Program-made: the position numbers and the translations under genes
Notes under the pieces: generated by a model
What the model was told of the DNA's origin: nothing
The model's input: the letters and a program-made list of their open reading frames with translations, nothing else
The model's database searches: none
Shown: positions 1 to 64,000 of the stretch, piece after piece
Position numbering within the stretch: the first letter of the stretch is position 1
Layout of the letters: the number at the start of each line of letters is the position of its first letter
Assembly: GCF_023516555.1 (NCBI RefSeq)
Contig: NZ_JAMGBD010000001.1
Coordinates: 124,001 to 188,000, forward strand
Source: Sphingomonas alba
Lineage (GTDB): Bacteria; Pseudomonadota; Alphaproteobacteria; Sphingomonadales; Sphingomonadaceae
Length of the DNA stretch: 64,000 nucleotides
Direction: 5' to 3'

Positions 1-759
1 ATCGACCGGTATTTTTTCGCCCGGCCGGATGCGAAGCAGGTCACCCACATGGACGTGCTCCAGAGGAATATCTTCTTCGCTCCCGTCCGCATTCACGCGT
101 CGCGCGGTTTTCGGTGCAAGGCCGAGCAATGCACGGATGGCTTTGCCGGTCGCGGACCGTGCCCGCAGTTCCAGCACCTGACCCAGCAGGACAAGCGTGG
201 TGATGACCGCTGCCGCTTCGTAATAGACCGGAACGAGGCCGCCCATCGTCCGTAACGAGAGCGGAAACGCCTGTGGCCTCAGCGTCGCGACCAGGCTGCA
301 TCCATAGGCAACGCCAACCCCGAGTCCGATGAGCGTGAACATGTTTAGGTTGCGGCTCTTGAGCGACGCCCAGAACCTCTCGAAAAACGGCCAACCGCCC
401 CACAGCACGACCGGCGTGGCAAGCGTCAGCTGCAGCCAGATGGAAGTCTGCATTGGCAGTAACCCGATGCCAAGAACCTCAGCGCCGAAGGTCAGCAGCA
501 TCAAAGGAATCGAAAGCGCCGCGCTGATCCAAAATCGGCGGCTCATGTCGATCAGCTCGGGATTTGGACCGTCCTCGAGGCTCGGCTCCAGGGGCTCAAG
601 CGCCATGCCGCAAATCGGGCAGTTGCCGGGGTGGTCCTGGCGGATCTGCGGATGCATGGGGCAGGTCCAGATCGTTCCTTCGGCGACGGTCGCGGGATCG
701 ACCGGGGGGCCGGCGCGATCCTGGTGGCTGTGGTGATGGCAGTTGTGGTTGTTTTCCAT
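1..759 (-). CDS. copA: Copper-type P1B ATPase, N-terminal part (cut by window edge)
   Basis: This is the first 253 codons of a heavy-metal P-type ATPase that runs off the left edge. Such enzymes pump Cu(I)/Ag(I) out of the cytoplasm at the cost of ATP. The N terminus is His-rich (HHHSH near residues 8-12). It is followed by a heavy-metal-binding module with CPMHPQ at 33-38 and CPICGM at 47-52, as in CopA/SilP-type pumps that lack a classical CxxC HMA domain. Four hydrophobic helices follow (about 75-95, 105-125, 140-160 and 170-195), and then the start of the actuator domain (RPGEKIPVD at the cut). The catalytic DKTG and CPC motifs lie outside the window, so the metal cannot be read directly. 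Copper is inferred from the divergent CsoR gene. The ATG at 759 is the only sensible start. Confidence 0.9.
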
Positions 760-790
760 GCAGCAACCCTTGTGTTTGCGGACTTCCCGT

Positions 791-809
791 TATACCCCCA
801 TTAGGTATA
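791..809. promoter_or_regulatory. CsoR-like operator, copy 1 (copA side)
   Basis: An inverted repeat, ATACCCCCATTAGGTAT at 792-808, sits between the shared -35-like box and the copA -10-like box. CsoR-family operators are typically AT-flanked palindromes with C/G tracts of this form (family knowledge). The adjacent repressor gene makes it the likely ligand. Confidence 0.6.
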
Positions 810-816
810 TTGCAAG

Positions 817-833
817 ATACCCACATGGGGTAT
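817..833. promoter_or_regulatory. CsoR-like operator, copy 2 (csoR side)
   Basis: A second inverted repeat, ATACCCACATGGGGTAT, has its centre 25 bp from that of the first copy. It overlaps the csoR -10-like box and ends 11 bp before the csoR start codon, which suggests autorepression. Confidence 0.6.
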
Positions 834-844
834 ATGAGGTAGGC

Positions 845-1114
845 ATGACAGACCATGACCCGAAACTATTGAACCGCCTGCGTCGAATAGAGGGGCAGGT
901 TCGCGGCATTAGCCGCATGGTTGAGGAAGGCCGGTATTGCGTGGATATTTTGACTCAGTTGCAGGCGATCCGAGCCGCGCTCGGCAAGGTCGAAGGCGCA
1001 ATCCTGCAGGACCACCTCAATAAATGTATCGAGGGCGCGATCACGAGCGGCGACACCGCCGACCAGCGCGCCAAGGTGAATGAACTCATTCAATTGTTGG
1101 AGCGTAGCCGGTGA
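845..1114 (+). CDS. csoR: CsoR-family copper-sensing repressor
   Basis: An 89-residue, all-helical metal-sensing repressor of the CsoR/RcnR/FrmR family (DUF156). It is expected to bind operator DNA as a tetramer in the apo form and to release it on Cu(I) binding. The opening RLRRIEGQVRGI is the family signature. C32, H57 and C61 reproduce the Cys-His-Cys spacing (25 and 4 residues) of the Cu(I) site of mycobacterial CsoR, which favours copper over nickel or formaldehyde sensing. I chose the ATG at 845, which gives the usual family length; the frame is open further upstream but would read through the operators. The gene is divergent from the ATPase and its stop overlaps the next gene's GTG start (GTGA), so the two are translationally coupled. 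Confidence 0.9.
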   Translation: MTDHDPKLLNRLRRIEGQVRGISRMVEEGRYCVDILTQLQAIRAALGKVEGAILQDHLNKCIEGAITSGDTADQRAKVNELIQLLERSR

Positions 1115-2523
1115 AGTTGTTCGCGTTGAATTCGACCGTCGCTTTTCTCGCATTGGTCACCGGCACCACTGCTTTCGCACAGCATGAGGGGCACGGCATG
1201 TCGATGCCCATGCCGGCTGAGCCGACGAAGCCGGAGACGGCGACCGCGCCCACGCCGGACCCGCATGCCGGGCATGACATGGGCGGCATGGAGATGCCCG
1301 CTGAGCCCGCGGAGGAAAGCCCGCCCGCCCATGACATGGCGACCATGCCGGGGATGGATCATTCCTCTCATGGCGGCGCGATGAAAGGTGCGCTCGGCTC
1401 CTATGGAATGACCCGGGAGGCGTCCGGCACCTCATGGCAGCCCGATTCGTCGATGCATGACGGCATCCATTTGGCGAGCGGCGACTGGACCTTCATGATC
1501 CACGGGAATCTCGACCTGGTTTATGACTGGCAGGAGGGGCCGCGCGGCGATTCCAAGACCTTTGTCGCGGGTATGCTGATGGGCATGGCGCGCCGTCCTG
1601 TCGGCGACGGATTACTCCAGTTCCGGGCGATGGTCAGCCCCGACCCGCTGATGGGCAAGAAGGGCTATCCGCTCCTGCTCGCCAGTGGCGAAACCGCCAA
1701 TGGCACCGATCCTCTCGTCGACCGCCAGCACCCGCATGACTTTTTCATGGAACTGTCGGCGAGCCTGTCCCAGCCGCTCTCCCGCAACACCAGCGTCTTC
1801 ATCTACGGCGGCTTGCCGGGAGAGCCGGCTTTCGGCCCGCCCGCCTTCATGCATCGACAGTCGATCAGCACCTCGCCGGAGGCCCCGATCAGTCACCACT
1901 GGCTCGATTCAACCCACATCACGTTCGGCGTCCTCACCGCCGGACTGGTCCACAACAATTTCAAGCTCGAGGTTTCACGCTTCAACGGTCGCGAACCCGA
2001 CCAGCATCGCTGGGACATCGAGACCGGTCCCCTCGATTCGACGTCGGTCCGCCTCTCGTGGAACCCGACGCACACGCTGTCCCTGCAAGGCAGCTGGGCC
2101 CATCTCGAAGAGCCGGAGCAGCTCGAGCCGGGCGTCAACCAGCGCCGCTGGTCGGCAAGCGCCATCTACACGCGGCCGATCGCCAACGGCTGGTGGTCGA
2201 CGACCTTGGCCTGGGGCCGCAAGAGCTTGGAGGGCCTGAATTTGGATGCCGTTGCGCTCGAAAGCTCCGTCAACTGGAAGGACTGGACCCTGTTCGGCCG
2301 CGGCGAGATGACCGAGAATAACGAGCTGACCACCGATCATCACGACAGCTTTCGCGTCGGCAAGATCAGCCTCGGGCTCATCAAGGATTTTGCGATCGCC
2401 AGGCATCTGAAGTTCGGCCTCGGCGGTCTTTACGCCTTCAATTTCGTCCCGAATTCGCTTGAAGACGCCTATGGCGGCGACCCCCAAGGCGCCATGGCTT
2501 TCGCCCGTTTGAAGATCGACTGA
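1111..2523 (+). CDS. His/Met-rich outer-membrane beta-barrel, copper-associated
   Basis: A 470-residue protein starting at GTG 1111. A signal peptide covers about residues 1-23 (AFA/Q). A low-complexity stretch rich in His, Met, Pro and Glu follows to about residue 95, with repeats such as HGMSMPMP, HAGHDMGGMEMP and HDMATMPGMDH that look like Cu/Ag-binding ligands. The remainder alternates in the manner of beta strands, with aromatic girdles and GxSW-like hairpins, consistent with an outer-membrane barrel (about residues 110-470). It is not a recognisable CopB/PcoB. Co-transcription with csoR and the metal-ligand N terminus suggest copper capture or export across the envelope; this role is inferred. 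It ends 20 bp before trxB. Confidence 0.7.
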   Translation: MKLFALNSTVAFLALVTGTTAFAQHEGHGMSMPMPAEPTKPETATAPTPDPHAGHDMGGMEMPAEPAEESPPAHDMATMPGMDHSSHGGAMKGALGSYGMTREASGTSWQPDSSMHDGIHLASGDWTFMIHGNLDLVYDWQEGPRGDSKTFVAGMLMGMARRPVGDGLLQFRAMVSPDPLMGKKGYPLLLASGETANGTDPLVDRQHPHDFFMELSASLSQPLSRNTSVFIYGGLPGEPAFGPPAFMHRQSISTSPEAPISHHWLDSTHITFGVLTAGLVHNNFKLEVSRFNGREPDQHRWDIETGPLDSTSVRLSWNPTHTLSLQGSWAHLEEPEQLEPGVNQRRWSASAIYTRPIANGWWSTTLAWGRKSLEGLNLDAVALESSVNWKDWTLFGRGEMTENNELTTDHHDSFRVGKISLGLIKDFAIARHLKFGLGGLYAFNFVPNSLEDAYGGDPQGAMAFARLKID

Positions 2524-2543
2524 ATCGACCCTAAGTGAGCGCC

Positions 2544-3509
2544 ATGACCAACATCGTTTCCACTCGAATGCTGATTCTCGGTTCCGGCCCGGCCGGAATG
2601 ACAGCAGCCATTTATGCCGCGCGCGCCGGCCTCGCGCCGGTCGTTGTCCAGGGCATCCAGCCCGGCGGCCAATTGACCACGACAACCGACGTAGAAAATT
2701 ACCCGGGCTTCCGCAGCGTCATCCAGGGTCCCTGGCTGATGGAGGAGATGCAGGCCCAGGCCGAGCATGTCGGCACCAAAATGGTCTGGGACCATATCAG
2801 CAGCGTCGATCTGTCGCGTCGGCCGTTCGTCGTGAAGGGCGACGGCGGCACGGAATATCATGCCGATACCCTCGTCATCGCTACCGGCGCCCAGGCCAAA
2901 TGGCTGAACCTGCCGAGCGAAGAACATATGAAGGGCCGGGGCGCGTCGGCGTGCGCGACCTGCGACGGCTTTTTCTACCGCGGCAAGAAGGTCGCGGTGA
3001 TCGGCGGCGGCAACACCGCTGTCGAAGAAGCGATCTACATGACCAACCACAGCCAGAACGTGACCCTGATCCATCGCCGCGATTCGCTCCGCGCCGAGAA
3101 GATCCTGCAGGACCGGCTGTTCGCCAATCCGCACATCAACATCATCTGGAATGCCGAGGTCGCCGAATTCCTCTCCGGCGGCATGCCCGAGGCGCTCACC
3201 GGCCTCCGCCTCCGCGACACCCAGAACGGCTCTCTGCGCGATATCGAAGTCGAGGGCGCGTTCGTCGCTATCGGCCATGCTCCAGCGACCGAGCTTTTCG
3301 GTGGCCAGCTGGAGCTCGACGATGACGGCTACCTAAAGGTCGAAATCGGCTCGACCCGCACCAACATCCCCGGCGTGTTCGCCTGCGGCGACGTCATGGA
3401 CAAGATCTACCGCCAGGCGGTCACGGCTGCCGGCACCGGCTGCATGGCAGCTTTGGATGCAGAGAAGTTCCTTGCGGCGCAGGAGTATGAAGCGCTCGCC
3501 GCGGAGTAG
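2544..3509 (+). CDS. trxB: Thioredoxin-disulfide reductase
   Basis: A 321-residue flavoprotein that passes electrons from NADPH through FAD to thioredoxin in the cytoplasm. The FAD-binding GSGPAG is at 13-18, the redox-active CATC at 137-140, the NADPH-binding GGGNTA near 156-161, and the closing FAD motif GVFACGDV near the C terminus. Length and domain order match bacterial low-molecular-weight TrxB. A GTG at 2535 would add three residues. The ATG at 2544 is preferred because the AGTGAG before it is a better ribosome site than anything before 2535. The thioredoxin gene itself is about 37 kb away (40420). Confidence 0.93.
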
Positions 3510-3512
3510 CGG

Positions 3513-3800
3513 CTAGGCGACTTTCCGCCTCACGAAATGCAGCAAGCGGCCATAGGTCATGAAGTCCTCGGCCTCGACCTCGTCATCCTCGATCAGGATA
3601 CCGAGCCGCTCCTCCATCTCCGTGAGGAAATTGGCGACGGCCATCGAATCGAACTCGGGCAGGGACCCGAACAGCCCGGTTGAAGCATTGAAGGCCGCGA
3701 CCAGGCTCTCCGGCAGGCCCAGCACATCGCTCAACAGCCCGCGCAGCGCCGTATCGGCGGCATCGGCTGTTTCGCTGGGTCTCTGAGCGGGCTGCTGCAT
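3513..3800 (-). CDS. Acyl carrier protein, exosortase A-associated type
   Basis: A 95-residue acyl carrier protein. The phosphopantetheine attachment site is S52 within EFDSMAV, preceded by a helical segment and followed by an acidic helix (EDDEVEAED), as in ACPs. The sequence is closer to the small ACPs found beside exosortase A ligase/decarboxylase pairs than to fatty-acid AcpP, which has DSLD. It is divergent from the AMP ligase, 56 bp away, and that ligase is the obvious candidate to load it. Its stop lies 3 bp from that of trxB (convergent). Confidence 0.8.
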   Translation of the reverse strand: MQQPAQRPSETADAADTALRGLLSDVLGLPESLVAAFNASTGLFGSLPEFDSMAVANFLTEMEERLGILIEDDEVEAEDFMTYGRLLHFVRRKVA

Positions 3801-3856
3801 CGGACGCGCCCCTAGGGCCTGTTACGCGAGGCGGCAAGCTTTGCTAGGCGGAGAGT

Positions 3857-5368
3857 ATGGCGGGGCCTGATCCGACACCATATCCCCTGGACCACCTCGC
3901 CCTGCGCGGCGAGGCGGAGGCACCGGCGCTGATCACGGACGGCCAGGCCATCACCTTTTCCGAAATGAACGAGCAAGTCGGTCGGATTGCGTCCGCATTG
4001 CTCGGCCATGGCCTGAAACCTGGCGATCGCGTCGCCAGCTGGATGGGCAAGACCCGCCTGGCCTGCCTCCTGCCGCTAGCCGCAGCGCGAGCGGGGCTTG
4101 TCCACGTCCCGGTCAATCCCATTCTCCGCCGGGCCCAAGCCGGGCACATCCTCGCCGACAGCGGCGCGCGGCTGTTAATCGCCAACCAGGCGAGGCTCGA
4201 TAGCCTGACCGCCGAAGACCGAGCCGATGCGGCGACAATCGCATTGGAGGGCTGGCAAGACGGTTCAGTGGCGCTGCCGGCGTCGGCCCAAGACCCAACG
4301 AGCCTTGCTGCGCTCTTCTACACGTCCGGCTCTACCGGCCGCCCCAAAGGCGTGATGCTGAGCCACGCCAATCTCTGGCTCGGTGCGATTAGCGTTGCCC
4401 ACTATCTCGGCCTGTCCGCCGACGACCGCACTCTCTGCGTGTTGCCGCTCGCTTTCGACTACGGCCAGAACCAGCTGCTATCGACCTGGGCGGCCGGGGG
4501 CTGCGCCATCGCCTTCGATTACCTTCTTCCCAGAGACGTCGCCCGCGCGGTTCGGCGTCATGACGTCAGCGTGCTCGCCGGCGTGCCGCCGCTGTGGCAT
4601 CAGCTCGCCGAGGCCGACTGGTCGGGTGGGGAGGGCGCCAGCCTCCGTACGCTCACCAATAGCGGCGGTCATTTGCCGCTGCCGCTTGTGCAAAAGCTGC
4701 GAGACCTGTTCCCGCGGGCGAACCTCCACCTCATGTACGGCCTTACCGAGGCCTTCCGCTCAACCAGCCTCGATCCGGCTCTCGTCGACGAACACCCCGA
4801 ATCCGTCGGCACCGCCATTCCCTTCGCCGAAGTCATGATCGTCCGCCCTGATGGCACCGAAGCCGCTCCTGGCGAGGAAGGCGAACTCGTTCACGCGGGC
4901 CCGCTCGTCGCTCAAGGCTACTGGCGCGACGACGAGCGGACGGCCCAGCGTTTCCGTGCCGCGCCAGCCTTCTCGAAACTCGGCGGCCCAGCCGTTTGGT
5001 CCGGCGACACCGCCCTCAAGGGCGCGGACGGCCTGATTCGCTTCCGCGGCCGCGCCGACGCCATGATCAAGACCAGCGGCAATCGCGTCAGCCCGACCGA
5101 GATCGAGGAAGCAGCGCTGGCTTCCGGCGCCGTCGCCCAGTGCGCCGCGTTTGGGATCCCCGACGCCGAACTAGGGCAGGCGATCCTGCTGGTCGCCGAG
5201 CCCAAGGGCGAAGATCCTGAAAACAGGCTGAAAAACCATTTCGCCGCCGAACTGCCGGCCTTCATGCGGCCCAAGCACATCGTCTGGCGGGACAAGCTTC
5301 CCGTCGGACCCAATGGCAAGCTGGACCGGACCGCGATACAGCACGCCATCGAGGAGGAGCTTCCATGA
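3857..5368 (+). CDS. AMP-forming acyl ligase, exosortase A system-associated
   Basis: A 503-residue member of the adenylate-forming (ANL) superfamily. It activates a carboxylic acid as acyl-AMP and transfers it to CoA or to a carrier protein. The P-loop-like motif YTSGSTGRPKG is at 155-165, the aromatic-adenine motif YGLTEAFRST near 293-302, and the hinge and C-terminal lysine region (GNGKLDR-like, here GPNGKLDRT) near 487-495. Adjacency to a dedicated ACP and a PLP decarboxylase matches the exosortase A-associated ligase family. The substrate is unknown. The stop overlaps the decarboxylase start by ATGA. Confidence 0.85.
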   Translation: MAGPDPTPYPLDHLALRGEAEAPALITDGQAITFSEMNEQVGRIASALLGHGLKPGDRVASWMGKTRLACLLPLAAARAGLVHVPVNPILRRAQAGHILADSGARLLIANQARLDSLTAEDRADAATIALEGWQDGSVALPASAQDPTSLAALFYTSGSTGRPKGVMLSHANLWLGAISVAHYLGLSADDRTLCVLPLAFDYGQNQLLSTWAAGGCAIAFDYLLPRDVARAVRRHDVSVLAGVPPLWHQLAEADWSGGEGASLRTLTNSGGHLPLPLVQKLRDLFPRANLHLMYGLTEAFRSTSLDPALVDEHPESVGTAIPFAEVMIVRPDGTEAAPGEEGELVHAGPLVAQGYWRDDERTAQRFRAAPAFSKLGGPAVWSGDTALKGADGLIRFRGRADAMIKTSGNRVSPTEIEEAALASGAVAQCAAFGIPDAELGQAILLVAEPKGEDPENRLKNHFAAELPAFMRPKHIVWRDKLPVGPNGKLDRTAIQHAIEEELP

Positions 5369-6594
5369 AGGGGATGGGGCCGATTCCGCCCGGTTTTGAC
5401 GTCAGCCAGCAGGGGCGGCTGGCGATCGGGGGCTATGATTGCGAGGAGCTGGTCGCCGAAGCGCGCGGCACACCGCTGTTCGTCTATGACAATAATCTCG
5501 TTGGCGCCAAGATCGCCCGCTTCCGGCACTGCATGCCGGCCGGCGTCCTTCTGCATTATGCTGTTAAAGCAAATCCTTATCCGCCATTGTTGGAATGGCT
5601 CTGCAGGTATGTCGATGGCTTCGACGTTGCATCCGTGGGGGAACTACTGGCGCTGGAGAAAGCAGGCGCCGATGTCGTCGCCGTCAGCTTCGCCGGGCCC
5701 GGCAAATCCAATAATGAGCTGAAGGTCGCGATCAAGGACGGCGCCACCATCCACCTCGAAAGCGAAGGCGAGGCCCGCCGCGCGCTCGATATCGCCGGCC
5801 AACTCGGCAAGCGTCCTCGTCTGTCGGTCCGCGTCAATCCGCCCTTTGCCCTCAAGGGCGCCGGGATGAAGATGGGCGGTTACGCGTCCCAGTTCGGCGT
5901 CGACCATGACCGCGTGCCCGATCTTGTCCGCGGCATCATCGACGCAGGCGCAGAATGGCGGGGCCTTCACCTGTTCGCCGGTTCGCAATGCTTGGATTGG
6001 ACGGCGATTGCTGAGACCTACCGCCAGGCGCTGCAGCTCGCCGGAGACATTTCTGACGCGGTCGGTGTCCATCCAACCGAGGTCAATCTCGGCGGCGGCC
6101 TTGGCATTCCCTATTTCGAGGGTGACGAGGAGGTCGACCTCGATTGCCTTGGACGGGCCTTGGGAGACCAGCTGGCCGACGGGCCACCGGCATTGGCGAC
6201 GACGCAGATCATCGTCGAGCTTGGCCGCTGGCTGGTCGGGGAGGCGGGAGTCTATCTGACGCGGATCGTGGATCGCACCACCAGTCGCGGCAAGACCTTC
6301 CTCGTCACCGATGGTGGTCTTCACCATATGCTCGCCGCCAGCGGGAATTTCGGCCAGCTGCTGCGGCGCAATTTCCCGGTCGCCATCGCCTCGCGCTTCG
6401 GCGAGGCCGCGACCGAGGAGGCCAGCATCGTCGGTTGCCTGTGCACGCCCCTCGACATGCTGGCTGACGAGGTGGCGCTTCCCAATGCGGACGTCGGCGA
6501 TTTGGTCGCCATCTTCTGCGCCGGCGCCTACGGCCTCTCGGCTAGCCCGCAGGCGTTCCTCAACCAGGCCCATGCCCAGGAAATGCTCATCTAG
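5365..6594 (+). CDS. PLP-dependent decarboxylase, exosortase A system-associated
   Basis: A 409-residue fold-type III PLP enzyme of the ornithine/diaminopimelate decarboxylase group. The Schiff-base lysine is K68 in HYAVKANPYP. A glycine-rich phosphate-binding stretch (NLGGGLGIPY) lies near 237-246, and the C-terminal Cys-containing segment (GCLCTPLDML) carries the residue that contributes to the partner active site in the dimer. With the preceding AMP ligase and divergent ACP it forms the trio seen in exosortase A/PEP-CTERM loci, where it is thought to make an amine used in EPS or lipid modification; that role is not proven. It ends directly against truA (stop to stop, no gap). Confidence 0.87.
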   Translation: MKGMGPIPPGFDVSQQGRLAIGGYDCEELVAEARGTPLFVYDNNLVGAKIARFRHCMPAGVLLHYAVKANPYPPLLEWLCRYVDGFDVASVGELLALEKAGADVVAVSFAGPGKSNNELKVAIKDGATIHLESEGEARRALDIAGQLGKRPRLSVRVNPPFALKGAGMKMGGYASQFGVDHDRVPDLVRGIIDAGAEWRGLHLFAGSQCLDWTAIAETYRQALQLAGDISDAVGVHPTEVNLGGGLGIPYFEGDEEVDLDCLGRALGDQLADGPPALATTQIIVELGRWLVGEAGVYLTRIVDRTTSRGKTFLVTDGGLHHMLAASGNFGQLLRRNFPVAIASRFGEAATEEASIVGCLCTPLDMLADEVALPNADVGDLVAIFCAGAYGLSASPQAFLNQAHAQEMLI

Positions 6595-7335
6595 TCAGGG
6601 ATAGACCGCCTCGACGAAGTAGAGGCCGTCAGGCGGCGCATTCAGGCCCAGCGCGGCCCGGTCCTTGGCCTCCAGCGCCTTGCGCATGTCCTCGGGCTCC
6701 CAGCGCCCCAGGCCGACCATGGCGAGGCAGCCGGTCATCGACCGCACCTGATGGTGCAGGAAGCTGCGCGCCTCCGCACGGATGTGGATCTCCTCGTCCT
6801 CGCGCTCGACCGAAAGCACATCCAGCGTCTTCACCGGGCTATCCGATTGGCAATGCACGGACCGGAATGTCGTGAAGTCATGACGTCCGACGAGATAAGA
6901 CGCGCCCTCGCGCATTGCGCCAACGTCGAGGTGCGGCCCGATCCGCCACGCCTTGCCCGCTTCCAGCGTCAGCGGCGCGCGGCGGTTGGCGATTCGATAG
7001 AGATAGCGCCGGCCGATACACGAAAAGCGCGCGTGCCAGTCGTCGGCCACCCTTTCGACCCGCAGCACGGCAACCGGATCGGGCCGCAACAAAGCGTTCA
7101 ACCCTTCTCGCAGCCGGTGCTCGGTCACATCCTTGGCTAGGTCGATATGCACTGCCATCGCCAGTGCATGCACCCCCGCATCCGTCCGCCCCGCCGCATG
7201 CGCCGTCACCGTCTCGCCGGTCATCTGGAACGCCGCCCGCTCGACAGAGGCCTGCACGGACGGCCCATGGTCCTGCCGCTGCCAGCCCATGAACGGCGCC
7301 CCATCCCACTCCAGGATAAGCTTCCACCGCGTCAC
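6595..7335 (-). CDS. truA: tRNA pseudouridine(38-40) synthase TruA
   Basis: A 246-residue enzyme that isomerises uridines 38-40 in the anticodon arm of tRNAs. The catalytic aspartate is D52 in [11 protein letters not shown]. The RYLYRI segment near 130 and the HDFTTFRS and [11 protein letters not shown] motifs are family hallmarks. It starts with an ATGA overlap on the stop of fmt, so fmt-truA form an operon. Family length is normal. Confidence 0.95.
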
Positions 7336-8237
7336 GGCAGGATCGTGCCTTTCGAAACCGGGAACCCGCGCAAGAGTTCGTCCGGCGTCATTGCGCCCTT
7401 GCCGGCGCGCTGGACGAGCAGTGGCCGCAATGCAGCTTCACCGCAGGCGATGGTGAGGCCGTCGTCCAGCACTTCGCCCGCTTTGCCATCCCCGTCGACG
7501 ACTTGGGCGTCGAGCAATTTCACCCTCTCGCCATTGGCCTCGAACCAGGCGCCGGGGAAGGGCGCCAGCCCGCGCACTTGGTGCAACACCTGCAGTGCCG
7601 GGAAGGCCCAGTCGATCCGGGCCTCTTCCTTGCGGATCTTGGCCGCATAGGTGACGCCCTCCTCGGGCTGGGCGACGTGCGGGTAGGAGTCGAAGTCCGA
7701 AAGCACCTGCATCATCAGCTGCGCGCCAATTACACTCAGTTCCTTAGTGACTTCGCCAGCATTCCTGTTACCGATTGCGAACTCTTGTGCGGCCAGCATC
7801 GGTCCCGTGTCGAGCCCGGCCTCCATCTCCATGATGGTCACGCCGGTGATGGCGTCGCCGGCCATGATCGCCCGCTGCACCGGCGCCGCGCCCCGCCAGC
7901 GCGGCAGGAGCGAGCCGTGGACGTTCAGGCAACCTAGCTTCGGCGCAGCCAGGATCGGCTTCGGCAGGATCAGCCCATAGGCCGCCACCACCGCAAACTC
8001 GGCGCGCAAGGCCTCGAACTCTTCCTGCTCGGCCGCGCCCTTCAGGCTCACCGGCGAATGGACCGGTATCCCCATCAATTCGGCCGCCCGCTGCACCGGC
8101 GTCGGCTGGATCGCCTTGCCGCGTCCGGCGGCCCGCGGCGGCTGGCAATAGACCGCCGCCACCTCATGCTTCGCCGCCTGCAACGCATAGAGCGTCGGCA
8201 CCGCAAAGTCCGGGGAACCCATGAAGATTACGCGCAT
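7332..8237 (-). CDS. fmt: Methionyl-tRNA formyltransferase
   Basis: A 301-residue enzyme that formylates the initiator Met-tRNA using 10-formyl-THF. The formyl-transferase core shows N105, H107 ([10 protein letters not shown] at 107-116) and D143 (GLDTG), the three catalytic residues of the family. The C-terminal tRNA-binding OB-fold covers about 205-301. It is the first gene of the fmt-truA pair. The functionally linked deformylase gene def lies 0.7 kb away on the other strand, beyond recR. Confidence 0.95.
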
Positions 8238-8285
8238 CGGCAGCGCCTATGGCCTAGGCGCGGCGAAATTCCTATCAGGCGGGCG

Positions 8286-8882
8286 ATGGCAAGCCACGAA
8301 ATCGAAGCTCTGAGCCAAGCCCTGGCGCGCCTGCCGGGCCTCGGGCCGCGTTCGGCGCGGCGCGCGGTGCTGCACCTGATGAAAAAGCGCGAGGCGGCGC
8401 TGCAGCCGCTACTGGCGGCGCTCAAGCAAGTCTCGGACAAGCTCTCCACCTGCTCGATCTGCGGCAATGTCGACACCAGCGACCCTTGCGGCATCTGCTC
8501 GGACCCGCGCCGCGACCTGAAGAGCCTGTGCGTGGTCGAGGAAGTGTCCGACCTCTGGGCGCTCGACCGCTCGCGCCTTTTTCCGGGCCGCTACCACGTC
8601 CTCGGCGGCCGTCTTTCAGCCCTCGAAGGCGTCCGCCCCGAAGACCTCAGCATCGACAAGCTGGTGAAGCGCGTCGCCGAGGGTGGCATTGACGAGGTCA
8701 TCCTCGCCATGAATGCCACGCTTGAAGGCCAAACGACCGCTCATTACCTCGCGGAAAGGCTGGAGAAATTCCCCATTCGCCTGACCCAGCTCGCCCATGG
8801 CCTGCCGGTCGGCGGTGAGCTTGATTATCTCGACGAAGGCACGCTCGCCCAGGCCCTGCGCGCCCGCCGCCCCGTCGCTTGA
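8286..8882 (+). CDS. recR: Recombination mediator RecR
   Basis: A 198-residue RecFOR-pathway protein that helps load RecA at gaps. The N-terminal helix-hairpin-helix ([11 protein letters not shown], 16-26) is followed by a four-cysteine zinc finger (C56, C59, C68, C71) and a Toprim domain from about residue 80. It ends with a Walker B-like C-terminal region. The ATG at 8286 gives normal family length. The frame is open farther upstream but would enter the divergent fmt gene. It lies 48 bp from fmt in divergent orientation. Confidence 0.95.
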
Positions 8883-8913
8883 ACGCCCCCTCCTGAAAGA
8901 CTAAATCCTCACC

Positions 8914-9462
8914 ATGGCCATTCGCCCGATTTTCGAGACCCCTGATCCCGTCCTCCGGCAGATTTCCAAGCCGGTGGAAGTGTTCGACGACGAGTTGAAG
9001 ACTCTCATCTCCGACATGTTCGAAACCATGTACCACGCGCCCGGCATCGGACTTGCGGCGGTGCAGGTGGGCGAGCCCGTCCGCCTGCTCGTCATGGACC
9101 TCCAGGAGAATGAGGATCCGGACGATCCGGAAAGCCCGATCGTCAAGGATCCGCGCGTTTTCATCAACCCGGAGATTCTGTCCCATTCGGACCATGAGGT
9201 GCCCTACACCGAAGGCTGCCTGTCCGTGCCGGACCAATATGCCGAGGTGATGCGCCCTGACCGCATCAAGGCACGCTGGCTGGACGAGAAGGGCAAGAGC
9301 CATGAGCAGGATCTCGACGGACTGCTCGCCGTCTGCCTCCAGCATGAGATGGACCACCTCGAAGGCGTGCTCTTCATCGACCATTTGTCGAAGCTGAAGC
9401 GTGACATGGTGCTGAAAAAGCTCGCCAAGCAGCGCAAAGAGCGCTCACTCAGGGCCGCATGA
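8914..9462 (+). CDS. def: Peptide deformylase
   Basis: A 182-residue metalloenzyme that removes the formyl group from nascent proteins. All three signature motifs are intact: [10 protein letters not shown] at 44-53, EGCLSVP at 100-106 (metal ligand C102), and QHEMDH at 143-148 (ligands H144 and H148, catalytic E145). It follows recR by 31 bp in the same direction and overlaps the next gene by ATGA. Confidence 0.96.
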
Positions 9463-9833
9463 GCGACGCGCCCTATCACGCCCATATCTATTACTCGGAA
9501 GAGCAGGGGCCGGCCGCGCGCGCCCTTCGCGACCGCTTCATCGGCGCTCAGCCCCGTGTTCTCTTCGTTGGGGGCATGACCGATCGGCCGGTCGGCCCAC
9601 ATCCCATCCCACAGTTCGAGGTGCATTTCCGCGAGGACAACCTTGCTGAAGTCTTGACCGTCATCGAGGCCTCGGGCCTCCGCGCGCTCGTCCATCCGCT
9701 GACCGAGGACGATCTCGCCGATCACACGACGCTCGCTTACTGGATCGGTGATCCGGTGGAGCTGGACGTCGAAGTCCTCGACCCGCCCGGCATGAACCAG
9801 GGCGTCGAGCGCTTCGGCAAGACGGATTTCTAA
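9459..9833 (+). CDS. DOPA 4,5-dioxygenase family protein
   Basis: A 124-residue protein of the small DOPA 4,5-dioxygenase family (extradiol-type). YHAHIYY at 6-12 and [12 protein letters not shown] near 46-57 contain the conserved histidines, and a later HPLT holds another. Bacterial members have no firmly assigned substrate; plant and fungal relatives cleave DOPA in betalain chemistry. It is translationally coupled to def by an ATGA overlap. Its stop codon overlaps the stop of the convergent copper-storage gene. Confidence 0.8.
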
Positions 9834-10228
9834 GCCGGCTCCAGCACCGACGCTTCGGCATTGCGACAATCCGCCGCGCACTCCGGGCAAATCTGTGCGC
9901 ACAGCCTGCAATGCTCGTGATCATGCTTCTCGCACTCCGCCGCGCAGGCGTCGCAGGTGCGGGCGCAGAGCTCCAGCAATTCCCTGACCACCGCCTCGTT
10001 CTGGCCGGTTTGGCGCAGCGCCACCCGCGCCGTCGTGTCGCAAATGTCCGAACAGTCCAGGCAGACGCGGATGCACTGGGTCATATCCATCTGCTCGGCA
10101 AGACAGGCATCGGCGCAGCTCGCGCACATCTTCGCGCAATACATCAGGTGATGCACCGCATCGCCGAGCGCCTGGTTGACATGCTCGCGGCCGTTCGGGT
10201 GAAGCCCGATCATCTTGCGAATGGACAT
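9830..10228 (-). CDS. Cytosolic Cys-rich four-helix copper-storage protein (Csp-like)
   Basis: A 132-residue protein with 17 cysteines, mostly in CxxxC and CxxC spacing along four predicted helices (first at C31, last about residue 121). This is the pattern of the DUF326 four-helix-bundle copper-storage proteins, whose inward-facing thiols bind many Cu(I) ions. No signal peptide is seen, so it resembles the cytosolic Csp3 type rather than the Tat-exported Csp1. It probably buffers copper alongside the CopA/CsoR module 7 kb upstream, but I see no CsoR-like operator in front of it. It is divergent from rmuC with a 93-bp gap. Confidence 0.85.
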   Translation of the reverse strand: MSIRKMIGLHPNGREHVNQALGDAVHHLMYCAKMCASCADACLAEQMDMTQCIRVCLDCSDICDTTARVALRQTGQNEAVVRELLELCARTCDACAAECEKHDHEHCRLCAQICPECAADCRNAEASVLEPA

Positions 10229-10321
10229 TTTGCCTCTCCTTCGAAGGGAACAACCATCGACTTGCCCGGACGCTCCGGCACGCGTAGGTTCGCTTTTCGT
10301 TCCGCGTAAGGGTCAGGGGCA

Positions 10322-11656
10322 ATGGACGCGACTGTTTCGATCATACTCGCACTTATCGTCGGCGTCGCCCTGGGCGCGCTGATCGGCTGGCTTTATGCAA
10401 GCCGAACGTCCGCCGCCGATGCCGCGCGGGCGGGCCGGGCGGACGAGCTGCAGAAGCTACTCGACGCCGTCACTGCCGAGCGAGATGGCGCCCTGCAGGA
10501 ACGTGCAACGCTGCAGGCAGACGCCCGCAATTTCGAAACCCGCATGGCCGACCTGCAAAAGTCGCGGGATGAGCTGATCAACCAGTTCCGCGAGATTGGC
10601 GACAAGCTGCTGGAGAAAGCCCACCAGGACTTCCTTGCCAAGGCCGGTGAGCGCTTTTCGGAGGCCGACAAGGCCAGCGAGACCAAGCTCAAAGCGCTGC
10701 TTCAGCCTGTTGAGGCTACGCTAAAGCGCTACGAGGAAGGGTTGCAGCGGGTCGAAAAGGAGCGCGTCGACCATTATGCCGGCTTGCGCGAGGCCGTTGA
10801 ACTGGTGCGCGCCGGCCAGGGTCAGGTTCGTGACGAGACCCGCAATCTGGTCAACGCCCTCCGTTCCAGCCCCAAGGCGCGCGGCCGCTGGGGCGAGCAA
10901 AGCCTTCGCAATGTTTTGGAACAAGCCGGCCTAAGCCCTTACGCCGATTTCCGTTCCGAGGTTTCCGTGGAAGGCGAGGAGGGGCGCCTGCGCCCCGACG
11001 TGGTGGTTCGCCTTCCCGGCGGACGGCAGCTGATCATCGACGCGAAATGCTCGCTCAACGCCTATCTCGATGCCTGCGACGAGGTTGACGATGACAAGCG
11101 CGAGGCTTGCTTTCGCGCGCACCTGGCGTCGATCCGCAACCATGCCCAGCAACTGGGATCCAAAGCCTATTGGGCGCAGTTCGGCGACGCCGCCGACTAT
11201 GTCGTCATGTACATTCCCGGCGAGCATTTCCTGACTGCGGCGCTGGAGCGCGACGATGGCCTGTGGGATTGGGCCTTCGAACGGCGCGTGCTGCTTGCGA
11301 CTCCGACCAACCTCGTGGCCATCGCCCGTACCGTCGCCAGCGTCTGGCAACAGGAAAAATTGGCCGAAGCCGCCGGCGAAATCGCTGCGTTGGGCAAGGA
11401 ATTGCACTCGCGCCTTGCGACCATGGCGCAGCATATGGAGCGCGTCGGCAAAAACCTGTCGACGGCCAATTCCGCCTACAACCAGATGGTCGGCAGCTTC
11501 GAAAGCCAGGTGCTGACGCAGGCGCGGCGGTTCGAAACGCTTGGCGCCGGCAGCGCCAAGGAGGTGCCCATGCCACCGATGATCGAAGCCAGTCCGCGTC
11601 CGCTGACCAAGAGTGTCGGCAAGGCGCCCTCCAACGAGGACGACGCCGCGGCCTAG
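10322..11656 (+). CDS. rmuC: DNA recombination protein RmuC
   Basis: A 444-residue protein. Residues 5-27 form a membrane anchor. A long alpha-helical coiled coil runs to about residue 165, followed by the RmuC nuclease-like domain with KARGRWGEQSLRNVLE, RPDVVVRLPGG and IIDAKCSLNAY (the PD-(D/E)xK-like DAK). RmuC limits inversions at short repeats in E. coli; its biochemical role is not settled. A C-terminal tail of about 30 residues rich in Pro, Ser and Lys looks disordered. Its TAG stop overlaps the stop of the convergent lipoprotein gene in the four bases CTAG. Confidence 0.92.
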   Translation: MDATVSIILALIVGVALGALIGWLYASRTSAADAARAGRADELQKLLDAVTAERDGALQERATLQADARNFETRMADLQKSRDELINQFREIGDKLLEKAHQDFLAKAGERFSEADKASETKLKALLQPVEATLKRYEEGLQRVEKERVDHYAGLREAVELVRAGQGQVRDETRNLVNALRSSPKARGRWGEQSLRNVLEQAGLSPYADFRSEVSVEGEEGRLRPDVVVRLPGGRQLIIDAKCSLNAYLDACDEVDDDKREACFRAHLASIRNHAQQLGSKAYWAQFGDAADYVVMYIPGEHFLTAALERDDGLWDWAFERRVLLATPTNLVAIARTVASVWQQEKLAEAAGEIAALGKELHSRLATMAQHMERVGKNLSTANSAYNQMVGSFESQVLTQARRFETLGAGSAKEVPMPPMIEASPRPLTKSVGKAPSNEDDAAA

Positions 11657-12657
11657 CGCCGCCGGATCAGTTCGATCGTCCCGCCGCTGCCCGACAAGGT
11701 GATGCGATTCGGGTCTAGCATCGTCACCTGCAAACCCGGCTTCAGCACCGCCGAGCCTTGGGTCTCCCAGCTCATGTCCGGGCATGCCATGCGCGTCGCC
11801 GCGACCGGCCCGAGGTCGAGAGCATTGCCGTTCTGCGTGTAGGTGCCGTTTAGGCTGTTGCAGCCCAGGCGTGCGCTGATGCGGCCATTGTCGAATTCGA
11901 CCGAATAGTCGCCGTTCGGCGGCACCGGGCGCCCGTTGATCGCCAGCACCGTCCAGCGAGTCCGGTCCAAGGGTGGCGCCGCCATGCCCGGCACGCCGGC
12001 CTGTGGCGGATAATTCTGGGGCGGGTAACCGTAATTGGGCCCGCCTTGCGGGTAGCGGCCCTGCGGCGGGTAGGGTGCCGGCGCGGCGGTTCCGGGCGCG
12101 ATCGGCGCCAGCGGGTCATTTGCGCCCGCCGTGTCGACGGCGCCTTCGCCGCAGCCGCGATACAGCTTGCCGTCGACATAGACTTGCACTGTGTCCGGGT
12201 AGGTGCGGTCGCTCATCCCGTCATGGCAGGCGGCATGGACAATGTTCACTTCCACCCGCTGGGTCCTGTAAATCTCTCCCGCGGTGCCGACCGTTACCTT
12301 GGGCGTCGCCTCGCTGACGGTCTGGCCGGTGCCGCGGTCGTTGAAGACCATGTCGCGGCCGATGCTGATGTCCCAGAAGGGCTCGGTGCCTTGGGCATGA
12401 TAATCGCCTGCGCCCGGCGGAGCCGGATAGCCGTAATTCGGACCATTCTGCGGGTAGCCCGGCTGCGGATAGCCATAGTTCGGCCCATTCTGCGGATAGC
12501 CTTGCGGCGGGTAGGGCTGCGGATAGCCTTGAGGCGGATAGCCTTGGCCATAAGGCCCCTGCGGCGGGTAGCCGCTTTGCCCGTAAGGATCGCCATAAGG
12601 GGTCATGCAGGCGCCGAGCGCCAGGACCAGCGGCAGGGTTGCAAGCATCTTCCTCAT
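11653..12657 (-). CDS. META-domain lipoprotein with Pro/Gln/Gly/Tyr repeats
   Basis: A 334-residue predicted lipoprotein with lipobox LALGAC and lipidated C17. Residues about 20-85 are a low-complexity repeat built from YPPQG, YPQ and NGPNYGYP units. A first domain (GTEPFWDISIG to GCGEGAVD) resembles the COG3650-type domain, with paired cysteines near HAACHDGMSD. A second repeat-rich linker precedes a C-terminal META/HslJ-like domain (TRWTVLAINGRPV, GCNSLNGTY, RMACPDM). META proteins are linked to envelope stress and heat shock. It lies 30 bp downstream of a paralogue of the same domain order, in the same direction, and the pair looks like a tandem duplication. Confidence 0.8.
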   Translation of the reverse strand: MRKMLATLPLVLALGACMTPYGDPYGQSGYPPQGPYGQGYPPQGYPQPYPPQGYPQNGPNYGYPQPGYPQNGPNYGYPAPPGAGDYHAQGTEPFWDISIGRDMVFNDRGTGQTVSEATPKVTVGTAGEIYRTQRVEVNIVHAACHDGMSDRTYPDTVQVYVDGKLYRGCGEGAVDTAGANDPLAPIAPGTAAPAPYPPQGRYPQGGPNYGYPPQNYPPQAGVPGMAAPPLDRTRWTVLAINGRPVPPNGDYSVEFDNGRISARLGCNSLNGTYTQNGNALDLGPVAATRMACPDMSWETQGSAVLKPGLQVTMLDPNRITLSGSGGTIELIRRR

Positions 12658-12687
12658 ACGCGGAAAACTCCCTCTCGAACCAATAGC

Positions 12688-13479
12688 TTAGCCTTGCTTC
12701 AACTCGATAGTGCCTGCTTCGCTGACCAGCCGCAAGCCGGTGGCGGTCTTCTCCACCCGGAGGTTACCGCGCAACGCCATTGAGCCCTCGCGTTCCAGGC
12801 TCATCGCCGGCTCGGGGCAGGCCATTTGCGTCCCGATCAAATTGCCGACGGTCAGGTGGTCGCCGTTGATCCGGTAATCGCCGCCGATCGAGTTGCAGCC
12901 GAATTTCGCGCTCACCTGCTTGTCGCTGAAGCGGATGTAATAATTGTCCGGCGTCGGGGCCGGCTTGCCGTTGACTGCGACCACGACCCAATTCGTGCCC
13001 GCCAACATGTTGGAAGCGATGGTCCCGCCGCCGCAGCCGCTGACGGTCCGGCCGTCGGCGATAACCTGCACGGTCTGGCGGTACATCGTGTCGCTCATGC
13101 CGTCGCTGCAGGGCCCGGGCGAAATCTTCACGATAAGCTTGCCGCTGCGATACGTGCCTTGCGCGGAGCGGAAATCGGGCGGCGTCGGCTCGGCGATATT
13201 CTCCTGACCATAATCGCCCGAATAATCCATTCGCGCCGGTCGCACCGTCAGGGTCCAGCCGGGCTCCGTTCCCAGCGCCTTGTACAGGACCGCGCCCGCA
13301 TCCTCCGGATCGGGCAAATCGGACGCGCCAGTGATCGTCTCGCTTTCGACATTGCCGTTGTCGAGCACCGCCGGCGTCTGCGCGACCGACGCGTCCGCAT
13401 CGGACAGCTTGTCCTGCGGGTCGCCCCCACATCCGGCGAGCAGAAGGGCGGAGGCGCAAATGGCGGCAATTGTCTTCAT
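12688..13479 (-). CDS. META-domain lipoprotein, paralogue without long repeats
   Basis: A 263-residue predicted lipoprotein with lipobox LLLAGC and C17. A COG3650-like domain (GTEPGWTLTVRPARM to VSGCGGG) is followed by a META/HslJ-like domain (TNWVVVAVNGKPA, FGCNSIGGDY, QMACPEP). It is the paralogue of the downstream gene but lacks the proline/tyrosine repeat. I chose the ATG at 13479 because it gives the lipoprotein signal directly; the frame is open for 40 more codons upstream but would overlap the methyltransferase gene. Only 2 bp separate it from that gene's stop. Confidence 0.8.
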   Translation of the reverse strand: MKTIAAICASALLLAGCGGDPQDKLSDADASVAQTPAVLDNGNVESETITGASDLPDPEDAGAVLYKALGTEPGWTLTVRPARMDYSGDYGQENIAEPTPPDFRSAQGTYRSGKLIVKISPGPCSDGMSDTMYRQTVQVIADGRTVSGCGGGTIASNMLAGTNWVVVAVNGKPAPTPDNYYIRFSDKQVSAKFGCNSIGGDYRINGDHLTVGNLIGTQMACPEPAMSLEREGSMALRGNLRVEKTATGLRLVSEAGTIELKQG

Positions 13480-13481
13480 CG

Positions 13482-14291
13482 TCACAATCCTGCCAGCTTC
13501 CAGCTTGCTCGCACATGAAAGGCCATGACGGCCGCCGCGACGGCGGCGTTGAGACTGTCGGCGCGGCCGAGCATCGGCATCTTCACCAGCAGGTCGCACG
13601 CCGCCTCATAGTCCGCGGGCAGGCCCTGGCTCTCATTGCCGATCAGCAGGAAGCAAGGTTGCTGGTAATCGGCCCCTAGATAGTCGGTGTCGGTCTTTAG
13701 GCTGGTGCCCACCAGCTGGCCGGTGCCGGATCGCAGCCAGGGGAGGAATTCGTCCCAGCGCGCCATCGCCACCTTCTGCGTGAAGATCGCACCCATTGAA
13801 GCCCTAACCGCTTCGACGGAATAAGGGTCCGCGCTGTCGTCGATCAGGATCAGGCCGCCGGCCGCCACGGCGTCACCGGTCCTCAGGATCGTCCCGATAT
13901 TGCCGGGATCGCGAAGGGACTGGGCCACGATCCACAAAGGCGCCGAGTTGCGGTTGATGGCCGCAAGCCCCGTCGACGGCGGGCGGAAAGCGCCAAGCAG
14001 CATCTGCGGATTGTCCTTGCCGCTCATCTTGCTCAGCAAATCGGCGGGCACTTCGATCGCCTCCGCGCCCTGGGCCTCGGCGGCTTCGATGATTTCGGCC
14101 GCAAGCGGATGCGCCGCGCCTTGCCGCGAGAAGGCCAGGATCTCCGGCAGCATGCCGCTGTCCCGGGCTTCGGTGATGATCCTCAAGCCCTCGGCGAGGA
14201 ACAGCCCTTCCTCGCGCCGCGTCTTCTTGTCGCGCAGAGAGCGGATCCGCTTGACCGTCGTATTGGAAAAGGCCGTGACCTCGCGGGGCAT
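13482..14291 (-). CDS. SpoU/TrmH-family RNA 2'-O-methyltransferase
   Basis: A 269-residue SPOUT methyltransferase with an N-terminal substrate-binding domain (KRIRSLRDKKTRREEG, FLAEGLRII) and a C-terminal knot. The knot shows the three motifs LRDPGNIGTILRT, LLIGNESQGLP and LGRADSLNAAVAAAVMAF. Members 2'-O-methylate 23S rRNA or tRNA using S-adenosylmethionine; the target cannot be read here. Its ATG overlaps the HPr stop (TAATG), so it is coupled to the PTS genes. Confidence 0.88.
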   Translation of the reverse strand: MPREVTAFSNTTVKRIRSLRDKKTRREEGLFLAEGLRIITEARDSGMLPEILAFSRQGAAHPLAAEIIEAAEAQGAEAIEVPADLLSKMSGKDNPQMLLGAFRPPSTGLAAINRNSAPLWIVAQSLRDPGNIGTILRTGDAVAAGGLILIDDSADPYSVEAVRASMGAIFTQKVAMARWDEFLPWLRSGTGQLVGTSLKTDTDYLGADYQQPCFLLIGNESQGLPADYEAACDLLVKMPMLGRADSLNAAVAAAVMAFHVRASWKLAGL

Positions 14292-14563
14292 TACTCTTCC
14301 CCGAACCGATCCTCGATCATTTGCACGAGCTGGGCCAGCGCGCTCTCCGCGGCGACGCCTGAAACGTGGATGATGACATCGTCACCCATGGCGGCGCCCA
14401 GCATCATCAGGCCCATGATCGATGTGCCGCAGACCTTGTTGCCATCCTTCTCGACTTCGATGGACGCGTCGAGCTGGCTGGCGAGGTTGACGAACTTGGC
14501 GCTGGCGCGGGCGTGCAGCCCCCGCTTGTTGTTGATTCGGACCGTGCGGCTCAGCGGACTCAA
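14291..14563 (-). CDS. ptsH: HPr-type phosphocarrier (regulatory PTS)
   Basis: A 90-residue HPr-fold protein. H17 in RGLHARA is the PEP-dependent phosphorylation site. S48 in GTSIMGLMML matches the Ser-46 kinase site, fitting the HprK gene in the same cluster. In alphaproteobacteria this HPr usually serves the nitrogen/regulatory PTS and not sugar uptake. It lies between the EIIA gene (4-bp overlap) and the methyltransferase. No enzyme I or permease gene is in the window. Confidence 0.93.
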   Translation of the reverse strand: MSPLSRTVRINNKRGLHARASAKFVNLASQLDASIEVEKDGNKVCGTSIMGLMMLGAAMGDDVIIHVSGVAAESALAQLVQMIEDRFGEE

Positions 14564-14967
14564 GCCGCTGCTTCCCCAAGGATTTCGGAAGCGACGGAGA
14601 TATATTTGCGTCCGGCCTCGCGGGCGGCGGCGACGGCGGCGCGGACGCCCATCACCTTGCGGGCACCTTCGAGGCGGATCAGCATCGGCAGGTTAACGCC
14701 GGCGATGACCTCGATATCTTCGCTCTTCATCAGGCTGATGGCGAGGTTCGACGGCGTACCGCCGAACAGGTCGGTCAGGATGATGACGCCCTTGCCGCGG
14801 TCGACGCGCGAAATCGCCGCGGCGATATCCGCGCGGCGGGCTTCCATATCGTCGTCGGCATCGATGCAAATGCCCTCAACCGCTTCTTGCGGTCCAACGA
14901 CATGCTCCATTGCCGTGATGAACTCGGCCGCGAGACGGCCGTGGGTCACCAGCACTAGTCCGATCAT
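14560..14967 (-). CDS. PTS EIIA, mannose family (regulatory)
   Basis: A 135-residue EIIA-Man-type domain. The active-site histidine is H9 in LVTHGRLA. The conserved LTDLFGGTPSN near 64-74 forms the phosphoryl pocket, and KYISVASEIL precedes the end. It stands alone without EIIB/C/D, as usual for alphaproteobacterial ManX-like EIIA proteins that act as signal relays. It overlaps the HPr gene by 4 bp and follows rapZ by 14 bp. Confidence 0.92.
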   Translation of the reverse strand: MIGLVLVTHGRLAAEFITAMEHVVGPQEAVEGICIDADDDMEARRADIAAAISRVDRGKGVIILTDLFGGTPSNLAISLMKSEDIEVIAGVNLPMLIRLEGARKVMGVRAAVAAAREAGRKYISVASEILGEAAA

Positions 14968-14981
14968 TCACTCACCAACTG

Positions 14982-15899
14982 CTACTCGCCCTTGTCGGGA
15001 CGAATGTCTTCGACGCTATCGCTCGGCGTCGAGGCGAGGTCGCGGTGGCGGATATTCGCCGGAAAGCCGGCTTCACGCAACCGTCCTGCCATCTCCACCG
15101 CTGCTGCAACCGACCGGTGCCGTCCCCCAGTGCATCCAAACGCCACGGTCAGGTAGGTTTTGCCGGCGGCCCAATAGCGGGGAATGAGGTCCTTTAGAAG
15201 AGCCTCGATATGACCCATCGCCTGGCCCCACGCCGGGTCCTCGGCGCAGTAGTCCTGCACGGCCGGGTCCAGCCCGGTCTGCGGCCTCAACTCCTCGACC
15301 CAGTGTGGGTTGGCAATGAAGCGCATGTCGAACATCAGGTCCGCGGTCCGCGACACCCCGCGCGAATAACCGAAAGAAGCGATGGTGATGACCGGCTGGT
15401 CGCGGTCTTCGCCATAGCGGCGGCGAAGCTCTTCGCGCAGCTCGGCGGGCGTCAGGTCGGTGGTGTCGAGGATGCTGTCGGCGGCGGTGCGCAATTGCGC
15501 CGTAATGCCACGTTCCCGGGCAATGCCGTCCTCGGCCGGGCGATCTCCGGCCAGCGGATGGCGGCGGCGGGTCTCGTCGAAGCGGCGCGCCAGCTCGGCG
15601 CCTGAGCAGTCGAGGTACAGGATTTCCGGCCGGAAGCCTGCCATCGACCGGACGATTTCCGGCAGTTTCTCGGCGTCGAAGCCCCGGCTTCGGGCATCCA
15701 TGCCGACGGCGATCGGTTTCCTGGCGACGCCTTCCTCGGCTTTTGCAAATTCCTTCAACAGTCCGACCGGCAGGTTGTCGACACAGTCCCAGCCCATGTC
15801 CTCCAGCGTGTCCAGCACGGTGGACTTGCCGGCACCCGACATGCCCGTGACCAGCAGCAGGCGAGGGGACTGGCCGCCGGCTTGCCCCTCTTTGCTCAT
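14982..15899 (-). CDS. rapZ: RapZ-family nucleotide-binding protein
   Basis: A 305-residue P-loop protein (GMSGAGKS at 19-26) with the RapZ/YvcJ C-terminal half: SFGYSRGVSRTADLMFDMR, PHWVEELR and VAFGCTGGRHRSV. In E. coli RapZ binds small RNAs and guides RNase E to adjust GlcN6P synthase; in other phyla the role is less clear. The location between HprK and the PTS genes is typical of alphaproteobacteria and suggests shared regulation. It overlaps hprK by 4 bp. Confidence 0.93.
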   Translation of the reverse strand: MSKEGQAGGQSPRLLLVTGMSGAGKSTVLDTLEDMGWDCVDNLPVGLLKEFAKAEEGVARKPIAVGMDARSRGFDAEKLPEIVRSMAGFRPEILYLDCSGAELARRFDETRRRHPLAGDRPAEDGIARERGITAQLRTAADSILDTTDLTPAELREELRRRYGEDRDQPVITIASFGYSRGVSRTADLMFDMRFIANPHWVEELRPQTGLDPAVQDYCAEDPAWGQAMGHIEALLKDLIPRYWAAGKTYLTVAFGCTGGRHRSVAAAVEMAGRLREAGFPANIRHRDLASTPSDSVEDIRPDKGE

Positions 15900-16336
15900 C
15901 GGAGTTTGAGGCCCAGCCGGTCCAAGCCGACTGCAACTTTCGACGGTGCCGAGGCGGTCATGGCATCGACAGTGATGAGCGGAATCCGCGCATCGAGGAT
16001 GAGCCGCTCGCGGCTGTCATCGGGAAGCCTTTGCATGTCGCTGGTCAGTTCGACGAATAACGCGACGGGGACATCCATCACGCTCTCCATATCAACGATG
16101 CCGATCCCGCGAATCTCGAGCTTTCCCCGGATCGTTGGAGGCGAAGAGGCAATCAACCTGCCCTCATCATCCATTCGGAGATAGGTCTGGTCGTCGCTCA
16201 CCAGCTTGAACCCACGACCCAGCAGCCGAAGCGCTAGGTCCGACTTGCCCGACCCCGAAGGGCCGGAAATCACCACGGCCCGGCCATCGATCGCGACGGT
16301 GCTGGCGTGGAGCGTCTCCGACGACAGGCGCATCAC
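15896..16336 (-). CDS. hprK: Short HPr kinase/phosphorylase
   Basis: A 146-residue version containing only the C-terminal catalytic half of HprK, as is normal for alphaproteobacteria (the Firmicute enzyme is about 310). The P-loop GPSGSGKS is at 25-32, the DDQ segment (LVSDDQTYL) follows, and the signature region IRGIGIVDME covers about 75-84. It likely phosphorylates S48 of the HPr encoded two genes downstream. It overlaps chvG by ATGA. Confidence 0.9.
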   Translation of the reverse strand: MMRLSSETLHASTVAIDGRAVVISGPSGSGKSDLALRLLGRGFKLVSDDQTYLRMDDEGRLIASSPPTIRGKLEIRGIGIVDMESVMDVPVALFVELTSDMQRLPDDSRERLILDARIPLITVDAMTASAPSKVAVGLDRLGLKLR

Positions 16337-17898
16337 GACAGATCGGCCGCGGGCAGGATGATGGTGAAACGGGCGCCCGAGGGCGCGTCGTCACGGTCGG
16401 CCACGTCAATTTCTCCGTCATGGCCTTCGACAATCGCCCGTGCGATCGCCAGTCCGAGGCCTGAATGGCGACCGAAATGCTCGGTTAGCGGCCGTACTGA
16501 ATGGAAGCGGTTAAAAATGGCTTCGCGCTGTTCGGACGGGACGCCGGGGCCCTCGTCGTCGATGCGGATCAGGATCCTGTCATCGACATGGATGGCGGCG
16601 ATCTCGACCAGCCCGCCGGCCGGTGAGAAGCTGATGGCATTGTCGATGATGTTGTCGATAGCGCGGGCAAGACGGCCCGGTTCGCCCATGACGATGGTGC
16701 TTTCGCGACGCGGGCGGGCAAAAGCGAGGCGGACATTGCCGGTCTCGCGCCGCGTCTCCCAACTCGAGACGAGGGTCTCGATTAAAGGTCCCAGATCGAC
16801 CGGCTCGAAGCGGGCGCGGGCGAGCTCGGCATCGGTCCGCGCCGCCTCGCTGACATCGTTGATCAGCCGGTCGAGCCGGACCACGTCCTGGCGAACGACA
16901 TCGAGCAGCCGCTTGCGCACCTCCAGGTCTTCAACCCGTTCCAGGCTGTCGACCGCACTCCGCAAGGAAGCGAGCGGGTTCTTCAGTTCGTGGGTCACGT
17001 CGGCGGCAAAGGCCTCGATATTGTCGATCCGGTGCCTCAGCGACTGGCTCATGTCCGACACAGCGCGAGCCAGCGAGCCGATTTCGTCCCGCCTCGACGG
17101 TAGTCGCGGCACTTTCACCTCGCGTGCGCGGCCCAGCCGCACCCGATGAGCGGCAAGCGCGATCCGCCGCAACGGCCGGACAATCGTGCGCGCCAGGAAG
17201 AAAGAGAGCAGGGCGCTCGCTAGCACCGCAATGGCCATGGCGATGGTCAGGGATCCGCGCTCCTTGCGCACCGTCTTGGTGAAATTGCGGTCGTTGACGG
17301 TCAGCAGCAACTGGCTGCCGTCGCCGATGGGCGTTGCCGCGGAAAACACGGGCGTGAGATCCGGCGCATTTCGGACCGCATGGGCAATTTTGCCGCTCCG
17401 CTTCGCTTCCCCAACCTCGTGCCAAGCGGATGCCTGGTCCTTGGCGGGCTCAACGAAATCGTCGAGTTGCGTGGCACCGACCAGCGCGTTGAAGCCGCGA
17501 TCCAGAGCGCGCGCCACGTCCTTCTTCCACTTTTCGTTTTCCGGATCGCGGAAGTGGTAAGTCTGCCCGGTGATGCTCCAGCTGTCGGCCGCGCGCTTGC
17601 CGCCGGCATCGTATATCCTGGCGCGTGTCTGGCCTGCCATCTTGCCGAGGAGCGCCTCGCGATCCGCCGGCGGGATGGACGACAGAGCCGCGGCCTCGAC
17701 CTCTGCTTCCCTTGAAAGCCGGTCGATCCGCTCTTCCTGCAGCTGGTTCCGGAACGCGTCGAGGTAGAGAACCAGGACCGCGAAGACGATCACGATCAGC
17801 AGGTTGAGCGCCAGGATCCTGTGCGCGATGGTCCAGTGCCCCTCCCAGGGCCGGAACCGGCGCGCCTTATTCTTCGCCGAATTTGTAGCCGACGCCAT
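16333..17898 (-). CDS. chvG: Sensor histidine kinase ChvG
   Basis: A 521-residue inner-membrane kinase. A first membrane helix (about 28-47), a periplasmic sensor region to about 235 and a second helix are followed by HAMP, then HisKA with the phospho-accepting H303 ([13 protein letters not shown]). The C-terminal ATPase domain carries N, G1 and G2 boxes ([25 protein letters not shown]). ChvG/ChvI senses acid or envelope stress in rhizobia. The start at 17898 overlaps chvI by 32 bp; no alternative start codon precedes the first helix. Confidence 0.92.
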
Positions 17899-18589
17899 AA
17901 AGGGTCTCGATTGCATCGAATTCGGGGTCCACGCTGCGGAACTTGCGGCGCACGCGCTTGATGTGGCTGTCGATGGTCCGGTCATCGACATAGACGTCGT
18001 CCTGATAGGCGATGTCCAGCAACTGGTTGCGGGATTTCACCACGCCCGGGCGCTGCGCAAGCGCCTCCAGGATCAGGAATTCGGTGACGGTCAGGGTCAC
18101 GTCCTTGCCGTCCCAAAGGACCTTGTGCCGCGCCGAATCCATGACCAGCCGTCCGCGTTCGATCAGCGGCTCTTCCGGGTCATCCTCGTTCGGCTCGGCG
18201 GCACCGCGCTCCAGTTCCTGGCGCCTGAGGATGGCGCGGATGCGGGCGATCAGCAGGCGCTGGGAGAAGGGCTTGGAGATATAATCGTCCGCGCCCATCG
18301 CGAGGCCAAGCGCTTCGTCCAGCTCGTCATCCTTGGACGTCAGGAAGATGACCGGCATGGCGCCGATCGCGCCGCCCATCTCGCGGACACGGCGCAGCAA
18401 TTCCATCCCGTCCATCTGGGGCATTTTGATATCGAAGACGGCGAGGTCGGGCGGATTGTCACCGAACGCTTTCAAGGCCGTCGCGCCATCCGAATAGACA
18501 CGCGTCACGAACCCCTCTGCCTGGAGGGCTATGGAAACCGACGTAAGGATGTTGCGGTCGTCGTCGACGAGCGCGATCACCTGGCTCAT
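17867..18589 (-). CDS. chvI: Response regulator ChvI
   Basis: A 240-residue OmpR-type regulator. The receiver domain has the acidic pair in VDDDRN, phospho-acceptor D53 ([11 protein letters not shown]) and the K of SKPF. The DNA-binding winged helix ([17 protein letters not shown] to YGVGYKF) fills the C-terminal third. The ATG at 18589 follows AAGGGGAGCG, a strong ribosome site; an upstream ATG at 18613 lacks one. First gene of the chvI-chvG-hprK-rapZ-EIIA-HPr series. It is divergent from rmlA with a 103-bp gap that holds a short GCAGC/GCTGC hairpin at 18664-18680. Confidence 0.94.
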
Positions 18590-18692
18590 TCGCTCCCCTT
18601 GGCTACCGTTCATCGGGATTAGCCACCGGCTGTTGCAGGGGCAAGCGCTGGAAGGCTAGACCCGCAGCATTCTTGGCTGCTCGGAGTAAGGC

Positions 18693-19571
18693 GTGAAAGG
18701 GATCATCCTCGCGGGCGGAAGCGGCAGCCGGCTCTACCCGGCGACGCTCGCCGTCTCCAAGCAATTGCTCCCGGTCTTCGACAAGCCGATGATCTACTAT
18801 CCGCTTGGCGTGCTGATGCTTGCCGGCATCCGCGAGGTGCTGGTCATCTCGACGCCTACCGATCTCCCACGCTTCGAGGCGATGCTCGGTGACGGCAGCG
18901 ACTACGGCATATCGCTCTCCTATGCCGAACAGGCAGCACCGAACGGCCTTGCCGAGGCCTTCCTCATCGGCCGCGATTTCGTCGGCGACGGCCCGGTGGC
19001 GCTGATCCTCGGCGACAATATTTTCTACGGCGCGGGCCTCGTGGAATTGCTGCGCCAGGCGGCTGCGCGAGATAGTGGCGCCACCGTCTTCGCTTATTCC
19101 GTTGAGGACCCTGAGCGCTACGGCGTCGTCGGCTTCGACGCGCAGGGCATCGCCACGTCGATCGAGGAAAAGCCCGCCGACCCCAAGTCCAACTGGGCGG
19201 TCACCGGCCTCTATTTCTACGACAATGACGTCCTCGACATCGCCGCCGGCCTGAAGCCCTCCGCGCGCGGCGAATTGGAAATCACCGACGTCAACCGCGC
19301 CTACCTCGACCGCGGCGACCTCCACGTCACCCGGCTCGGCCGTGGCTTTGCCTGGCTCGACACCGGCACCCACGACAGCCTCCACGACGCCGGTTCCTAT
19401 GTGCGGACGATCGAGAAAAGGCAGGGCCTCAAGGTCATGTGCCTCGAAGAGATCGCGCTCGAGCTCGGCTACTTGACGCCTGACCAGGTCCGCCGCCGCG
19501 CCGACCAGCTCGGCAAGACCGATTATGCCGATTACCTCCGCCGCCGCGCGAGCGAGATCGGCCTTGCTTGA
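18693..19571 (+). CDS. rmlA: Glucose-1-phosphate thymidylyltransferase
   Basis: A 292-residue enzyme for the first step to dTDP-L-rhamnose (Glc-1-P + dTTP). The nucleotide-binding [11 protein letters not shown] lies at 8-18, followed by [24 protein letters not shown] and [19 protein letters not shown]. The start is GTG at 18693, with CGGAG about 8 bp upstream. First of four contiguous overlapping rml genes in the order A-C-B-D. Confidence 0.95.
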
Positions 19572-20118
19572 GGTCCGTCCTCTCGGCCTCGACGGCGTCG
19601 TGGAAATTCGCCCTGTCCGACATGGCGACGACCGCGGCTTTTTCTCCGAAGTCTGGAACCAGCGCGACTTCGCCGCTGCCGGAATCGACGTCGCATTCGT
19701 TCAGGACAATCATTCGCTGTCACGCGAGCCCGGCGTGCTTCGCGGCCTGCATTATCAGGCGCCGCCATTCGCCCAGGACAAGCTGATTCGTGTCTCGCGC
19801 GGCGCGGTCTTCGATGTCGCCGTCGATATCCGCAAAGGCTCACAGACTTTCGGCCAATGGGCCTCGATCATCCTTTCCGCCGCTGAATGGAACCAGATGT
19901 TCGTGCCCGCCGGTTTCGCCCACGGTTTCCTCGCGCTCGAGCCGGACACGGAGGTTCAATACAAGGTGTCGGCGCCCTACAGCCGCGAGCATGACCGGGC
20001 GATCCGGTTCGACGATCCCGCCATCGGCATCGAATGGCCGATCGACCGGGCGGCGTTGATCCTTTCAGACAAAGACCGCGCCGCGCCCTTGCTGGCTGAA
20101 ATCGAGACGGGGTCCTGA
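19564..20118 (+). CDS. rmlC: dTDP-4-dehydrorhamnose 3,5-epimerase
   Basis: A 184-residue cupin epimerase. [14 protein letters not shown], the catalytic His of [23 protein letters not shown], and the [10 protein letters not shown] segment are all present. I place the start at the TTG at 19564, which gives [11 protein letters not shown] and the usual family length; the next in-frame ATG lies upstream, well inside rmlA. This gives an 8-bp overlap with rmlA. The stop shares bases with the rmlB start (TGATG). Confidence 0.92.
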
Positions 20119-21167
20119 TGGAACGCGTGCTTGTCACCGGCGGCGCGGGGTTCATCGGCAGCGCGGTTGTGCGCCTGCTCGCCGGACAGGGCATCCGTGT
20201 CGTCAACGTCGACAAGCTGACCTACGCCGGCAATCTCGCGTCACTCCGCGACGTCGCCAACCGCCTCAACTATCGCTTCGTTGAGGCCGATATCGCCGAC
20301 GCGCCGCGCATGCTCGCCTTGATGCAGGAAGAGCAGGTCGACGCGGTCATGCATCTCGCGGCGGAAAGCCATGTCGACCGCTCGATCGATGCGCCGGGCG
20401 TCTTCGCCGAAACCAATGTCGTCGGCACCGTCCGGCTGCTCGATGCCGCGCTCGCTTACTGGCGCGACTTGCCTGACGAGGGACGGGCCGCCTTCCGTTT
20501 CCATCACATCTCTACCGACGAGGTCTTCGGCGACCTGCCATTCGACAGCGGCCTGTTCACCGAGGAAACCGCTTACGCACCGTCCTCGCCTTATTCGGCG
20601 TCCAAGGCGGCGGCGGACCATTTCGTCCGCGCATGGCACGAGACCTACGGCCTGCCGGTCGTTCTCTCCAACTGCTCAAACAATTACGGACCCTATCATT
20701 TCCCCGAGAAGCTGATCCCGCTGACCATCCTCAATGCCATCGAGGAGAAGCCGCTGCCGGTGTACGGACGCGGCGAGAATGTCCGCGACTGGCTGCATGT
20801 CGAGGATCACGCCCGCGCGCTCGTCACGATCGTCACCGGCGGCCGGATTGGCGAAAGCTATAATGTCGGCGCCCGGTCGGAGCGAACCAACCTCCAGGTC
20901 GTCGAGGCGATCTGCGATCTCGTCGACGAGCGTCTCATTGGCGGCCCGCGCCGCGACCTCATCACCTTTGTCGAGGATCGCCCCGGTCACGATCGCCGCT
21001 ACGCCATCGATCCCGCCAAGATCGAGCGCGAGCTCGGCTGGCGGCCGCAACACAGCTTCGAAGCCGGTCTGGCCACCACCGTCGACTGGTTCATCGCCAA
21101 TGACTGGTGGTGGCGACCCATCCGCGAGAAGACCTACGGCGGCGATCGCCTGGGTGTCGCCGGATGA
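20118..21167 (+). CDS. rmlB: dTDP-glucose 4,6-dehydratase
   Basis: A 349-residue short-chain dehydrogenase/reductase of the extended type. NAD-binding TGGAGFIGS is at 7-15, the catalytic TDE in [11 protein letters not shown] near 131-141, and YSASK near 160-164 gives the Tyr-x-x-x-Lys pair. It converts dTDP-glucose to the 4-keto-6-deoxy sugar. Overlaps rmlC by one base and rmlD by ATGA. Confidence 0.96.
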
Positions 21168-22042
21168 GAATTCTGGTCCTCGGCCGCGAGGGCCAGCTGG
21201 CGCAAAGCCTCGCCGAGCGCGCCGCTGAGTTCCCGGACCTCCAGCTCGCTTTCACCTCGCGCTCCGACGTGGATTTGTCTTCCTCGGGCAGCGCGGCGCG
21301 GTTCATTGTCGCGGCGAAGCCGGACCTCGTCATCAACGCCGCCGCCTACACCGCCGTCGATAGGGCAGAGGAGGAGCCCGCGCTCGCCTTCCGTACGAAC
21401 GGCGAAGGGGCAGGGGAGGCCGCCGCCGCCGCGCGTCAGGTGGGTGCCGCGATCATCCATGTTTCGACCGATTACGTCTTCGACGGCGCTTCCTCGTCGC
21501 CTTACGATGAGGAGGCCGAGCCCAATCCGCTCAACGTCTACGGCAGGTCCAAGCTGGCGGGAGAGGAGGCAGTTCGCGCCGCCAATCCGCACCACCTCAT
21601 CTTGCGCACCGCCTGGGTCTACAGCCCGTTCGGACGCAATTTTGTGAAGACCATGGTCCGGGCGGCGCAGGATCGGGACGAGCTCAGCGTCGTTTCCGAC
21701 CAGCACGGCTGCCCCACGAACGCGCTCGATCTGGCCGCGGCGCTCCTGCGCATTTCCCGGGACTGCGAAGGCTTCGGCGAGACCTATCACCTCGCCGGGT
21801 CGGGTAGCGCCAGCTGGTCCGACCTCGCCTCGGAAGTCATGGCCAATTGCAAGCGAACAGGCCTGCCCGCCGCCAAGATTCGGCCAATCACCGCTGCCGA
21901 ATGGCCGACGAAAGCGGTCCGCCCCGCCAGCACGATCCTGGATTGCGGGAAAATCGAGCGCACGCTCGACATCCGGCTCCCCGACTGGCGGGAGTCGGTC
22001 GCCGCGACCGTCGAACGCCTCGCCGCACAAATCTTGGCCTAG
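21164..22042 (+). CDS. rmlD: dTDP-4-dehydrorhamnose reductase
   Basis: A 292-residue reductase that completes dTDP-L-rhamnose. [10 protein letters not shown] near 7-16 is the nucleotide-binding motif, STDYVFDG is conserved, and the YGRSK-type catalytic pair lies in [12 protein letters not shown]. The ATG at 21164 overlaps the rmlB stop. An upstream ATG at 21107 in the same frame would add 19 residues unlike the family. Confidence 0.95.
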
Positions 22043-22074
22043 GCGATGGCGCGCATCACCCCTAGGGCCGCTTC

Positions 22075-23061
22075 ATGAGCAGCAATTGCACCGTCCTCGT
22101 GACCGGCGGCGCCGGCTTCGTCGGCTCCCACGCCTGCAAGGCGCTGAGCCGCCGCGGCTTCACGCCCGTCGTCTACGACAATCTCTCCTATGGGCACGAG
22201 GACGCGGTACGCTGGGGCCCACTGGAACGCGGCGACATCCTCGACCGCACCCGCCTCGACGAAGTCATCGCTACCCACCATCCGGCGGCGATCATGCATT
22301 TCGCCGCCTTCATCGCCGTCGGCGAGTCTGTCACCGATCCCGGCAAATATTACCGCAACAATGTCGCCGGCTCGCTCGGTCTGATGGAAGCCGCGCGCGA
22401 TCACGGCATCTCTGCCTTCGTCTTCTCCAGCACTGCTGCCGTCTACGGCTTGCCCGAAGTCGTGCCGATCCCGGAAAGCGCACCGAAGCTACCAATCAAT
22501 CCCTACGGTCATTCGAAATGGATGGTCGAATGTATGCTGCGCGACTTCGGCGAAGCGCATGGCCTGAAGTCGATGGCCCTTCGCTACTTCAACGCCGCGG
22601 GCGCCGACCCCGACTGCGAGACCGGCGAGCGCCACGATCCCGAGACGCACCTCATCCCGCTGGCGCTCGATGCGGCGGCTGGTGTCGGCAAGCCGCTGAC
22701 CGTCTTCGGTGAGGATTACGACACGCCCGACGGCACCTGCATCCGCGATTACATTCACGTTGCCGATCTCGCCGAAGCCCATGTCGCCGCGCTCCAGGCG
22801 CTGCTCGGAGGGGCGGACAGCAACGCCTACAATCTCGGCACCGGGAACGGTTTCACCGTCCGCCAGGTTATCGACGCGGTCGAAAAGGTCACCGGCCGCG
22901 CCGTGCCGCACAGCATCGGCCCGCGCCGACCCGGCGACCCGGCAGCGCTCGTCGCCGATCCGTCCGCAGCCAATCGCGATCTCGGTTGGCGGCCACGCAT
23001 CAGCGACCTCGATTCCATCGTTGCAACCGCTTGGGCCTGGCATCAGAAGGTCAACGGCTAA
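22075..23061 (+). CDS. galE: UDP-glucose 4-epimerase
   Basis: A 328-residue extended SDR. TGGAGFVGSHACK at the N terminus binds NAD. SSTAAVYG and NPYGHSKWMVE supply the catalytic Ser/Thr and Tyr-x-x-x-Lys. Later motifs (LRYFNAAGADP, GTCIRDYIHVADLA) are typical GalE. It interconverts UDP-glucose and UDP-galactose. With the rml genes 32 bp upstream it probably feeds surface polysaccharide synthesis; no glycosyltransferases are in the window. Confidence 0.93.
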   Translation: MSSNCTVLVTGGAGFVGSHACKALSRRGFTPVVYDNLSYGHEDAVRWGPLERGDILDRTRLDEVIATHHPAAIMHFAAFIAVGESVTDPGKYYRNNVAGSLGLMEAARDHGISAFVFSSTAAVYGLPEVVPIPESAPKLPINPYGHSKWMVECMLRDFGEAHGLKSMALRYFNAAGADPDCETGERHDPETHLIPLALDAAAGVGKPLTVFGEDYDTPDGTCIRDYIHVADLAEAHVAALQALLGGADSNAYNLGTGNGFTVRQVIDAVEKVTGRAVPHSIGPRRPGDPAALVADPSAANRDLGWRPRISDLDSIVATAWAWHQKVNG

Positions 23062-23075
23062 AGACGGAGGGGCGC

Positions 23076-23528
23076 ATGGCCGGAGCCACGACGATGCAGG
23101 GCGGTTGCGCTTGCGGAAAGGTGCGTTTCGAGGCCGATGTCGACAATGACGAGGCCTATCTCTGCCATTGCCGCATGTGCCAGCGCGCCACCGGCAGCAT
23201 CTCCATCGCCTTCAAGAATATGCCGCAAGCCAAGGTCCGCTGGATGAGCGGCCCCGACTGGTACAAAAGCTCACCGATCGCGCAGCGGCCTTACTGCCGG
23301 GAATGCGGCACCTCGCTCGGCTTCCAATTCAAGGAAGGCAGCCAGAACCTCGACCTAACCGTCGCCGCCTTCGACGACCCGTCGCGCTTCAAGCCCAAGC
23401 ATCACTTCGGCGCCGAGAGCATTCACCGCGCCTGGCTCAACACCGACGGCCTGCCCGAACAACGCACCGAGGATTATCAGAAGCTCGTCGACAAATGGGT
23501 CGACGCGACCGGCAGTTTTCCGGGCTGA
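23076..23528 (+). CDS. GFA-family zinc protein (CENP-V/GFA domain)
   Basis: A 150-residue GFA-domain protein. Cysteines occur in GGCACGKVRFE, CHCRMCQRATG and YCRECGTSLGF, the zinc ligands of the family. Family names refer to glutathione-dependent formaldehyde activation, but most members have no proven reaction. The ATG at 23076 follows GGAGGGGCGC, a strong ribosome site. A second GFA protein occurs at 40782-41231. It precedes the DUF423 gene by 1 bp. Confidence 0.85.
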   Translation: MAGATTMQGGCACGKVRFEADVDNDEAYLCHCRMCQRATGSISIAFKNMPQAKVRWMSGPDWYKSSPIAQRPYCRECGTSLGFQFKEGSQNLDLTVAAFDDPSRFKPKHHFGAESIHRAWLNTDGLPEQRTEDYQKLVDKWVDATGSFPG

Positions 23529-23529
23529 A

Positions 23530-23907
23530 ATGAATAGACCCGGCACCCCGATCGATCGCCGGTTGACGGTAGCGGGAGCCACTCTCGGCGGACTCGCAGT
23601 GATGCTCGGCGCATTCGGCGCCCATGCGCTGAAGTCACGGCTCGACCCGGAAGAGCTGGGCTGGTGGCAGACCGCGGTTCAATATCAGATGTGGCACGCG
23701 CTTGCAGTGCTCGCAGTCGGCTTTTCCGGGCTGGCTTGGGCACGACTTCCGGCCCTGATGATGGCAGGAGGAGCCCTGGTTTTCTCGAGCACCCTGTTCG
23801 CGATGGCACTCGGCGCCCCTCACTGGCTGGGGGCCGTGACTCCGATCGGCGGCGCGGCGATGATCCTTGGCTGGGCTGTCCTTGCGTGGCGGGCAACCCG
23901 CGGATGA
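23530..23907 (+). CDS. DUF423 small membrane protein
   Basis: A 125-residue protein with four hydrophobic segments (about 12-32, 50-66, 72-90, 98-116). GAFGAHALKSRLDPE near 27-41 and YQMWHALAVL near 52-61 are the signature of the DUF423 (YgdD-like) family, of unknown function. It overlaps the transporter gene downstream by ATGA. Confidence 0.88.
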   Translation: MNRPGTPIDRRLTVAGATLGGLAVMLGAFGAHALKSRLDPEELGWWQTAVQYQMWHALAVLAVGFSGLAWARLPALMMAGGALVFSSTLFAMALGAPHWLGAVTPIGGAAMILGWAVLAWRATRG

Positions 23908-25124
23908 GGCGCTTCCACCATCCCGCCGTTCCGATCGTCCTGATGATCCTGCTTCTGGATTCGATCGGTTTCGGCATCGTCCTGCCGGTGTTGCCCGGCC
24001 TCGTCGTTCACCTCGGCCACGTTTCGCTCACGGAGGCGACGCGGATCGCCGGCTACATGCTGGTGGCCTATGCCATCGCGCAGTTCTTCGCTGGCCCGAT
24101 CCTCGGCAATCTCGGCGACAAATATGGCCGCCGCCCGATCCTGCTTTTCTGCGTCATCGGTTTCGGCATCGATTATCTGCTGATGGCGGCCGCGCCGACG
24201 CTCGCCTGGCTGTTCGTTGGGCGTACGATCGCCGGCATCGCCGGAGCGACCTACGGTCCCGCCAATGCCGTGCTCGCCGACGTCACGCCGCCGGAAAAGC
24301 GCGGCGCCACCTTCGGTCTGATGGGCGCCGCCTTCGGCTTGGGCTTCATCATCGGACCAGCGCTTGGCGGCCTGCTTGCAGGATTCGGCACGCGCACGCC
24401 ATTCGTCGTCGCCGCCGCGCTCGCCGGGGTGAACGCCATCTGGATTGCGATGCAGCTGCCCGAGACGCTGAGCGCGGAGAAGCGCCGCCAATTCCGCTGG
24501 CGCGAAGCCAATATCATCGGCACCTTCAAGCCATTGTTCCATGCCGGCGGCGCCACGCCGTTGCTGGTCGCGGCCCTGCTCTGGCAGCTCGGCCACTTCG
24601 TCTATCCCGCCACCTGGGCCTTCTGGGCAGAGCTCGCCCACGGTTGGACCGCGGCGCAAATCGGCTGGTCACTGGCCGCTGCCGGCCTAGCCATGGCGAT
24701 CGTGCAGGCGGGGCTCACCGGGAAAATCATCGCCCGCGTCGGCGAAGCGAAAGCGGTGCTCATCGGCATGACGGTCGGAGGCCTGAGTTTCCTCGCCTAC
24801 GTCTTCGCCGAGCAGAACTGGACCATCTACACCATCATCTTCGTGTCGGCGCTGCAGGGCCTTGTCTGGCCTTCGCTCAACGCCTTGCTGTCGCGCATGA
24901 CCGACGCCTCGCACCAAGGCGCCTTGCAAGGCGGCATGGCGAGCATTTCCAGCATCGCGAGCATCATCGGGCCGCTGGCAATGACCCAGGCGCTGGCGTT
25001 CGGCGCGGAACGCGGCCAACCGGGCGGCGCTTTCCTGCTCGCGTTCACATTGGTCCTGATTGCCCTTTTGACCGTTGTTTTCGGCGTGGTTCGCAAAGTC
25101 CAAGCTGCACCGGAGCCGGCATGA
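23904..25124 (+). CDS. MFS efflux transporter, TetA-like
   Basis: A 406-residue, 12-helix major facilitator. Motif A appears as GNLGDKYGRRP between helices 2 and 3. The opening LDSIGFGIVLPVLP and RTIAGIAGATYGPANAVLAD match the TCR/TetA group of drug antiporters. The substrate is unknown; tetracycline export should not be assumed, since many chromosomal members do not confer it. I chose the ATG at 23904, which overlaps the DUF423 stop and starts directly before helix 1. Confidence 0.88.
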   Translation: MRRFHHPAVPIVLMILLLDSIGFGIVLPVLPGLVVHLGHVSLTEATRIAGYMLVAYAIAQFFAGPILGNLGDKYGRRPILLFCVIGFGIDYLLMAAAPTLAWLFVGRTIAGIAGATYGPANAVLADVTPPEKRGATFGLMGAAFGLGFIIGPALGGLLAGFGTRTPFVVAAALAGVNAIWIAMQLPETLSAEKRRQFRWREANIIGTFKPLFHAGGATPLLVAALLWQLGHFVYPATWAFWAELAHGWTAAQIGWSLAAAGLAMAIVQAGLTGKIIARVGEAKAVLIGMTVGGLSFLAYVFAEQNWTIYTIIFVSALQGLVWPSLNALLSRMTDASHQGALQGGMASISSIASIIGPLAMTQALAFGAERGQPGGAFLLAFTLVLIALLTVVFGVVRKVQAAPEPA

Positions 25125-25885
25125 CCGACGTCACCTTCTTCACCTCCTCAGACGGCATTCAGCTTGCGTGGCGCGAAGTCGGGCAGGGGCGGCCCATCAT
25201 CCTGCTCCACGGCCTTTTTTCCGACAGCAACGTCAACTGGGTGAAGTTCGGCACGGCCGAACGCATCGCCCGCGAAGGCTATCGTGTCATTGCCCCCGAC
25301 CTCCGCGCGCACGGCCAGAGCGGTAAGCCGCATGAAGCCGTTCATTACCCGCAGCTCATCCTCGTCCGCGACCTCCGCGAGTTGATCGAGCACCTTGGCC
25401 TCGACGATTTCGACCTCGGCGGCTTTTCCTTGGGCGCCCGCACCACCATCGAGGCGGTGCTCAGCGGCCTTAAGCCGAAGCGCGCCATCCTCGCCGGCAC
25501 TGGCCTCGACGTGTTCACGAACTGGGAAAAGCGCAGCCATTTCTACGTCCACGCCATCGACTTGTTCGGCAAGGTCCAGCGTGGCGATCCCCACTGGCTC
25601 GCCATCCAGTTCATGAAGACCATGAACATCGACCGGGAGGCGGCCAAGCTGCTGCTCGGCACGATGCGCGACCGGGAATCCAAGGCAGCCCTTGCCGAGG
25701 CATTCTCCATGCCGACGCTCGTCGTTTGCGGCGACAAGGACGACGACAATGGTTCGGCGATCGAGCTCGCCAACGCGCTTCCCAATGCCGACTATGCCGA
25801 GATTCCCGGCACGCACATGAACTCCGTCACCCGGCCTGAGCTTGGCGAGGCGATTGCCCGCTTCCTCGGGAAGGGGGGACGCTAA
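25121..25885 (+). CDS. Alpha/beta hydrolase
   Basis: A 254-residue alpha/beta hydrolase. The oxyanion loop is LLHGLFS at 28-34. The nucleophile elbow GFSLG puts Ser at S103. A late acid (CGDKDDDNG) and His (GTHMNSV) complete the triad. No signal peptide. The substrate is not predictable. The ATGA overlap with the MFS gene suggests joint expression. Confidence 0.86.
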   Translation: MTDVTFFTSSDGIQLAWREVGQGRPIILLHGLFSDSNVNWVKFGTAERIAREGYRVIAPDLRAHGQSGKPHEAVHYPQLILVRDLRELIEHLGLDDFDLGGFSLGARTTIEAVLSGLKPKRAILAGTGLDVFTNWEKRSHFYVHAIDLFGKVQRGDPHWLAIQFMKTMNIDREAAKLLLGTMRDRESKAALAEAFSMPTLVVCGDKDDDNGSAIELANALPNADYAEIPGTHMNSVTRPELGEAIARFLGKGGR

Positions 25886-25903
25886 GCAGCGCCCCCTCCT
25901 AAA

Positions 25904-26335
25904 TCAGGAATAAGCCTTGGCGCCGGCCTTGGCCTCCTGGTTGCTCTCGGCGATACCGGCCTTGATGTCCTGCTGCGCGATTGGGCCTCGCGACCCCTTC
26001 GACTTCCTGCCGGTCTCCTTCAGCGTCATCGCCTCTTCGGCAATGTCGCTCTGGTCGCGATTTTCTTCACCGTCCCAGCGCTCGGCCTTCAGCTGCTCGA
26101 GCTTCTCCATGCCGCTGTCGATCGCCTCGCCGATCTGGCTGCGCTTCGACCAGAGGAAGGCGCTCGCCGCCGCGACTCCGGCGACGCCCGCGGCGACGCC
26201 CGCCGCCGCATAAGGGCGGTCCTTCAGCGCGCCCAAGAAGCTGCCGTCGTTGTTGGTTCGTGAATTGCTCGTGCTGCTCGTGCTTGAGCTACGGCTGCGG
26301 CCTCCGCCGCCGCGGCTGGATTGGGTACGTGCCAT
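25904..26335 (-). CDS. Small Ser/Gly-rich membrane-anchored protein, unknown
   Basis: A 143-residue protein I cannot assign. A basic, Ser/Gly/Arg-rich N terminus (residues 1-35) is followed by one hydrophobic alanine-rich segment (about 44-62, AAAGVAAGVAGVAAA) ending in WSKR, then a charged helical tail with a Lys/Gln-rich end. It resembles small stress-type envelope proteins of sphingomonads only in general character. The ATG at 26335 has AAGGAG 8-10 bp upstream; an upstream ATG at 26386 has no clear site. It is convergent with the hydrolase, 18 bp apart. Confidence 0.7.
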   Translation of the reverse strand: MARTQSSRGGGGRSRSSSTSSTSNSRTNNDGSFLGALKDRPYAAAGVAAGVAGVAAASAFLWSKRSQIGEAIDSGMEKLEQLKAERWDGEENRDQSDIAEEAMTLKETGRKSKGSRGPIAQQDIKAGIAESNQEAKAGAKAYS

Positions 26336-26445
26336 TTCGCTCTCCTTGTTACGCAAGTTCCCCCACCCGGTGAACGAACGTCTCATCGCGCCGGCCGTTG
26401 CGCTAGAACGGCCAGCGGAGAGGAAAAATCGGCGGCTCGTGAAGC

Positions 26446-26925
26446 CTAGAGCTGTTCTAGCATATATTCGGCGCTGGAGGCACGATATTCGCCCGGCGCC
26501 TCGACGTTCAGCTGCTCGACAACGCCGTCATTGACGACCATCGAATAACGCTGGCTGCGCTGGCCCATTCCGAACTTCGAAGCGTCCATCTCAAGGCCAA
26601 CCGCATGCGCGAACAGGCCGTTGCCGTCGGCGATCATGGTGATGTCCTGGCTGCCCTGCGCCTGGTTCCAGGCCCCCATGACGAAGGCGTCGTTGACGGA
26701 TGTGCAGGCGATCTCGTCGACGCCCTTGGCCTTCAGTTCCCCGGCCTTTTCGACGAAGCTCGGCAGGTGCCGCGCGGAGCAGGTCGGCGTGTAGGCGCCC
26801 GGAACCGCGAACAGCGCCACCTTCTTGCCGGCGAAATAATCGCTGCTGGTCGTCGCTTCGGGCCCATCGGCCGTTGCAATGGTCAAGGGCACGTCGGGAA
26901 TGCGGTCGCCAACCTGGATCGTCAT
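26446..26925 (-). CDS. Peroxiredoxin (Prx5 type)
   Basis: A 159-residue thiol peroxidase of the Prx5 subfamily. Peroxidatic C49 sits in PGAYTPTCS and a second Cys, C74 (DEIACTSVND), is a candidate resolving or non-catalytic residue. GQRSQRYSMVV near 130-140 matches the active-site Arg region. It reduces H2O2 or organic peroxides with thioredoxin or glutathione/glutaredoxin. No trxA is adjacent, but trxB and trxA are both elsewhere in the window. Confidence 0.92.
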   Translation of the reverse strand: MTIQVGDRIPDVPLTIATADGPEATTSSDYFAGKKVALFAVPGAYTPTCSARHLPSFVEKAGELKAKGVDEIACTSVNDAFVMGAWNQAQGSQDITMIADGNGLFAHAVGLEMDASKFGMGQRSQRYSMVVNDGVVEQLNVEAPGEYRASSAEYMLEQL

Positions 26926-26980
26926 TGGGAATTCTCCTTTTGTCGCGTGGCGGCGACATAGGGCCGCAGGGTGACTGTCT

Positions 26981-27012
26981 CAAGCCTGCGCTGAGCTTGT
27001 CGAAGTGGCTTG
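26981..27012 (+). repeat. Diverged REP-like hairpin (family 1)
   Basis: CAAGCC at 26981-26986 pairs with GGCTTG at 27007-27012. Inside it, CTGAG-CTTGT-CGAAG (26991-27005) matches the core of the GIY-YIG-flanking repeat at 57584. It sits in the gap between the divergent peroxiredoxin and YqgE genes. Confidence 0.7.
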
Positions 27013-27039
27013 CTCCCTTTTCATGCGCGGAGCATTTTG

Positions 27040-27618
27040 ATGCCTGAGATGGAGCAACCGCCTTTCCTGTCCGGACGACTGCTGCTGGCCATGCCCGGCA
27101 TGTCCGACCCGCGTTTCGACCATGCCGTCATTGCGCTCGCCGTCCATGATGAAAATGGCGCGGTCGGCATCGGCATCGGCCACAAGCGCGCCGGCATCCG
27201 CTTCCGTTCGCTCCTGAAGCAGCTCGGCCTCGATCCCGGCGAGGCGCCGGATCGCGCCGTCCTCCATGGCGGGCCGGTCGAGCCGGGCAGGGGCTTCGTC
27301 CTCCACAGCGAGGATTGGGGCGGCCAGGACACGGTCCATGTCGCCGGGCCGAACGGCAATTTTGCGCTGACCGGGACGATCGATGTCCTGAAAGCCATCG
27401 CCGAGGGCAAGGGCCCGTCGCAATGGCTGATCGCGCTCGGCTATGCCGGCTGGGGCGAAGGTCAGCTCGAAGAGGAAATGACACGCCACGGCTGGTATCC
27501 GGCGGCCGGCAACAACGCGATCCTGTTCGACACGCCGTCCGACGAGCGCTGGGTCACGGCCTTCCAGGCCGAAGGTATCGATCCGCGCCTGCTAGTCGGC
27601 GAAACGGGCGCCGCCTGA
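27040..27618 (+). CDS. YqgE/AlgH family protein
   Basis: A 192-residue protein of the YqgE/AlgH family (DUF179). FLSGRLLLAMPGMSDPRF near the N terminus, HGGPV near 77, and the late GYAGWGEGQLEEE motif are its signature. Function is unsettled; the name AlgH came from alginate genetics. The ATG at 27040 follows GCGGAG at fair spacing; a TTG at 27010 would add 10 residues. Its stop lies 1 bp before the palindrome in front of ahcY. Confidence 0.9.
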   Translation: MPEMEQPPFLSGRLLLAMPGMSDPRFDHAVIALAVHDENGAVGIGIGHKRAGIRFRSLLKQLGLDPGEAPDRAVLHGGPVEPGRGFVLHSEDWGGQDTVHVAGPNGNFALTGTIDVLKAIAEGKGPSQWLIALGYAGWGEGQLEEEMTRHGWYPAAGNNAILFDTPSDERWVTAFQAEGIDPRLLVGETGAA

Positions 27619-27619
27619 C

Positions 27620-27639
27620 ATATAAAGAATTCTTTATAT
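27620..27639. promoter_or_regulatory. Perfect 20-bp palindrome before ahcY (SahR-like operator candidate)
   Basis: ATATAAAGAATTCTTTATAT is a perfect dyad, strikingly AT-rich for this genome. It lies 61 bp before the ahcY start and just after the YqgE stop. ArsR-family regulators of the S-adenosylhomocysteine cycle (SahR/SamR types) use AT-rich palindromes in front of ahcY and met genes in several proteobacteria. No such regulator gene is in the window, so the link is inferred. Confidence 0.6.
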
Positions 27640-27700
27640 TTGCCTTCCGGCGCGCTCGGCGCTAGGGCGCCCGCGACTTCTAACACCGGAGAACTGCACA

Positions 27701-29110
<1,410 letters not shown>

Positions 29111-29280
29111 GCGAAGCACCGAGGCTAGCGAAGAAATTGCGCAGCGATTTCTAGCTGGTCGAGAGATGCGAAGCTCCGGCCGGCCTGCCGCGTAGCGGTC
29201 AGGACCGACGTCACGTGGTAAGCGTCAGCGATGCAGGAGCATCGCGAGAGCGAGCCTCAAGTGACTGCCAGTCAAAAACA
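29111..29280 (+). ncRNA. Structured 3' region after ahcY; possible small RNA or 3' UTR
   Basis: No protein frame with a ribosome site is convincing in this 170-bp stretch. It holds a hairpin at 29124-29155 (GCTAG...AGAAAT against ATTTCTAGC, with a 3-nt bulge) and a perfect 7-bp hairpin at 29228-29245 (GCGATGC-AGGA-GCATCGC). A rho-independent terminator follows. It is either a long ahcY 3' UTR or a separate transcript of about 200 nt. No known RNA family is recognised. Confidence 0.4.
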
Positions 29281-29315
29281 GGGCGGTGCCATCGCGGTGC
29301 CGCCCTTTTTCTTTG
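29281..29315 (+). terminator. Rho-independent terminator after ahcY
   Basis: GGGCGGTGCC and GGTGCCGCCC form a 10-bp stem (two G-U pairs) around the loop ATCGC, followed by TTTTTCTTT. It is the clearest intrinsic terminator in the window and separates ahcY from the divL operon. Confidence 0.9.
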
Positions 29316-29369
29316 TGCAGCCGCGCCTTATGACCCATTCATGGCGGGTGGGCTCAAGCAGCGGCGATC

Positions 29370-31718
29370 ATGAGTAGCAGCACGGCGATGGTCGTCATCA
29401 TCCTTGCCGCCTTCTGGCTGGCGATCGCGGCGCTCATCCTCATCATGGCGACGCGGCGCATCGCCCGCGCCAATGCCGTTCTCGCCAGTGCCCGCACGAC
29501 TGCGGCCTTGCTGCGCTCTGCGCCTGCGCGGGCCTTGCTCATCCACACGAACGGCAAGGTCGAGATCGATTCCCATCTCCAGCGCGACCTCGGCCTCAAG
29601 GACGAGCCGAAGACGCTCGACCAGCTGACCGGAAACGACAGCGGCATCCGCGCCGAGGACCTTGAAGTCCTGCGTGGCGACATCGCCTCGGCGGCCATTG
29701 GCGGCCCGCCCATCGAGCGGCAGGTCCGCATTGCCGGTTCGGAACGCGTTCTTGAGGTGCGGGGAGGGCCCGCAGGCGCACCGCATCCGCACGGCACCCT
29801 CTTGCTCTGGCTGTTCGACACCAGCGGCGCAGAGGCGGAGCGGCTGAAGCTGACGACGCAGCTCCACCAGACGGAACTCGCCCTCGACAGCCTGACCCAC
29901 CTCATCGAAAGCGCGCCATTCCCCATGTGGTACCGCGGGCCGGACATGAGCCTCGGCCTGGTCAACAGCGCTTTCGTTGCAGCCGTCGAGGCACGCGACG
30001 CCGCCGAGGTCATCGCCCGCGGCAGCGAGCTGATCGACAGCCCCGGCGACGACAGCGCTCGTGCCGGCGCGCTTGCGGCGCTGGAGGCTGGGCGGCCGTA
30101 CGTCCGCACCGAGCCCGCCACCATCGGCGGCGAGCGGAGAATGCTGAAGCTGGTCGACGTCCCGCTGCCCACCGGTGCCGTCGCCGGCTTCGCCATCGAC
30201 ATCCAGGACCTTGAGGACGCACGTTTCGAACTGGCCCAGCATGTCGAATCCCAACGCGAGCTGGCCGACCGCATGACCGCCGGCGTCGTCCAGTTCGACG
30301 CAGACCGGACCTTGGGCTTCTTCAACCAGCCGTTCGCCGTCATGGCGCAGATTGAGCCCGAATGGCTGGCCGAAAAGCCGGAGTTCGACCGGCTGCTGGA
30401 GCGCATGCGCGAGAATGCCCGCCTCCCGGAAGTCCGCGACTTTCCGGCATGGAAGGCCGAGCGGCGCGAGTGGTTCATCTCCACGGACGAGGTGATTTCC
30501 GAGGACTGGATCCTCGCCAGCGGCGACCACTGGCGGATCGTCGCCCAGCCGCTGCCCGACGGCGGCGTCCGCATGATCGTCGAGGACCGGACCGAGCAGG
30601 TGCGTCTGGCCTCGGCTCGCGACACCCTGCTTCGCGTCCGCACGGCGACCTTCGACAACCTCTTCGAAGCGATCAGCGTCTTCGCCAGCGACGGACGCCT
30701 CTACCTCTGGAACAAGCGTTTCAGCGAGGTGTGGGAGCTGGACGAGCAATGGCTGTCCGAGCACCCGCGCGTCGACGAATTGGTGCCGGCCATGGCCCGC
30801 CGCCTGGTCAATCCGACCGCCGCCGCCCAGGTTCGCGAAATGGTCCGCTCGACGACCAGCGGCCGCCGCTCAGGCACCGGCCGCGTCTCGATGACCGACG
30901 GCCGCCACTTCGAGTTCGCCGCCGTGCCGCTTCCTGACGGCAACGCGCTCTTCACCATGATCGACGTCACGGACTCCACGCGCATTGAGGCGGCATTGCG
31001 CGAGCGCGCCACCGGTCTTGAAGAAGCCGACCGCATCAAAACCGACTTCGTCGCCAACATGAGCTACGAACTGCGTACGCCGCTGACCTCGATCGGCGGT
31101 TTCGCGGAGATGCTGGCGGCAGGTTACGCGGGCAAGCTTGCGCCGGCGGCAGCCGATTACGTCTCGGCAATCCTCGAATCCGTCGAGCGCCTCGCCAAGC
31201 TCATCGACGACGTGCTCGATCTAACCCAGGGCGACCGCAAGGGCGTGGTGCTGGAGAAAGAGCGGATCGACATGGCCGGCCTCGTCCGGACCGCGATCGA
31301 TGCTCTCACGCCGCGCGCCGCCGAGAAAAAGCAGAAGCTGGATCTTTCCGTCGACGGCTCGACCGGCGTCGTCGTGGGCGACAGCCGCAGACTCCGTGAA
31401 TCCATCGAGCATGTCCTGCGCAACGCGGTCAGCTACACGCCCGATCGCGGCAAGATCAAAGTCTCGGCCGGCGGTGACGAGGAATGCGTCACCATCAGCG
31501 TCACCGACAACGGACCGGGCATCTCGCCGGAGGACCAGGAACAGGTCTTCACCCGCTTCCATCGTGTCGGCGGCAATGCCCGTGGCGACGCTGCATTCGG
31601 CCTCGGCCTGCCGCTGACCCAGCAATTCGTCGAAGCGCACGGCGGCAAGGTCGAACTCGAATCCGCGCTCGGCAAGGGCACGACGATCACACTGAAGATC
31701 CCGCGGGCGCCGCAATGA
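29370..31718 (+). CDS. divL: DivL-like PAS-domain pseudokinase with Tyr in the H box
   Basis: A 782-residue protein with one N-terminal membrane helix (about 5-27), a series of PAS-like domains (roughly 50-540), then HisKA and HATPase domains. The H box reads ANMSYELRTPLTSI, so Y566 replaces the phospho-accepting histidine. The ATPase boxes remain (LRNAVSYTP, DNGPGISPED, GLGLPLTQQF). This is the hallmark of Caulobacter DivL, which modulates CckA in the CtrA cell-cycle pathway. The downstream order tsaE-amgK-murU-addB-addA-trxA fits my memory of the alphaproteobacterial divL neighbourhood. It overlaps tsaE by ATGA. Confidence 0.88.
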   Translation: MSSSTAMVVIILAAFWLAIAALILIMATRRIARANAVLASARTTAALLRSAPARALLIHTNGKVEIDSHLQRDLGLKDEPKTLDQLTGNDSGIRAEDLEVLRGDIASAAIGGPPIERQVRIAGSERVLEVRGGPAGAPHPHGTLLLWLFDTSGAEAERLKLTTQLHQTELALDSLTHLIESAPFPMWYRGPDMSLGLVNSAFVAAVEARDAAEVIARGSELIDSPGDDSARAGALAALEAGRPYVRTEPATIGGERRMLKLVDVPLPTGAVAGFAIDIQDLEDARFELAQHVESQRELADRMTAGVVQFDADRTLGFFNQPFAVMAQIEPEWLAEKPEFDRLLERMRENARLPEVRDFPAWKAERREWFISTDEVISEDWILASGDHWRIVAQPLPDGGVRMIVEDRTEQVRLASARDTLLRVRTATFDNLFEAISVFASDGRLYLWNKRFSEVWELDEQWLSEHPRVDELVPAMARRLVNPTAAAQVREMVRSTTSGRRSGTGRVSMTDGRHFEFAAVPLPDGNALFTMIDVTDSTRIEAALRERATGLEEADRIKTDFVANMSYELRTPLTSIGGFAEMLAAGYAGKLAPAAADYVSAILESVERLAKLIDDVLDLTQGDRKGVVLEKERIDMAGLVRTAIDALTPRAAEKKQKLDLSVDGSTGVVVGDSRRLRESIEHVLRNAVSYTPDRGKIKVSAGGDEECVTISVTDNGPGISPEDQEQVFTRFHRVGGNARGDAAFGLGLPLTQQFVEAHGGKVELESALGKGTTITLKIPRAPQ

Positions 31719-32149
31719 TTCTCGAAGACGAGGCGGCGACGGTCGCTGTCGGCAAAGCGCTGGCCAGCCAACTGCGGCCCGGCGACGTGGTCGCGATGAC
31801 CGGCGACCTCGGCGCCGGCAAGACGACGCTCGTGCGCGGCCTGCTCCACGCGCTCGGTCATGACGGCGAGGTGCCGAGCCCAAGCTTCGCCATCGTCCAG
31901 CCCTACGAGGATCTGGATCCGCCGGTCTGGCACGCCGACCTCTACCGCGTCGAAAATCCGGCGGAACTGGCCGAGCTCGGGCTGGATTCGCTCGGTGACG
32001 GCATATTGATTGTCGAATGGCCGGAGCGGGTAGGCGAGGGCGCTTGGCCCGATGCGCTGCGCCTGTCGCTCGAAATCCTCGATCCCCAGCGCCGCCGCTT
32101 GACAGCCGAGGTCCCGGCGGCATGGGAAGGGCGATGGCCTCCCCAATGA
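31715..32149 (+). CDS. tsaE: tRNA threonylcarbamoyladenosine synthesis ATPase TsaE
   Basis: A 144-residue P-loop ATPase that works with TsaB, TsaC and TsaD to make t6A37 in ANN-decoding tRNAs. Walker A is GDLGAGKTT at 30-38; PSPSFAIVQPYE and the WHADLYRVE and VEWPERV motifs follow. The ATG at 31715 overlaps the divL stop. The frame is open far upstream inside divL, but that part is a shadow. Confidence 0.94.
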   Translation: MILEDEAATVAVGKALASQLRPGDVVAMTGDLGAGKTTLVRGLLHALGHDGEVPSPSFAIVQPYEDLDPPVWHADLYRVENPAELAELGLDSLGDGILIVEWPERVGEGAWPDALRLSLEILDPQRRRLTAEVPAAWEGRWPPQ

Positions 32150-33132
32150 TTCCGCCCGAATCCGCTGACGATTTCCTTGCCGGTTGCGGCTGGGCAGGGG
32201 CGCGGATCGAGCCGCTTGCCGGCGATGCCAGCTTCCGCCGCTATTTCCGTGTGTTCCAGGACGACCGCCAGGCCGTCCTCATGGACGCGCCGCCCCCGCA
32301 CGAGGATCCGCGGCCCTTCATCTCGGTCGCCGAATGGCTGTTGTCCGTCGGTTTGAGCGCCCCCGAAATCCTCGCCCGCGACCTCGATCGCGGCCTCTTG
32401 TTGCTCGACGACTTCGGCAACGACCGCCTGCGGGAGACGCTCGACACATCGCCGGACCGTGAGCGCGAGCTCTACGAGATGGCGACTGACGTCCTCGTCC
32501 ATCTCCACGAACATGCGCCGATGGGCAGCCTGCCGCCGCATGGCCTGGCGCAATGGCTCGACGAGCTGATGCTCTTCACCGACTGGTATTGCCCGGCGGT
32601 CGGCCTCGATGTCGACAAAGGCAGCTACCGCGCCGCCTGGACCGAAGTCCTTGGACCCGTCGCCAACGACGGCCTCGGCCCGGTCACCGTTCTTCGCGAC
32701 TACCATGCCGAGAACATCATGCTGGTCCACGGCCGCGACGGCGTTGCCCATTTCGGCCTGTTGGATTTCCAGGACGCGCTCGCCGGCCACCCGGCCTACG
32801 ACCTCTGCTCGGTCCTCGAAGACGCCCGCCGCGACGTCCCCGAAGAGCTCGAACGCGCGATGCTCGACCGCTACATCGCCGCCACCGGTCACGGAGAAGT
32901 CTTCGAACGCGCTTATTGGGCCCTCGCTGCACAGCGCAACACGAGGATCCTCGGAGTGTTCACAAGGCTTTGGAAACGCGACGGAAAACCCGGATATCGC
33001 CGCTTCCAGCCGCGCATGTGGGGCCTGTTGGAACGCGATCTTTCGAAACCGCTGCTGAGTCCGGTTCGCGACTGGTTCGACGCTAACATCCCGGTCTCGG
33101 CCCGCCGCGCGCCCTGGTTGGAGGCCGCCTGA
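32146..33132 (+). CDS. amgK: MurNAc/GlcNAc anomeric kinase AmgK
   Basis: A 328-residue aminoglycoside phosphotransferase-fold sugar kinase. LAGDASFRRYFRV near 24-36 is its glycine-rich loop. The catalytic loop is RDYHAENIML with the metal site LLDFQDA. The gene order with murU identifies it as AmgK, which phosphorylates the anomeric carbon of MurNAc in peptidoglycan recycling. I prefer the ATG at 32146 (ATGA overlap with tsaE, best fit to family N termini). An ATG at 32134 has a better ribosome site (GGGAAGGGCG) and would add four residues. Confidence 0.88.
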   Translation: MIPPESADDFLAGCGWAGARIEPLAGDASFRRYFRVFQDDRQAVLMDAPPPHEDPRPFISVAEWLLSVGLSAPEILARDLDRGLLLLDDFGNDRLRETLDTSPDRERELYEMATDVLVHLHEHAPMGSLPPHGLAQWLDELMLFTDWYCPAVGLDVDKGSYRAAWTEVLGPVANDGLGPVTVLRDYHAENIMLVHGRDGVAHFGLLDFQDALAGHPAYDLCSVLEDARRDVPEELERAMLDRYIAATGHGEVFERAYWALAAQRNTRILGVFTRLWKRDGKPGYRRFQPRMWGLLERDLSKPLLSPVRDWFDANIPVSARRAPWLEAA

Positions 33133-33887
33133 TGCCGGCCCGCCGCTCGCTTCGCCTCCGGCCCGAGATAGCCACGGCTATCCCCGACACGGCGATGGTC
33201 ATGGCGGCGGGGCTCGGCAAGCGCATGCGGCCGCTGACCGCGACGCGCCCCAAGCCGCTAATCGAGGTCAACGGCAAGCCGCTGATCGATCATGTCTTCG
33301 ACCACCTCCGCGCCGCCGGCATCACCAAGGCCGTCGTCAACGTCCACTATCTCGCCGGCGCCCTGGAGGCCCATCTCCAGAACCAGAAGGACGTCGAGGT
33401 CAGCTTCTCCGACGAGCGCGACCTGCTGCTGGAAACTGGTGGCGGCATGGTCAAGGCTGAGCCGCTGATCCACTGCGACCCCTTCTTCGCCATCAACAGC
33501 GACAATTATTGGGTCGATGGTCCGACTGACACCCTGCGCCTCCTCGCATCGCAATGGGACGGCGACGCGATGGACGCGCTGCTCCTCCTCGTCCCTCACG
33601 CTCGGGCCTACAACCATCGCGCGCTCGGCGATTTCCACATGGACCGCTTCGGCCGCCTCCAGCGTCGCAACCGTTCCAAGGTTGCCCCCTACGTCTACAC
33701 CGGCATCCAGCTGGTCTCGAAGCGCCTCCTGAGGGACGCGCCGGAGGGGGCGTTCTCGACCAACATCTTCTGGGATCGGGCCATTGCCGAGGGCCGCTGT
33801 TTCGGCGCTGTCCACCAGGGCCTGTGGTTCGACGTCGGCACGCCTTCCGCAATCCGCCAGACGGAGGCCACCCTCGTCGATGCTTGA
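33132..33887 (+). CDS. murU: N-acetylmuramate 1-phosphate uridylyltransferase MurU
   Basis: A 251-residue nucleotidyltransferase. MAAGLGKRMRPLTATRPKPL near 24-43 is the nucleotide-binding signature, followed by LLETGGGMVKA and INSDNYW. It makes UDP-MurNAc from MurNAc-1-P, the step after AmgK, bypassing de novo synthesis in peptidoglycan recycling. Its ATG shares a base with the amgK stop (TGATG). It overlaps addB by 8 bp. About 15 N-terminal residues precede the core; a later start is possible. Confidence 0.88.
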   Translation: MPARRSLRLRPEIATAIPDTAMVMAAGLGKRMRPLTATRPKPLIEVNGKPLIDHVFDHLRAAGITKAVVNVHYLAGALEAHLQNQKDVEVSFSDERDLLLETGGGMVKAEPLIHCDPFFAINSDNYWVDGPTDTLRLLASQWDGDAMDALLLLVPHARAYNHRALGDFHMDRFGRLQRRNRSKVAPYVYTGIQLVSKRLLRDAPEGAFSTNIFWDRAIAEGRCFGAVHQGLWFDVGTPSAIRQTEATLVDA

Positions 33888-36780
33888 GGAGCGCGAGCGC
33901 GCGGCGCGCCCCTCGGTTTACACGATCCCCTCGCATCGCAGCTTTGCGGACAGCCTGGTCGCCGGCCTGATGCGCCGGCACGGCAATGAGCCGATGTCCT
34001 TGGCCAATGGCCGCATCCTGCTCCCCAATAACCGCGCGGTCCGGACCGTGACCGAGGCATTCGTCCGCGCGAGCGGCGGCGGCCTTATTCTCCCGCGCCT
34101 CATCGCGGTCGGCGATCCGGACCTAGATGATCGTGTTGGTGGCGCACTCGACCCCGCCGACAGTTCCGAACTATTGCCTCCGGCGATCGAGCCTCTGGCC
34201 CGCGAACTTGCACTGGCGGGGATCATCCGGGCGGAGGGCGAGGGAGCGGCAGAGGTCGTCCGGATCGCCGTCGAGCTTGGCCGCACCCTTGACGCGCTGA
34301 CAATCGAGGAAGTGCCCGCTTCCCGCCTCGCGGAAATCCCGATCGACGATCCGGAAGTCGCCGGCCACTGGCACGCCTCGCTGCAGCGCCTGCGGGCGAT
34401 CATCCATGCCTGGCCCGCGGAATTGCAACGGCGGGGTCTCACGGACCTGGCGGAGCGTCGCAACCGCTTACTGCGCGCCACGGCTGCACGGTGGTTGGAG
34501 CGCCCGCCAGTAGGCTTCACAGTCGCTGCCGGCATCACGACCGCGGCCCCGGCGGTCGCCGCCTTGCTGGCCGCTGTCTCACGACTACCGAAGGGCTTGA
34601 TTGTCCTGCCCGGCCTGGCGCTTGCCCGCAGCTTGCCCGATGAAGAATGGGACGCACTCGGCCCTGACGAGAAGGGCCGCGGCGAGGAATCTCATCCGCA
34701 ATACCACTTGAAGCTGCTGCTCAACCGCATCGGCGTGGCCCGTGGTGAAGTCGAGGAATGGCGGGGCGCAGGCCGGGCCTCGTCTCCGGCGGCGCGGGGC
34801 CGCGCCATCGCCAATGCCATGACCGCCGCCGATTTCAGCGACAAATGGAGCCGCCTGTACCCGGCCGAGCGACGGCTGACGGGAATCCGATCCGTCGAGC
34901 TCGCGGATCCCTCCTCCGAAGCCACCGCGATTGCATTGGCATTGCGCCAGTCCGTCGAGACGGAAGGCCAGACCGCCGCGCTTGTGACTCCCGACCGCAC
35001 GCTCGCCGCCCGGGTTTCGGCATTGCTCGCCCGCTGGGGCATTGAAGCCGACGACAGCGCCGGTCGAGCTTTGTCGCAATGGCCGGCCGGCACGCTCCTG
35101 CTCAGTATTGCTTCCGCCGCCGCCGAGAGCCTCGCGCCCGTCGCGTTACTGGCACTGTTGAAGCATCCGCTTGTCGGCGGCGAGGGCGAAGAGCGCCTGC
35201 GTTGGCTCGACGAAATACGAATCCTCGACGAGAAATTGCGAGGCCCACGCCCCGCGGCGGGAATCGAGGGCCTCGACCGACACTTTGCCGACAAGGCCGC
35301 AACCAATTGGGCCAACCTCAGGCCGCTCCTTGCCATGATGGAGCAAAGGTTCGCGACCTCGCTCACCCTGTCGGACCTTGCCGCTGCCCTGCGCGAGATG
35401 GCGACCCTATTGTGCGGCGATCGCGCGTGGACGGGACCCGACGGCCGCATGGCCGGGGAATTGGTCGCCGAACTGGAAGCCTCCACCGATGCCAGCACCT
35501 TGCGGCTCGACCCGGAGGAATGGGTGCCCCTTCTCCGGCAGATGCTCGACGCCCGGCCGGTTCGCCCGCCTTACGGCGGCCATCCGCGCGTCTCGATCTG
35601 GGGCGTCCTGGAAGCGCGACTGCAAAAGGCGGACCTGCTGATCCTCGGTGGTCTCAATGAAGGCGTCTGGCCGGCACTGCCTGCGCCGGACCCCTGGCTA
35701 GCGCCGAAGATCCGGTCGGAGCTCGGCCTTCCCGGGCTCGAATTCCGCATAGGGCTGGCGGCTCACGATTTCGCCAGCGCACTCGGTGCGCCGAAGGTGC
35801 TGCTGACTCGCGCCCGCCGCGATGCCAAGTCACCGACGGTCGCTTCGCGCTTCTGGTTGAGGCTGGAGGCGATGACCGGTGGCATCGCCCGCGACCACAA
35901 GCTGGAACGGTTGGTACGGGCGCTCGACGATCCGGGCGCGCTGAAACCGGTGGACCGGCCCGAGCCGAATCCACCGGCCGAGCAGCGGCCAGATCGAATT
36001 TCTGTCACCTCTGTCGACCGGCTCAAAGCGGATCCCTTCGCCTTCTACGCGCAGGCGATCCTCAAACTGCGCGCGCTCGAGCCCGTCGACGCCGACCATA
36101 CTGCCGCCTGGAAGGGCAGCGCCGTTCACGACGCCTTCCAGCAATGGCTGCAGCTCGACGATTGCGACCCGGACAAGCTGCGGCCGCGCGCCGAACAATT
36201 GCTGCAGGACGCGGCCCTTCATCCCATGCTCCGCGCCCTATGGGCGCCGCGCCTGCTTGAGGCGATCGACTGGATCGCCGACCTCGAACGCGCCAATCAG
36301 GCCGAGGGGCGCCGCCCGCTGGCTGCAGAGGCCACTGGCGAGACGCCGCTCTCGGGCATCACCGTCCACGGCCGCGTCGACCGGATCGATCGGCTCGCGG
36401 ACGAGGGCCTCGCGATCATCGACTACAAGACGGGAGCGCCGCCGACGCAAAAGGCGGTGGATGCCGGCTTTGCGCTTCAGCTCGGGCTGCTCGGCCTGAT
36501 CGGCCGCGCCGGCGGTTTCGAGCATGTGCGCGGCGATCCAGAGGCTTTCGAATATTGGTCGCTACAGCGGCACAATGGAAAATTCGGACGGCTGATGCGA
36601 CCCGACAAGGACATGGCGCCGGGAGACTTCCTCAAGCACGCCTCCGACAATTTCGCAGAGGCTGCGGCGCGCTGGCTCACCGGCGACGAGCCTTTCACGG
36701 CCAAGCTCAACCCGGCCTACGCACCCTATGGCGACTATGATCAGCTGATGCGGCTGGAAGAATGGTACGGCCGCAAATGA
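33880..36780 (+). CDS. addB: Double-strand break repair protein AddB
   Basis: A 966-residue alphaproteobacterial AddB. The N terminus resembles an inactive helicase fold (LANGRILLPNNRAVR). The C-terminal PD-(D/E)xK nuclease shows AIIDYKTGAPPTQK near 846-859 and a following QLGLLGLI helix. AddAB unwinds and resects broken DNA ends, replacing RecBCD. The ATG at 33880 lies inside the end of murU; an earlier in-frame ATG at 33784 falls deep within it. Confidence 0.93.
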   Translation: MLEERERAARPSVYTIPSHRSFADSLVAGLMRRHGNEPMSLANGRILLPNNRAVRTVTEAFVRASGGGLILPRLIAVGDPDLDDRVGGALDPADSSELLPPAIEPLARELALAGIIRAEGEGAAEVVRIAVELGRTLDALTIEEVPASRLAEIPIDDPEVAGHWHASLQRLRAIIHAWPAELQRRGLTDLAERRNRLLRATAARWLERPPVGFTVAAGITTAAPAVAALLAAVSRLPKGLIVLPGLALARSLPDEEWDALGPDEKGRGEESHPQYHLKLLLNRIGVARGEVEEWRGAGRASSPAARGRAIANAMTAADFSDKWSRLYPAERRLTGIRSVELADPSSEATAIALALRQSVETEGQTAALVTPDRTLAARVSALLARWGIEADDSAGRALSQWPAGTLLLSIASAAAESLAPVALLALLKHPLVGGEGEERLRWLDEIRILDEKLRGPRPAAGIEGLDRHFADKAATNWANLRPLLAMMEQRFATSLTLSDLAAALREMATLLCGDRAWTGPDGRMAGELVAELEASTDASTLRLDPEEWVPLLRQMLDARPVRPPYGGHPRVSIWGVLEARLQKADLLILGGLNEGVWPALPAPDPWLAPKIRSELGLPGLEFRIGLAAHDFASALGAPKVLLTRARRDAKSPTVASRFWLRLEAMTGGIARDHKLERLVRALDDPGALKPVDRPEPNPPAEQRPDRISVTSVDRLKADPFAFYAQAILKLRALEPVDADHTAAWKGSAVHDAFQQWLQLDDCDPDKLRPRAEQLLQDAALHPMLRALWAPRLLEAIDWIADLERANQAEGRRPLAAEATGETPLSGITVHGRVDRIDRLADEGLAIIDYKTGAPPTQKAVDAGFALQLGLLGLIGRAGGFEHVRGDPEAFEYWSLQRHNGKFGRLMRPDKDMAPGDFLKHASDNFAEAAARWLTGDEPFTAKLNPAYAPYGDYDQLMRLEEWYGRK

Positions 36781-36785
36781 GCCGC

Positions 36786-36932
36786 TCAGCGCTTCTTTTT
36801 CTTGACCTTCGACGCATAGAGCAGCGCCGCGACGATCGCCGCCGAGCCGATGCCGACGGCGACGCCTGCCTTCACAAGCTTGGCACGGCGCTCTTCATTT
36901 CCCTTGTCGAATTCGTCGTTCTGATCGGTCAT
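36786..36932 (-). CDS. 48-residue single-span membrane protein, antisense between addB and addA
   Basis: This short frame reads from ATG 36932 to TGA 36786. The product has an acidic, charged N terminus (MTDQNDEFDKGNEERRAKL), one hydrophobic helix of about 20 residues (AGVAVGIGSAAIVAALLY) and a lysine-rich tail (SKVKKKKR). Positive charges at the tail suggest a C-in orientation. It fills the gap between addB and addA almost exactly, on the opposite strand. A purine-rich run (GGAGGAAATAGAGAAAG) precedes the ATG. Function unknown; similar small proteins are often overlooked. Confidence 0.7.
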   Translation of the reverse strand: MTDQNDEFDKGNEERRAKLVKAGVAVGIGSAAIVAALLYASKVKKKKR

Positions 36933-36973
36933 GGCGCTTTCTCTATTTCCTCCCGCTTGAGTTGGAAAGCCGC

Positions 36974-39900
36974 ATGAGCGCGCGCTTCAAGACCCTGCCG
37001 CAGCTGAAGGGCGAGCAGGCATTGGCGTCGGACCCGGCGGTTCATGCGGCGCTGTCCGCTTCCGCCGGCACCGGCAAGACCCAGGTCCTGACCGCGCGAG
37101 TCCTGCGCCTCCTGCTGAAGGGTGCAAGACCGGAATCGATCCTCTGCCTGACCTTCACCAAGGCGGCCGCGGCGGAAATGGCCAACCGCATCGGCGCGCG
37201 GTTGGCCGCCTGGGTCCGGCTCAAGGACATCGAACTGGCGGCAGACCTCGAGGCGCTCGGTGAGGATAGCGGCGAGCGAATGCGTGACCGCGCCCGCCGG
37301 CTTTTCGCAAAGGTGCTGGACTGCCCCGGCGGACTCAAAATCCAGACCATTCACAGTTTCGCGCAGTCGCTCCTTGCCGCCTTCCCCGAAGAGGCCGGCA
37401 TTGCCCCCGGCTTCCGCCCGATCGAAGGCCGGGCCGAGCAGGAACTGGTGCGGCTGACCCTGGCCGACCTGATGGCCGATGCCGAAGGCACTGGCGACGA
37501 CAGCCTGATCCGCGACGTCCAATGCCTCAGCCGCCGGCTCGGAGAGGCGGGCGCAATCGAATATCTGCAGGCATCCTCCCGCCGCGCCGACGCTCTCAAG
37601 GAATTCGGCCCGCGGGACACAATCGAGCCAGCTGTTCGCAAGCTGGTCGGCCTGCCGGAAGGCTCGGTCGACGAGTATCTGGCGCTGAGCTGCGCCGACG
37701 ACGGCTTCGATTGCGACCTGCTGAGAGCAATCGCCAGCGCCAACAGGGCGTGGGCCGCGGCGACGGGCGCCAAGATCGTCGAGACGATCGAGGCTTGGCT
37801 TGCAATGGCTCCGACTGCCCGCGCCGCAGCACTGCCGGACCTGGCGTCGATCGTCTTCACCGCCAAGGGTGAACTCAAGAAGGTCCAGAAGGGCCAGCTC
37901 TCGGCTGACCCGGATTATGAGCACCATGCGGAGCGGCTTGCGGCAAAGGTCGGGGATCTGCTTCGGGTCCAGCGCAGCGCACGTCTCGCTGCCGACATTG
38001 CCGCCGGTTTGCGAGCCGGGCAGGCATTCGCCAAGACTTATACTCAGGCGAAACGCGCCGCCGGCGTCGCCGACTTCAACGACCTCATCGAATGGACGCG
38101 CCATTTGCTTCGGCAACCGGGCATGGGGGATTGGGTACGGTATAAGCTCGATCGCCAGGTCGACCACGTGCTGGTCGACGAGGCCCAGGACACCAATGCC
38201 GCGCAGTGGCAAATCGTCGGGGATTTGGTGGAGGAATTCTTCAGCGGCCGCAGCGAAAGCGAGGAACGGCACCGGACTCTGTTCATGGTCGGCGACCTCA
38301 AGCAGGCGATCTACGGTTTCCAGGGAACCGATCCGAAGCGGTTCGAAGAGGCCCGCAAGGTCTTCAGGACCCGCGCCGAAGATCTCAGCGAGTCAGACTT
38401 TCCGACCGAGTTCCGCGACCTGTCCATCGCCGCCAGCTTCCGTTCTGCGCAGCCCGTGCTGGATGTCGTCAATTCGGTCATAGACACGGTCGGCCATGAG
38501 GCATTGGCGCTGGACGAAGCACCGCCGGCTCATCGCGCGCATCATTCCGACAGGCAGGGCATGGTCGAACTCTGGCACCCCTTCGCCGTCGAGCAATCTC
38601 CCGACGATTCGGACGAGGGGGAGGAGCGCTGGGTCAGCGTCCGCGACCGTCACTATGCAACCGCGCTGGCCGATCGGATCCGGCAGATGGTCGACGATGC
38701 GCCTGTCCTCGCCTCGACGGGTCGCCCGCTCACCCCCGGCGACATCCTTGTCCTTGTCCGCAGCCGCGGCGAACTGGCCTCGCTAATCGTCGCCCGGCTG
38801 TTCTCCGCCGGGGTGCCGGTGGCCGGCGTCGACCGCTTGCACCTGCACGAACCGCTCGCCGTCCAGGACCTGCTGGCCGCCGTGAAATTCGTGGTGCAGC
38901 CGCACGACGACCTCAGCCTGGCCTGCCTGCTGGTCTCGCCGCTCATCGGCTGGGATCAGGACCAGCTTCGCGACCTCGCCTTTGGCCGCAAGGTGAGCCT
39001 CTGGCGCGAACTTCGCCGCAGGGCAGGGGAAAGCCACCTCTTCGGCACCGCCCATGAGGCTCTGTCGGCATTGCTCGACATGGCGGACTTCACCACGCCG
39101 TCGCGCTTCCTCGAAACGATCCTGACGGGCCCCATGCAAGGCCGCCGCAAGCTCTACTCCCGGCTTGGCCTGGCTGCTCGCGACGCCATCGACGAACTGA
39201 TGAACAGTGCGCTGGAATTCGAGCGCAACGAGATCGCCTCCCTCGACCGTTTCCTCGCCTGGTTCTCGCGCGGGACGGTCGACGTTCAGCGTGACCCGGG
39301 GCAGGCCGGCAGCGAAGTCCGGGTCATGACCGTTCATGGCGCCAAGGGATTGGAAGCCCCGGTCGTCATCCTCGCCGACGCGACAGGCGATCCGGCGAAA
39401 CTCGGCCGGACGCCGCTTACTGTGGACCTAGACATCGCGGGTATCGGCACCGCGCCATTTCTACGCCCGAAAAAGGATGAGCGTTGCTCGCCCTTCACAG
39501 AGATCATCGAAGCGCAAGAGACGCGAGACACGCAGGAGCATTTGCGGCTGCTTTACGTCGCCCTCACCCGCGCCGCCGATCATCTCATCGTCAGCGGCGT
39601 CCGGCCGAAGGAGAAGAAGGACGGCTCCGACCCAAGGCCCGCCAATTGCTGGCACCTGATCGTCGAACAGGCGATGTCAGCAATGGGCGCGCTCCTTGGC
39701 GATGGGCACACGGCGCTTCATCACAGCGGAGGAGAGCCAGCAAAAGCTCGAAAGGCGAAGGCAAAAGTCGCCCAGCCTCGGATAGAGATTCCGGAATGGG
39801 CGGAGTTGCCCGCGCCCGTCGAGGCCCGCCCGCCGCGTCCCTTGGCTCCGTCCGCGATCCTCGACGACGGCCAGCCCGCGCCGCCGCCGAGCCCTGCGCA

Positions 39901-40378
39901 AGTGGAATCAGGCCAGCGCGGTACATTGCTGCACAGCCTCTTCGAGCGGTTGCCCGGAGTTGAAGCCAGTCACCGTCACGACGCGGCCCTTGCCTGGCTC
40001 GAGCGTTCGGCCTGCGCATCCGACTTGGCCCGCCGCCGGGAGATTGCTGACGCCGCCTGCAGAATTATCGGCAATCCCTCGTTCGCCGACCTTTTCGGCC
40101 CGGACTCTTTCGCCGAAGCTCCGCTCGCGGCCACATTGTCCGACGGACGCGTCATCGCCGGCACCGTCGACCGGCTGCTCGTCGGAGAGGGCAAAGTTCG
40201 CGTTATCGACTTCAAGACCGGCAACCGGGTGCCGTCATCGGCGGCCGATGTTCCGCGCGGCCATGCCGCACAGATGCGGGCCTATGCCGAAGCACTGAGA
40301 GTCATATTTCCCGGCCGTACGGTGGAGGCAGCGCTCCTCTACACTGCCGGACCGGCTCTCATTGCACTCGAGGTTTGA
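36974..40378 (+). CDS. addA: Double-strand break repair helicase-nuclease AddA
   Basis: A 1134-residue UvrD-type helicase with a RecB-like nuclease. Walker A is SASAGTGKTQ at 28-37. LCLTFTKAAAAEM is motif Ia, LVDEAQDTNAAQW motif II, VMTVHGAKGLEAPVV motif V and LRLLYVALTRA motif VI. The C terminus has the nuclease motif VIDFKTGNRV. It partners with AddB. The ATG at 36974 has GGAAAG upstream; a TTG at 36962 is the alternative. Confidence 0.95.
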   Translation: MSARFKTLPQLKGEQALASDPAVHAALSASAGTGKTQVLTARVLRLLLKGARPESILCLTFTKAAAAEMANRIGARLAAWVRLKDIELAADLEALGEDSGERMRDRARRLFAKVLDCPGGLKIQTIHSFAQSLLAAFPEEAGIAPGFRPIEGRAEQELVRLTLADLMADAEGTGDDSLIRDVQCLSRRLGEAGAIEYLQASSRRADALKEFGPRDTIEPAVRKLVGLPEGSVDEYLALSCADDGFDCDLLRAIASANRAWAAATGAKIVETIEAWLAMAPTARAAALPDLASIVFTAKGELKKVQKGQLSADPDYEHHAERLAAKVGDLLRVQRSARLAADIAAGLRAGQAFAKTYTQAKRAAGVADFNDLIEWTRHLLRQPGMGDWVRYKLDRQVDHVLVDEAQDTNAAQWQIVGDLVEEFFSGRSESEERHRTLFMVGDLKQAIYGFQGTDPKRFEEARKVFRTRAEDLSESDFPTEFRDLSIAASFRSAQPVLDVVNSVIDTVGHEALALDEAPPAHRAHHSDRQGMVELWHPFAVEQSPDDSDEGEERWVSVRDRHYATALADRIRQMVDDAPVLASTGRPLTPGDILVLVRSRGELASLIVARLFSAGVPVAGVDRLHLHEPLAVQDLLAAVKFVVQPHDDLSLACLLVSPLIGWDQDQLRDLAFGRKVSLWRELRRRAGESHLFGTAHEALSALLDMADFTTPSRFLETILTGPMQGRRKLYSRLGLAARDAIDELMNSALEFERNEIASLDRFLAWFSRGTVDVQRDPGQAGSEVRVMTVHGAKGLEAPVVILADATGDPAKLGRTPLTVDLDIAGIGTAPFLRPKKDERCSPFTEIIEAQETRDTQEHLRLLYVALTRAADHLIVSGVRPKEKKDGSDPRPANCWHLIVEQAMSAMGALLGDGHTALHHSGGEPAKARKAKAKVAQPRIEIPEWAELPAPVEARPPRPLAPSAILDDGQPAPPPSPAQVESGQRGTLLHSLFERLPGVEASHRHDAALAWLERSACASDLARRREIADAACRIIGNPSFADLFGPDSFAEAPLAATLSDGRVIAGTVDRLLVGEGKVRVIDFKTGNRVPSSAADVPRGHAAQMRAYAEALRVIFPGRTVEAALLYTAGPALIALEV

Positions 40379-40419
40379 CCATCCCATATGACCGGCAACA
40401 CTTATTAGGAGAATTGCTC

Positions 40420-40752
40420 ATGGCCACCCGCAGCGTCACCGATCAGAGCTTTCAAACCGACGTTTTGGGCTCGGAAAAGCCGGTGCTGGTCGATTTTTGG
40501 GCGGAGTGGTGCGGACCCTGCCGCATGATCGCTCCGGCGCTTGAGGAAATCGCCGGTGACATCGGCGACAAGGTCGAGATCGTGAAGCTCAACATCGACG
40601 AGAATCCCGACACGCCGGGCAAATACGGCGTCCGCGGCATCCCCACCATGCTGCTGTTTAAGGGCGGCCAGCCAGTTGCGCAGAAGGTTGGCGCGGCGCC
40701 GCGCAGCAATATCCAGCAATGGTTGGAAGGTGAGCTTGCGGGGCAAGCTTGA
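40420..40752 (+). CDS. trxA: Thioredoxin
   Basis: A 110-residue thioredoxin with WCGPC (C31, C34), the cis-proline segment GIPTML near 76-81, and normal length. AGGAG sits 9 bp before the ATG at 40420. It reduces cytosolic disulfides and is recharged by the TrxB encoded at 2544. It closes the divL-to-trxA gene series. Confidence 0.96.
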   Translation: MATRSVTDQSFQTDVLGSEKPVLVDFWAEWCGPCRMIAPALEEIAGDIGDKVEIVKLNIDENPDTPGKYGVRGIPTMLLFKGGQPVAQKVGAAPRSNIQQWLEGELAGQA

Positions 40753-40781
40753 CCTGACAGCCATGTGGAAGGTGAACTCGG

Positions 40782-41231
40782 CTAAGTCGGCGGTTCCGTT
40801 GAATTCAGGCCCGGCGTTTCCGGCCTGAACCTCTCATATTTCGGCAAATCGTCGCCGGGTTCGAACCAGGCGACCTTGCTCGACCAGAAAATGTGGAATC
40901 CCGGCGCAACCGCGTCGGGATCGTCCAGCGTCGCGATGCTGAAATCGACGGTTTCAGGCTGGTGATCGACCTTCATGTAGAGCGGCGTCCCGCACTTCCC
41001 GCAAAAGCCGCGATGGCCGAAGCCGCTAGACTTCACCATGCGCACCGATTCCGCGCCTGAAATCGCCACCCAATCGCCGGCCCTCACGCTCGCGAAAGCC
41101 ATTGCCGGCGCTCCGGAATTAAGCTGGCATGTCCGGCAGTGGCACCAGCCGGCATCTAAAGGCTCGCTTTTCAGTTCGAAACGCACGGTTCCACAAAGGC
41201 ATCCGCCGGTCCGGTTCAATTGACTTGCCAT
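40782..41231 (-). CDS. GFA-family zinc protein, second copy
   Basis: A 149-residue GFA-domain protein with cysteines in GGCLCGTVRFE, CHCRTCQLNSG and FCGKCGTPLY. It is a distant paralogue of the protein at 23076 (the same three Cys clusters; most other residues differ). The ATG at 41231 starts directly before the domain; the frame is open to 41339 but that part would run into secA. It is divergent from secA, 95 bp apart. Confidence 0.85.
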   Translation of the reverse strand: MASQLNRTGGCLCGTVRFELKSEPLDAGWCHCRTCQLNSGAPAMAFASVRAGDWVAISGAESVRMVKSSGFGHRGFCGKCGTPLYMKVDHQPETVDFSIATLDDPDAVAPGFHIFWSSKVAWFEPGDDLPKYERFRPETPGLNSTEPPT

Positions 41232-41326
41232 AGGCCCAACCCTACATCGCCCGCGACTTTTCGCCATAGCGAGCCGCCACGCACAAAAGACGCTGAAGGG
41301 CTCCTTCGCTTGACTGGGATTTTCGA

Positions 41327-44050
41327 ATGATCGCCGCACTGGCCAAGACCATCTTTGGATCGGCTAACGACCGCTATGTCCGTTCTCTGGGCAAGCATGT
41401 CGACGCCACCAATGCCTTCGAACCGACGATCAGCGCACTCACCGACGAAGAGCTGCGCAACCAGACCCAGGTATTCCGCCAGCGCCTCGCCGAGGGCACC
41501 AAGCTCGACGACCTTCTCCCCGAAGCGTTCGCGACCGTCCGCGAGGCGGCAAAGCGCACGCTCGGCCAGCGTCACTATGACGTGCAGCTGATCGGCGGCA
41601 TCGCCCTTCATCGTGGCGAAATTGCCGAAATGAAGACCGGCGAGGGCAAGACCCTGGTTGCGACGCTCGCGACCTATTTGAATGCCTTGCCCGCCAAGGG
41701 CGTCCATGTCGTCACCGTCAACGATTACCTCGCCAAGCGCGACGCCGACTGGATGGGCCAGATCTATCGCTTCCTCGGCCTGACGGTCGGCGTGATCGTT
41801 CCCGGCCTCACCGATGACGAGCGGCGCGAGGCCTATAACGCCGACATCACCTACGCGACCAATAACGAGCTCGGCTTCGACTACCTGCGCGACAATATGA
41901 AGTACACGCGGGCACAGATGGTCCAGCGGCCCTTCGCCTACGCCATCGTCGATGAAGTGGACTCGATCCTCATCGACGAAGCTCGCACGCCACTGATCAT
42001 CTCGGGCCCGACCGACGACAAGTCTGAGCTGTACGCAGGCGTTGACGCCATCGTGAAGCAGTTCGTCGAAGCCGATTACGAGATGGACGAGAAGCAGAAG
42101 AGCATCGTCCTTACCGAGGACGGCACCGAAAAGGCCGAGCGGATGCTCGAGGCGGCGGGCCTGATCGAGGGGCAGAACCTCTACGACATCGCCAACACCC
42201 AGACGGTCCATCACCTGAACCAGGCCCTCAAGGCCAACAAGATGTTCAAGCGGGACATCGATTACATCGTCAAGGACGACAAGGTCGTCATCATCGACGA
42301 GTTCACCGGCCGCATGATGGATGGCCGCCGCTGGTCCGATGGCCTCCACCAGGCTGTGGAAGCCAAGGAAGGCGTTCGCGTCGAGCCGGAGAACCAGACG
42401 CTCGCCTCCATCACCTTCCAGAACTATTTCCGCATGTATCCGAAGCTCGCGGGCATGACCGGCACGGCGCTGACCGAGGCACCGGAATTCTTCGACATCT
42501 ACAAGATGAACGTCGTCTCGATTCCGACCAACGTACCGGTCCAGCGCGTCGATGAGGACGACGAGTTCTACAAGAACATCAACGACAAGTTCGGCGCCAT
42601 CGCCAAGGAAATCCGCGCACGACAGGAAAAGGGTCAGCCGGTCCTGGTCGGTACCGTCTCGATCGAGAAGTCGGAAATGCTTTCCGAATATCTCGAGAAA
42701 GAGAAGATCCGGCACTCCGTGCTCAACGCCCGCTTCCACGAGAGCGAGGCGCATATCGTCGCCCAGGCCGGCCGCATCGGCGCGGTCACCATCGCCACCA
42801 ATATGGCAGGTCGCGGCACAGACATTCAGCTTGGCGGCAACCTAGAGTTCCGCATGCAGGACGAGTTCCCCGACCTCGTCGCCGGCACCCCGGAATATGA
42901 GGCTCGCGCCGAAAAGATCCGCGAGGAGATCATCGCCGAGAAACGGCACGTGCTCGAAATCGGCGGCCTTTTCGTGCTCGGTACCGAGCGTCACGAGAGC
43001 CGGCGTATCGACAACCAGCTCCGTGGCCGTTCAGGCCGTCAGGGCGATCCCGGCCTCAGCCGCTTCTACCTCAGCCTCGACGATGATCTGTTGCGTATCT
43101 TCGGCCCGCAGACCGCATTCGCACGCCTGATGAACAAGAACCTCGAGGACGGAGAGGCAATCGTCAGCCCGTGGATCTCCAAGGCGATCGAGACCGCGCA
43201 AAGGAAGGTCGAAGCGCGCAACTACGACATCCGCAAGCAGGTCGTCGAATTCGACGACGTCATGAATGACCAGCGCAAGGTCATCTACGAACAGCGCGCC
43301 GAGATCATGGAAGCCGAACATGTCAGCGACGTCATCGCCGACATGCGCACGGAAACCGTGGCTTCTTTGGTGGCCGCGCACTGCCCGCCGGGCACTTTCC
43401 CGGAGCAATGGGATGTCGCGGGCTTAAAGGAAAGCATCGACGCCGTTCTTGGCCTCCAGCCGCCGATCGACGATTGGCTCCAGGAAGAAGCGGTCGACCA
43501 GGAATTGTTCGTCGAGCGCATTCAGCAGATGGCGGACGATGTCATGGCCGAGAAGGTCAAGGGCGCCGACCCCGAACGCTGGATCGAGATCGAAAAGAGC
43601 CTGCTGCTCCAGAACCTCGACCATTTCTGGAAGGAGCATCTCGCCACCCTCGATGCCCTGCGCCAGGTCATCCACCTGCGCAGCTTCGCCCAGAAGAAGC
43701 CCATCGATGAGTATAAGCAGGAGGCCTTCCTGCTGTTCGAGCGGCTGCTGATCGCCATCCGCGAGGAAGTGACCCGGACGCTGATGCGTGCGCATATCCA
43801 GATCCAGGACGTCCCGCCGCCGCCGATGGAGCTGCCGGACTTCATTACGACCCACTTCGACCCGCTGTCGGGCGATGACGATACGGCGGATTTCGACCTC
43901 GCGGCGATCACGGGCTCCGGCGAAAACGGCCCGCCCGCAATGCCCCTGCCGCCGATGCCTGAGGGTGCCGGCGTTCCCGAGAGCCGTAATGCGCCTTGCC
44001 CGTGCGGGTCGGGCCGCAAGTTCAAGCATTGCCACGGCGCCCTGGCCTGA
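41327..44050 (+). CDS. secA: Preprotein translocase ATPase SecA
   Basis: A 907-residue motor that drives unfolded proteins through SecYEG. Walker A ([13 protein letters not shown]) is near 102-114, [12 protein letters not shown] is motif II, and [14 protein letters not shown] the later helicase motif. The preprotein cross-linking and helical scaffold domains are intact. The C terminus carries the zinc/SecB-binding tail [14 protein letters not shown]. It is followed by putA after 8 bp. Confidence 0.97.
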
Positions 44051-44058
44051 TCGCTCAG

Positions 44059-47000
44059 ATGGTCGACCGCTCCGCGCTGCGCCGCGCTTACCGGCCCGAT
44101 GAAAATGCCATTGTCGAACAGAGGCTTGCCGAAGCCGAGCTGACGGCGTCGCAGGCCAAGGAAGCCGCGGCGATTGCCCGCTCCCTGTCGAAGTCCGTCC
44201 GCGCCCACAAGCCGACGGGCATTGACGCGTTCATGGCCGCCTATGGCCTTGGCAGCGATGAAGGTATCGCCCTCATGTGCCTTGCCGAGGCACTGCTGCG
44301 CATTCCGGATGCCGAGACCGCCGACGACCTCATCGCCGACAAGCTTTCCGGACCCAATTGGGCGGACAAGCTCGGCGAATCCTCTTCGCCCTTCGTCAAT
44401 GCGGCGACCTTCTCGCTGCTTTTGACCGGCAAGGTCCTCGACAACGCCAAGGATTCGACGGAGGGCTGGACCGCCGCTCTAGGCCGAGCCGTCGGCCGCC
44501 TCGGCGAGCCGGTGATCCGCGCCGCCGTCAGCCAGGCGATGAAGATTCTGGGCAAGCAGTTCGTTTTCGGCCGCACCATCGATGAAGCGATGAAGCGCGC
44601 AGCGCCGGAGCGCCGGCAGGGCCTCAGTCACAGTTTCGACATGCTCGGCGAGGCTGCAAAGACCCACGCCGACGCAGCGCGCTATGCCAAGGCCTATTCG
44701 TCGGCACTCGACCGCATTGCCAAGGAAGCGAAAGACGGCTTCCGCAAGTCGCCCGGCATCTCGGTTAAGCTCTCGGCGCTGCACCCGCGTTACGAGTGGA
44801 GCCATATCGAGGAAGCCAAGGCGGCCATGCTGCCGGTCCTGCGCGACCTGGCGCTGAAAGCCTCGCGGGCGGATGTCCACTTCACGATCGATGCCGAGGA
44901 AGCTGATCGGCTCGAACCATCGCTCGACATCATCGAAGCGCTGGCCGCCGACGATGAGTTGTTCGCCAATGGTTGGGGCGGCTTCGGCCTCGCCATTCAG
45001 GCCTATCAAAAGCGCGCCGTGCCCCTTTGCGATTGGGTCGCCGAGCTGGCCCGCAAGCACAACCGTCGCTTCATGGTGCGCTTGGTCAAGGGCGCCTATT
45101 GGGACACTGAGGTGAAGGCGGCGCAGGTCGCGGGCCTCGACGATTACCCGGTCTACACGCGCAAGATCGCGACCGACGTCTCCTACATCGCCTGCGCCAA
45201 GCGCCTGCTCGCGGCGAGCGATGTGATTTACCCGGCCTTCGCGACGCACAACGCCAACACCATCGGCGTCATCAAATCGCTGGGCGGCAGCGGAGAGTTC
45301 GAGTTCCAGCGCCTGCACGGGATGGGCGAGGGCCTCTACGAGGAACTGGCGAAGCTTGAGAAGGGCATTGGCGAAGACCGCACCCCAGTTCGCATCTACG
45401 CGCCGGTCGGCAGTCATGAGGACCTGCTCGCCTATTTGGTCCGCCGCCTGCTCGAAAACGGCGCCAACAGCAGTTTCGTGAATCGCATTGCAGACGAGCA
45501 GGTGTCGCTCGACGAACTGGTTCGGGACCCGGTCGCGGAACTTCAGGCACTCGAACCGAAGCGCAATCCGAGAATCGTCGTGCCCGCCGGCCTCTTCGGA
45601 GCGAAGCGCCGCAACAGCGCCGGCGTCGACCTCAGCGACCCGCTGGTCCGCGAGCCATTGCTTGAACGCCTGAAGGCGCTCGAGGCCCGCAGCTGGACCG
45701 CGAAGCCCGGTCTTGGAAAAGGTGAGGCAAGGTCCATCGTCTCCCCGCATGACCATCGGATCACCGTGGGGACGACATTCGAGGCGACAGCCGCCGATGT
45801 CGACCGAATGGTTCGTGCCGCGTCTGACGCGCAGATAGCCTGGGATTCGCTCGGCGGCGAGAAGCGTGCCCGGCTGCTGGAGCGGGCCGCCGACCTGTAC
45901 GAGGAGCATGCGGAGGAGTTCTTCTCCCTATGCACCCGCGAAGCCGGGAAGACCCTGGTCGACGGAGTGCTGGAAGTGCGCGAGGCAGTGGACTTCCTGC
46001 GCTTCTACGCGTCGGAAGCGCGGCGCCAGTTCACCAGGCCGCTGCCGCTGCCCGGTCCAACGGGCGAACAGAATGAGCTGAGGTTGCATGGCCGCGGCGT
46101 GATCGCCGCCATTGCCCCCTGGAATTTCCCGCTCGCGATCTTCACCGGGCTTGTTTCCGCGCCTCTGGCTGCCGGCAATGCCGTGATTGCCAAGCCGGCC
46201 GGGCAGACGCCGTTGGTTGCCGCGCTTGCAATCGAACTCATGCATAAAGCCGGTATCCCCCGGGACATCGTGCAGCTTGCGCCTGGCTCCGGCAGGGTGG
46301 TGGGCGGTACGCTCACCGCGCATCCTTTGCTCTCGGGCGTCGTATTCACCGGCTCCACCGAAACCGCCCGCATGATCAACCGCACCTTGGCCGAGCGCGA
46401 TGGCCCGATCATCCCGTTCGTCGCCGAAACCGGCGGTCAGAATGCGATGATCGTCGATAGCTCGGCGCTGCCCGAGCAGGTGACTCGCGACGTCATTTCC
46501 TCGGCGTTCCAGAGCGCCGGCCAACGCTGCTCGGCGTTGCGCGTGCTGTTCGTCCAGGAAGACGTTGCCGACAGCATGATCTCCATGATCTCCGGTGCGA
46601 TGGAGGCTCTCACGGTTGGCGATCCGGGCGATCTCAAGACGGACGTCGGACCGGTGATCGACGAGGCAGCGAAGAAAGTGCTCGATGACCACATCGAGTG
46701 GCTCGACAAGAATGCCAGGAAGATCTGCCGCTTGGACGAACCGAAGGAGGCTACGAACGGCACCTTCGTTTCTCCCGCCTTCTACGAGATCGAATCGCCG
46801 AGCCAATTGAACCAGGAAAACTTCGGCGCCATCCTCCATGTCGTCCGCTTCGGCAACGACGAGCTCGACAAGGTGGTCGAGGCGATTAACACGACGGGCT
46901 ATGGCCTGACCCTCGGCCTGCACAGCCGCATCGACACGGTCCGCGACTATGTCGAGGCGCATGCCCGGGTTGGCAACTTCTATGTCAACCGCAACCAGAT

Positions 47001-47169
47001 TGGCGCCGTGGTCGAAAGTCAGCCATTCGGTGGCGAGGGCCTTTCCGGGACGGGACCCAAGGCCGGTGGCCCGCATTATGTCGCGCGCTTCGCGACCGAG
47101 CGCGTAACCTGCATCGACACGACGGCCGCGGGTGGAAACGCATCCTTGATGGCGGCCCTCGAAGGTTAG
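44059..47169 (+). CDS. putA: Bifunctional proline dehydrogenase / P5C dehydrogenase
   Basis: A 1036-residue PutA that oxidises proline to glutamate. The FAD-dependent proline dehydrogenase barrel spans about 90-470 (VKLSALHPRYE, MVRLVKGAYWD, FATHNANTI). The aldehyde dehydrogenase half spans about 550-1010, with FVAETGGQNAMI and catalytic C824 in SAGQRCSALR. There is no N-terminal ribbon-helix-helix, so it is a non-repressor, short PutA. The ATG at 44059 is 8 bp after secA. Confidence 0.95.
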   Translation: MVDRSALRRAYRPDENAIVEQRLAEAELTASQAKEAAAIARSLSKSVRAHKPTGIDAFMAAYGLGSDEGIALMCLAEALLRIPDAETADDLIADKLSGPNWADKLGESSSPFVNAATFSLLLTGKVLDNAKDSTEGWTAALGRAVGRLGEPVIRAAVSQAMKILGKQFVFGRTIDEAMKRAAPERRQGLSHSFDMLGEAAKTHADAARYAKAYSSALDRIAKEAKDGFRKSPGISVKLSALHPRYEWSHIEEAKAAMLPVLRDLALKASRADVHFTIDAEEADRLEPSLDIIEALAADDELFANGWGGFGLAIQAYQKRAVPLCDWVAELARKHNRRFMVRLVKGAYWDTEVKAAQVAGLDDYPVYTRKIATDVSYIACAKRLLAASDVIYPAFATHNANTIGVIKSLGGSGEFEFQRLHGMGEGLYEELAKLEKGIGEDRTPVRIYAPVGSHEDLLAYLVRRLLENGANSSFVNRIADEQVSLDELVRDPVAELQALEPKRNPRIVVPAGLFGAKRRNSAGVDLSDPLVREPLLERLKALEARSWTAKPGLGKGEARSIVSPHDHRITVGTTFEATAADVDRMVRAASDAQIAWDSLGGEKRARLLERAADLYEEHAEEFFSLCTREAGKTLVDGVLEVREAVDFLRFYASEARRQFTRPLPLPGPTGEQNELRLHGRGVIAAIAPWNFPLAIFTGLVSAPLAAGNAVIAKPAGQTPLVAALAIELMHKAGIPRDIVQLAPGSGRVVGGTLTAHPLLSGVVFTGSTETARMINRTLAERDGPIIPFVAETGGQNAMIVDSSALPEQVTRDVISSAFQSAGQRCSALRVLFVQEDVADSMISMISGAMEALTVGDPGDLKTDVGPVIDEAAKKVLDDHIEWLDKNARKICRLDEPKEATNGTFVSPAFYEIESPSQLNQENFGAILHVVRFGNDELDKVVEAINTTGYGLTLGLHSRIDTVRDYVEAHARVGNFYVNRNQIGAVVESQPFGGEGLSGTGPKAGGPHYVARFATERVTCIDTTAAGGNASLMAALEG

Positions 47170-47355
47170 GGCGAGAAGACCGAAAGTTCCGTCTTTCGAC
47201 GATTCTGACCTCTATTTTCGACCAACTACCTCACCTTAGTTATCCATGCGGGTTTGTACCGATGTTGATAACTTATGATAACCGGCCTATCTGGGACATT
47301 ACTTAGGGGATTACCGCCCGAGTCTGCGTATGTGGGGCTAGCACGCGGGGCTTTT
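47170..47355. other. Gene-free gap between putA and the orphan kinase
   Basis: This 186-bp stretch is AT-richer than its surroundings. It contains a small hairpin at 47181-47198 (CGAAAG-TTCCGT-CTTTCG) without a T-run, and a direct repeat (GATAACTTATGATAAC) near 47266-47281. An ATG at 47275 is in frame with the kinase gene but would add 27 residues unlike a PAS domain. It probably holds the kinase promoter. Confidence 0.5.
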
Positions 47356-48528
47356 ATGGAGTTTGGACCGGAACCTCCGGTAGTATTGGGGCATCACCCC
47401 AAGGATTCTCCCCATCTGGCCTTTGAGCTTTCTCAGGCCCCCGCCGTAACTTCATTCACCTCGTCCAGCCGGCATGAATTCGTTGCCACTTTCCGCCAGA
47501 TCATCAGCGGGCTTCCCGAGCAGATCGCACTCGTCGACGAACATTGGCAGATCCTCGCGGTCAACCCGGCCTGGATCAAGACCGCCGCCATGTACGGCTA
47601 TGATTCCCTCACGCCGGGGACCGATTATCTCGCCTTTTGCGATGCGCGCGCCCGTGACGGGCACCGCCCGGCGGCGATTGCCGTCGACGGCATCCGGGCG
47701 ATGGAGCGCAATGGCGATCCGTCGTTCCGCTTCACTTATCACGGCAAGGATCGCTGGGAGGGATTCGCCTTCCAGTTGTGCGTGAACCGGATCGAGGTCG
47801 GCGGACGGGTCATGCACACCATTACGCGCTACGACGTGACGGAGCTCGTCAACCTCCGCCAACTGCGCGAGGAGTTCAGCCATTCGCTGATCGAGCACCA
47901 GGCCGAAGAACGGCGTCGTATCGCGCGAGAGGTCCATGATTCGACCATGCAGCTCCTGGCCGGGCTTGGACTGTCGATCGCGCATCTCAAGGAAACCAAG
48001 CGCAAGCCGAAGATCGAAATCCAGATCGTCGACGAGATGGAGCAACTCCTCGGCGAAGCCCAGCGCGAGCTCCGCGCCATTTCTTTCCTCGCCCACCCGC
48101 CGATGGTGAGTGAGCTTGGCCTGGCCACGGCGATCCGCCAGCTCGCCGGCGGCTTCGCAAAGCGGACCGGCCTCAAGATTACGACGAACGCCGAAGGAGA
48201 CATCCACATGTCGCCGGCAGCGGAGGTCGCGGTCTACCGTATGGTCCAGGAGGCTTTGTCGAACGTCCACCGCCATGCGCGCGCCAGCGACGTCGCCGTC
48301 GGCGTCTACCTGCGCCGCTCGATGCTGCACATCGCGATCGTCGACAATGGCATCGGCATGCCGGAAAAGGTCCGCAAGGGCGTCGGCCTGTCCAGTATGC
48401 GCGAGCGGATCGACGAGATCGGCGGGCGCCTGATGATCCGCCACGGCAAGCCGGGGACGATCATCATCGCCAGCGTGCCGACGCACCCCGAGATCCGGCA
48501 CAAAGGCGACCTCGCGATCGCCTGCTGA
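47356..48528 (+). CDS. Orphan PAS sensor histidine kinase, NarL-partner type
   Basis: A soluble kinase of about 390 residues. A PAS-like region (about 45-165; IALVDEHWQILAVN) is followed by a HisKA_3 dimerisation domain with phospho-accepting H194 (IAREVHDSTMQLLAGL) and a HATPase domain (EALSNVHRHA, DNGIGMP, GVGLSSMRERI). HisKA_3 kinases normally pair with NarL/FixJ-type regulators; none is adjacent. No membrane helix, so it likely senses a cytosolic signal. The start at 47356 is uncertain; 47275 is the alternative. Confidence 0.82.
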   Translation: MEFGPEPPVVLGHHPKDSPHLAFELSQAPAVTSFTSSSRHEFVATFRQIISGLPEQIALVDEHWQILAVNPAWIKTAAMYGYDSLTPGTDYLAFCDARARDGHRPAAIAVDGIRAMERNGDPSFRFTYHGKDRWEGFAFQLCVNRIEVGGRVMHTITRYDVTELVNLRQLREEFSHSLIEHQAEERRRIAREVHDSTMQLLAGLGLSIAHLKETKRKPKIEIQIVDEMEQLLGEAQRELRAISFLAHPPMVSELGLATAIRQLAGGFAKRTGLKITTNAEGDIHMSPAAEVAVYRMVQEALSNVHRHARASDVAVGVYLRRSMLHIAIVDNGIGMPEKVRKGVGLSSMRERIDEIGGRLMIRHGKPGTIIIASVPTHPEIRHKGDLAIAC

Positions 48529-48553
48529 TTTCCCTCCTGATTTCTGGGAAAAA

Positions 48554-48628
48554 TGGCTCCCCGGGCCTGATTCGAACAGGCGGCCGTCCGATTAACAGTC
48601 GGATGCTCTACCGCTGAGCTACCGGGGA
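48554..48628 (-). tRNA. tRNA-Asn (anticodon GTT)
   Basis: On the minus strand, a 7-bp acceptor stem (TCCCCGG with CCGGGGA), a D arm (TAGCTCAGCGGTAGAGC), the anticodon loop CTGTTAA with anticodon GTT, and a T arm containing TTCGAAT fold as a standard tRNA. The discriminator is G and the 3' CCA is encoded, 75 nt in all. A T-rich stretch (ATTTTTCCC) follows the CCA. Confidence 0.95.
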
Positions 48629-48720
48629 GCGGTCCCGTGGGACACGGCGCGCTAAATAGCGAAGCAGGCTCCAAACGCAAGCGGCTAAGCGATCCGGTTG
48701 ACGGATCGCGACCACAAATA

Positions 48721-49548
48721 TCACGTCGCGAATTGCTCCATCGCGATCCGCTCGTCGAGTGCATGCTCAGGATCGAACAACAAGGTCATCGACCGTTCCT
48801 TGTCGAGCCTGACATCGACCGTGCGTACCTCGCGGACCTCGAACTGGTCGGCAACGGCGGAAACCGGGCGATTTTCGGCCTCGAGCACACGGAATCGGAC
48901 GGCGACGTCGTCGGGAAGGATGGCTCCGGACCAGCGCCGAGGCCGGAAGGCGGCAATCGGCGTCAGCGCCAGGACCTTTGATGCCAACGGCAGGATCGGT
49001 CCGCGTGCGGAATAGTTATAGGCGGTAGAACCCGCGGGCGTCGCCACCAGCACACCGTCGCAGACCAGTTCGGGCATGACGACGCGGCCATTGACGCTCA
49101 GTTCGATCTTCGCCGTCTGGCGGGTTTCACGGAGCAGGGACACCTCGTTGATCGCGGAATGGCGATGAACCTCGCCGCTGACCGTAGTCGCCTCCATGTC
49201 CAAGGGCGCCACCCTGATCGCCTTGGCTCCCGCGATCCGCTCGGGCAGGCGGTCCAGGCGCCACTCGTTCATCAGGAAGCCGACCGTGCCCCGGTTCATT
49301 CCGAACACGGGCTTGGGATCGCCGCCCTCCATCATGCTGTGCAGCGTCTGCAACATGAACCCGTCGCCGCCCAGGGCAACGAAGGTTTCGGCTTTGTCCG
49401 TGTCCGCCCATTGATAGCGCCGGCGCAGCATCTTTTCCGCCGCCTGGGCGGCCTCGGTCGGGGAGGCGAGCAGGCCGATTCCAGCCGCGGCTAGGTCGCG
49501 GTTACCGTTCTCGGGCCGGGGCGCTTCGGCGGTCACGCTGCGGAACAT
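48721..49548 (-). CDS. nadK: NAD kinase
   Basis: About 275 residues. NAD kinase makes NADP from NAD and ATP or polyphosphate. The catalytic motif VALGGDGFML holds GGDG at 60-63, and the later GVLVATPAGSTAYNYSARGP is the family's second signature. The start is uncertain: ATG 49548 is preferred; GTG 49572 would add eight residues. The gene is divergent from the EAL gene. Confidence 0.92.
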   Translation of the reverse strand: MFRSVTAEAPRPENGNRDLAAAGIGLLASPTEAAQAAEKMLRRRYQWADTDKAETFVALGGDGFMLQTLHSMMEGGDPKPVFGMNRGTVGFLMNEWRLDRLPERIAGAKAIRVAPLDMEATTVSGEVHRHSAINEVSLLRETRQTAKIELSVNGRVVMPELVCDGVLVATPAGSTAYNYSARGPILPLASKVLALTPIAAFRPRRWSGAILPDDVAVRFRVLEAENRPVSAVADQFEVREVRTVDVRLDKERSMTLLFDPEHALDERIAMEQFAT

Positions 49549-49640
49549 AGGGATTTCTGGTGCCTGCGCCACTGTCCCGTTGTGGGGCTGGCGCTAACGC
49601 GTGCTGGAGCAGGCCACTACGAAGGCGTAGCCGCACTCTG

Positions 49641-50456
49641 ATGAGTAAACAGCGTGCCACGAACAAGCAGCGCGCCTCGGACCGGCTGCAGAAGCTGGTC
49701 GTGCGCCGCCGCGACCCTGTGCTCGAGGATGCGATCGAGCAGGACCGTATCGCCATCCATTTCCAGCCGCAGATCGAGCCGGCGACCGGCCGCATCGTTG
49801 CGGTCGAGGCCCTGGCGCGCTGGGACGGTGAACCTTCGGCCTCCGAGCTCTTCCAGCGCGCACGGCGCGGCGGTCTCAAGGAGCGGCTCTCCCGCTTCGC
49901 CCAGCGCAAGGCGCTCAGGATGGCGGGCGCCTGGCCTGCTCCGCTTTCCGATCTCAGGATTTCCATCAACCTCCTCGCCGAAGACCTAGGGCGGGACGGC
50001 TACGACCAATGGCTGCTGGAAGAGATCGCGCTGGCCGGCCTCGCGCCTGACCGTGTGACGGTCGAGATCACGGAGGACAGCCTGCTTGCGGACGGCCGGT
50101 TGATTGCGGAGCGCCTGGGCCGCCTGCGCGAAGCCGGTATCCAAATTGCCGTCGACGATTTCGGCACGGGCTATGCCAACCTTGCCTATCTCACGAGCTT
50201 GCCGCTCGACACGCTGAAGATCGATCGCGGGCTTATCACCGACCTTGCCGAAGAGAAGCGCGGCCGCATCGTCGTCCGCGCCATGATCGATATGGCCCGC
50301 CAGCTCGACCTCAAGGTCGTCGTCGAAGGCGTCGAAACGCCTGAGCAATTGGCGCTGATCGCCGACTGGGGCTGCGATTTGTACCAGGGCTTCCTCGGCT
50401 CCGGCGCACTGGCCGAACAGGATCTCGCCGAACTGATTCAAGCCGCAGCCGCTTAA
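49641..50456 (+). CDS. EAL-domain protein (cyclic-di-GMP phosphodiesterase)
   Basis: A 271-residue protein that is almost entirely an EAL domain after a basic N terminus. E56-A57-L58 is present. The other catalytic residues look intact: NLLAEDL (Asn), EITEDS (Glu), DDFGTGYAN (two Asp), KIDR (Lys), EGVET (Glu) and YQGFLG (Gln). It should therefore hydrolyse c-di-GMP, unlike many degenerate EAL proteins. No sensor domain or membrane helix. Its stop overlaps the mfd stop (TTAA). Confidence 0.9.
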   Translation: MSKQRATNKQRASDRLQKLVVRRRDPVLEDAIEQDRIAIHFQPQIEPATGRIVAVEALARWDGEPSASELFQRARRGGLKERLSRFAQRKALRMAGAWPAPLSDLRISINLLAEDLGRDGYDQWLLEEIALAGLAPDRVTVEITEDSLLADGRLIAERLGRLREAGIQIAVDDFGTGYANLAYLTSLPLDTLKIDRGLITDLAEEKRGRIVVRAMIDMARQLDLKVVVEGVETPEQLALIADWGCDLYQGFLGSGALAEQDLAELIQAAAA

Positions 50457-53400
50457 GCCGGTTCCAGCTCTTGCTTCTCGCCGGCGGCCACGACCCGCGC
50501 CAGCCCTCGCGACAATTGAAGCGCGCCGTTCAGCCGGGCTTCGCCGGTCGCCCAGTCGCGGCTTACTATCAGCTTGCTGTCAGGTCTCAGCCTGGCGGCA
50601 CCCTTCAGGCGATCGACATAGCCCAATAGTCCGGCAAGGTCGGGGAAGCCGCTTTCGATGAAGGTCACAACCGCACCCTTCGCGCCGACATCCAGCTTTG
50701 CGATGCTGGCGGCGCGGCAATTGATCTTAGTCTCGACGATCCGCAGCAAATTTTCGGTTTCCGGCGGCAGCGGGCCGAAACGGTCGATCAGCTCGGCGCC
50801 AAAGGCCTCGACGCTTTGCCTGTCTTCCAGCTCGCCCAAGCGCCGATACAGGCCCATGCGAAGATCGAGGTCCGGAACATAAAGCTCGGGAATCAGGATC
50901 GGCGCATCGACGCTGATCTGCGGCGAGAACTCCTCACGGCGTTCGCTGCCTCCCGACTTCATTTCCAAAATCGCGTCTTCCAGCATCGACTGGTAGAGCT
51001 CGAAGCCGACTTCCTTGATGTGCCCCGACTGCTCGTCGCCCAGCAAATTGCCGGCGCCGCGAATGTCGAGGTCATGGCTTGCCAGCTGGAAGCCCGCGCC
51101 GAGGCTGTCGAGGTTGGCCAGCACTTGAAGGCGTTTTTCCGCGCCCTCCGTCATTTGCCGATCCGCAGCCGTCGTCAGATAAGCGTAGGCACGGGTCTTC
51201 GATCGTCCGACGCGTCCGCGCAACTGATAGAGCTGCGCCAATCCAAAGCGGTCGGCGCGGTGGACCACCAATGTGTTGGCCGACGGAATATCTAGGCCGC
51301 TCTCGACGATCGTCGTCGACAGAAGCACGTCGTATTTGCGGTCGTAGAAGGCGCTCATGCGTTCTTCGACCTCGGATGCGCTCATCTGGCCGTGGGCGGT
51401 GATGGCCTTCACCTCCGGCACTTCCTCACGCAGCCATTCCTCCATGTCGGGCAAATCGGCGATGCGCGGGACGACGAAGAAGCTTTGGCCGCCGCGATAA
51501 TGCTCGCGGAGCAAGGCTTCGCGGACGACAACCGGGTCCCAGGGCGTGATGTAAGTGCGGACCGCAAGCCGATCGACGGGTGGCGTCTGGATCACCGACA
51601 ACTCGCGCAGGCCCGACATCGCCATCTGCAGCGTCCGCGGGATCGGCGTGGCGGTCAGCGTCAACACGTGGACGTCGGCTCGCAGCGCCTTCAGCCGCTC
51701 CTTGTGGGCAACCCCGAAATGCTGCTCCTCGTCGACAATGACGAGCCCCAACTTCTTGAATTTGATGGTCTTCGCCAACAGCGCATGCGTACCGATGACG
51801 ATGTCGACCGTGCCCTTTTCAAGCCCTTCCTTGGTCTTCTTGGCCTCGGCTGCAGGGACCAGCCGCGACAGGCGGCCGATCTCGATCGGGAAGCCCTGAA
51901 AGCGCTCGACGAAATTCTTGAAATGCTGGCGAGCGAGGAGGGTGGTCGGGCAGACCAACGCCACCTGATAACCCGCCATGGCGGCGACGAAGGCCGCCCG
52001 CAGCGCCACCTCGGTCTTGCCAAAACCGACATCGCCGCAAACCAGCCGGTCCATCGGCCGTCCCGCCGACAAATCTTCCAGAACCTCCCCGATCGCACGG
52101 TCCTGGTCCTCGGTTTCCTCATAGGGGAAGCGGTTGATGAATTCCGGGAAGGCGGAATCGGCTTCCGCCACCTGCCCGGCGCGGGTTGCGCGCACGGCGG
52201 CGGTCTTAATGAGTTCGCCGGCAATCTCGCGGATGCGCTCCTTCATCCGCGACTTGCGACGCTGCCAGGCCTCTCCCCCCAGCCGGTCGAGCCCGGCATG
52301 GTCGCCCGCGCCGCCGTAGCGCGTCAGGACATCGATATTCTCGACCGGGACATAGAGCTTGTCGCCGCCCGCATATTCCAGCGCGACGCAATCGTGCGGC
52401 GCCTTGCCGACCTGGATCGACGTCAAGCCTTCGTAACGGGCGATCCCGTGGTCGGCGTGGACAACAAGGTCCCCGGGCGAGAGGGCCGCGAGCTCGGCAA
52501 GGAAGGCATCAGCGCTCTTGCGGCGCTTCTTGCGGCGGACCAGCCGGTCGCCGAGCATGTCCTGCTCGGTCAGCACAGCGACTTCCGGGCTGGTGAAGCC
52601 GTGGTCGAGCGGCAGGACCATCAGCGCCGCATCGGATTTCGCTCCCAGGGCTTCCTGCCAGGTGCGAACCTGCTTGACCGACTTTAGGCCATGATCCTCA
52701 AGCAACCCGGTCAGGCGCTCGCGAGCGCCGGCGCTATAGCTTGCAAGCACAATCTTGTGCTTGTCTTTCCGTAGCTTGCCGATGTGTTTGACGACTTCTT
52801 CGTAGATGTTGCTGTTCTGCGCCCGCTCCGGTGCAAAGTCGCGGGCCGGGTCGACGCCAAAGTCGATGACGCGGTCGCTCTCGGGCTCGTGGAAGGGCGA
52901 GGTGAGGTGAATGGTCCGCGCCTTGAGAGCATCGCGCCATTCGTTCGAGCTTAGGTACAATGCAGTGGGAGCCAGTGGACGGTAGCTGCCGGGCTCGGAC
53001 ACCATCGCCCGCTCACGATTGGCGAAATAATCCTGGATCGCCTCCTGCCGCGATTCCAGCGCGCCATCGGTGCCGCTGTCGCGCAGGATGACGTCATGAT
53101 CGCCAAGATGGTCGAAGAGGGTTGCGAGCTTGTCCTCGAAGAGGGGCAGCCAGTGCTCCATCCCTGCAAGGCGCCGCCCCTCCGAAACCGCTTGGTAGAG
53201 GGGATCGCCGGTCGCGGTGGCGCCAAATTCCTCGCGATAGCGGGCGCGGAATCGCTTGACGCTGTCCTCGTCGATCAACGCTTCGGACGCAGGCATCAAA
53301 GTGAAGGCCTCGGCTGGGCCGGTGGTGCGCTGGTCGGCGGGTTCGAAGCGTCGCATCGTCTCGATTTCGTCACCGAAAAAGTCGAGACGGATCGGACTGG

Positions 53401-53947
53401 GCTCGCCCGCTGGGTACAGGTCGACGATCGAACCGCGCACGGCATATTCGCCCGCATCGTGAACCGCGTCCGTGCGCTGGTAACCGTTGGCGGTCAGCAG
53501 CTTCACCAGGGATTCGCGCTCGATCCGTTCGCCTTCCGCCAGCCGCCGGGTCAATTGCCGGACCCGGAACGGCGTCACGAGCCGCTGCGCCGCCGCATTG
53601 GCGGTCACGATCAGCAGTTGCGGGCCTTTACGGGGCGCCTGGAGCGCATGCAGCGTCGCCATACGCTCCGCCATCACGCGCAAAGCCGGAGAGCTGCGGT
53701 CGTAGGGCAGGCAGTCCCAGGCCGGGAGTGTCAGCACCTCGACGTCGGGCGCGAAAATCGGGGCCGTCTCGGCCAGCGCCCGCATCGCGGCCTCATCTGC
53801 TGCAATCACGACCGCACGACCGCCGGCGCCCGTTCCGTGCGCCGCGCGGGCCAGGTCGGCCGCCAGCCCCGGCAGGAAACCCGCGGGGACGCCGCTAAGG
53901 GTGAGCGGCTGTCTTGCCTTAAGGATGCGTTGCAGGGCGTCGCTCAC
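50453..53947 (-). CDS. mfd: Transcription-repair coupling factor Mfd
   Basis: A 1164-residue translocase that removes stalled RNA polymerase and recruits UvrA. The UvrB-homology region covers about 1-340, the RNA polymerase-interacting domain follows (GDLVVHADHGIARYEG), and the RecG-like motor has Walker A VCGDVGFGKTEVALRAA and motif II IVDEEQHFGV. The C terminus is the autoinhibitory TRCF domain. Start at GTG 53947 overlapping the sdhE stop (GTGA). Confidence 0.96.
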   Translation of the reverse strand: MSDALQRILKARQPLTLSGVPAGFLPGLAADLARAAHGTGAGGRAVVIAADEAAMRALAETAPIFAPDVEVLTLPAWDCLPYDRSSPALRVMAERMATLHALQAPRKGPQLLIVTANAAAQRLVTPFRVRQLTRRLAEGERIERESLVKLLTANGYQRTDAVHDAGEYAVRGSIVDLYPAGEPSPIRLDFFGDEIETMRRFEPADQRTTGPAEAFTLMPASEALIDEDSVKRFRARYREEFGATATGDPLYQAVSEGRRLAGMEHWLPLFEDKLATLFDHLGDHDVILRDSGTDGALESRQEAIQDYFANRERAMVSEPGSYRPLAPTALYLSSNEWRDALKARTIHLTSPFHEPESDRVIDFGVDPARDFAPERAQNSNIYEEVVKHIGKLRKDKHKIVLASYSAGARERLTGLLEDHGLKSVKQVRTWQEALGAKSDAALMVLPLDHGFTSPEVAVLTEQDMLGDRLVRRKKRRKSADAFLAELAALSPGDLVVHADHGIARYEGLTSIQVGKAPHDCVALEYAGGDKLYVPVENIDVLTRYGGAGDHAGLDRLGGEAWQRRKSRMKERIREIAGELIKTAAVRATRAGQVAEADSAFPEFINRFPYEETEDQDRAIGEVLEDLSAGRPMDRLVCGDVGFGKTEVALRAAFVAAMAGYQVALVCPTTLLARQHFKNFVERFQGFPIEIGRLSRLVPAAEAKKTKEGLEKGTVDIVIGTHALLAKTIKFKKLGLVIVDEEQHFGVAHKERLKALRADVHVLTLTATPIPRTLQMAMSGLRELSVIQTPPVDRLAVRTYITPWDPVVVREALLREHYRGGQSFFVVPRIADLPDMEEWLREEVPEVKAITAHGQMSASEVEERMSAFYDRKYDVLLSTTIVESGLDIPSANTLVVHRADRFGLAQLYQLRGRVGRSKTRAYAYLTTAADRQMTEGAEKRLQVLANLDSLGAGFQLASHDLDIRGAGNLLGDEQSGHIKEVGFELYQSMLEDAILEMKSGGSERREEFSPQISVDAPILIPELYVPDLDLRMGLYRRLGELEDRQSVEAFGAELIDRFGPLPPETENLLRIVETKINCRAASIAKLDVGAKGAVVTFIESGFPDLAGLLGYVDRLKGAARLRPDSKLIVSRDWATGEARLNGALQLSRGLARVVAAGEKQELEPA

Positions 53948-54222
53948 TTTGGCGCTTTCAGGTAATCGAGGCGCTGCATCGCCTGCATCATCGGTCCCTG
54001 GAAGCGCGCCGGCGGTTCGGCGGCGCCGATGGCCCAGGCCATGATGTCGACGTCCTGTTCCTGCAGCAGGCCGGAGAACCAGTCGCGTTCCTGCGAACCC
54101 CATTGCTCACGGTGAGCATCGAAGAATCCCCCGATCATCAGGTCGGCCTCGCGAGTGCCGCGATGCCACGCGCGCCACTGCAGCGCCTTCAGTTCGTCAT
54201 CCATCGGGGGCATGGCGGCCAT
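53944..54222 (-). CDS. sdhE: FAD assembly factor SdhE
   Basis: A 92-residue protein of the SdhE/YgfY/SDH5 family, which promotes covalent FAD attachment to SdhA. The signature RGTRE is at 21-25 (WRAWHRGTREADLMIGGF). Methionine starts at 54222, 54213 and 54204 are all possible, and none has a clear ribosome site. Coupled to mfd by overlap. Divergent from recG (54-bp gap). Confidence 0.9.
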   Translation of the reverse strand: MAAMPPMDDELKALQWRAWHRGTREADLMIGGFFDAHREQWGSQERDWFSGLLQEQDVDIMAWAIGAAEPPARFQGPMMQAMQRLDYLKAPK

Positions 54223-54276
54223 GTAGGGCGAGGGGAGCCATATTGCGAGCGGGGAATGACCCGCTAAACCTTCGTC

Positions 54277-56331
54277 ATGCGGCCGGACATCCTCAATCCC
54301 CTGTTTGCCGAGGTAGAAGCGCTGCCCGGCGTTGGCCCGCAGGTCGCCAAGTCCCTGAAACGGCTCGATATCACCCGCGCCATCGATCTAGCCTTCCATT
54401 TGCCGACCGGAACGATTGAGCGCGTCCGGGCGCCCGAGGCCAGCGCCGCTTTGATTGGCCGCATCGTTGTCCTGGAATTGACCCCGTTCGAGACCCGGCA
54501 GGGCGGGCGCGGGCCCATGCGGGTCTTCACCAGCGACCGCGACGGCAACACCATAACGCTTGTTTATTTCAACAACCCAGGCTGGGCGAAGAAGCAGCTG
54601 CCGCTCGGTGAGACGAAGACCGTTGCCGGTAGGCTCGATGCCTATGGCGACGAATGGCAGATCGTGCACCCCGAAGTCCTGGGTGCCGGCAAGGCGGCCG
54701 ACTTGCCGCTCCGCGAGCCGGTCTATCCACTGACGGAAGGGATCGCCAACCGCCGGATGCGCGAGCTGGCGATTGCGGGCGTCGATCGTGCTCCGGATTT
54801 GCCCGAATGGATCGAACCGTCCGTGCTCTCGCGCCATGGTTGGCGCGATTGGCGCTCGTCCTTGGCCGAGGCACATTCAGAACCATTGGCAAACGACGTC
54901 CGTAACCGGTTGGCATATGACGAGATATTCGCAAATCAGCTGGTGCTGTTGCTGCTCCGGCAGGCCAGCCGTCGCAAGCGCACCAAGCCACTGCAGGGCG
55001 ATGGCCGCCTGACCGGCAAGCTCCAACTGCCATACAGCCTCACCGGTGCCCAGCGCCGGGTCACAGAGGAAATCCGCGGCGACATGGCCCAGTCCTCACC
55101 GATGTTGCGCCTGCTCCAGGGCGATGTCGGATCCGGCAAGACGCTCGTCGCCCTGCTGGCGATGCTCTCTGCCGTCGAAGCCGGCGCCCAGGCCGCCTTG
55201 CTCGCACCAACCGAGATTCTTGCCCGCCAGCACCATGCGACGCTGCTGAATCAGGTCGACAGCCTCGGCGTGCGCGTCGCCATCCTCACCGGCCGTGAGA
55301 AGGGCAAGGCGCGCGAAAGCGTCCTCATGGGCCTCGCCGACGGCTCGATCGACATCCTCGTCGGCACTCACGCCATTTTCCAGGAGAAGGTCGGTTACAA
55401 GAACCTCGGCCTCGCCGTGATCGACGAGCAGCATCGGTTCGGCGTTTCGCAGCGGCTGCTGCTCTCGTCGAAGGCCGAACACCCGCCGCACTTGCTCGTC
55501 ATGACGGCGACACCCATCCCGCGCACCCTGACCCTCACGCAATATGGCGAAATGGACGTCAGCCGGATCGATGAAATGCCGCCGGGCCGCACGCCTATCG
55601 AGACCCGAGTGATTTCGGACGAGCGCGTCGGCGACGTAGTCGATGGCCTCGCCCGCCACATCGCGTCCGGCGGCCAGGCCTATTGGGTCTGCCCGCTCGT
55701 GGAAGAGAGCGAGAAATCCGACGCCGCGGCGGCCGAAGCCCGCGCCGCCGTCCTTCGCCAGCGCTTTGGCTCCGACAAGGTCGGCCTCGTCCATGGCCGC
55801 ATGAAAGGGCCCGAAAAGGATGACGTCATGGCGTCATTCGCGTCCGGTAAGCTCGCCTTGCTCGTCGCCACGACCGTCATCGAGGTCGGCGTCGACGTCC
55901 CCAACGCGACCCTCATGATCATCGAAGGCGCCGAGCGCTTCGGCCTCGCCCAGCTTCATCAGCTTCGCGGCCGTGTCGGGCGCGGGGAGGGCAAGAGCAC
56001 CTGCCTCCTCCTCCGCGGCCAGCAACTCTCGGAGACGGGCAGGGCCCGCCTCGCCCTGATGCGCGAGACCAATGACGGCTTCCGCATCGCCGAGGAGGAT
56101 CTGCGGCTGCGCGGCCCCGGCGAAATCCTCGGTACCCGCCAGTCGGGCGAAGTCGGCTTCCGGCTCGCCACGCCAGAACAGGTCGCCGAGCTTGCCCCGA
56201 TCGCCACCAGCGACGCGCAATTGCTGCTCGACCGCGACGGCGGCCTCGACGGCCCGCGCGGCCAGGCGGCTCGCGTCTGCCTCTACCTTTTCGAACGGGA
56301 TGCGGCAGTCGGCTTGCTCAGGAGCGGGTAA
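54277..56331 (+). CDS. recG: ATP-dependent DNA helicase RecG
   Basis: A 684-residue helicase that remodels stalled forks. An N-terminal wedge (OB-fold) precedes the motor: Walker [18 protein letters not shown] near 283-299, motif [12 protein letters not shown], and TATPIPRTL. The late [13 protein letters not shown] is motif VI. Its last 14 bp overlap the convergent tyrS gene. Confidence 0.96.
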
Positions 56332-57547
56332 GCAGCCCGTGCTTCTTCTTGCCTAGGCTGATCTTCACCGGCTCCTCGGCTGTCGCCACCACTGCCATCG
56401 GATCCTTCACGACCTCGCCGTTCACCCGAACCGCGCCTTCGTCGATCTTGCGGCGGGCCTCGCCCTTGGAATCGACGAAACCAAGCCCGATCAGGATGGA
56501 GACGATCGGCAAGTCCGCATCGTCGGTCTCCAGCGTCGGCAAGTCCGCTCCGACGCCGCCACCCGCGAACGTCGCCTTCGCCGTCTCCTCGGCCGCCCGC
56601 GCGGCCTCTTCACCATGCAGCATCGCCGTCGCAGCGGTCGCCAGCGTCACCTTGGCGTCATTGATCGCCGCCCCGCCGGCACTGACCAGCGCCGCAATCT
56701 CGCCGAGTGGCAAATCGGTAAAGAGCTTCAGGAACCGCTCGACATCGGCGTCCTGCGTGTTCCGCCAGAATTGCCAGTAATCATAGGGGCTCAATTGCTC
56801 GGCATTCAGCCAGACCGCGCCCCTCGCGGTCTTGCCCATCTTGGCGCCGTCGGCGGTCGTCACCAGCGGCGTCGTGACGCCATAGACCTCCGTCCCGTCG
56901 ATCCGCCGCGATAGCTCGATGCCGTTGACGATATTCCCCCACTGGTCCGACCCGCCCATCTGCAGGCGGCACCCGGAGCGTCGGGAAAGCTCGAGGAAAT
57001 CATAGGCCTGGAGGATCATGTAATTGAATTCCAGGAACGTCAGCGGCTGCTCGCGATCCAGACGCAGCTTGACGCTGTCGAAGGTCAGCATGCGGTTGAT
57101 CGTGAAATGCCGGCCGACATCCCGCAGGAACGGGACATATTCCAGCTTCGACAGCCATTCGTCATTGTCGACCATGATCGCGTCGGTCGGGCCGTCGCCG
57201 AAGGTCAGGAAGCGCTCGAACACCCTGCGAATGCCGGCGATATTGGTCTGAATGGTTTCGTGGCTGAGCAGCTGGCGGCCTTCGTCCTTACCGCTGGGAT
57301 CGCCCACCTTGGTCGTCCCGCCGCCCATCAGCACGATCGGCTTGTGCCCGGCCTGCTGCAGCCGCCGAAGCTGCATGATTTGCACCAGGCTGCCGACATG
57401 GAGCGACGGCGCAGTGGCATCGAAGCCGATATAGCCAGGCACCACCTGCTTCGACGCCAGCGCATCCAGCGCCTCGGCATCGGTGACCTGGTGAATATAA
57501 CCACGCTCGTCGAGCAGCTTCAGGAGGGAGGATTGGTAACCGGACAT
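56318..57547 (-). CDS. tyrS: Tyrosyl-tRNA synthetase
   Basis: A 409-residue class I synthetase. The HIGH-like motif is SLHVGSLVQ near 49-57 and the KMSKS-like motif KMGKTARG near 237-244. A C-terminal S4 RNA-binding domain ([16 protein letters not shown]) is present. Lengths match the bacterial enzyme. Confidence 0.97.
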
Positions 57548-57583
57548 AGCTCTTCGGTTAGACGACCGAGTTCAAACCAACAA

Positions 57584-57612
57584 CCGTTCGTCCTGAGCTT
57601 GTCGAAGGACTG
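57584..57612 (+). repeat. REP-like hairpin, family 1, left copy (perfect inverted partner at 57912)
   Basis: A 29-bp unit whose hairpin TCCTGAG-CTTGT-CGAAGGA has a 7-bp stem with tandem G-A mismatches and the loop CTTGT. It lies between tyrS and the GIY-YIG gene. The same 29 bp occur inverted at 57912-57940. Flank CCGTTCG. Confidence 0.85.
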
Positions 57613-57633
57613 TCCTTCTGCCTACCAAAGAGC

Positions 57634-57978
57634 ATGACCTTCTGGGCTTACATGTTGCATTGCCGCGGCGGCTATTTCTACGCCGGTCATACCGAAGACT
57701 TGGAGTTGCGTGTCGCCCAGCATGAATCCGGCATGTTGCCGGGGTTTGCATCCGACCACTTGCCGGTCCACTTGGTCTGGTCTCAGGAATTCCCCACTCG
57801 CTACGAGGCCTTGGCCGTCGAGAGGCAGATCAAAGGGTGGAGTCGAGCCAAGAAACTGGCCCTCATCCAAGGCGACTGGCTGAAAATCTCTGCGCTGGCC
57901 AAAGGGAATGGCAGTCCTTCGACAAGCTCAGGACGAACGGATGTTGCGGAGACATCGGACGAGGGCCAGTGCAGCTAA
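57634..57978 (+). CDS. GIY-YIG nuclease-family protein with repeat-encoded tail
   Basis: A 114-residue protein with a single GIY-YIG domain. Y6 and YAG at 16-18 give the diagnostic pair of motifs, R26 and E63 are likely catalytic, and ERQIKGWSRAKK is a conserved late helix. Residues 93-103 (GSPSTSSGRTD) are translated from the inverted repeat copy at 57912-57940, which sits inside the gene's 3' end, so the tail comes from the repeat. The gene is thus bracketed by a 29-bp inverted repeat. No strong ribosome site. Overlaps the next gene by 10 bp. Role unknown; single-domain GIY-YIG proteins cut DNA. Confidence 0.8.
   Translation: MTFWAYMLHCRGGYFYAGHTEDLELRVAQHESGMLPGFASDHLPVHLVWSQEFPTRYEALAVERQIKGWSRAKKLALIQGDWLKISALAKGNGSPSTSSGRTDVAETSDEGQCS
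57912..57940 (-). repeat. REP-like hairpin, family 1, right copy
   Basis: Perfect inverted copy of 57584-57612. It lies inside the GIY-YIG coding region and encodes its C-terminal PSTSSGRTD segment. The loop on this strand is ACAAG. Confidence 0.85.
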
Positions 57979-58505
57979 ATCTCTCGCCCCATCCACAAAC
58001 GCCCCCGGAGGACCCCGACTTCAAAGTCTGGGCAAGTGCCGAGCTTGCGGCGGCCTTCGGTGCGGCGGCGACGCTAAACATCTGGTTCTGCGTGGGGGCA
58101 CCTGCATCCCGCTTCCTGCTTCCAGAAGCTACGGAGGAGGGGCGAGCGGACGAGCTCTGGAAGACGACCTGCTTCGAGGCATTTCTCCGCGCCGACGGCG
58201 ATTCCGCCTACCGTGAATGGAATTTCGCGCCTTCCGGGCAGTGGGCCGCCTATGACTTCACTGCACCGCGCGAAGGCATGACCAATGCTGACGTCGGCGC
58301 TCCGCCTTATGTGCGCGTGGAGGACAATCTGACCTGGTGGACGCTCGGCGCGACCATCGCCGTCGATGCGGGCCAAAGCTGGAACCTGGGCTTGAGCGCG
58401 GTGATTGAGGAGAAAGACGGCACCAAATCTTATTGGGCCCTGGCTCATTCGTCGGAGAGGCCGGACTTTCATCATCCCGATTGCTTCGTCGCCCAGCTTG
58501 CCTAG
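57969..58505 (+). CDS. DOMON-like domain protein
   Basis: A 178-residue protein starting at GTG 57969 after GAGGG, in the reading frame VQLNLSPHPQTPPED. It resembles the DOMON-like beta-sandwich proteins of sphingomonads (WFCVGAP, ELWKTTCFEAFL, YREWNFAPSGQW). Ligand is unknown; DOMON folds bind haem or sugars. It precedes the NamZ-type gene by 9 bp, so the two are probably co-expressed. It could act on cell-wall sugars, but this is inference. Confidence 0.7.
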   Translation: MQLNLSPHPQTPPEDPDFKVWASAELAAAFGAAATLNIWFCVGAPASRFLLPEATEEGRADELWKTTCFEAFLRADGDSAYREWNFAPSGQWAAYDFTAPREGMTNADVGAPPYVRVEDNLTWWTLGATIAVDAGQSWNLGLSAVIEEKDGTKSYWALAHSSERPDFHHPDCFVAQLA

Positions 58506-58514
58506 ACAGCGCAC

Positions 58515-59714
58515 ATGACCCTGTTCGGCATCGACCGGCTGCTCGCCGATCCTGAGCTTCGCAAACCCCTCGAAGGCAAGCGCGTCGCGCTCCTCGCGCA
58601 TCCCGCCAGCGTCACGAAGGACCTGACCCACAGCCTCGACGCCTTGGTCGCGGCGGGCGTGAACATCTCGGCGGTCTTCGGCCCGCAGCACGGCGTCCGT
58701 GGTGACCTCCAGGACAATATGATGGAGTCCCCGGACTTCACCGATCCCAAGTACGACGTCCCGGTCTTCAGCCTCTACGGAGAAGTCCGCCGCCCGACCG
58801 GCCAGTCGATGGGCACCTTCGACGTCATCCTGATCGACCTGCAGGACCTCGGCTGCCGCATCTACACCTACGTCACGACCTTGCTGTATATCCTCGAAGC
58901 AGCGGCCGAGCACGGCAAGACCGTCTGGGTGCTCGACCGCCCCAATCCCGCCGGCCGCCCCGTAGAAGGCACGGCCTTGCTTCCGGGCTGGGAAAGCTTC
59001 GTCGGCGCCGGTCCGATGGTCATGCGCCATGGCCTGACCCTGGGCGAAATGGGCCACTGGTTCATCCGCCACTTCAACCTCGACGTCGATTATCGCGTCA
59101 TCGAGATGCACGGTTGGCGGCCCGACAACGGTCCCGGCTTCGGCTGGCCCGAGGACCGCATCTGGATCAACCCATCCCCCAACGCCGCCAATCTCAACAT
59201 GGCCCGGGCCTATGCCGGCACCGTCATGCTGGAAGGCGCGACCTTGAGCGAGGGCAGGGGCACCACCCGCCCGCTGGAGCTGTTCGGCGCACCCGACATC
59301 GATGCGCTGGCAGTCATCAACGAAATGCACCGCCTCGCGCCCGATTGGCTCACCGGTTGCAAGCTCCGCGACATCTGGTTCCAGCCGACCTTCCACAAGC
59401 ATGTCGGCCAGCTCTGCAACGGTGTCCACATCCACGCCGAGGGCGGTTTCTACGACCACGCCGCCTTCCGCCCGTGGCGGCTGCAGGCCCTGGCCTTCAA
59501 GGCCATCCGCAACCTCCAGCCCGATTACGATCTCTGGCGCGATTTCGCTTACGAATATGTCTTCGACAAGCTGGCCATCGACGTCATCAACGGCGGCCCT
59601 GCGCTGCGTGAGTGGGTGGACGATGCCAACGCCGCGCCCGGCGACCTCGACGCGCAGGCCAGCGCCGACGAAACGGCTTGGATCGTCCAGACCAAGGACC
59701 TCCGCCTTTACTAA
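58515..59714 (+). CDS. namZ: NamZ-type exo-N-acetylmuramidase (DUF1343)
   Basis: A 399-residue DUF1343 protein. The signature FGPQHGVRGD near 55-64 and the LIDLQDLGCRIYTYVTT region near 96-112 match the family, of which characterised NamZ enzymes release terminal MurNAc from peptidoglycan fragments. No signal peptide is evident, so it may act in the cytosol or be exported by another route. The product would feed AmgK and MurU (32146-33887). Confidence 0.8.
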   Translation: MTLFGIDRLLADPELRKPLEGKRVALLAHPASVTKDLTHSLDALVAAGVNISAVFGPQHGVRGDLQDNMMESPDFTDPKYDVPVFSLYGEVRRPTGQSMGTFDVILIDLQDLGCRIYTYVTTLLYILEAAAEHGKTVWVLDRPNPAGRPVEGTALLPGWESFVGAGPMVMRHGLTLGEMGHWFIRHFNLDVDYRVIEMHGWRPDNGPGFGWPEDRIWINPSPNAANLNMARAYAGTVMLEGATLSEGRGTTRPLELFGAPDIDALAVINEMHRLAPDWLTGCKLRDIWFQPTFHKHVGQLCNGVHIHAEGGFYDHAAFRPWRLQALAFKAIRNLQPDYDLWRDFAYEYVFDKLAIDVINGGPALREWVDDANAAPGDLDAQASADETAWIVQTKDLRLY

Positions 59715-59719
59715 CCGTC

Positions 59720-59740
59720 ACCCTGAACTTGTTTCAGGGT
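59720..59740 (+). repeat. REP-like hairpin, family 2, first copy
   Basis: ACCCTGAA-CTTGT-TTCAGGGT is an 8-bp perfect stem with the CTTGT loop and 5' flank CCGTC. It lies just after the NamZ stop and could slow or stop transcription, but no T-run follows. Confidence 0.85.
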
Positions 59741-59774
59741 CCATTGCGACGAGGGCACTGCGGATCGAAAATGG

Positions 59775-59795
59775 ATGCTGAAACAAGTTCAGCAT
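59775..59795 (-). repeat. REP-like hairpin, family 2, inverted second copy
   Basis: ATGCTGAA-ACAAG-TTCAGCAT is an 8-bp stem; its other strand reads with the CTTGT loop and a GTCAT flank. It is inverted relative to 59720. Confidence 0.85.
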
Positions 59796-59813
59796 GACAT
59801 ACAGCGCTTATCT

Positions 59814-60068
59814 ATGACCACGACCAAGACTCTTCCCGGCGGCGTCGTCCATGACCTTCCTGACGATTTGCAGGACGCGCTGATCCGCGATCCGGCAGCA
59901 CTCGCGACCTGGCAGGACATCACCCCGCTCGCCCGCAACGAATGGATCTGCTGGGTCGAATCCGCGAAGAAATCAGAGACCCGAAGCAAGCGCATCACCT
60001 GGGGCTGCGAAAGCCTAAGCGAAGGCAAGCGCCGCCCCTGCTGTTGGCCGGGCTGCAAGCACCGCTGA
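59814..60068 (+). CDS. YdeI/OmpD-associated family C-terminal domain protein
   Basis: An 84-residue protein matching the small C-terminal OmdA domain of the YdeI family (PDDLQDALIRDPAALATW, RNEWICWVESAKKSETRSKR). Full-length YdeI relatives have an additional N-terminal domain, so this is a short, stand-alone form. The end (RRPCCWPGCKHR) is unusually Cys-rich. The ATG at 59814 follows the family-2 repeats; there is no strong ribosome site. Function unknown. Confidence 0.75.
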   Translation: MTTTKTLPGGVVHDLPDDLQDALIRDPAALATWQDITPLARNEWICWVESAKKSETRSKRITWGCESLSEGKRRPCCWPGCKHR

Positions 60069-60079
60069 GAACCGAAAGG

Positions 60080-60113
60080 CTAATGTCCGCTTTCCACCCA
60101 AAGCGGACATTAG
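60080..60113. repeat. Perfect 14-bp inverted repeat with 6-nt loop
   Basis: CTAATGTCCGCTTT (60080-60093) and AAAGCGGACATTAG (60100-60113) flank CCACCC. It starts 11 bp after the YdeI-like stop and is followed by the weakly T-rich ATTTCTCT, so it may act as a terminator. I recall similar dispersed repeats in alphaproteobacteria. The rest of 60114-60244 shows no gene. Confidence 0.85.
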
Positions 60114-60244
60114 ATTTCTCTGTCCTACAGCGCGCCGCCTGTGCCACCGAGCCGATGGCTCATTCGCATCGTTATGATCTGCTGCCCTCGCGTGCGCGCC
60201 CACGCGCGTGCGTTGGGGAGCGACCTTAGCGACCTTTCGGCACC

Positions 60245-61423
60245 TTAGCGCTTCCGGCTGAGCTCGCGCATTGCGTCGTCCAGCCCTTCGAGCGTCAGCG
60301 GATACATGCGGTCGTGCATCAGCTGCTTTATCAGCTGGGTCGAATAGCTGTGGCCCCAATATTGCTCGGCCGTCGGGTTGAGCCACACCGCGGCGGGATA
60401 GGTGGTGGTCAGCCGGTCGATCCAAACCGCGCCGGCCTCTTCGTTCATATGCTCGACCGACCCGCCTGCATGGGTGATCTCATAGGGGCTCATCGCCGCG
60501 TCGCCGACGATCACGAGCTTATGGTCGTGGCCGAACTTGTGCATGACGTCGAAGGTCGGCGTCCGCTCGGCGAACCGCCGCCGGTTCTCCTTCCACACGC
60601 CCTCGTAAATGCAATTGTGGAAGTAGAAATGCTCGAGATGCTTGAACTCGGTCTTGGCGGCCGAGAACAATTCCTCGCAGAGCCGGACGTGCCCGTCCAT
60701 CGAACCGCCGATGTCGAGGAAAAGCAGCACCTTCACCGCATTGTGCCGCTCCGGCCGCATATGGACGTCGAGCCAGCCCTGCCGCGCGGTGCCGTCGATG
60801 GTCGCGTCGAGGTCGAGCTCATCCGCCGCGCCCTCGCGGGCGAAGCGCCTTAGCCGCCGCAGCGCCACCTTGATGTTGCGCGTCCCGATCTCGCGGCTTG
60901 AGTCTAGGTCCTTGAACTCGCGCTTTTCCCAGACCTTGAGCGCCCGGCCGTGCTTGCCCGGACCGCCGATCCGAACGCCTTCCGGATTATAGCCGCCATG
61001 GCCGAAGGGGGAGGTGCCGCCGGTGCCGATCCACTTCGATCCGCCCTGGTGCCGGCCCTGCTGCTCCTCCAGCCGCTGCTTCAGGGCCTCCATAATCTCG
61101 TCCCAGGAGCCGAGCGACTTGATCGCCTCCATCTGCTCGGGCGTCAGGTAGAGTTCGGCCACCAGTTTCAGCCAATCTTCGGGGATCGCCTTGGCCGGGT
61201 CCTCCATCTCCTGGAGCACGCCCTTGAACACTTCGCCGAAGATACGGTCGAAGCGGTCGAGCATCGTCTCGTCGTGAACGAAGACGGAGCGGGCGAGATA
61301 ATAGAATTGCTCGGGCTCAGCGGCGATGACCTCGGCATCCATCGCTTCGAGCAGCAGCAAATGCTCCTTCAGCGACGCGGGAATGCCGCCTTTGCGCAAA
61401 GCCTCGACGAAGGAGATGAACAT
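60245..61423 (-). CDS. CoxE-like VWA-domain protein
   Basis: A 392-residue protein with an N-terminal helical region (1-190) and a C-terminal von Willebrand A-type domain. The MIDAS motif reads LFLDIGGSMDG, so the usual DxSxS is DxGxS. Such proteins act with MoxR ATPases in metal-cofactor insertion or complex maturation; the MoxR gene is at 63054. The ATG at 61423 starts MFISFVEALRKGG, the typical opening. Upstream lie two family-3 repeats and the chemoreceptor gene. Confidence 0.82.
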   Translation of the reverse strand: MFISFVEALRKGGIPASLKEHLLLLEAMDAEVIAAEPEQFYYLARSVFVHDETMLDRFDRIFGEVFKGVLQEMEDPAKAIPEDWLKLVAELYLTPEQMEAIKSLGSWDEIMEALKQRLEEQQGRHQGGSKWIGTGGTSPFGHGGYNPEGVRIGGPGKHGRALKVWEKREFKDLDSSREIGTRNIKVALRRLRRFAREGAADELDLDATIDGTARQGWLDVHMRPERHNAVKVLLFLDIGGSMDGHVRLCEELFSAAKTEFKHLEHFYFHNCIYEGVWKENRRRFAERTPTFDVMHKFGHDHKLVIVGDAAMSPYEITHAGGSVEHMNEEAGAVWIDRLTTTYPAAVWLNPTAEQYWGHSYSTQLIKQLMHDRMYPLTLEGLDDAMRELSRKR

Positions 61424-61439
61424 TGAGGCTCTCACCGTC

Positions 61440-61460
61440 ACCCCGGACTTGATCCGGGGT
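61440..61460 (+). repeat. REP-like hairpin, family 3, first copy
   Basis: ACCCCGGA-CTTGA-TCCGGGGT is an 8-bp perfect stem with the CTTGA loop and 5' flank CCGTC. It is in the gap between the VWA and chemoreceptor genes, on their upstream sides. Confidence 0.85.
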
Positions 61461-61493
61461 CTGCCTTTCTTTCGCGCTTCAAGAAGAAGGCGG

Positions 61494-61514
61494 ATGCCGG
61501 GTCAAGCTCGGCAT
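61494..61514 (-). repeat. REP-like hairpin, family 3, inverted second copy
   Basis: ATGCCGGG-TCAAG-CTCGGCAT is an 8-bp stem with one G-T pair and TCAAG loop (CTTGA on the other strand, with a CGTCA-type flank). It is inverted relative to the copy at 61440. Confidence 0.8.
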
Positions 61515-61600
61515 GACGAAAGGGTGCCGAGCTTGGTTAACCGGCTGGTGACAATTTCTCCCTACACCCACTGCGACCGAGAGTTGAGGAAGTGAGAGTT

Positions 61601-63001
61601 ATGGCGACGGCCGGCATCGAGGAAGTGACCGAAAACGCGATCCGCGCGGTGGCGCGAGACTGCGGCTCTTTGTCGATCGAATGCAGCGACGTCGCGGGTT
61701 ACGTCCAGGACGTCGCCGAGCGCATCAGCGTCCACCTGAACTCGCTCGACGATCTTGAGGAGGTCACGACCCGCCTGCTCACCGACCAGGCCCGCGTTTC
61801 CGACAGCACCGACGAAGCCCGCCTCCTGTCTGAGCAGGCCAAGGCCAAGCTGGATGCAGGCCGTGAGGCGATCGAGCAGACCATCGCCGGGTTCAAGGGC
61901 CTGACCGAGCTGGTCGTCCAGCTTGGCGAGCGCATGGCCGGATTCGCGACGGCAATGAACCAGGTCCAGACCGTCTCTTCGACCATCGAGACCATCGCCC
62001 GCAAGACCAACATGTTGGCATTGAACGCCACCATCGAGGCCGCCCGCGCCGGTGACGCGGGCCGCAGCTTCGCGGTCGTCGCCGCCGAAGTGAAGAAGCT
62101 GGCCCACGACACACGCTCGGCCACCAGCCAGATCGCCACCACCATCGGCGAGCTGACCCGGGAGGCCAGCGCCGTCACCACCGAGATCAAGACCGGCGTT
62201 GATCGCAGCCGCGCCGCCCAGCTGGGCTTCGCGCAGATCAACGACACCGTGAAGGAAGTCAGCGAGATCGTCGGCATGGTTGATCGCCAGACCGAAGGCA
62301 TCGCCCACTCGACCAGCATGATCCAAACCAGCGTCGACCGCGTGAAGGCCGGCCTGACCGCCTTCGCCGGCGATGCCCGCGACAATGGCGGCCAGCTGAT
62401 CAAGGCCCAGAAGCGCCTCACGCACCTCGAGCTTCTGTCGAACACCATGCTCGACACGCTCGCCAATTCCGGCGCCGAGATCGACGACACGCCGTTCATC
62501 TCCCTGGCTCAGGACGCGATGCGCGCCATCCAGCAGGCCGTCGAAGCCGGCATCGCTCGCGGCGAGATCGACGAGGACGCCGTCTTCGACCGCGACTATG
62601 TCCAGATCGAGGGCACAAACCCGCCGCAGTACAACAACGGCTTCGCCGACTTCGCCGACGTGCATGTCCGCACCGTGCTCGACCGCTTCAAGGCGCGCGA
62701 CGGCCGCATCATCGGCTCTGCGATCACCAACATGGACGGCTATCTCCCGACCCACTTGTCGGAACGCTGCCATACGCCTGGCCCGGATCCGGTGTGGAAC
62801 GACGAACATTGCCGCAACCGTCGCATTTTCATGGACGAGACGACGCGCAACGCCTGCAACAGCGACAAGCCGGCGATGCTCGCGACCTACCGCATGGAGC
62901 TCGGCGACAAATATATCCCGGTGAAAAACGTCTTCGTGCCGCTGTCATTCAACGGCCGCCGCTGGGGCAATTTCGAGCTAGCTTACCGGGACGATCGTTG
63001 A
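61601..63001 (+). CDS. Soluble methyl-accepting chemotaxis-type protein
   Basis: About 466 residues with no membrane helix. The MCP signalling hairpin is clear ([19 protein letters not shown] near 130-148, with [12 protein letters not shown]). The C-terminal third (about 300-466) has [24 protein letters not shown] and [11 protein letters not shown], a Cys/His-containing sensory domain found in other cytosolic MCPs. It probably signals through CheA/CheW; none are in the window. The start may be GTG 61592. A short hairpin at 63007 follows the stop. Confidence 0.88.
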
Positions 63002-63006
63002 GCGCA

Positions 63007-63025
63007 GCTAGTGCGGGGCACTAGC
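63007..63025. repeat. 8-bp perfect hairpin after the chemoreceptor gene
   Basis: GCTAGTGC-GGG-GCACTAGC lies between two convergent genes. No T-run follows in either direction, so an intrinsic terminator is doubtful. Together with the stop codon it reads TGAGCGCAGC, matching the ahcY end. Confidence 0.7.
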
Positions 63026-63053
63026 GAGCACAGCGATGCGAAGCCTGTAAGGG

Positions 63054-63896
63054 TCAGCCGTTCCGCCGCGCCATGAAGGCGAGGCGTTCGAATAGCATCA
63101 CATCCTGCTCGTTCTTGAGAAGCGCACCGTGCAGCGGCGGGATCGCCTTGGTCGGATCCCGGTTCTGCAGCACGTCCAGCGGCAGGTCTTCGTGCAGAAG
63201 CAGCTTCAGCCAATCGAGCAATTCGCTGGTCGAAGGCTTCTTCTTCAAGCCCGGCACATCCCGGACTTCATAGAAGATATCGAGCGCGCGGCTGACCAGG
63301 ATCTTCTGGATGCCGGGAAAGTGGACGTCGACGATTCGCTCCATCGTCTCGCGGTCCGGGAACGAGATGTAATGGAAGAAGCACCGGCGCAGGAACGCGT
63401 CGGGCAGTTCCTTCTCGTTGTTCGATGTGATGACGACCACCGGTCGCTCCGCTGCCCGGACCGTCTCGCCGGTCTCGTAGACGTGGAATTCCATGCGATC
63501 GAGCTCCTGGAGGAGGTCGTTCGGGAATTCGATGTCGGCCTTGTCGATCTCATCGATCAGCAGCACCGGAAGCTCGGGACTGGTGAAGGCGTCCCACAGC
63601 TTTCCGCGCTTGATGTAGTTGGCGATATCGTGGACCCGCTCATCGCCGAGCTGTCCGTCGCGAAGCCTAGCCACCGCATCATATTCATACAGGCCCTGGA
63701 TCGCGCGGGTCGTCGACTTGATGTGCCACTCAATCAGCGGCGCGCCGATCGCCCCGGCGATTTCATGGGCGAGAACCGTCTTGCCGGTGCCGGGTTCGCC
63801 TTTGACGAGCAGCGGCCGCCGCAACTTGACGGCGGCATTGACCGCGACCTTCAGGTCATCGGTGGCGACGTAATTGGAAGTGCCTTCGAAGCGCAT
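63054..63896 (-). CDS. MoxR-family AAA+ ATPase
   Basis: A 280-residue ATPase with Walker A GEPGTGKT at 33-40, Walker B LLIDEIDKAD and the sensor ITSNNEKELPDAFLRRC. MoxR ATPases act as chaperones that activate metalloenzymes or complexes with a VWA partner, here likely the CoxE-like protein at 60245. Confidence 0.92.
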   Translation of the reverse strand: MRFEGTSNYVATDDLKVAVNAAVKLRRPLLVKGEPGTGKTVLAHEIAGAIGAPLIEWHIKSTTRAIQGLYEYDAVARLRDGQLGDERVHDIANYIKRGKLWDAFTSPELPVLLIDEIDKADIEFPNDLLQELDRMEFHVYETGETVRAAERPVVVITSNNEKELPDAFLRRCFFHYISFPDRETMERIVDVHFPGIQKILVSRALDIFYEVRDVPGLKKKPSTSELLDWLKLLLHEDLPLDVLQNRDPTKAIPPLHGALLKNEQDVMLFERLAFMARRNG

Positions 63897-63919
63897 GAGG
63901 CCGCACTAAGCGGCGATGG

Positions 63920-64000
63920 CTAGTCCTGTCGAGCCTCGGCACGCGCTTCGAGTAGGTCGAACAGGGCACGGTGCTGGAGCAGGAGCTGCTCGGAGCCGAA
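63920..64000 (-). CDS. C-terminal end of an unidentified gene (cut by window edge)
   Basis: An open frame enters from the right edge and ends with TAG at 63922-63920, giving 26 residues with the C-terminal FDLLEARAEARQD, helical and charged. Codon usage fits the strand. It would lie upstream of the MoxR gene, 23 bp away, so could be in the same operon. The product cannot be named. Confidence 0.45.
   Translation of the reverse strand, partial: FGSEQLLLQHRALFDLLEARAEARQD

Follow-up and report, generated by a model that had tools for sequence, protein, structure and literature searches.

The window, which is the whole 64,000-nucleotide stretch of Sphingomonas alba DNA analyzed here, contains a small gene encoding a single-domain GIY-YIG nuclease that is associated with two inverted REP sequences. 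The features of the locus, in window coordinates, are as follows.

56318-57547, minus strand: divergent gene, presumably tyrS-like, the neighbor on one side of the insertion region
57548-57968, no strand: insertion region, 421 bp between the conserved gene and the start of the tyrS-like gene
57584-57612, minus strand: left REP of alpha type, a perfect inverted copy of 57912-57940, with its CCGTTCG end at 57584 facing outward
57634-57978, plus strand: single-domain GIY-YIG nuclease gene, 114 amino acids, the domain being residues 1-91
57912-57940, plus strand: right REP, translated in the nuclease frame as PSTSSGRTD
57969-58505, plus strand: conserved gene, the other neighbor, with the start codon chosen by us

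The two repeats are identical as inverted copies at 29 of 29 bases, as the sequence-only reading of this DNA had claimed, and complementarity at a level of 82% extends over 56 nt (57563-57618 with 57906-57961). Chance pairing is excluded because the 24-nt core of the repeat, with three or fewer mismatches allowed, occurs at two sites in the window versus a mean of 0.00 in 100 shuffles. The in-frame translation of the right copy, likewise claimed, holds, and the C-terminal tail of the nuclease (...SPSTSSGRTDV...) is encoded by this REP together with the DNA beyond it. The gene had also been described as exactly bracketed, which is not the case. The right REP lies inside the open reading frame, which continues 38 bp past it, and the repeats thus flank the catalytic domain rather than the whole gene. 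The repeat ends are CCGTTCG...CTG, and folding predicts a weak hairpin whose stem is 5 bp long and whose unpaired CCGTTC end points outward. Its energy as calculated with ViennaRNA is -2.5 kcal/mol versus -9.0 kcal/mol for one of the CGTC-tagged REPs described below, and this weakness counts against the mobile-unit reading proposed here. No Rfam family was matched in a search of window positions 56000-61000, and no Pfam model was matched by the conserved gene next to the nuclease.

A 27-mer of the repeat, again with three or fewer mismatches, is present in four copies in the 2,507,338-base genome, two of which are at this locus. Of the further copies, one is located between two genes that we take to be nuo-like, beside a second, diverged repeat, and the other (L007, 2866-2889) is positioned in frame within a 291-residue open reading frame, where it reads SVRPELVEG and resembles the RPE insertions of Rickettsia genes. 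With only four copies in its own genome, repeat copy number does not explain the association with the nuclease, a possibility that had been raised at the outset. The window also contains, at 59716-59799, a gene-less CGTC-type REP dimer with its tags outward. Its two repeats are the sole copies of their type in the genome at three or fewer mismatches.

Residues 4-74 of the window protein match PF01541 with a score of 47.5 bits (cut-off 22.6). This GIY-YIG domain is the sole Pfam match of the gene enclosed by the REPs, there is no HUH Y1 (IS200/IS605-type) transposase between them, and no NCBIfam model matched the protein. The catalytic residues, by the usual assignment in the family two tyrosines, an arginine, a histidine, and a glutamate, are nearly invariant in the alignment. 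Arg 26 is found in all rows, His 30 and Glu 63 are missing from one, and Tyr 16 is missing from two, these groups of rows partly overlapping. The median dN/dS is 0.12 across the 123 pairs that could be used, out of 330 non-independent pairs, and the sequences indicate a nuclease under purifying selection with its catalytic residues intact. AlphaFold2 modeled residues 1-91 confidently, with a pLDDT of 95.7. The solved folds closest to the model are the UPF0213 proteins, followed by the branched-DNA nuclease SLX1, and the closest by both sequence and fold are of the UPF0213/YhbQ-type (1zg2 and 1ywl). In the protein tree the window protein falls outside the UPF0213 branch, the 14 UPF0213-type rows forming a branch of their own (SH-aLRT 99). 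Given that the nuclease has no second domain, recognition of the REP would have to reside in the GIY-YIG fold itself.

A search for relatives in 149 genomes of the family revealed a clear gap between 70 places scoring at least 82 bits, designated clade A, and the remainder at 56 bits or below. All 70 clade A loci and the 20 next best were inspected; two rows lying between these groups, a broken copy from the genome of the window and a copy at a contig edge, were skipped. A locus was considered bracketed when an inverted repeat scoring at least 15 was found within its 180-bp flanks. By this measure 57 of the 70 clade A genes are bracketed, and the 13 below threshold count against a mobile unit. 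The next-best group, clade B, was discarded as a negative control, since 17 of its 20 loci proved to be bracketed by a different repeat family, the CGTC-tagged REPs, and consequently displaced windows and UPF0213 genes were employed as controls. When 30 loci with long flanks were examined, 27 were bracketed at the gene, versus none of 177 windows of the same shape displaced by 700-1300 bp. Shuffled flanks reached a score of 15 in 0 of 120 cases. Flanks taken from different clade A loci and cross-paired still reached it in 33 of 120 cases, as repeat types are shared by many loci. A phylum-level search of 249 genomes provided 25 further loci. Seven of nine clade A-like genes among them are bracketed, some by other repeats, as are both of the clade B-like genes. 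The remaining 14 are UPF0213-type genes, of the type nearest to the window protein among solved sequences and folds, and none of them is bracketed.

The clade B brackets are CGTCATTCCCGCG-, GTCATTGCGAG-, and GTCATCCTGAACTTG-type repeats, which fit a CGTC tag, an 8-bp stem, and a CCAG tail, and they match the CGTC-tagged REPs surveyed by Di Nocera et al. in 2013 (PMC3733652). The family, defined by an unpaired CGTC at one end, a stem of 8-9 bp, and a CCA-like tail, includes the Rickettsia repeats RPE-4 and RPE-6 and the Neisseria repeat dRS3, which is CGTC-1, and the survey reports no transposase associated with it (PMC3733652). The window repeat, with its CCGTTC end and 5-bp stem, lies outside this family. 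A wider clade B sample was drawn from a scan of GTDB contigs and consists of 80 named loci, the best 80 of 580 relatives. Brackets are present at 57 of these 80, versus 2 of 291 displaced windows, and the 23 that fall below threshold again count against a mobile unit. The named loci include members from sphingomonads, Rhodanobacter, Pseudoxanthomonas, Silvimonas, deltaproteobacterial MAGs, and N. gonorrhoeae. The tags of the 57 bracketed loci face outward in 39, inward in 8, and both ways in 2, with 8 unclassified; the eight with inward tags only likewise speak against the mobile-unit reading. In one deltaproteobacterial MAG (G436) the REP dimers are mostly 43 bp start-to-start with their tags inward, and the tags of its nuclease bracket (L193) face outward. 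At three Sphingomonas loci (L158, L163, and L170) the nuclease is bracketed by CGTC-type repeats that are doubled and nested, with complementarity over long stretches.

The association was also approached from the repeats. Among 298 genomes, 23 contain inverted alpha-REP pairs separated by 305-334 bp, at 25 places in total, and all 23 places that were fetched enclose a clade A nuclease. Many of these loci had already come up in the nuclease search, and eight of the genomes are new. Pairs at 405-434 bp occur at three places, and at one of these an already known nuclease has an additional REP. CGTC pairs at 310-341 bp were found at 21 places, 19 of which enclose a clade B nuclease, the other two being REP clusters without one. 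The nuclease is the sole gene type seen inside gene-size pairs, although, inasmuch as the REP sequence and spacing patterns were derived from nuclease loci, this result addresses only the content of such pairs. The CGTC pattern is present in 3 to 227 copies in eight clade B genomes, the highest number being that of N. gonorrhoeae. Such abundance, together with the scores of the cross-paired flanks, could suggest that REPs simply land beside many small genes and that the nuclease is unremarkable among them. That explanation is close to refuted by the displaced windows of both clades, by the unbracketed UPF0213 genes, and by what the repeat pairs enclose. The claim that nuclease and repeat travel together is supported by the bracketing of clade A, by its displaced windows, and by the alpha-REP pairs.

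The sequence-only reading had further asked whether the flanking repeats co-vary with the nuclease clade, and they do. In a tree of 195 proteins, based on a short alignment with many unsupported forks, clade B is separated by a branch with an SH-aLRT of 98. Three REP classes assigned to 119 rows require 9 changes on this tree versus a minimum of 39 in 1000 shuffles, and on the basis of these sequences the repeat class follows the nuclease tree. One clade B row was scored as beta by motif, and its arms also contain a CGTC sequence. Within the alpha repeats the head (CGTTCG or CGCTCA) requires 3 changes, with a minimum of 6 in 300 shuffles. A division into alpha and beta by loose motifs was abandoned, as it carried no tree signal (10 changes; shuffles 7 to 13). 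With stricter motifs 8 changes are required versus a shuffled minimum of 9, a weak and rule-dependent result of which the three-class result is independent. Seven genomes containing both clades were compared. Five pair the clade A nuclease with a clade A-type repeat and the clade B nuclease with CGTC; in the remaining two the clade B repeat is degenerate. Two clade A repeats in this comparison (L025 and L038) were judged alpha-like by eye. In the genome of the window itself, each of the three single-domain GIY-YIG genes has a bracket, and the repeat differs from gene to gene. The second clade A nuclease (C1:636286-636554, L004/L005) is split by a frameshift and lies between beta-type REPs, and a clade B-like nuclease (C1:995206-995439, L001) lies within a degenerate CGTC-like repeat. 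Around the long GIY-YIG gene, which we take to be uvrC, a search with the alpha REP motif revealed no alpha REP.

The unit is laid out like a MITE or a short insertion sequence, and GIY-YIG enzymes are not known to perform strand transfer on their own. The REPs might accordingly be terminal repeats moved by a RAYT or IS transposase, with the nuclease gene carried along. This is quite improbable given that the repeat class tracks the nuclease tree, that genes other than the nuclease were not seen within gene-size REP pairs, and that the 2013 survey linked no transposase gene to the CGTC REPs (PMC3733652).

The behavior of the unit at orthologous sites was examined in two settings. At the tyrS-adjacent site, 20 congeneric loci were read. 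Three contain the nuclease and three contain CGTC-type dimers; 11 have a gap of 45-65 bp, one has a gap of 81 bp, and two have longer DNA of another kind. For a site in Sphingopyxis the left flank was located in 59 of 60 genomes, once as a short, weak match, and 20 loci were read. Two of these (L228 and L232) contain a full-length nuclease with REPs and three (L234, L238, and L241) a shortened nuclease. REP dimers without the gene are present at, for example, L230, L243, and L245. At L237 there is a gap of 8 bp that may include a scar of a REP end, and several others contain unrelated DNA. Presence and absence at orthologous sites, the pattern looked for in a mobile element, is thus found at both sites, and the Sphingopyxis states would form the series expected from a mobile unit decaying to REP dimers, if the direction of change was that of decay. 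No exact junction or target duplication was resolved in the congeneric and Sphingopyxis loci read, the junctions being too diverged, and this counts against the mobile-unit reading. At the Sphingopyxis intergenic site of L242 a CGTC-like dimer lies beside a clade A beta-type REP dimer.

Insertion into palindromes was considered, and the flanks of the elements display a modest excess of complementarity that does not exceed all shuffles in the CGTC dimers and is absent in the CCG dimers. Over the first 12 positions outside the tags the count, taken over related and thus non-independent loci, is 257 for CGTC elements (shuffled maximum 242) and 272 for CCG elements (maximum 260). For the dimers the corresponding counts are 229 for CGTC (shuffled maximum 230) and 60 for CCG (mean 66; 18 rows). 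A pyrimidine-rich shoulder extends symmetrically for ~11 nt outside both tags in CGTC and CCG elements, and in the nuclease elements the base directly adjoining the CGTC tag is T or C in ~92%.

GIY-YIG homing enzymes are well known, and occupation of one tyrS-adjacent site in 3 of 20 congeneric loci could reflect a free-standing endonuclease that cuts the empty site and is copied into it, the REPs being a hotspot or a scar. A selfish gene of this type is very improbable here. The contexts of the relatives clearly differ (tyrS-adjacent, TrmJ-fused, RluD-type-fused, and JAB-fused), and the gene is bracketed by REPs whose sequences co-vary with it.

The TrmJ fusions bear on another explanation, namely that a host nuclease trims or controls REPs as hairpins or cruciforms, with its own REPs being autoregulatory and REPs in general spreading by other means. 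Seventeen of the 70 clade A genes (L024, L036, and 15 more) are fused in frame to a downstream open reading frame that we take to be TrmJ-like from its motif; a SpoU methylase domain was confirmed in the one such fusion examined. Only 9 of the 17 are bracketed, and with 8 unbracketed some copies appear to be resident. The low dN/dS and the small number of REP copies in the genome would also suit such a housekeeping role. It is nonetheless unlikely in view of the 48 of 53 unfused clade A genes that are bracketed, the patchy occurrence at orthologous sites, and the different repeats of the three single-domain copies in one genome. At L024 a presumably nrdR-like reading frame lies immediately upstream of the fused nuclease, and other reading frames continue, at L010 into a pseudouridine synthase and at L011 into a JAB domain.

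We favor, with a probability of roughly 0.7, the reading in which the gene encodes a REP-dedicated GIY-YIG endonuclease that forms a mobile unit with its two REPs and spreads REP-bounded DNA. It draws on bracketing and its specificity, on the content of the REP pairs, on co-variation, on presence and absence, on apparent deletion derivatives, and on intact catalytic residues under purifying selection, all of them features of the sequences, as well as on a fold near that of SLX1, and it suggests that REPs spread by way of the protein binding and cutting them. The unit would be ~360 bp in length, consisting of the nuclease gene and two flanking REPs with their unpaired tags outward. The small protein would recognize REPs of its own type, probably when these are folded into a hairpin or cruciform, and would cut or nick at the REP ends. 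To our knowledge, GIY-YIG enzymes hydrolyze DNA without joining strands, and hence insertion would have to be carried out by something else. Host replication or repair might copy or capture the REP-bounded DNA at new sites, and internal deletion might leave bare REP dimers as non-autonomous passengers, much as MITEs are to IS elements.

The layout resembles that of the RAYT, REPtron, and REPIN systems in that a single enzyme gene is positioned between inverted REPs with REP-specific partners and gene-less REP dimers are numerous. RAYT systems, however, employ an HUH Y1 transposase and GTAG REPs, whereas here the enzyme is a GIY-YIG nuclease of ~90 residues and the REPs are of the CGTC- or CCGTTCG-type, the GTAG end being absent from both the window and the clade B repeats. 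With a different class of nuclease, the chemistry must differ from that of REPtrons despite the similar layout. The suggestion of a candidate REP enzyme distinct from RAYT is supported by the specific bracketing and by a repeat class that follows the clade. GIY-YIG nucleases also serve selfish DNA in homing endonucleases and Penelope-like retroelements; the present unit differs from these in its REP ends and in having no intron, intein, reverse transcriptase, or second DNA-binding domain. Like MITEs, the dimers are short elements with inverted ends that are not autonomous and derive from a longer, coding one, but their ends are REPs and the partner enzyme is no known transposase. No paper connecting GIY-YIG proteins with REPs was found in a literature search of incomplete coverage (preprints absent, few subscription journals), and searching it for the tail peptides likewise gave no paper. 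As that search was incomplete, the GIY-YIG/REP unit is only provisionally regarded as a new kind of element.

A broader proposal, to which we would give even odds, is that REP-ended DNA is spread by a single hydrolytic GIY-YIG nuclease through the cutting of REP hairpins, with host repair performing the insertion and each nuclease lineage having its own REP specificity. The nuclease would then supply the missing driver of the CGTC REPs (including Neisseria dRS3 and perhaps the Rickettsia RPEs) and of the sphingomonad CCGTTCG-type REPs. Such a unit would represent a further design of bacterial mobile element, one that lacks a transposase, an integrase, and a reverse transcriptase of its own. 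The enzyme would be a specific candidate for the spreader of a widespread REP class, for which matched pairs of enzyme and repeat, and naturally occurring deletion derivatives, are available. If this is correct, bacteria evolved the spread of short repeats at least twice, with nucleases that are unrelated, and a family of compact nucleases with numerous natural specificities for repeats is open to study.

The proposal would also explain the tails STSSGRT, LRQAQDER, and VRPELVEG in reading frames crossing REPs as translated repeats. A tail of the STSSGRT-type had been expected on many GIY-YIG proteins of unrelated sphingomonads and xanthomonads. No STSSGRT-type nuclease was seen among the xanthomonad-type loci found (Rhodanobacter, Pseudoxanthomonas, and Luteimonas), which belong to clade B, the sister clade, and have CGTC repeats. 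Among 50 loci with a recognized right REP, the PSTS frame is read in 31, and in 18 the open reading frame ends before the end of the REP. The tail was therefore rejected as a required feature. Matches to the nuclease were found in 19 phage records, each below 60% identity among the matches listed, and in 37 plasmid records.
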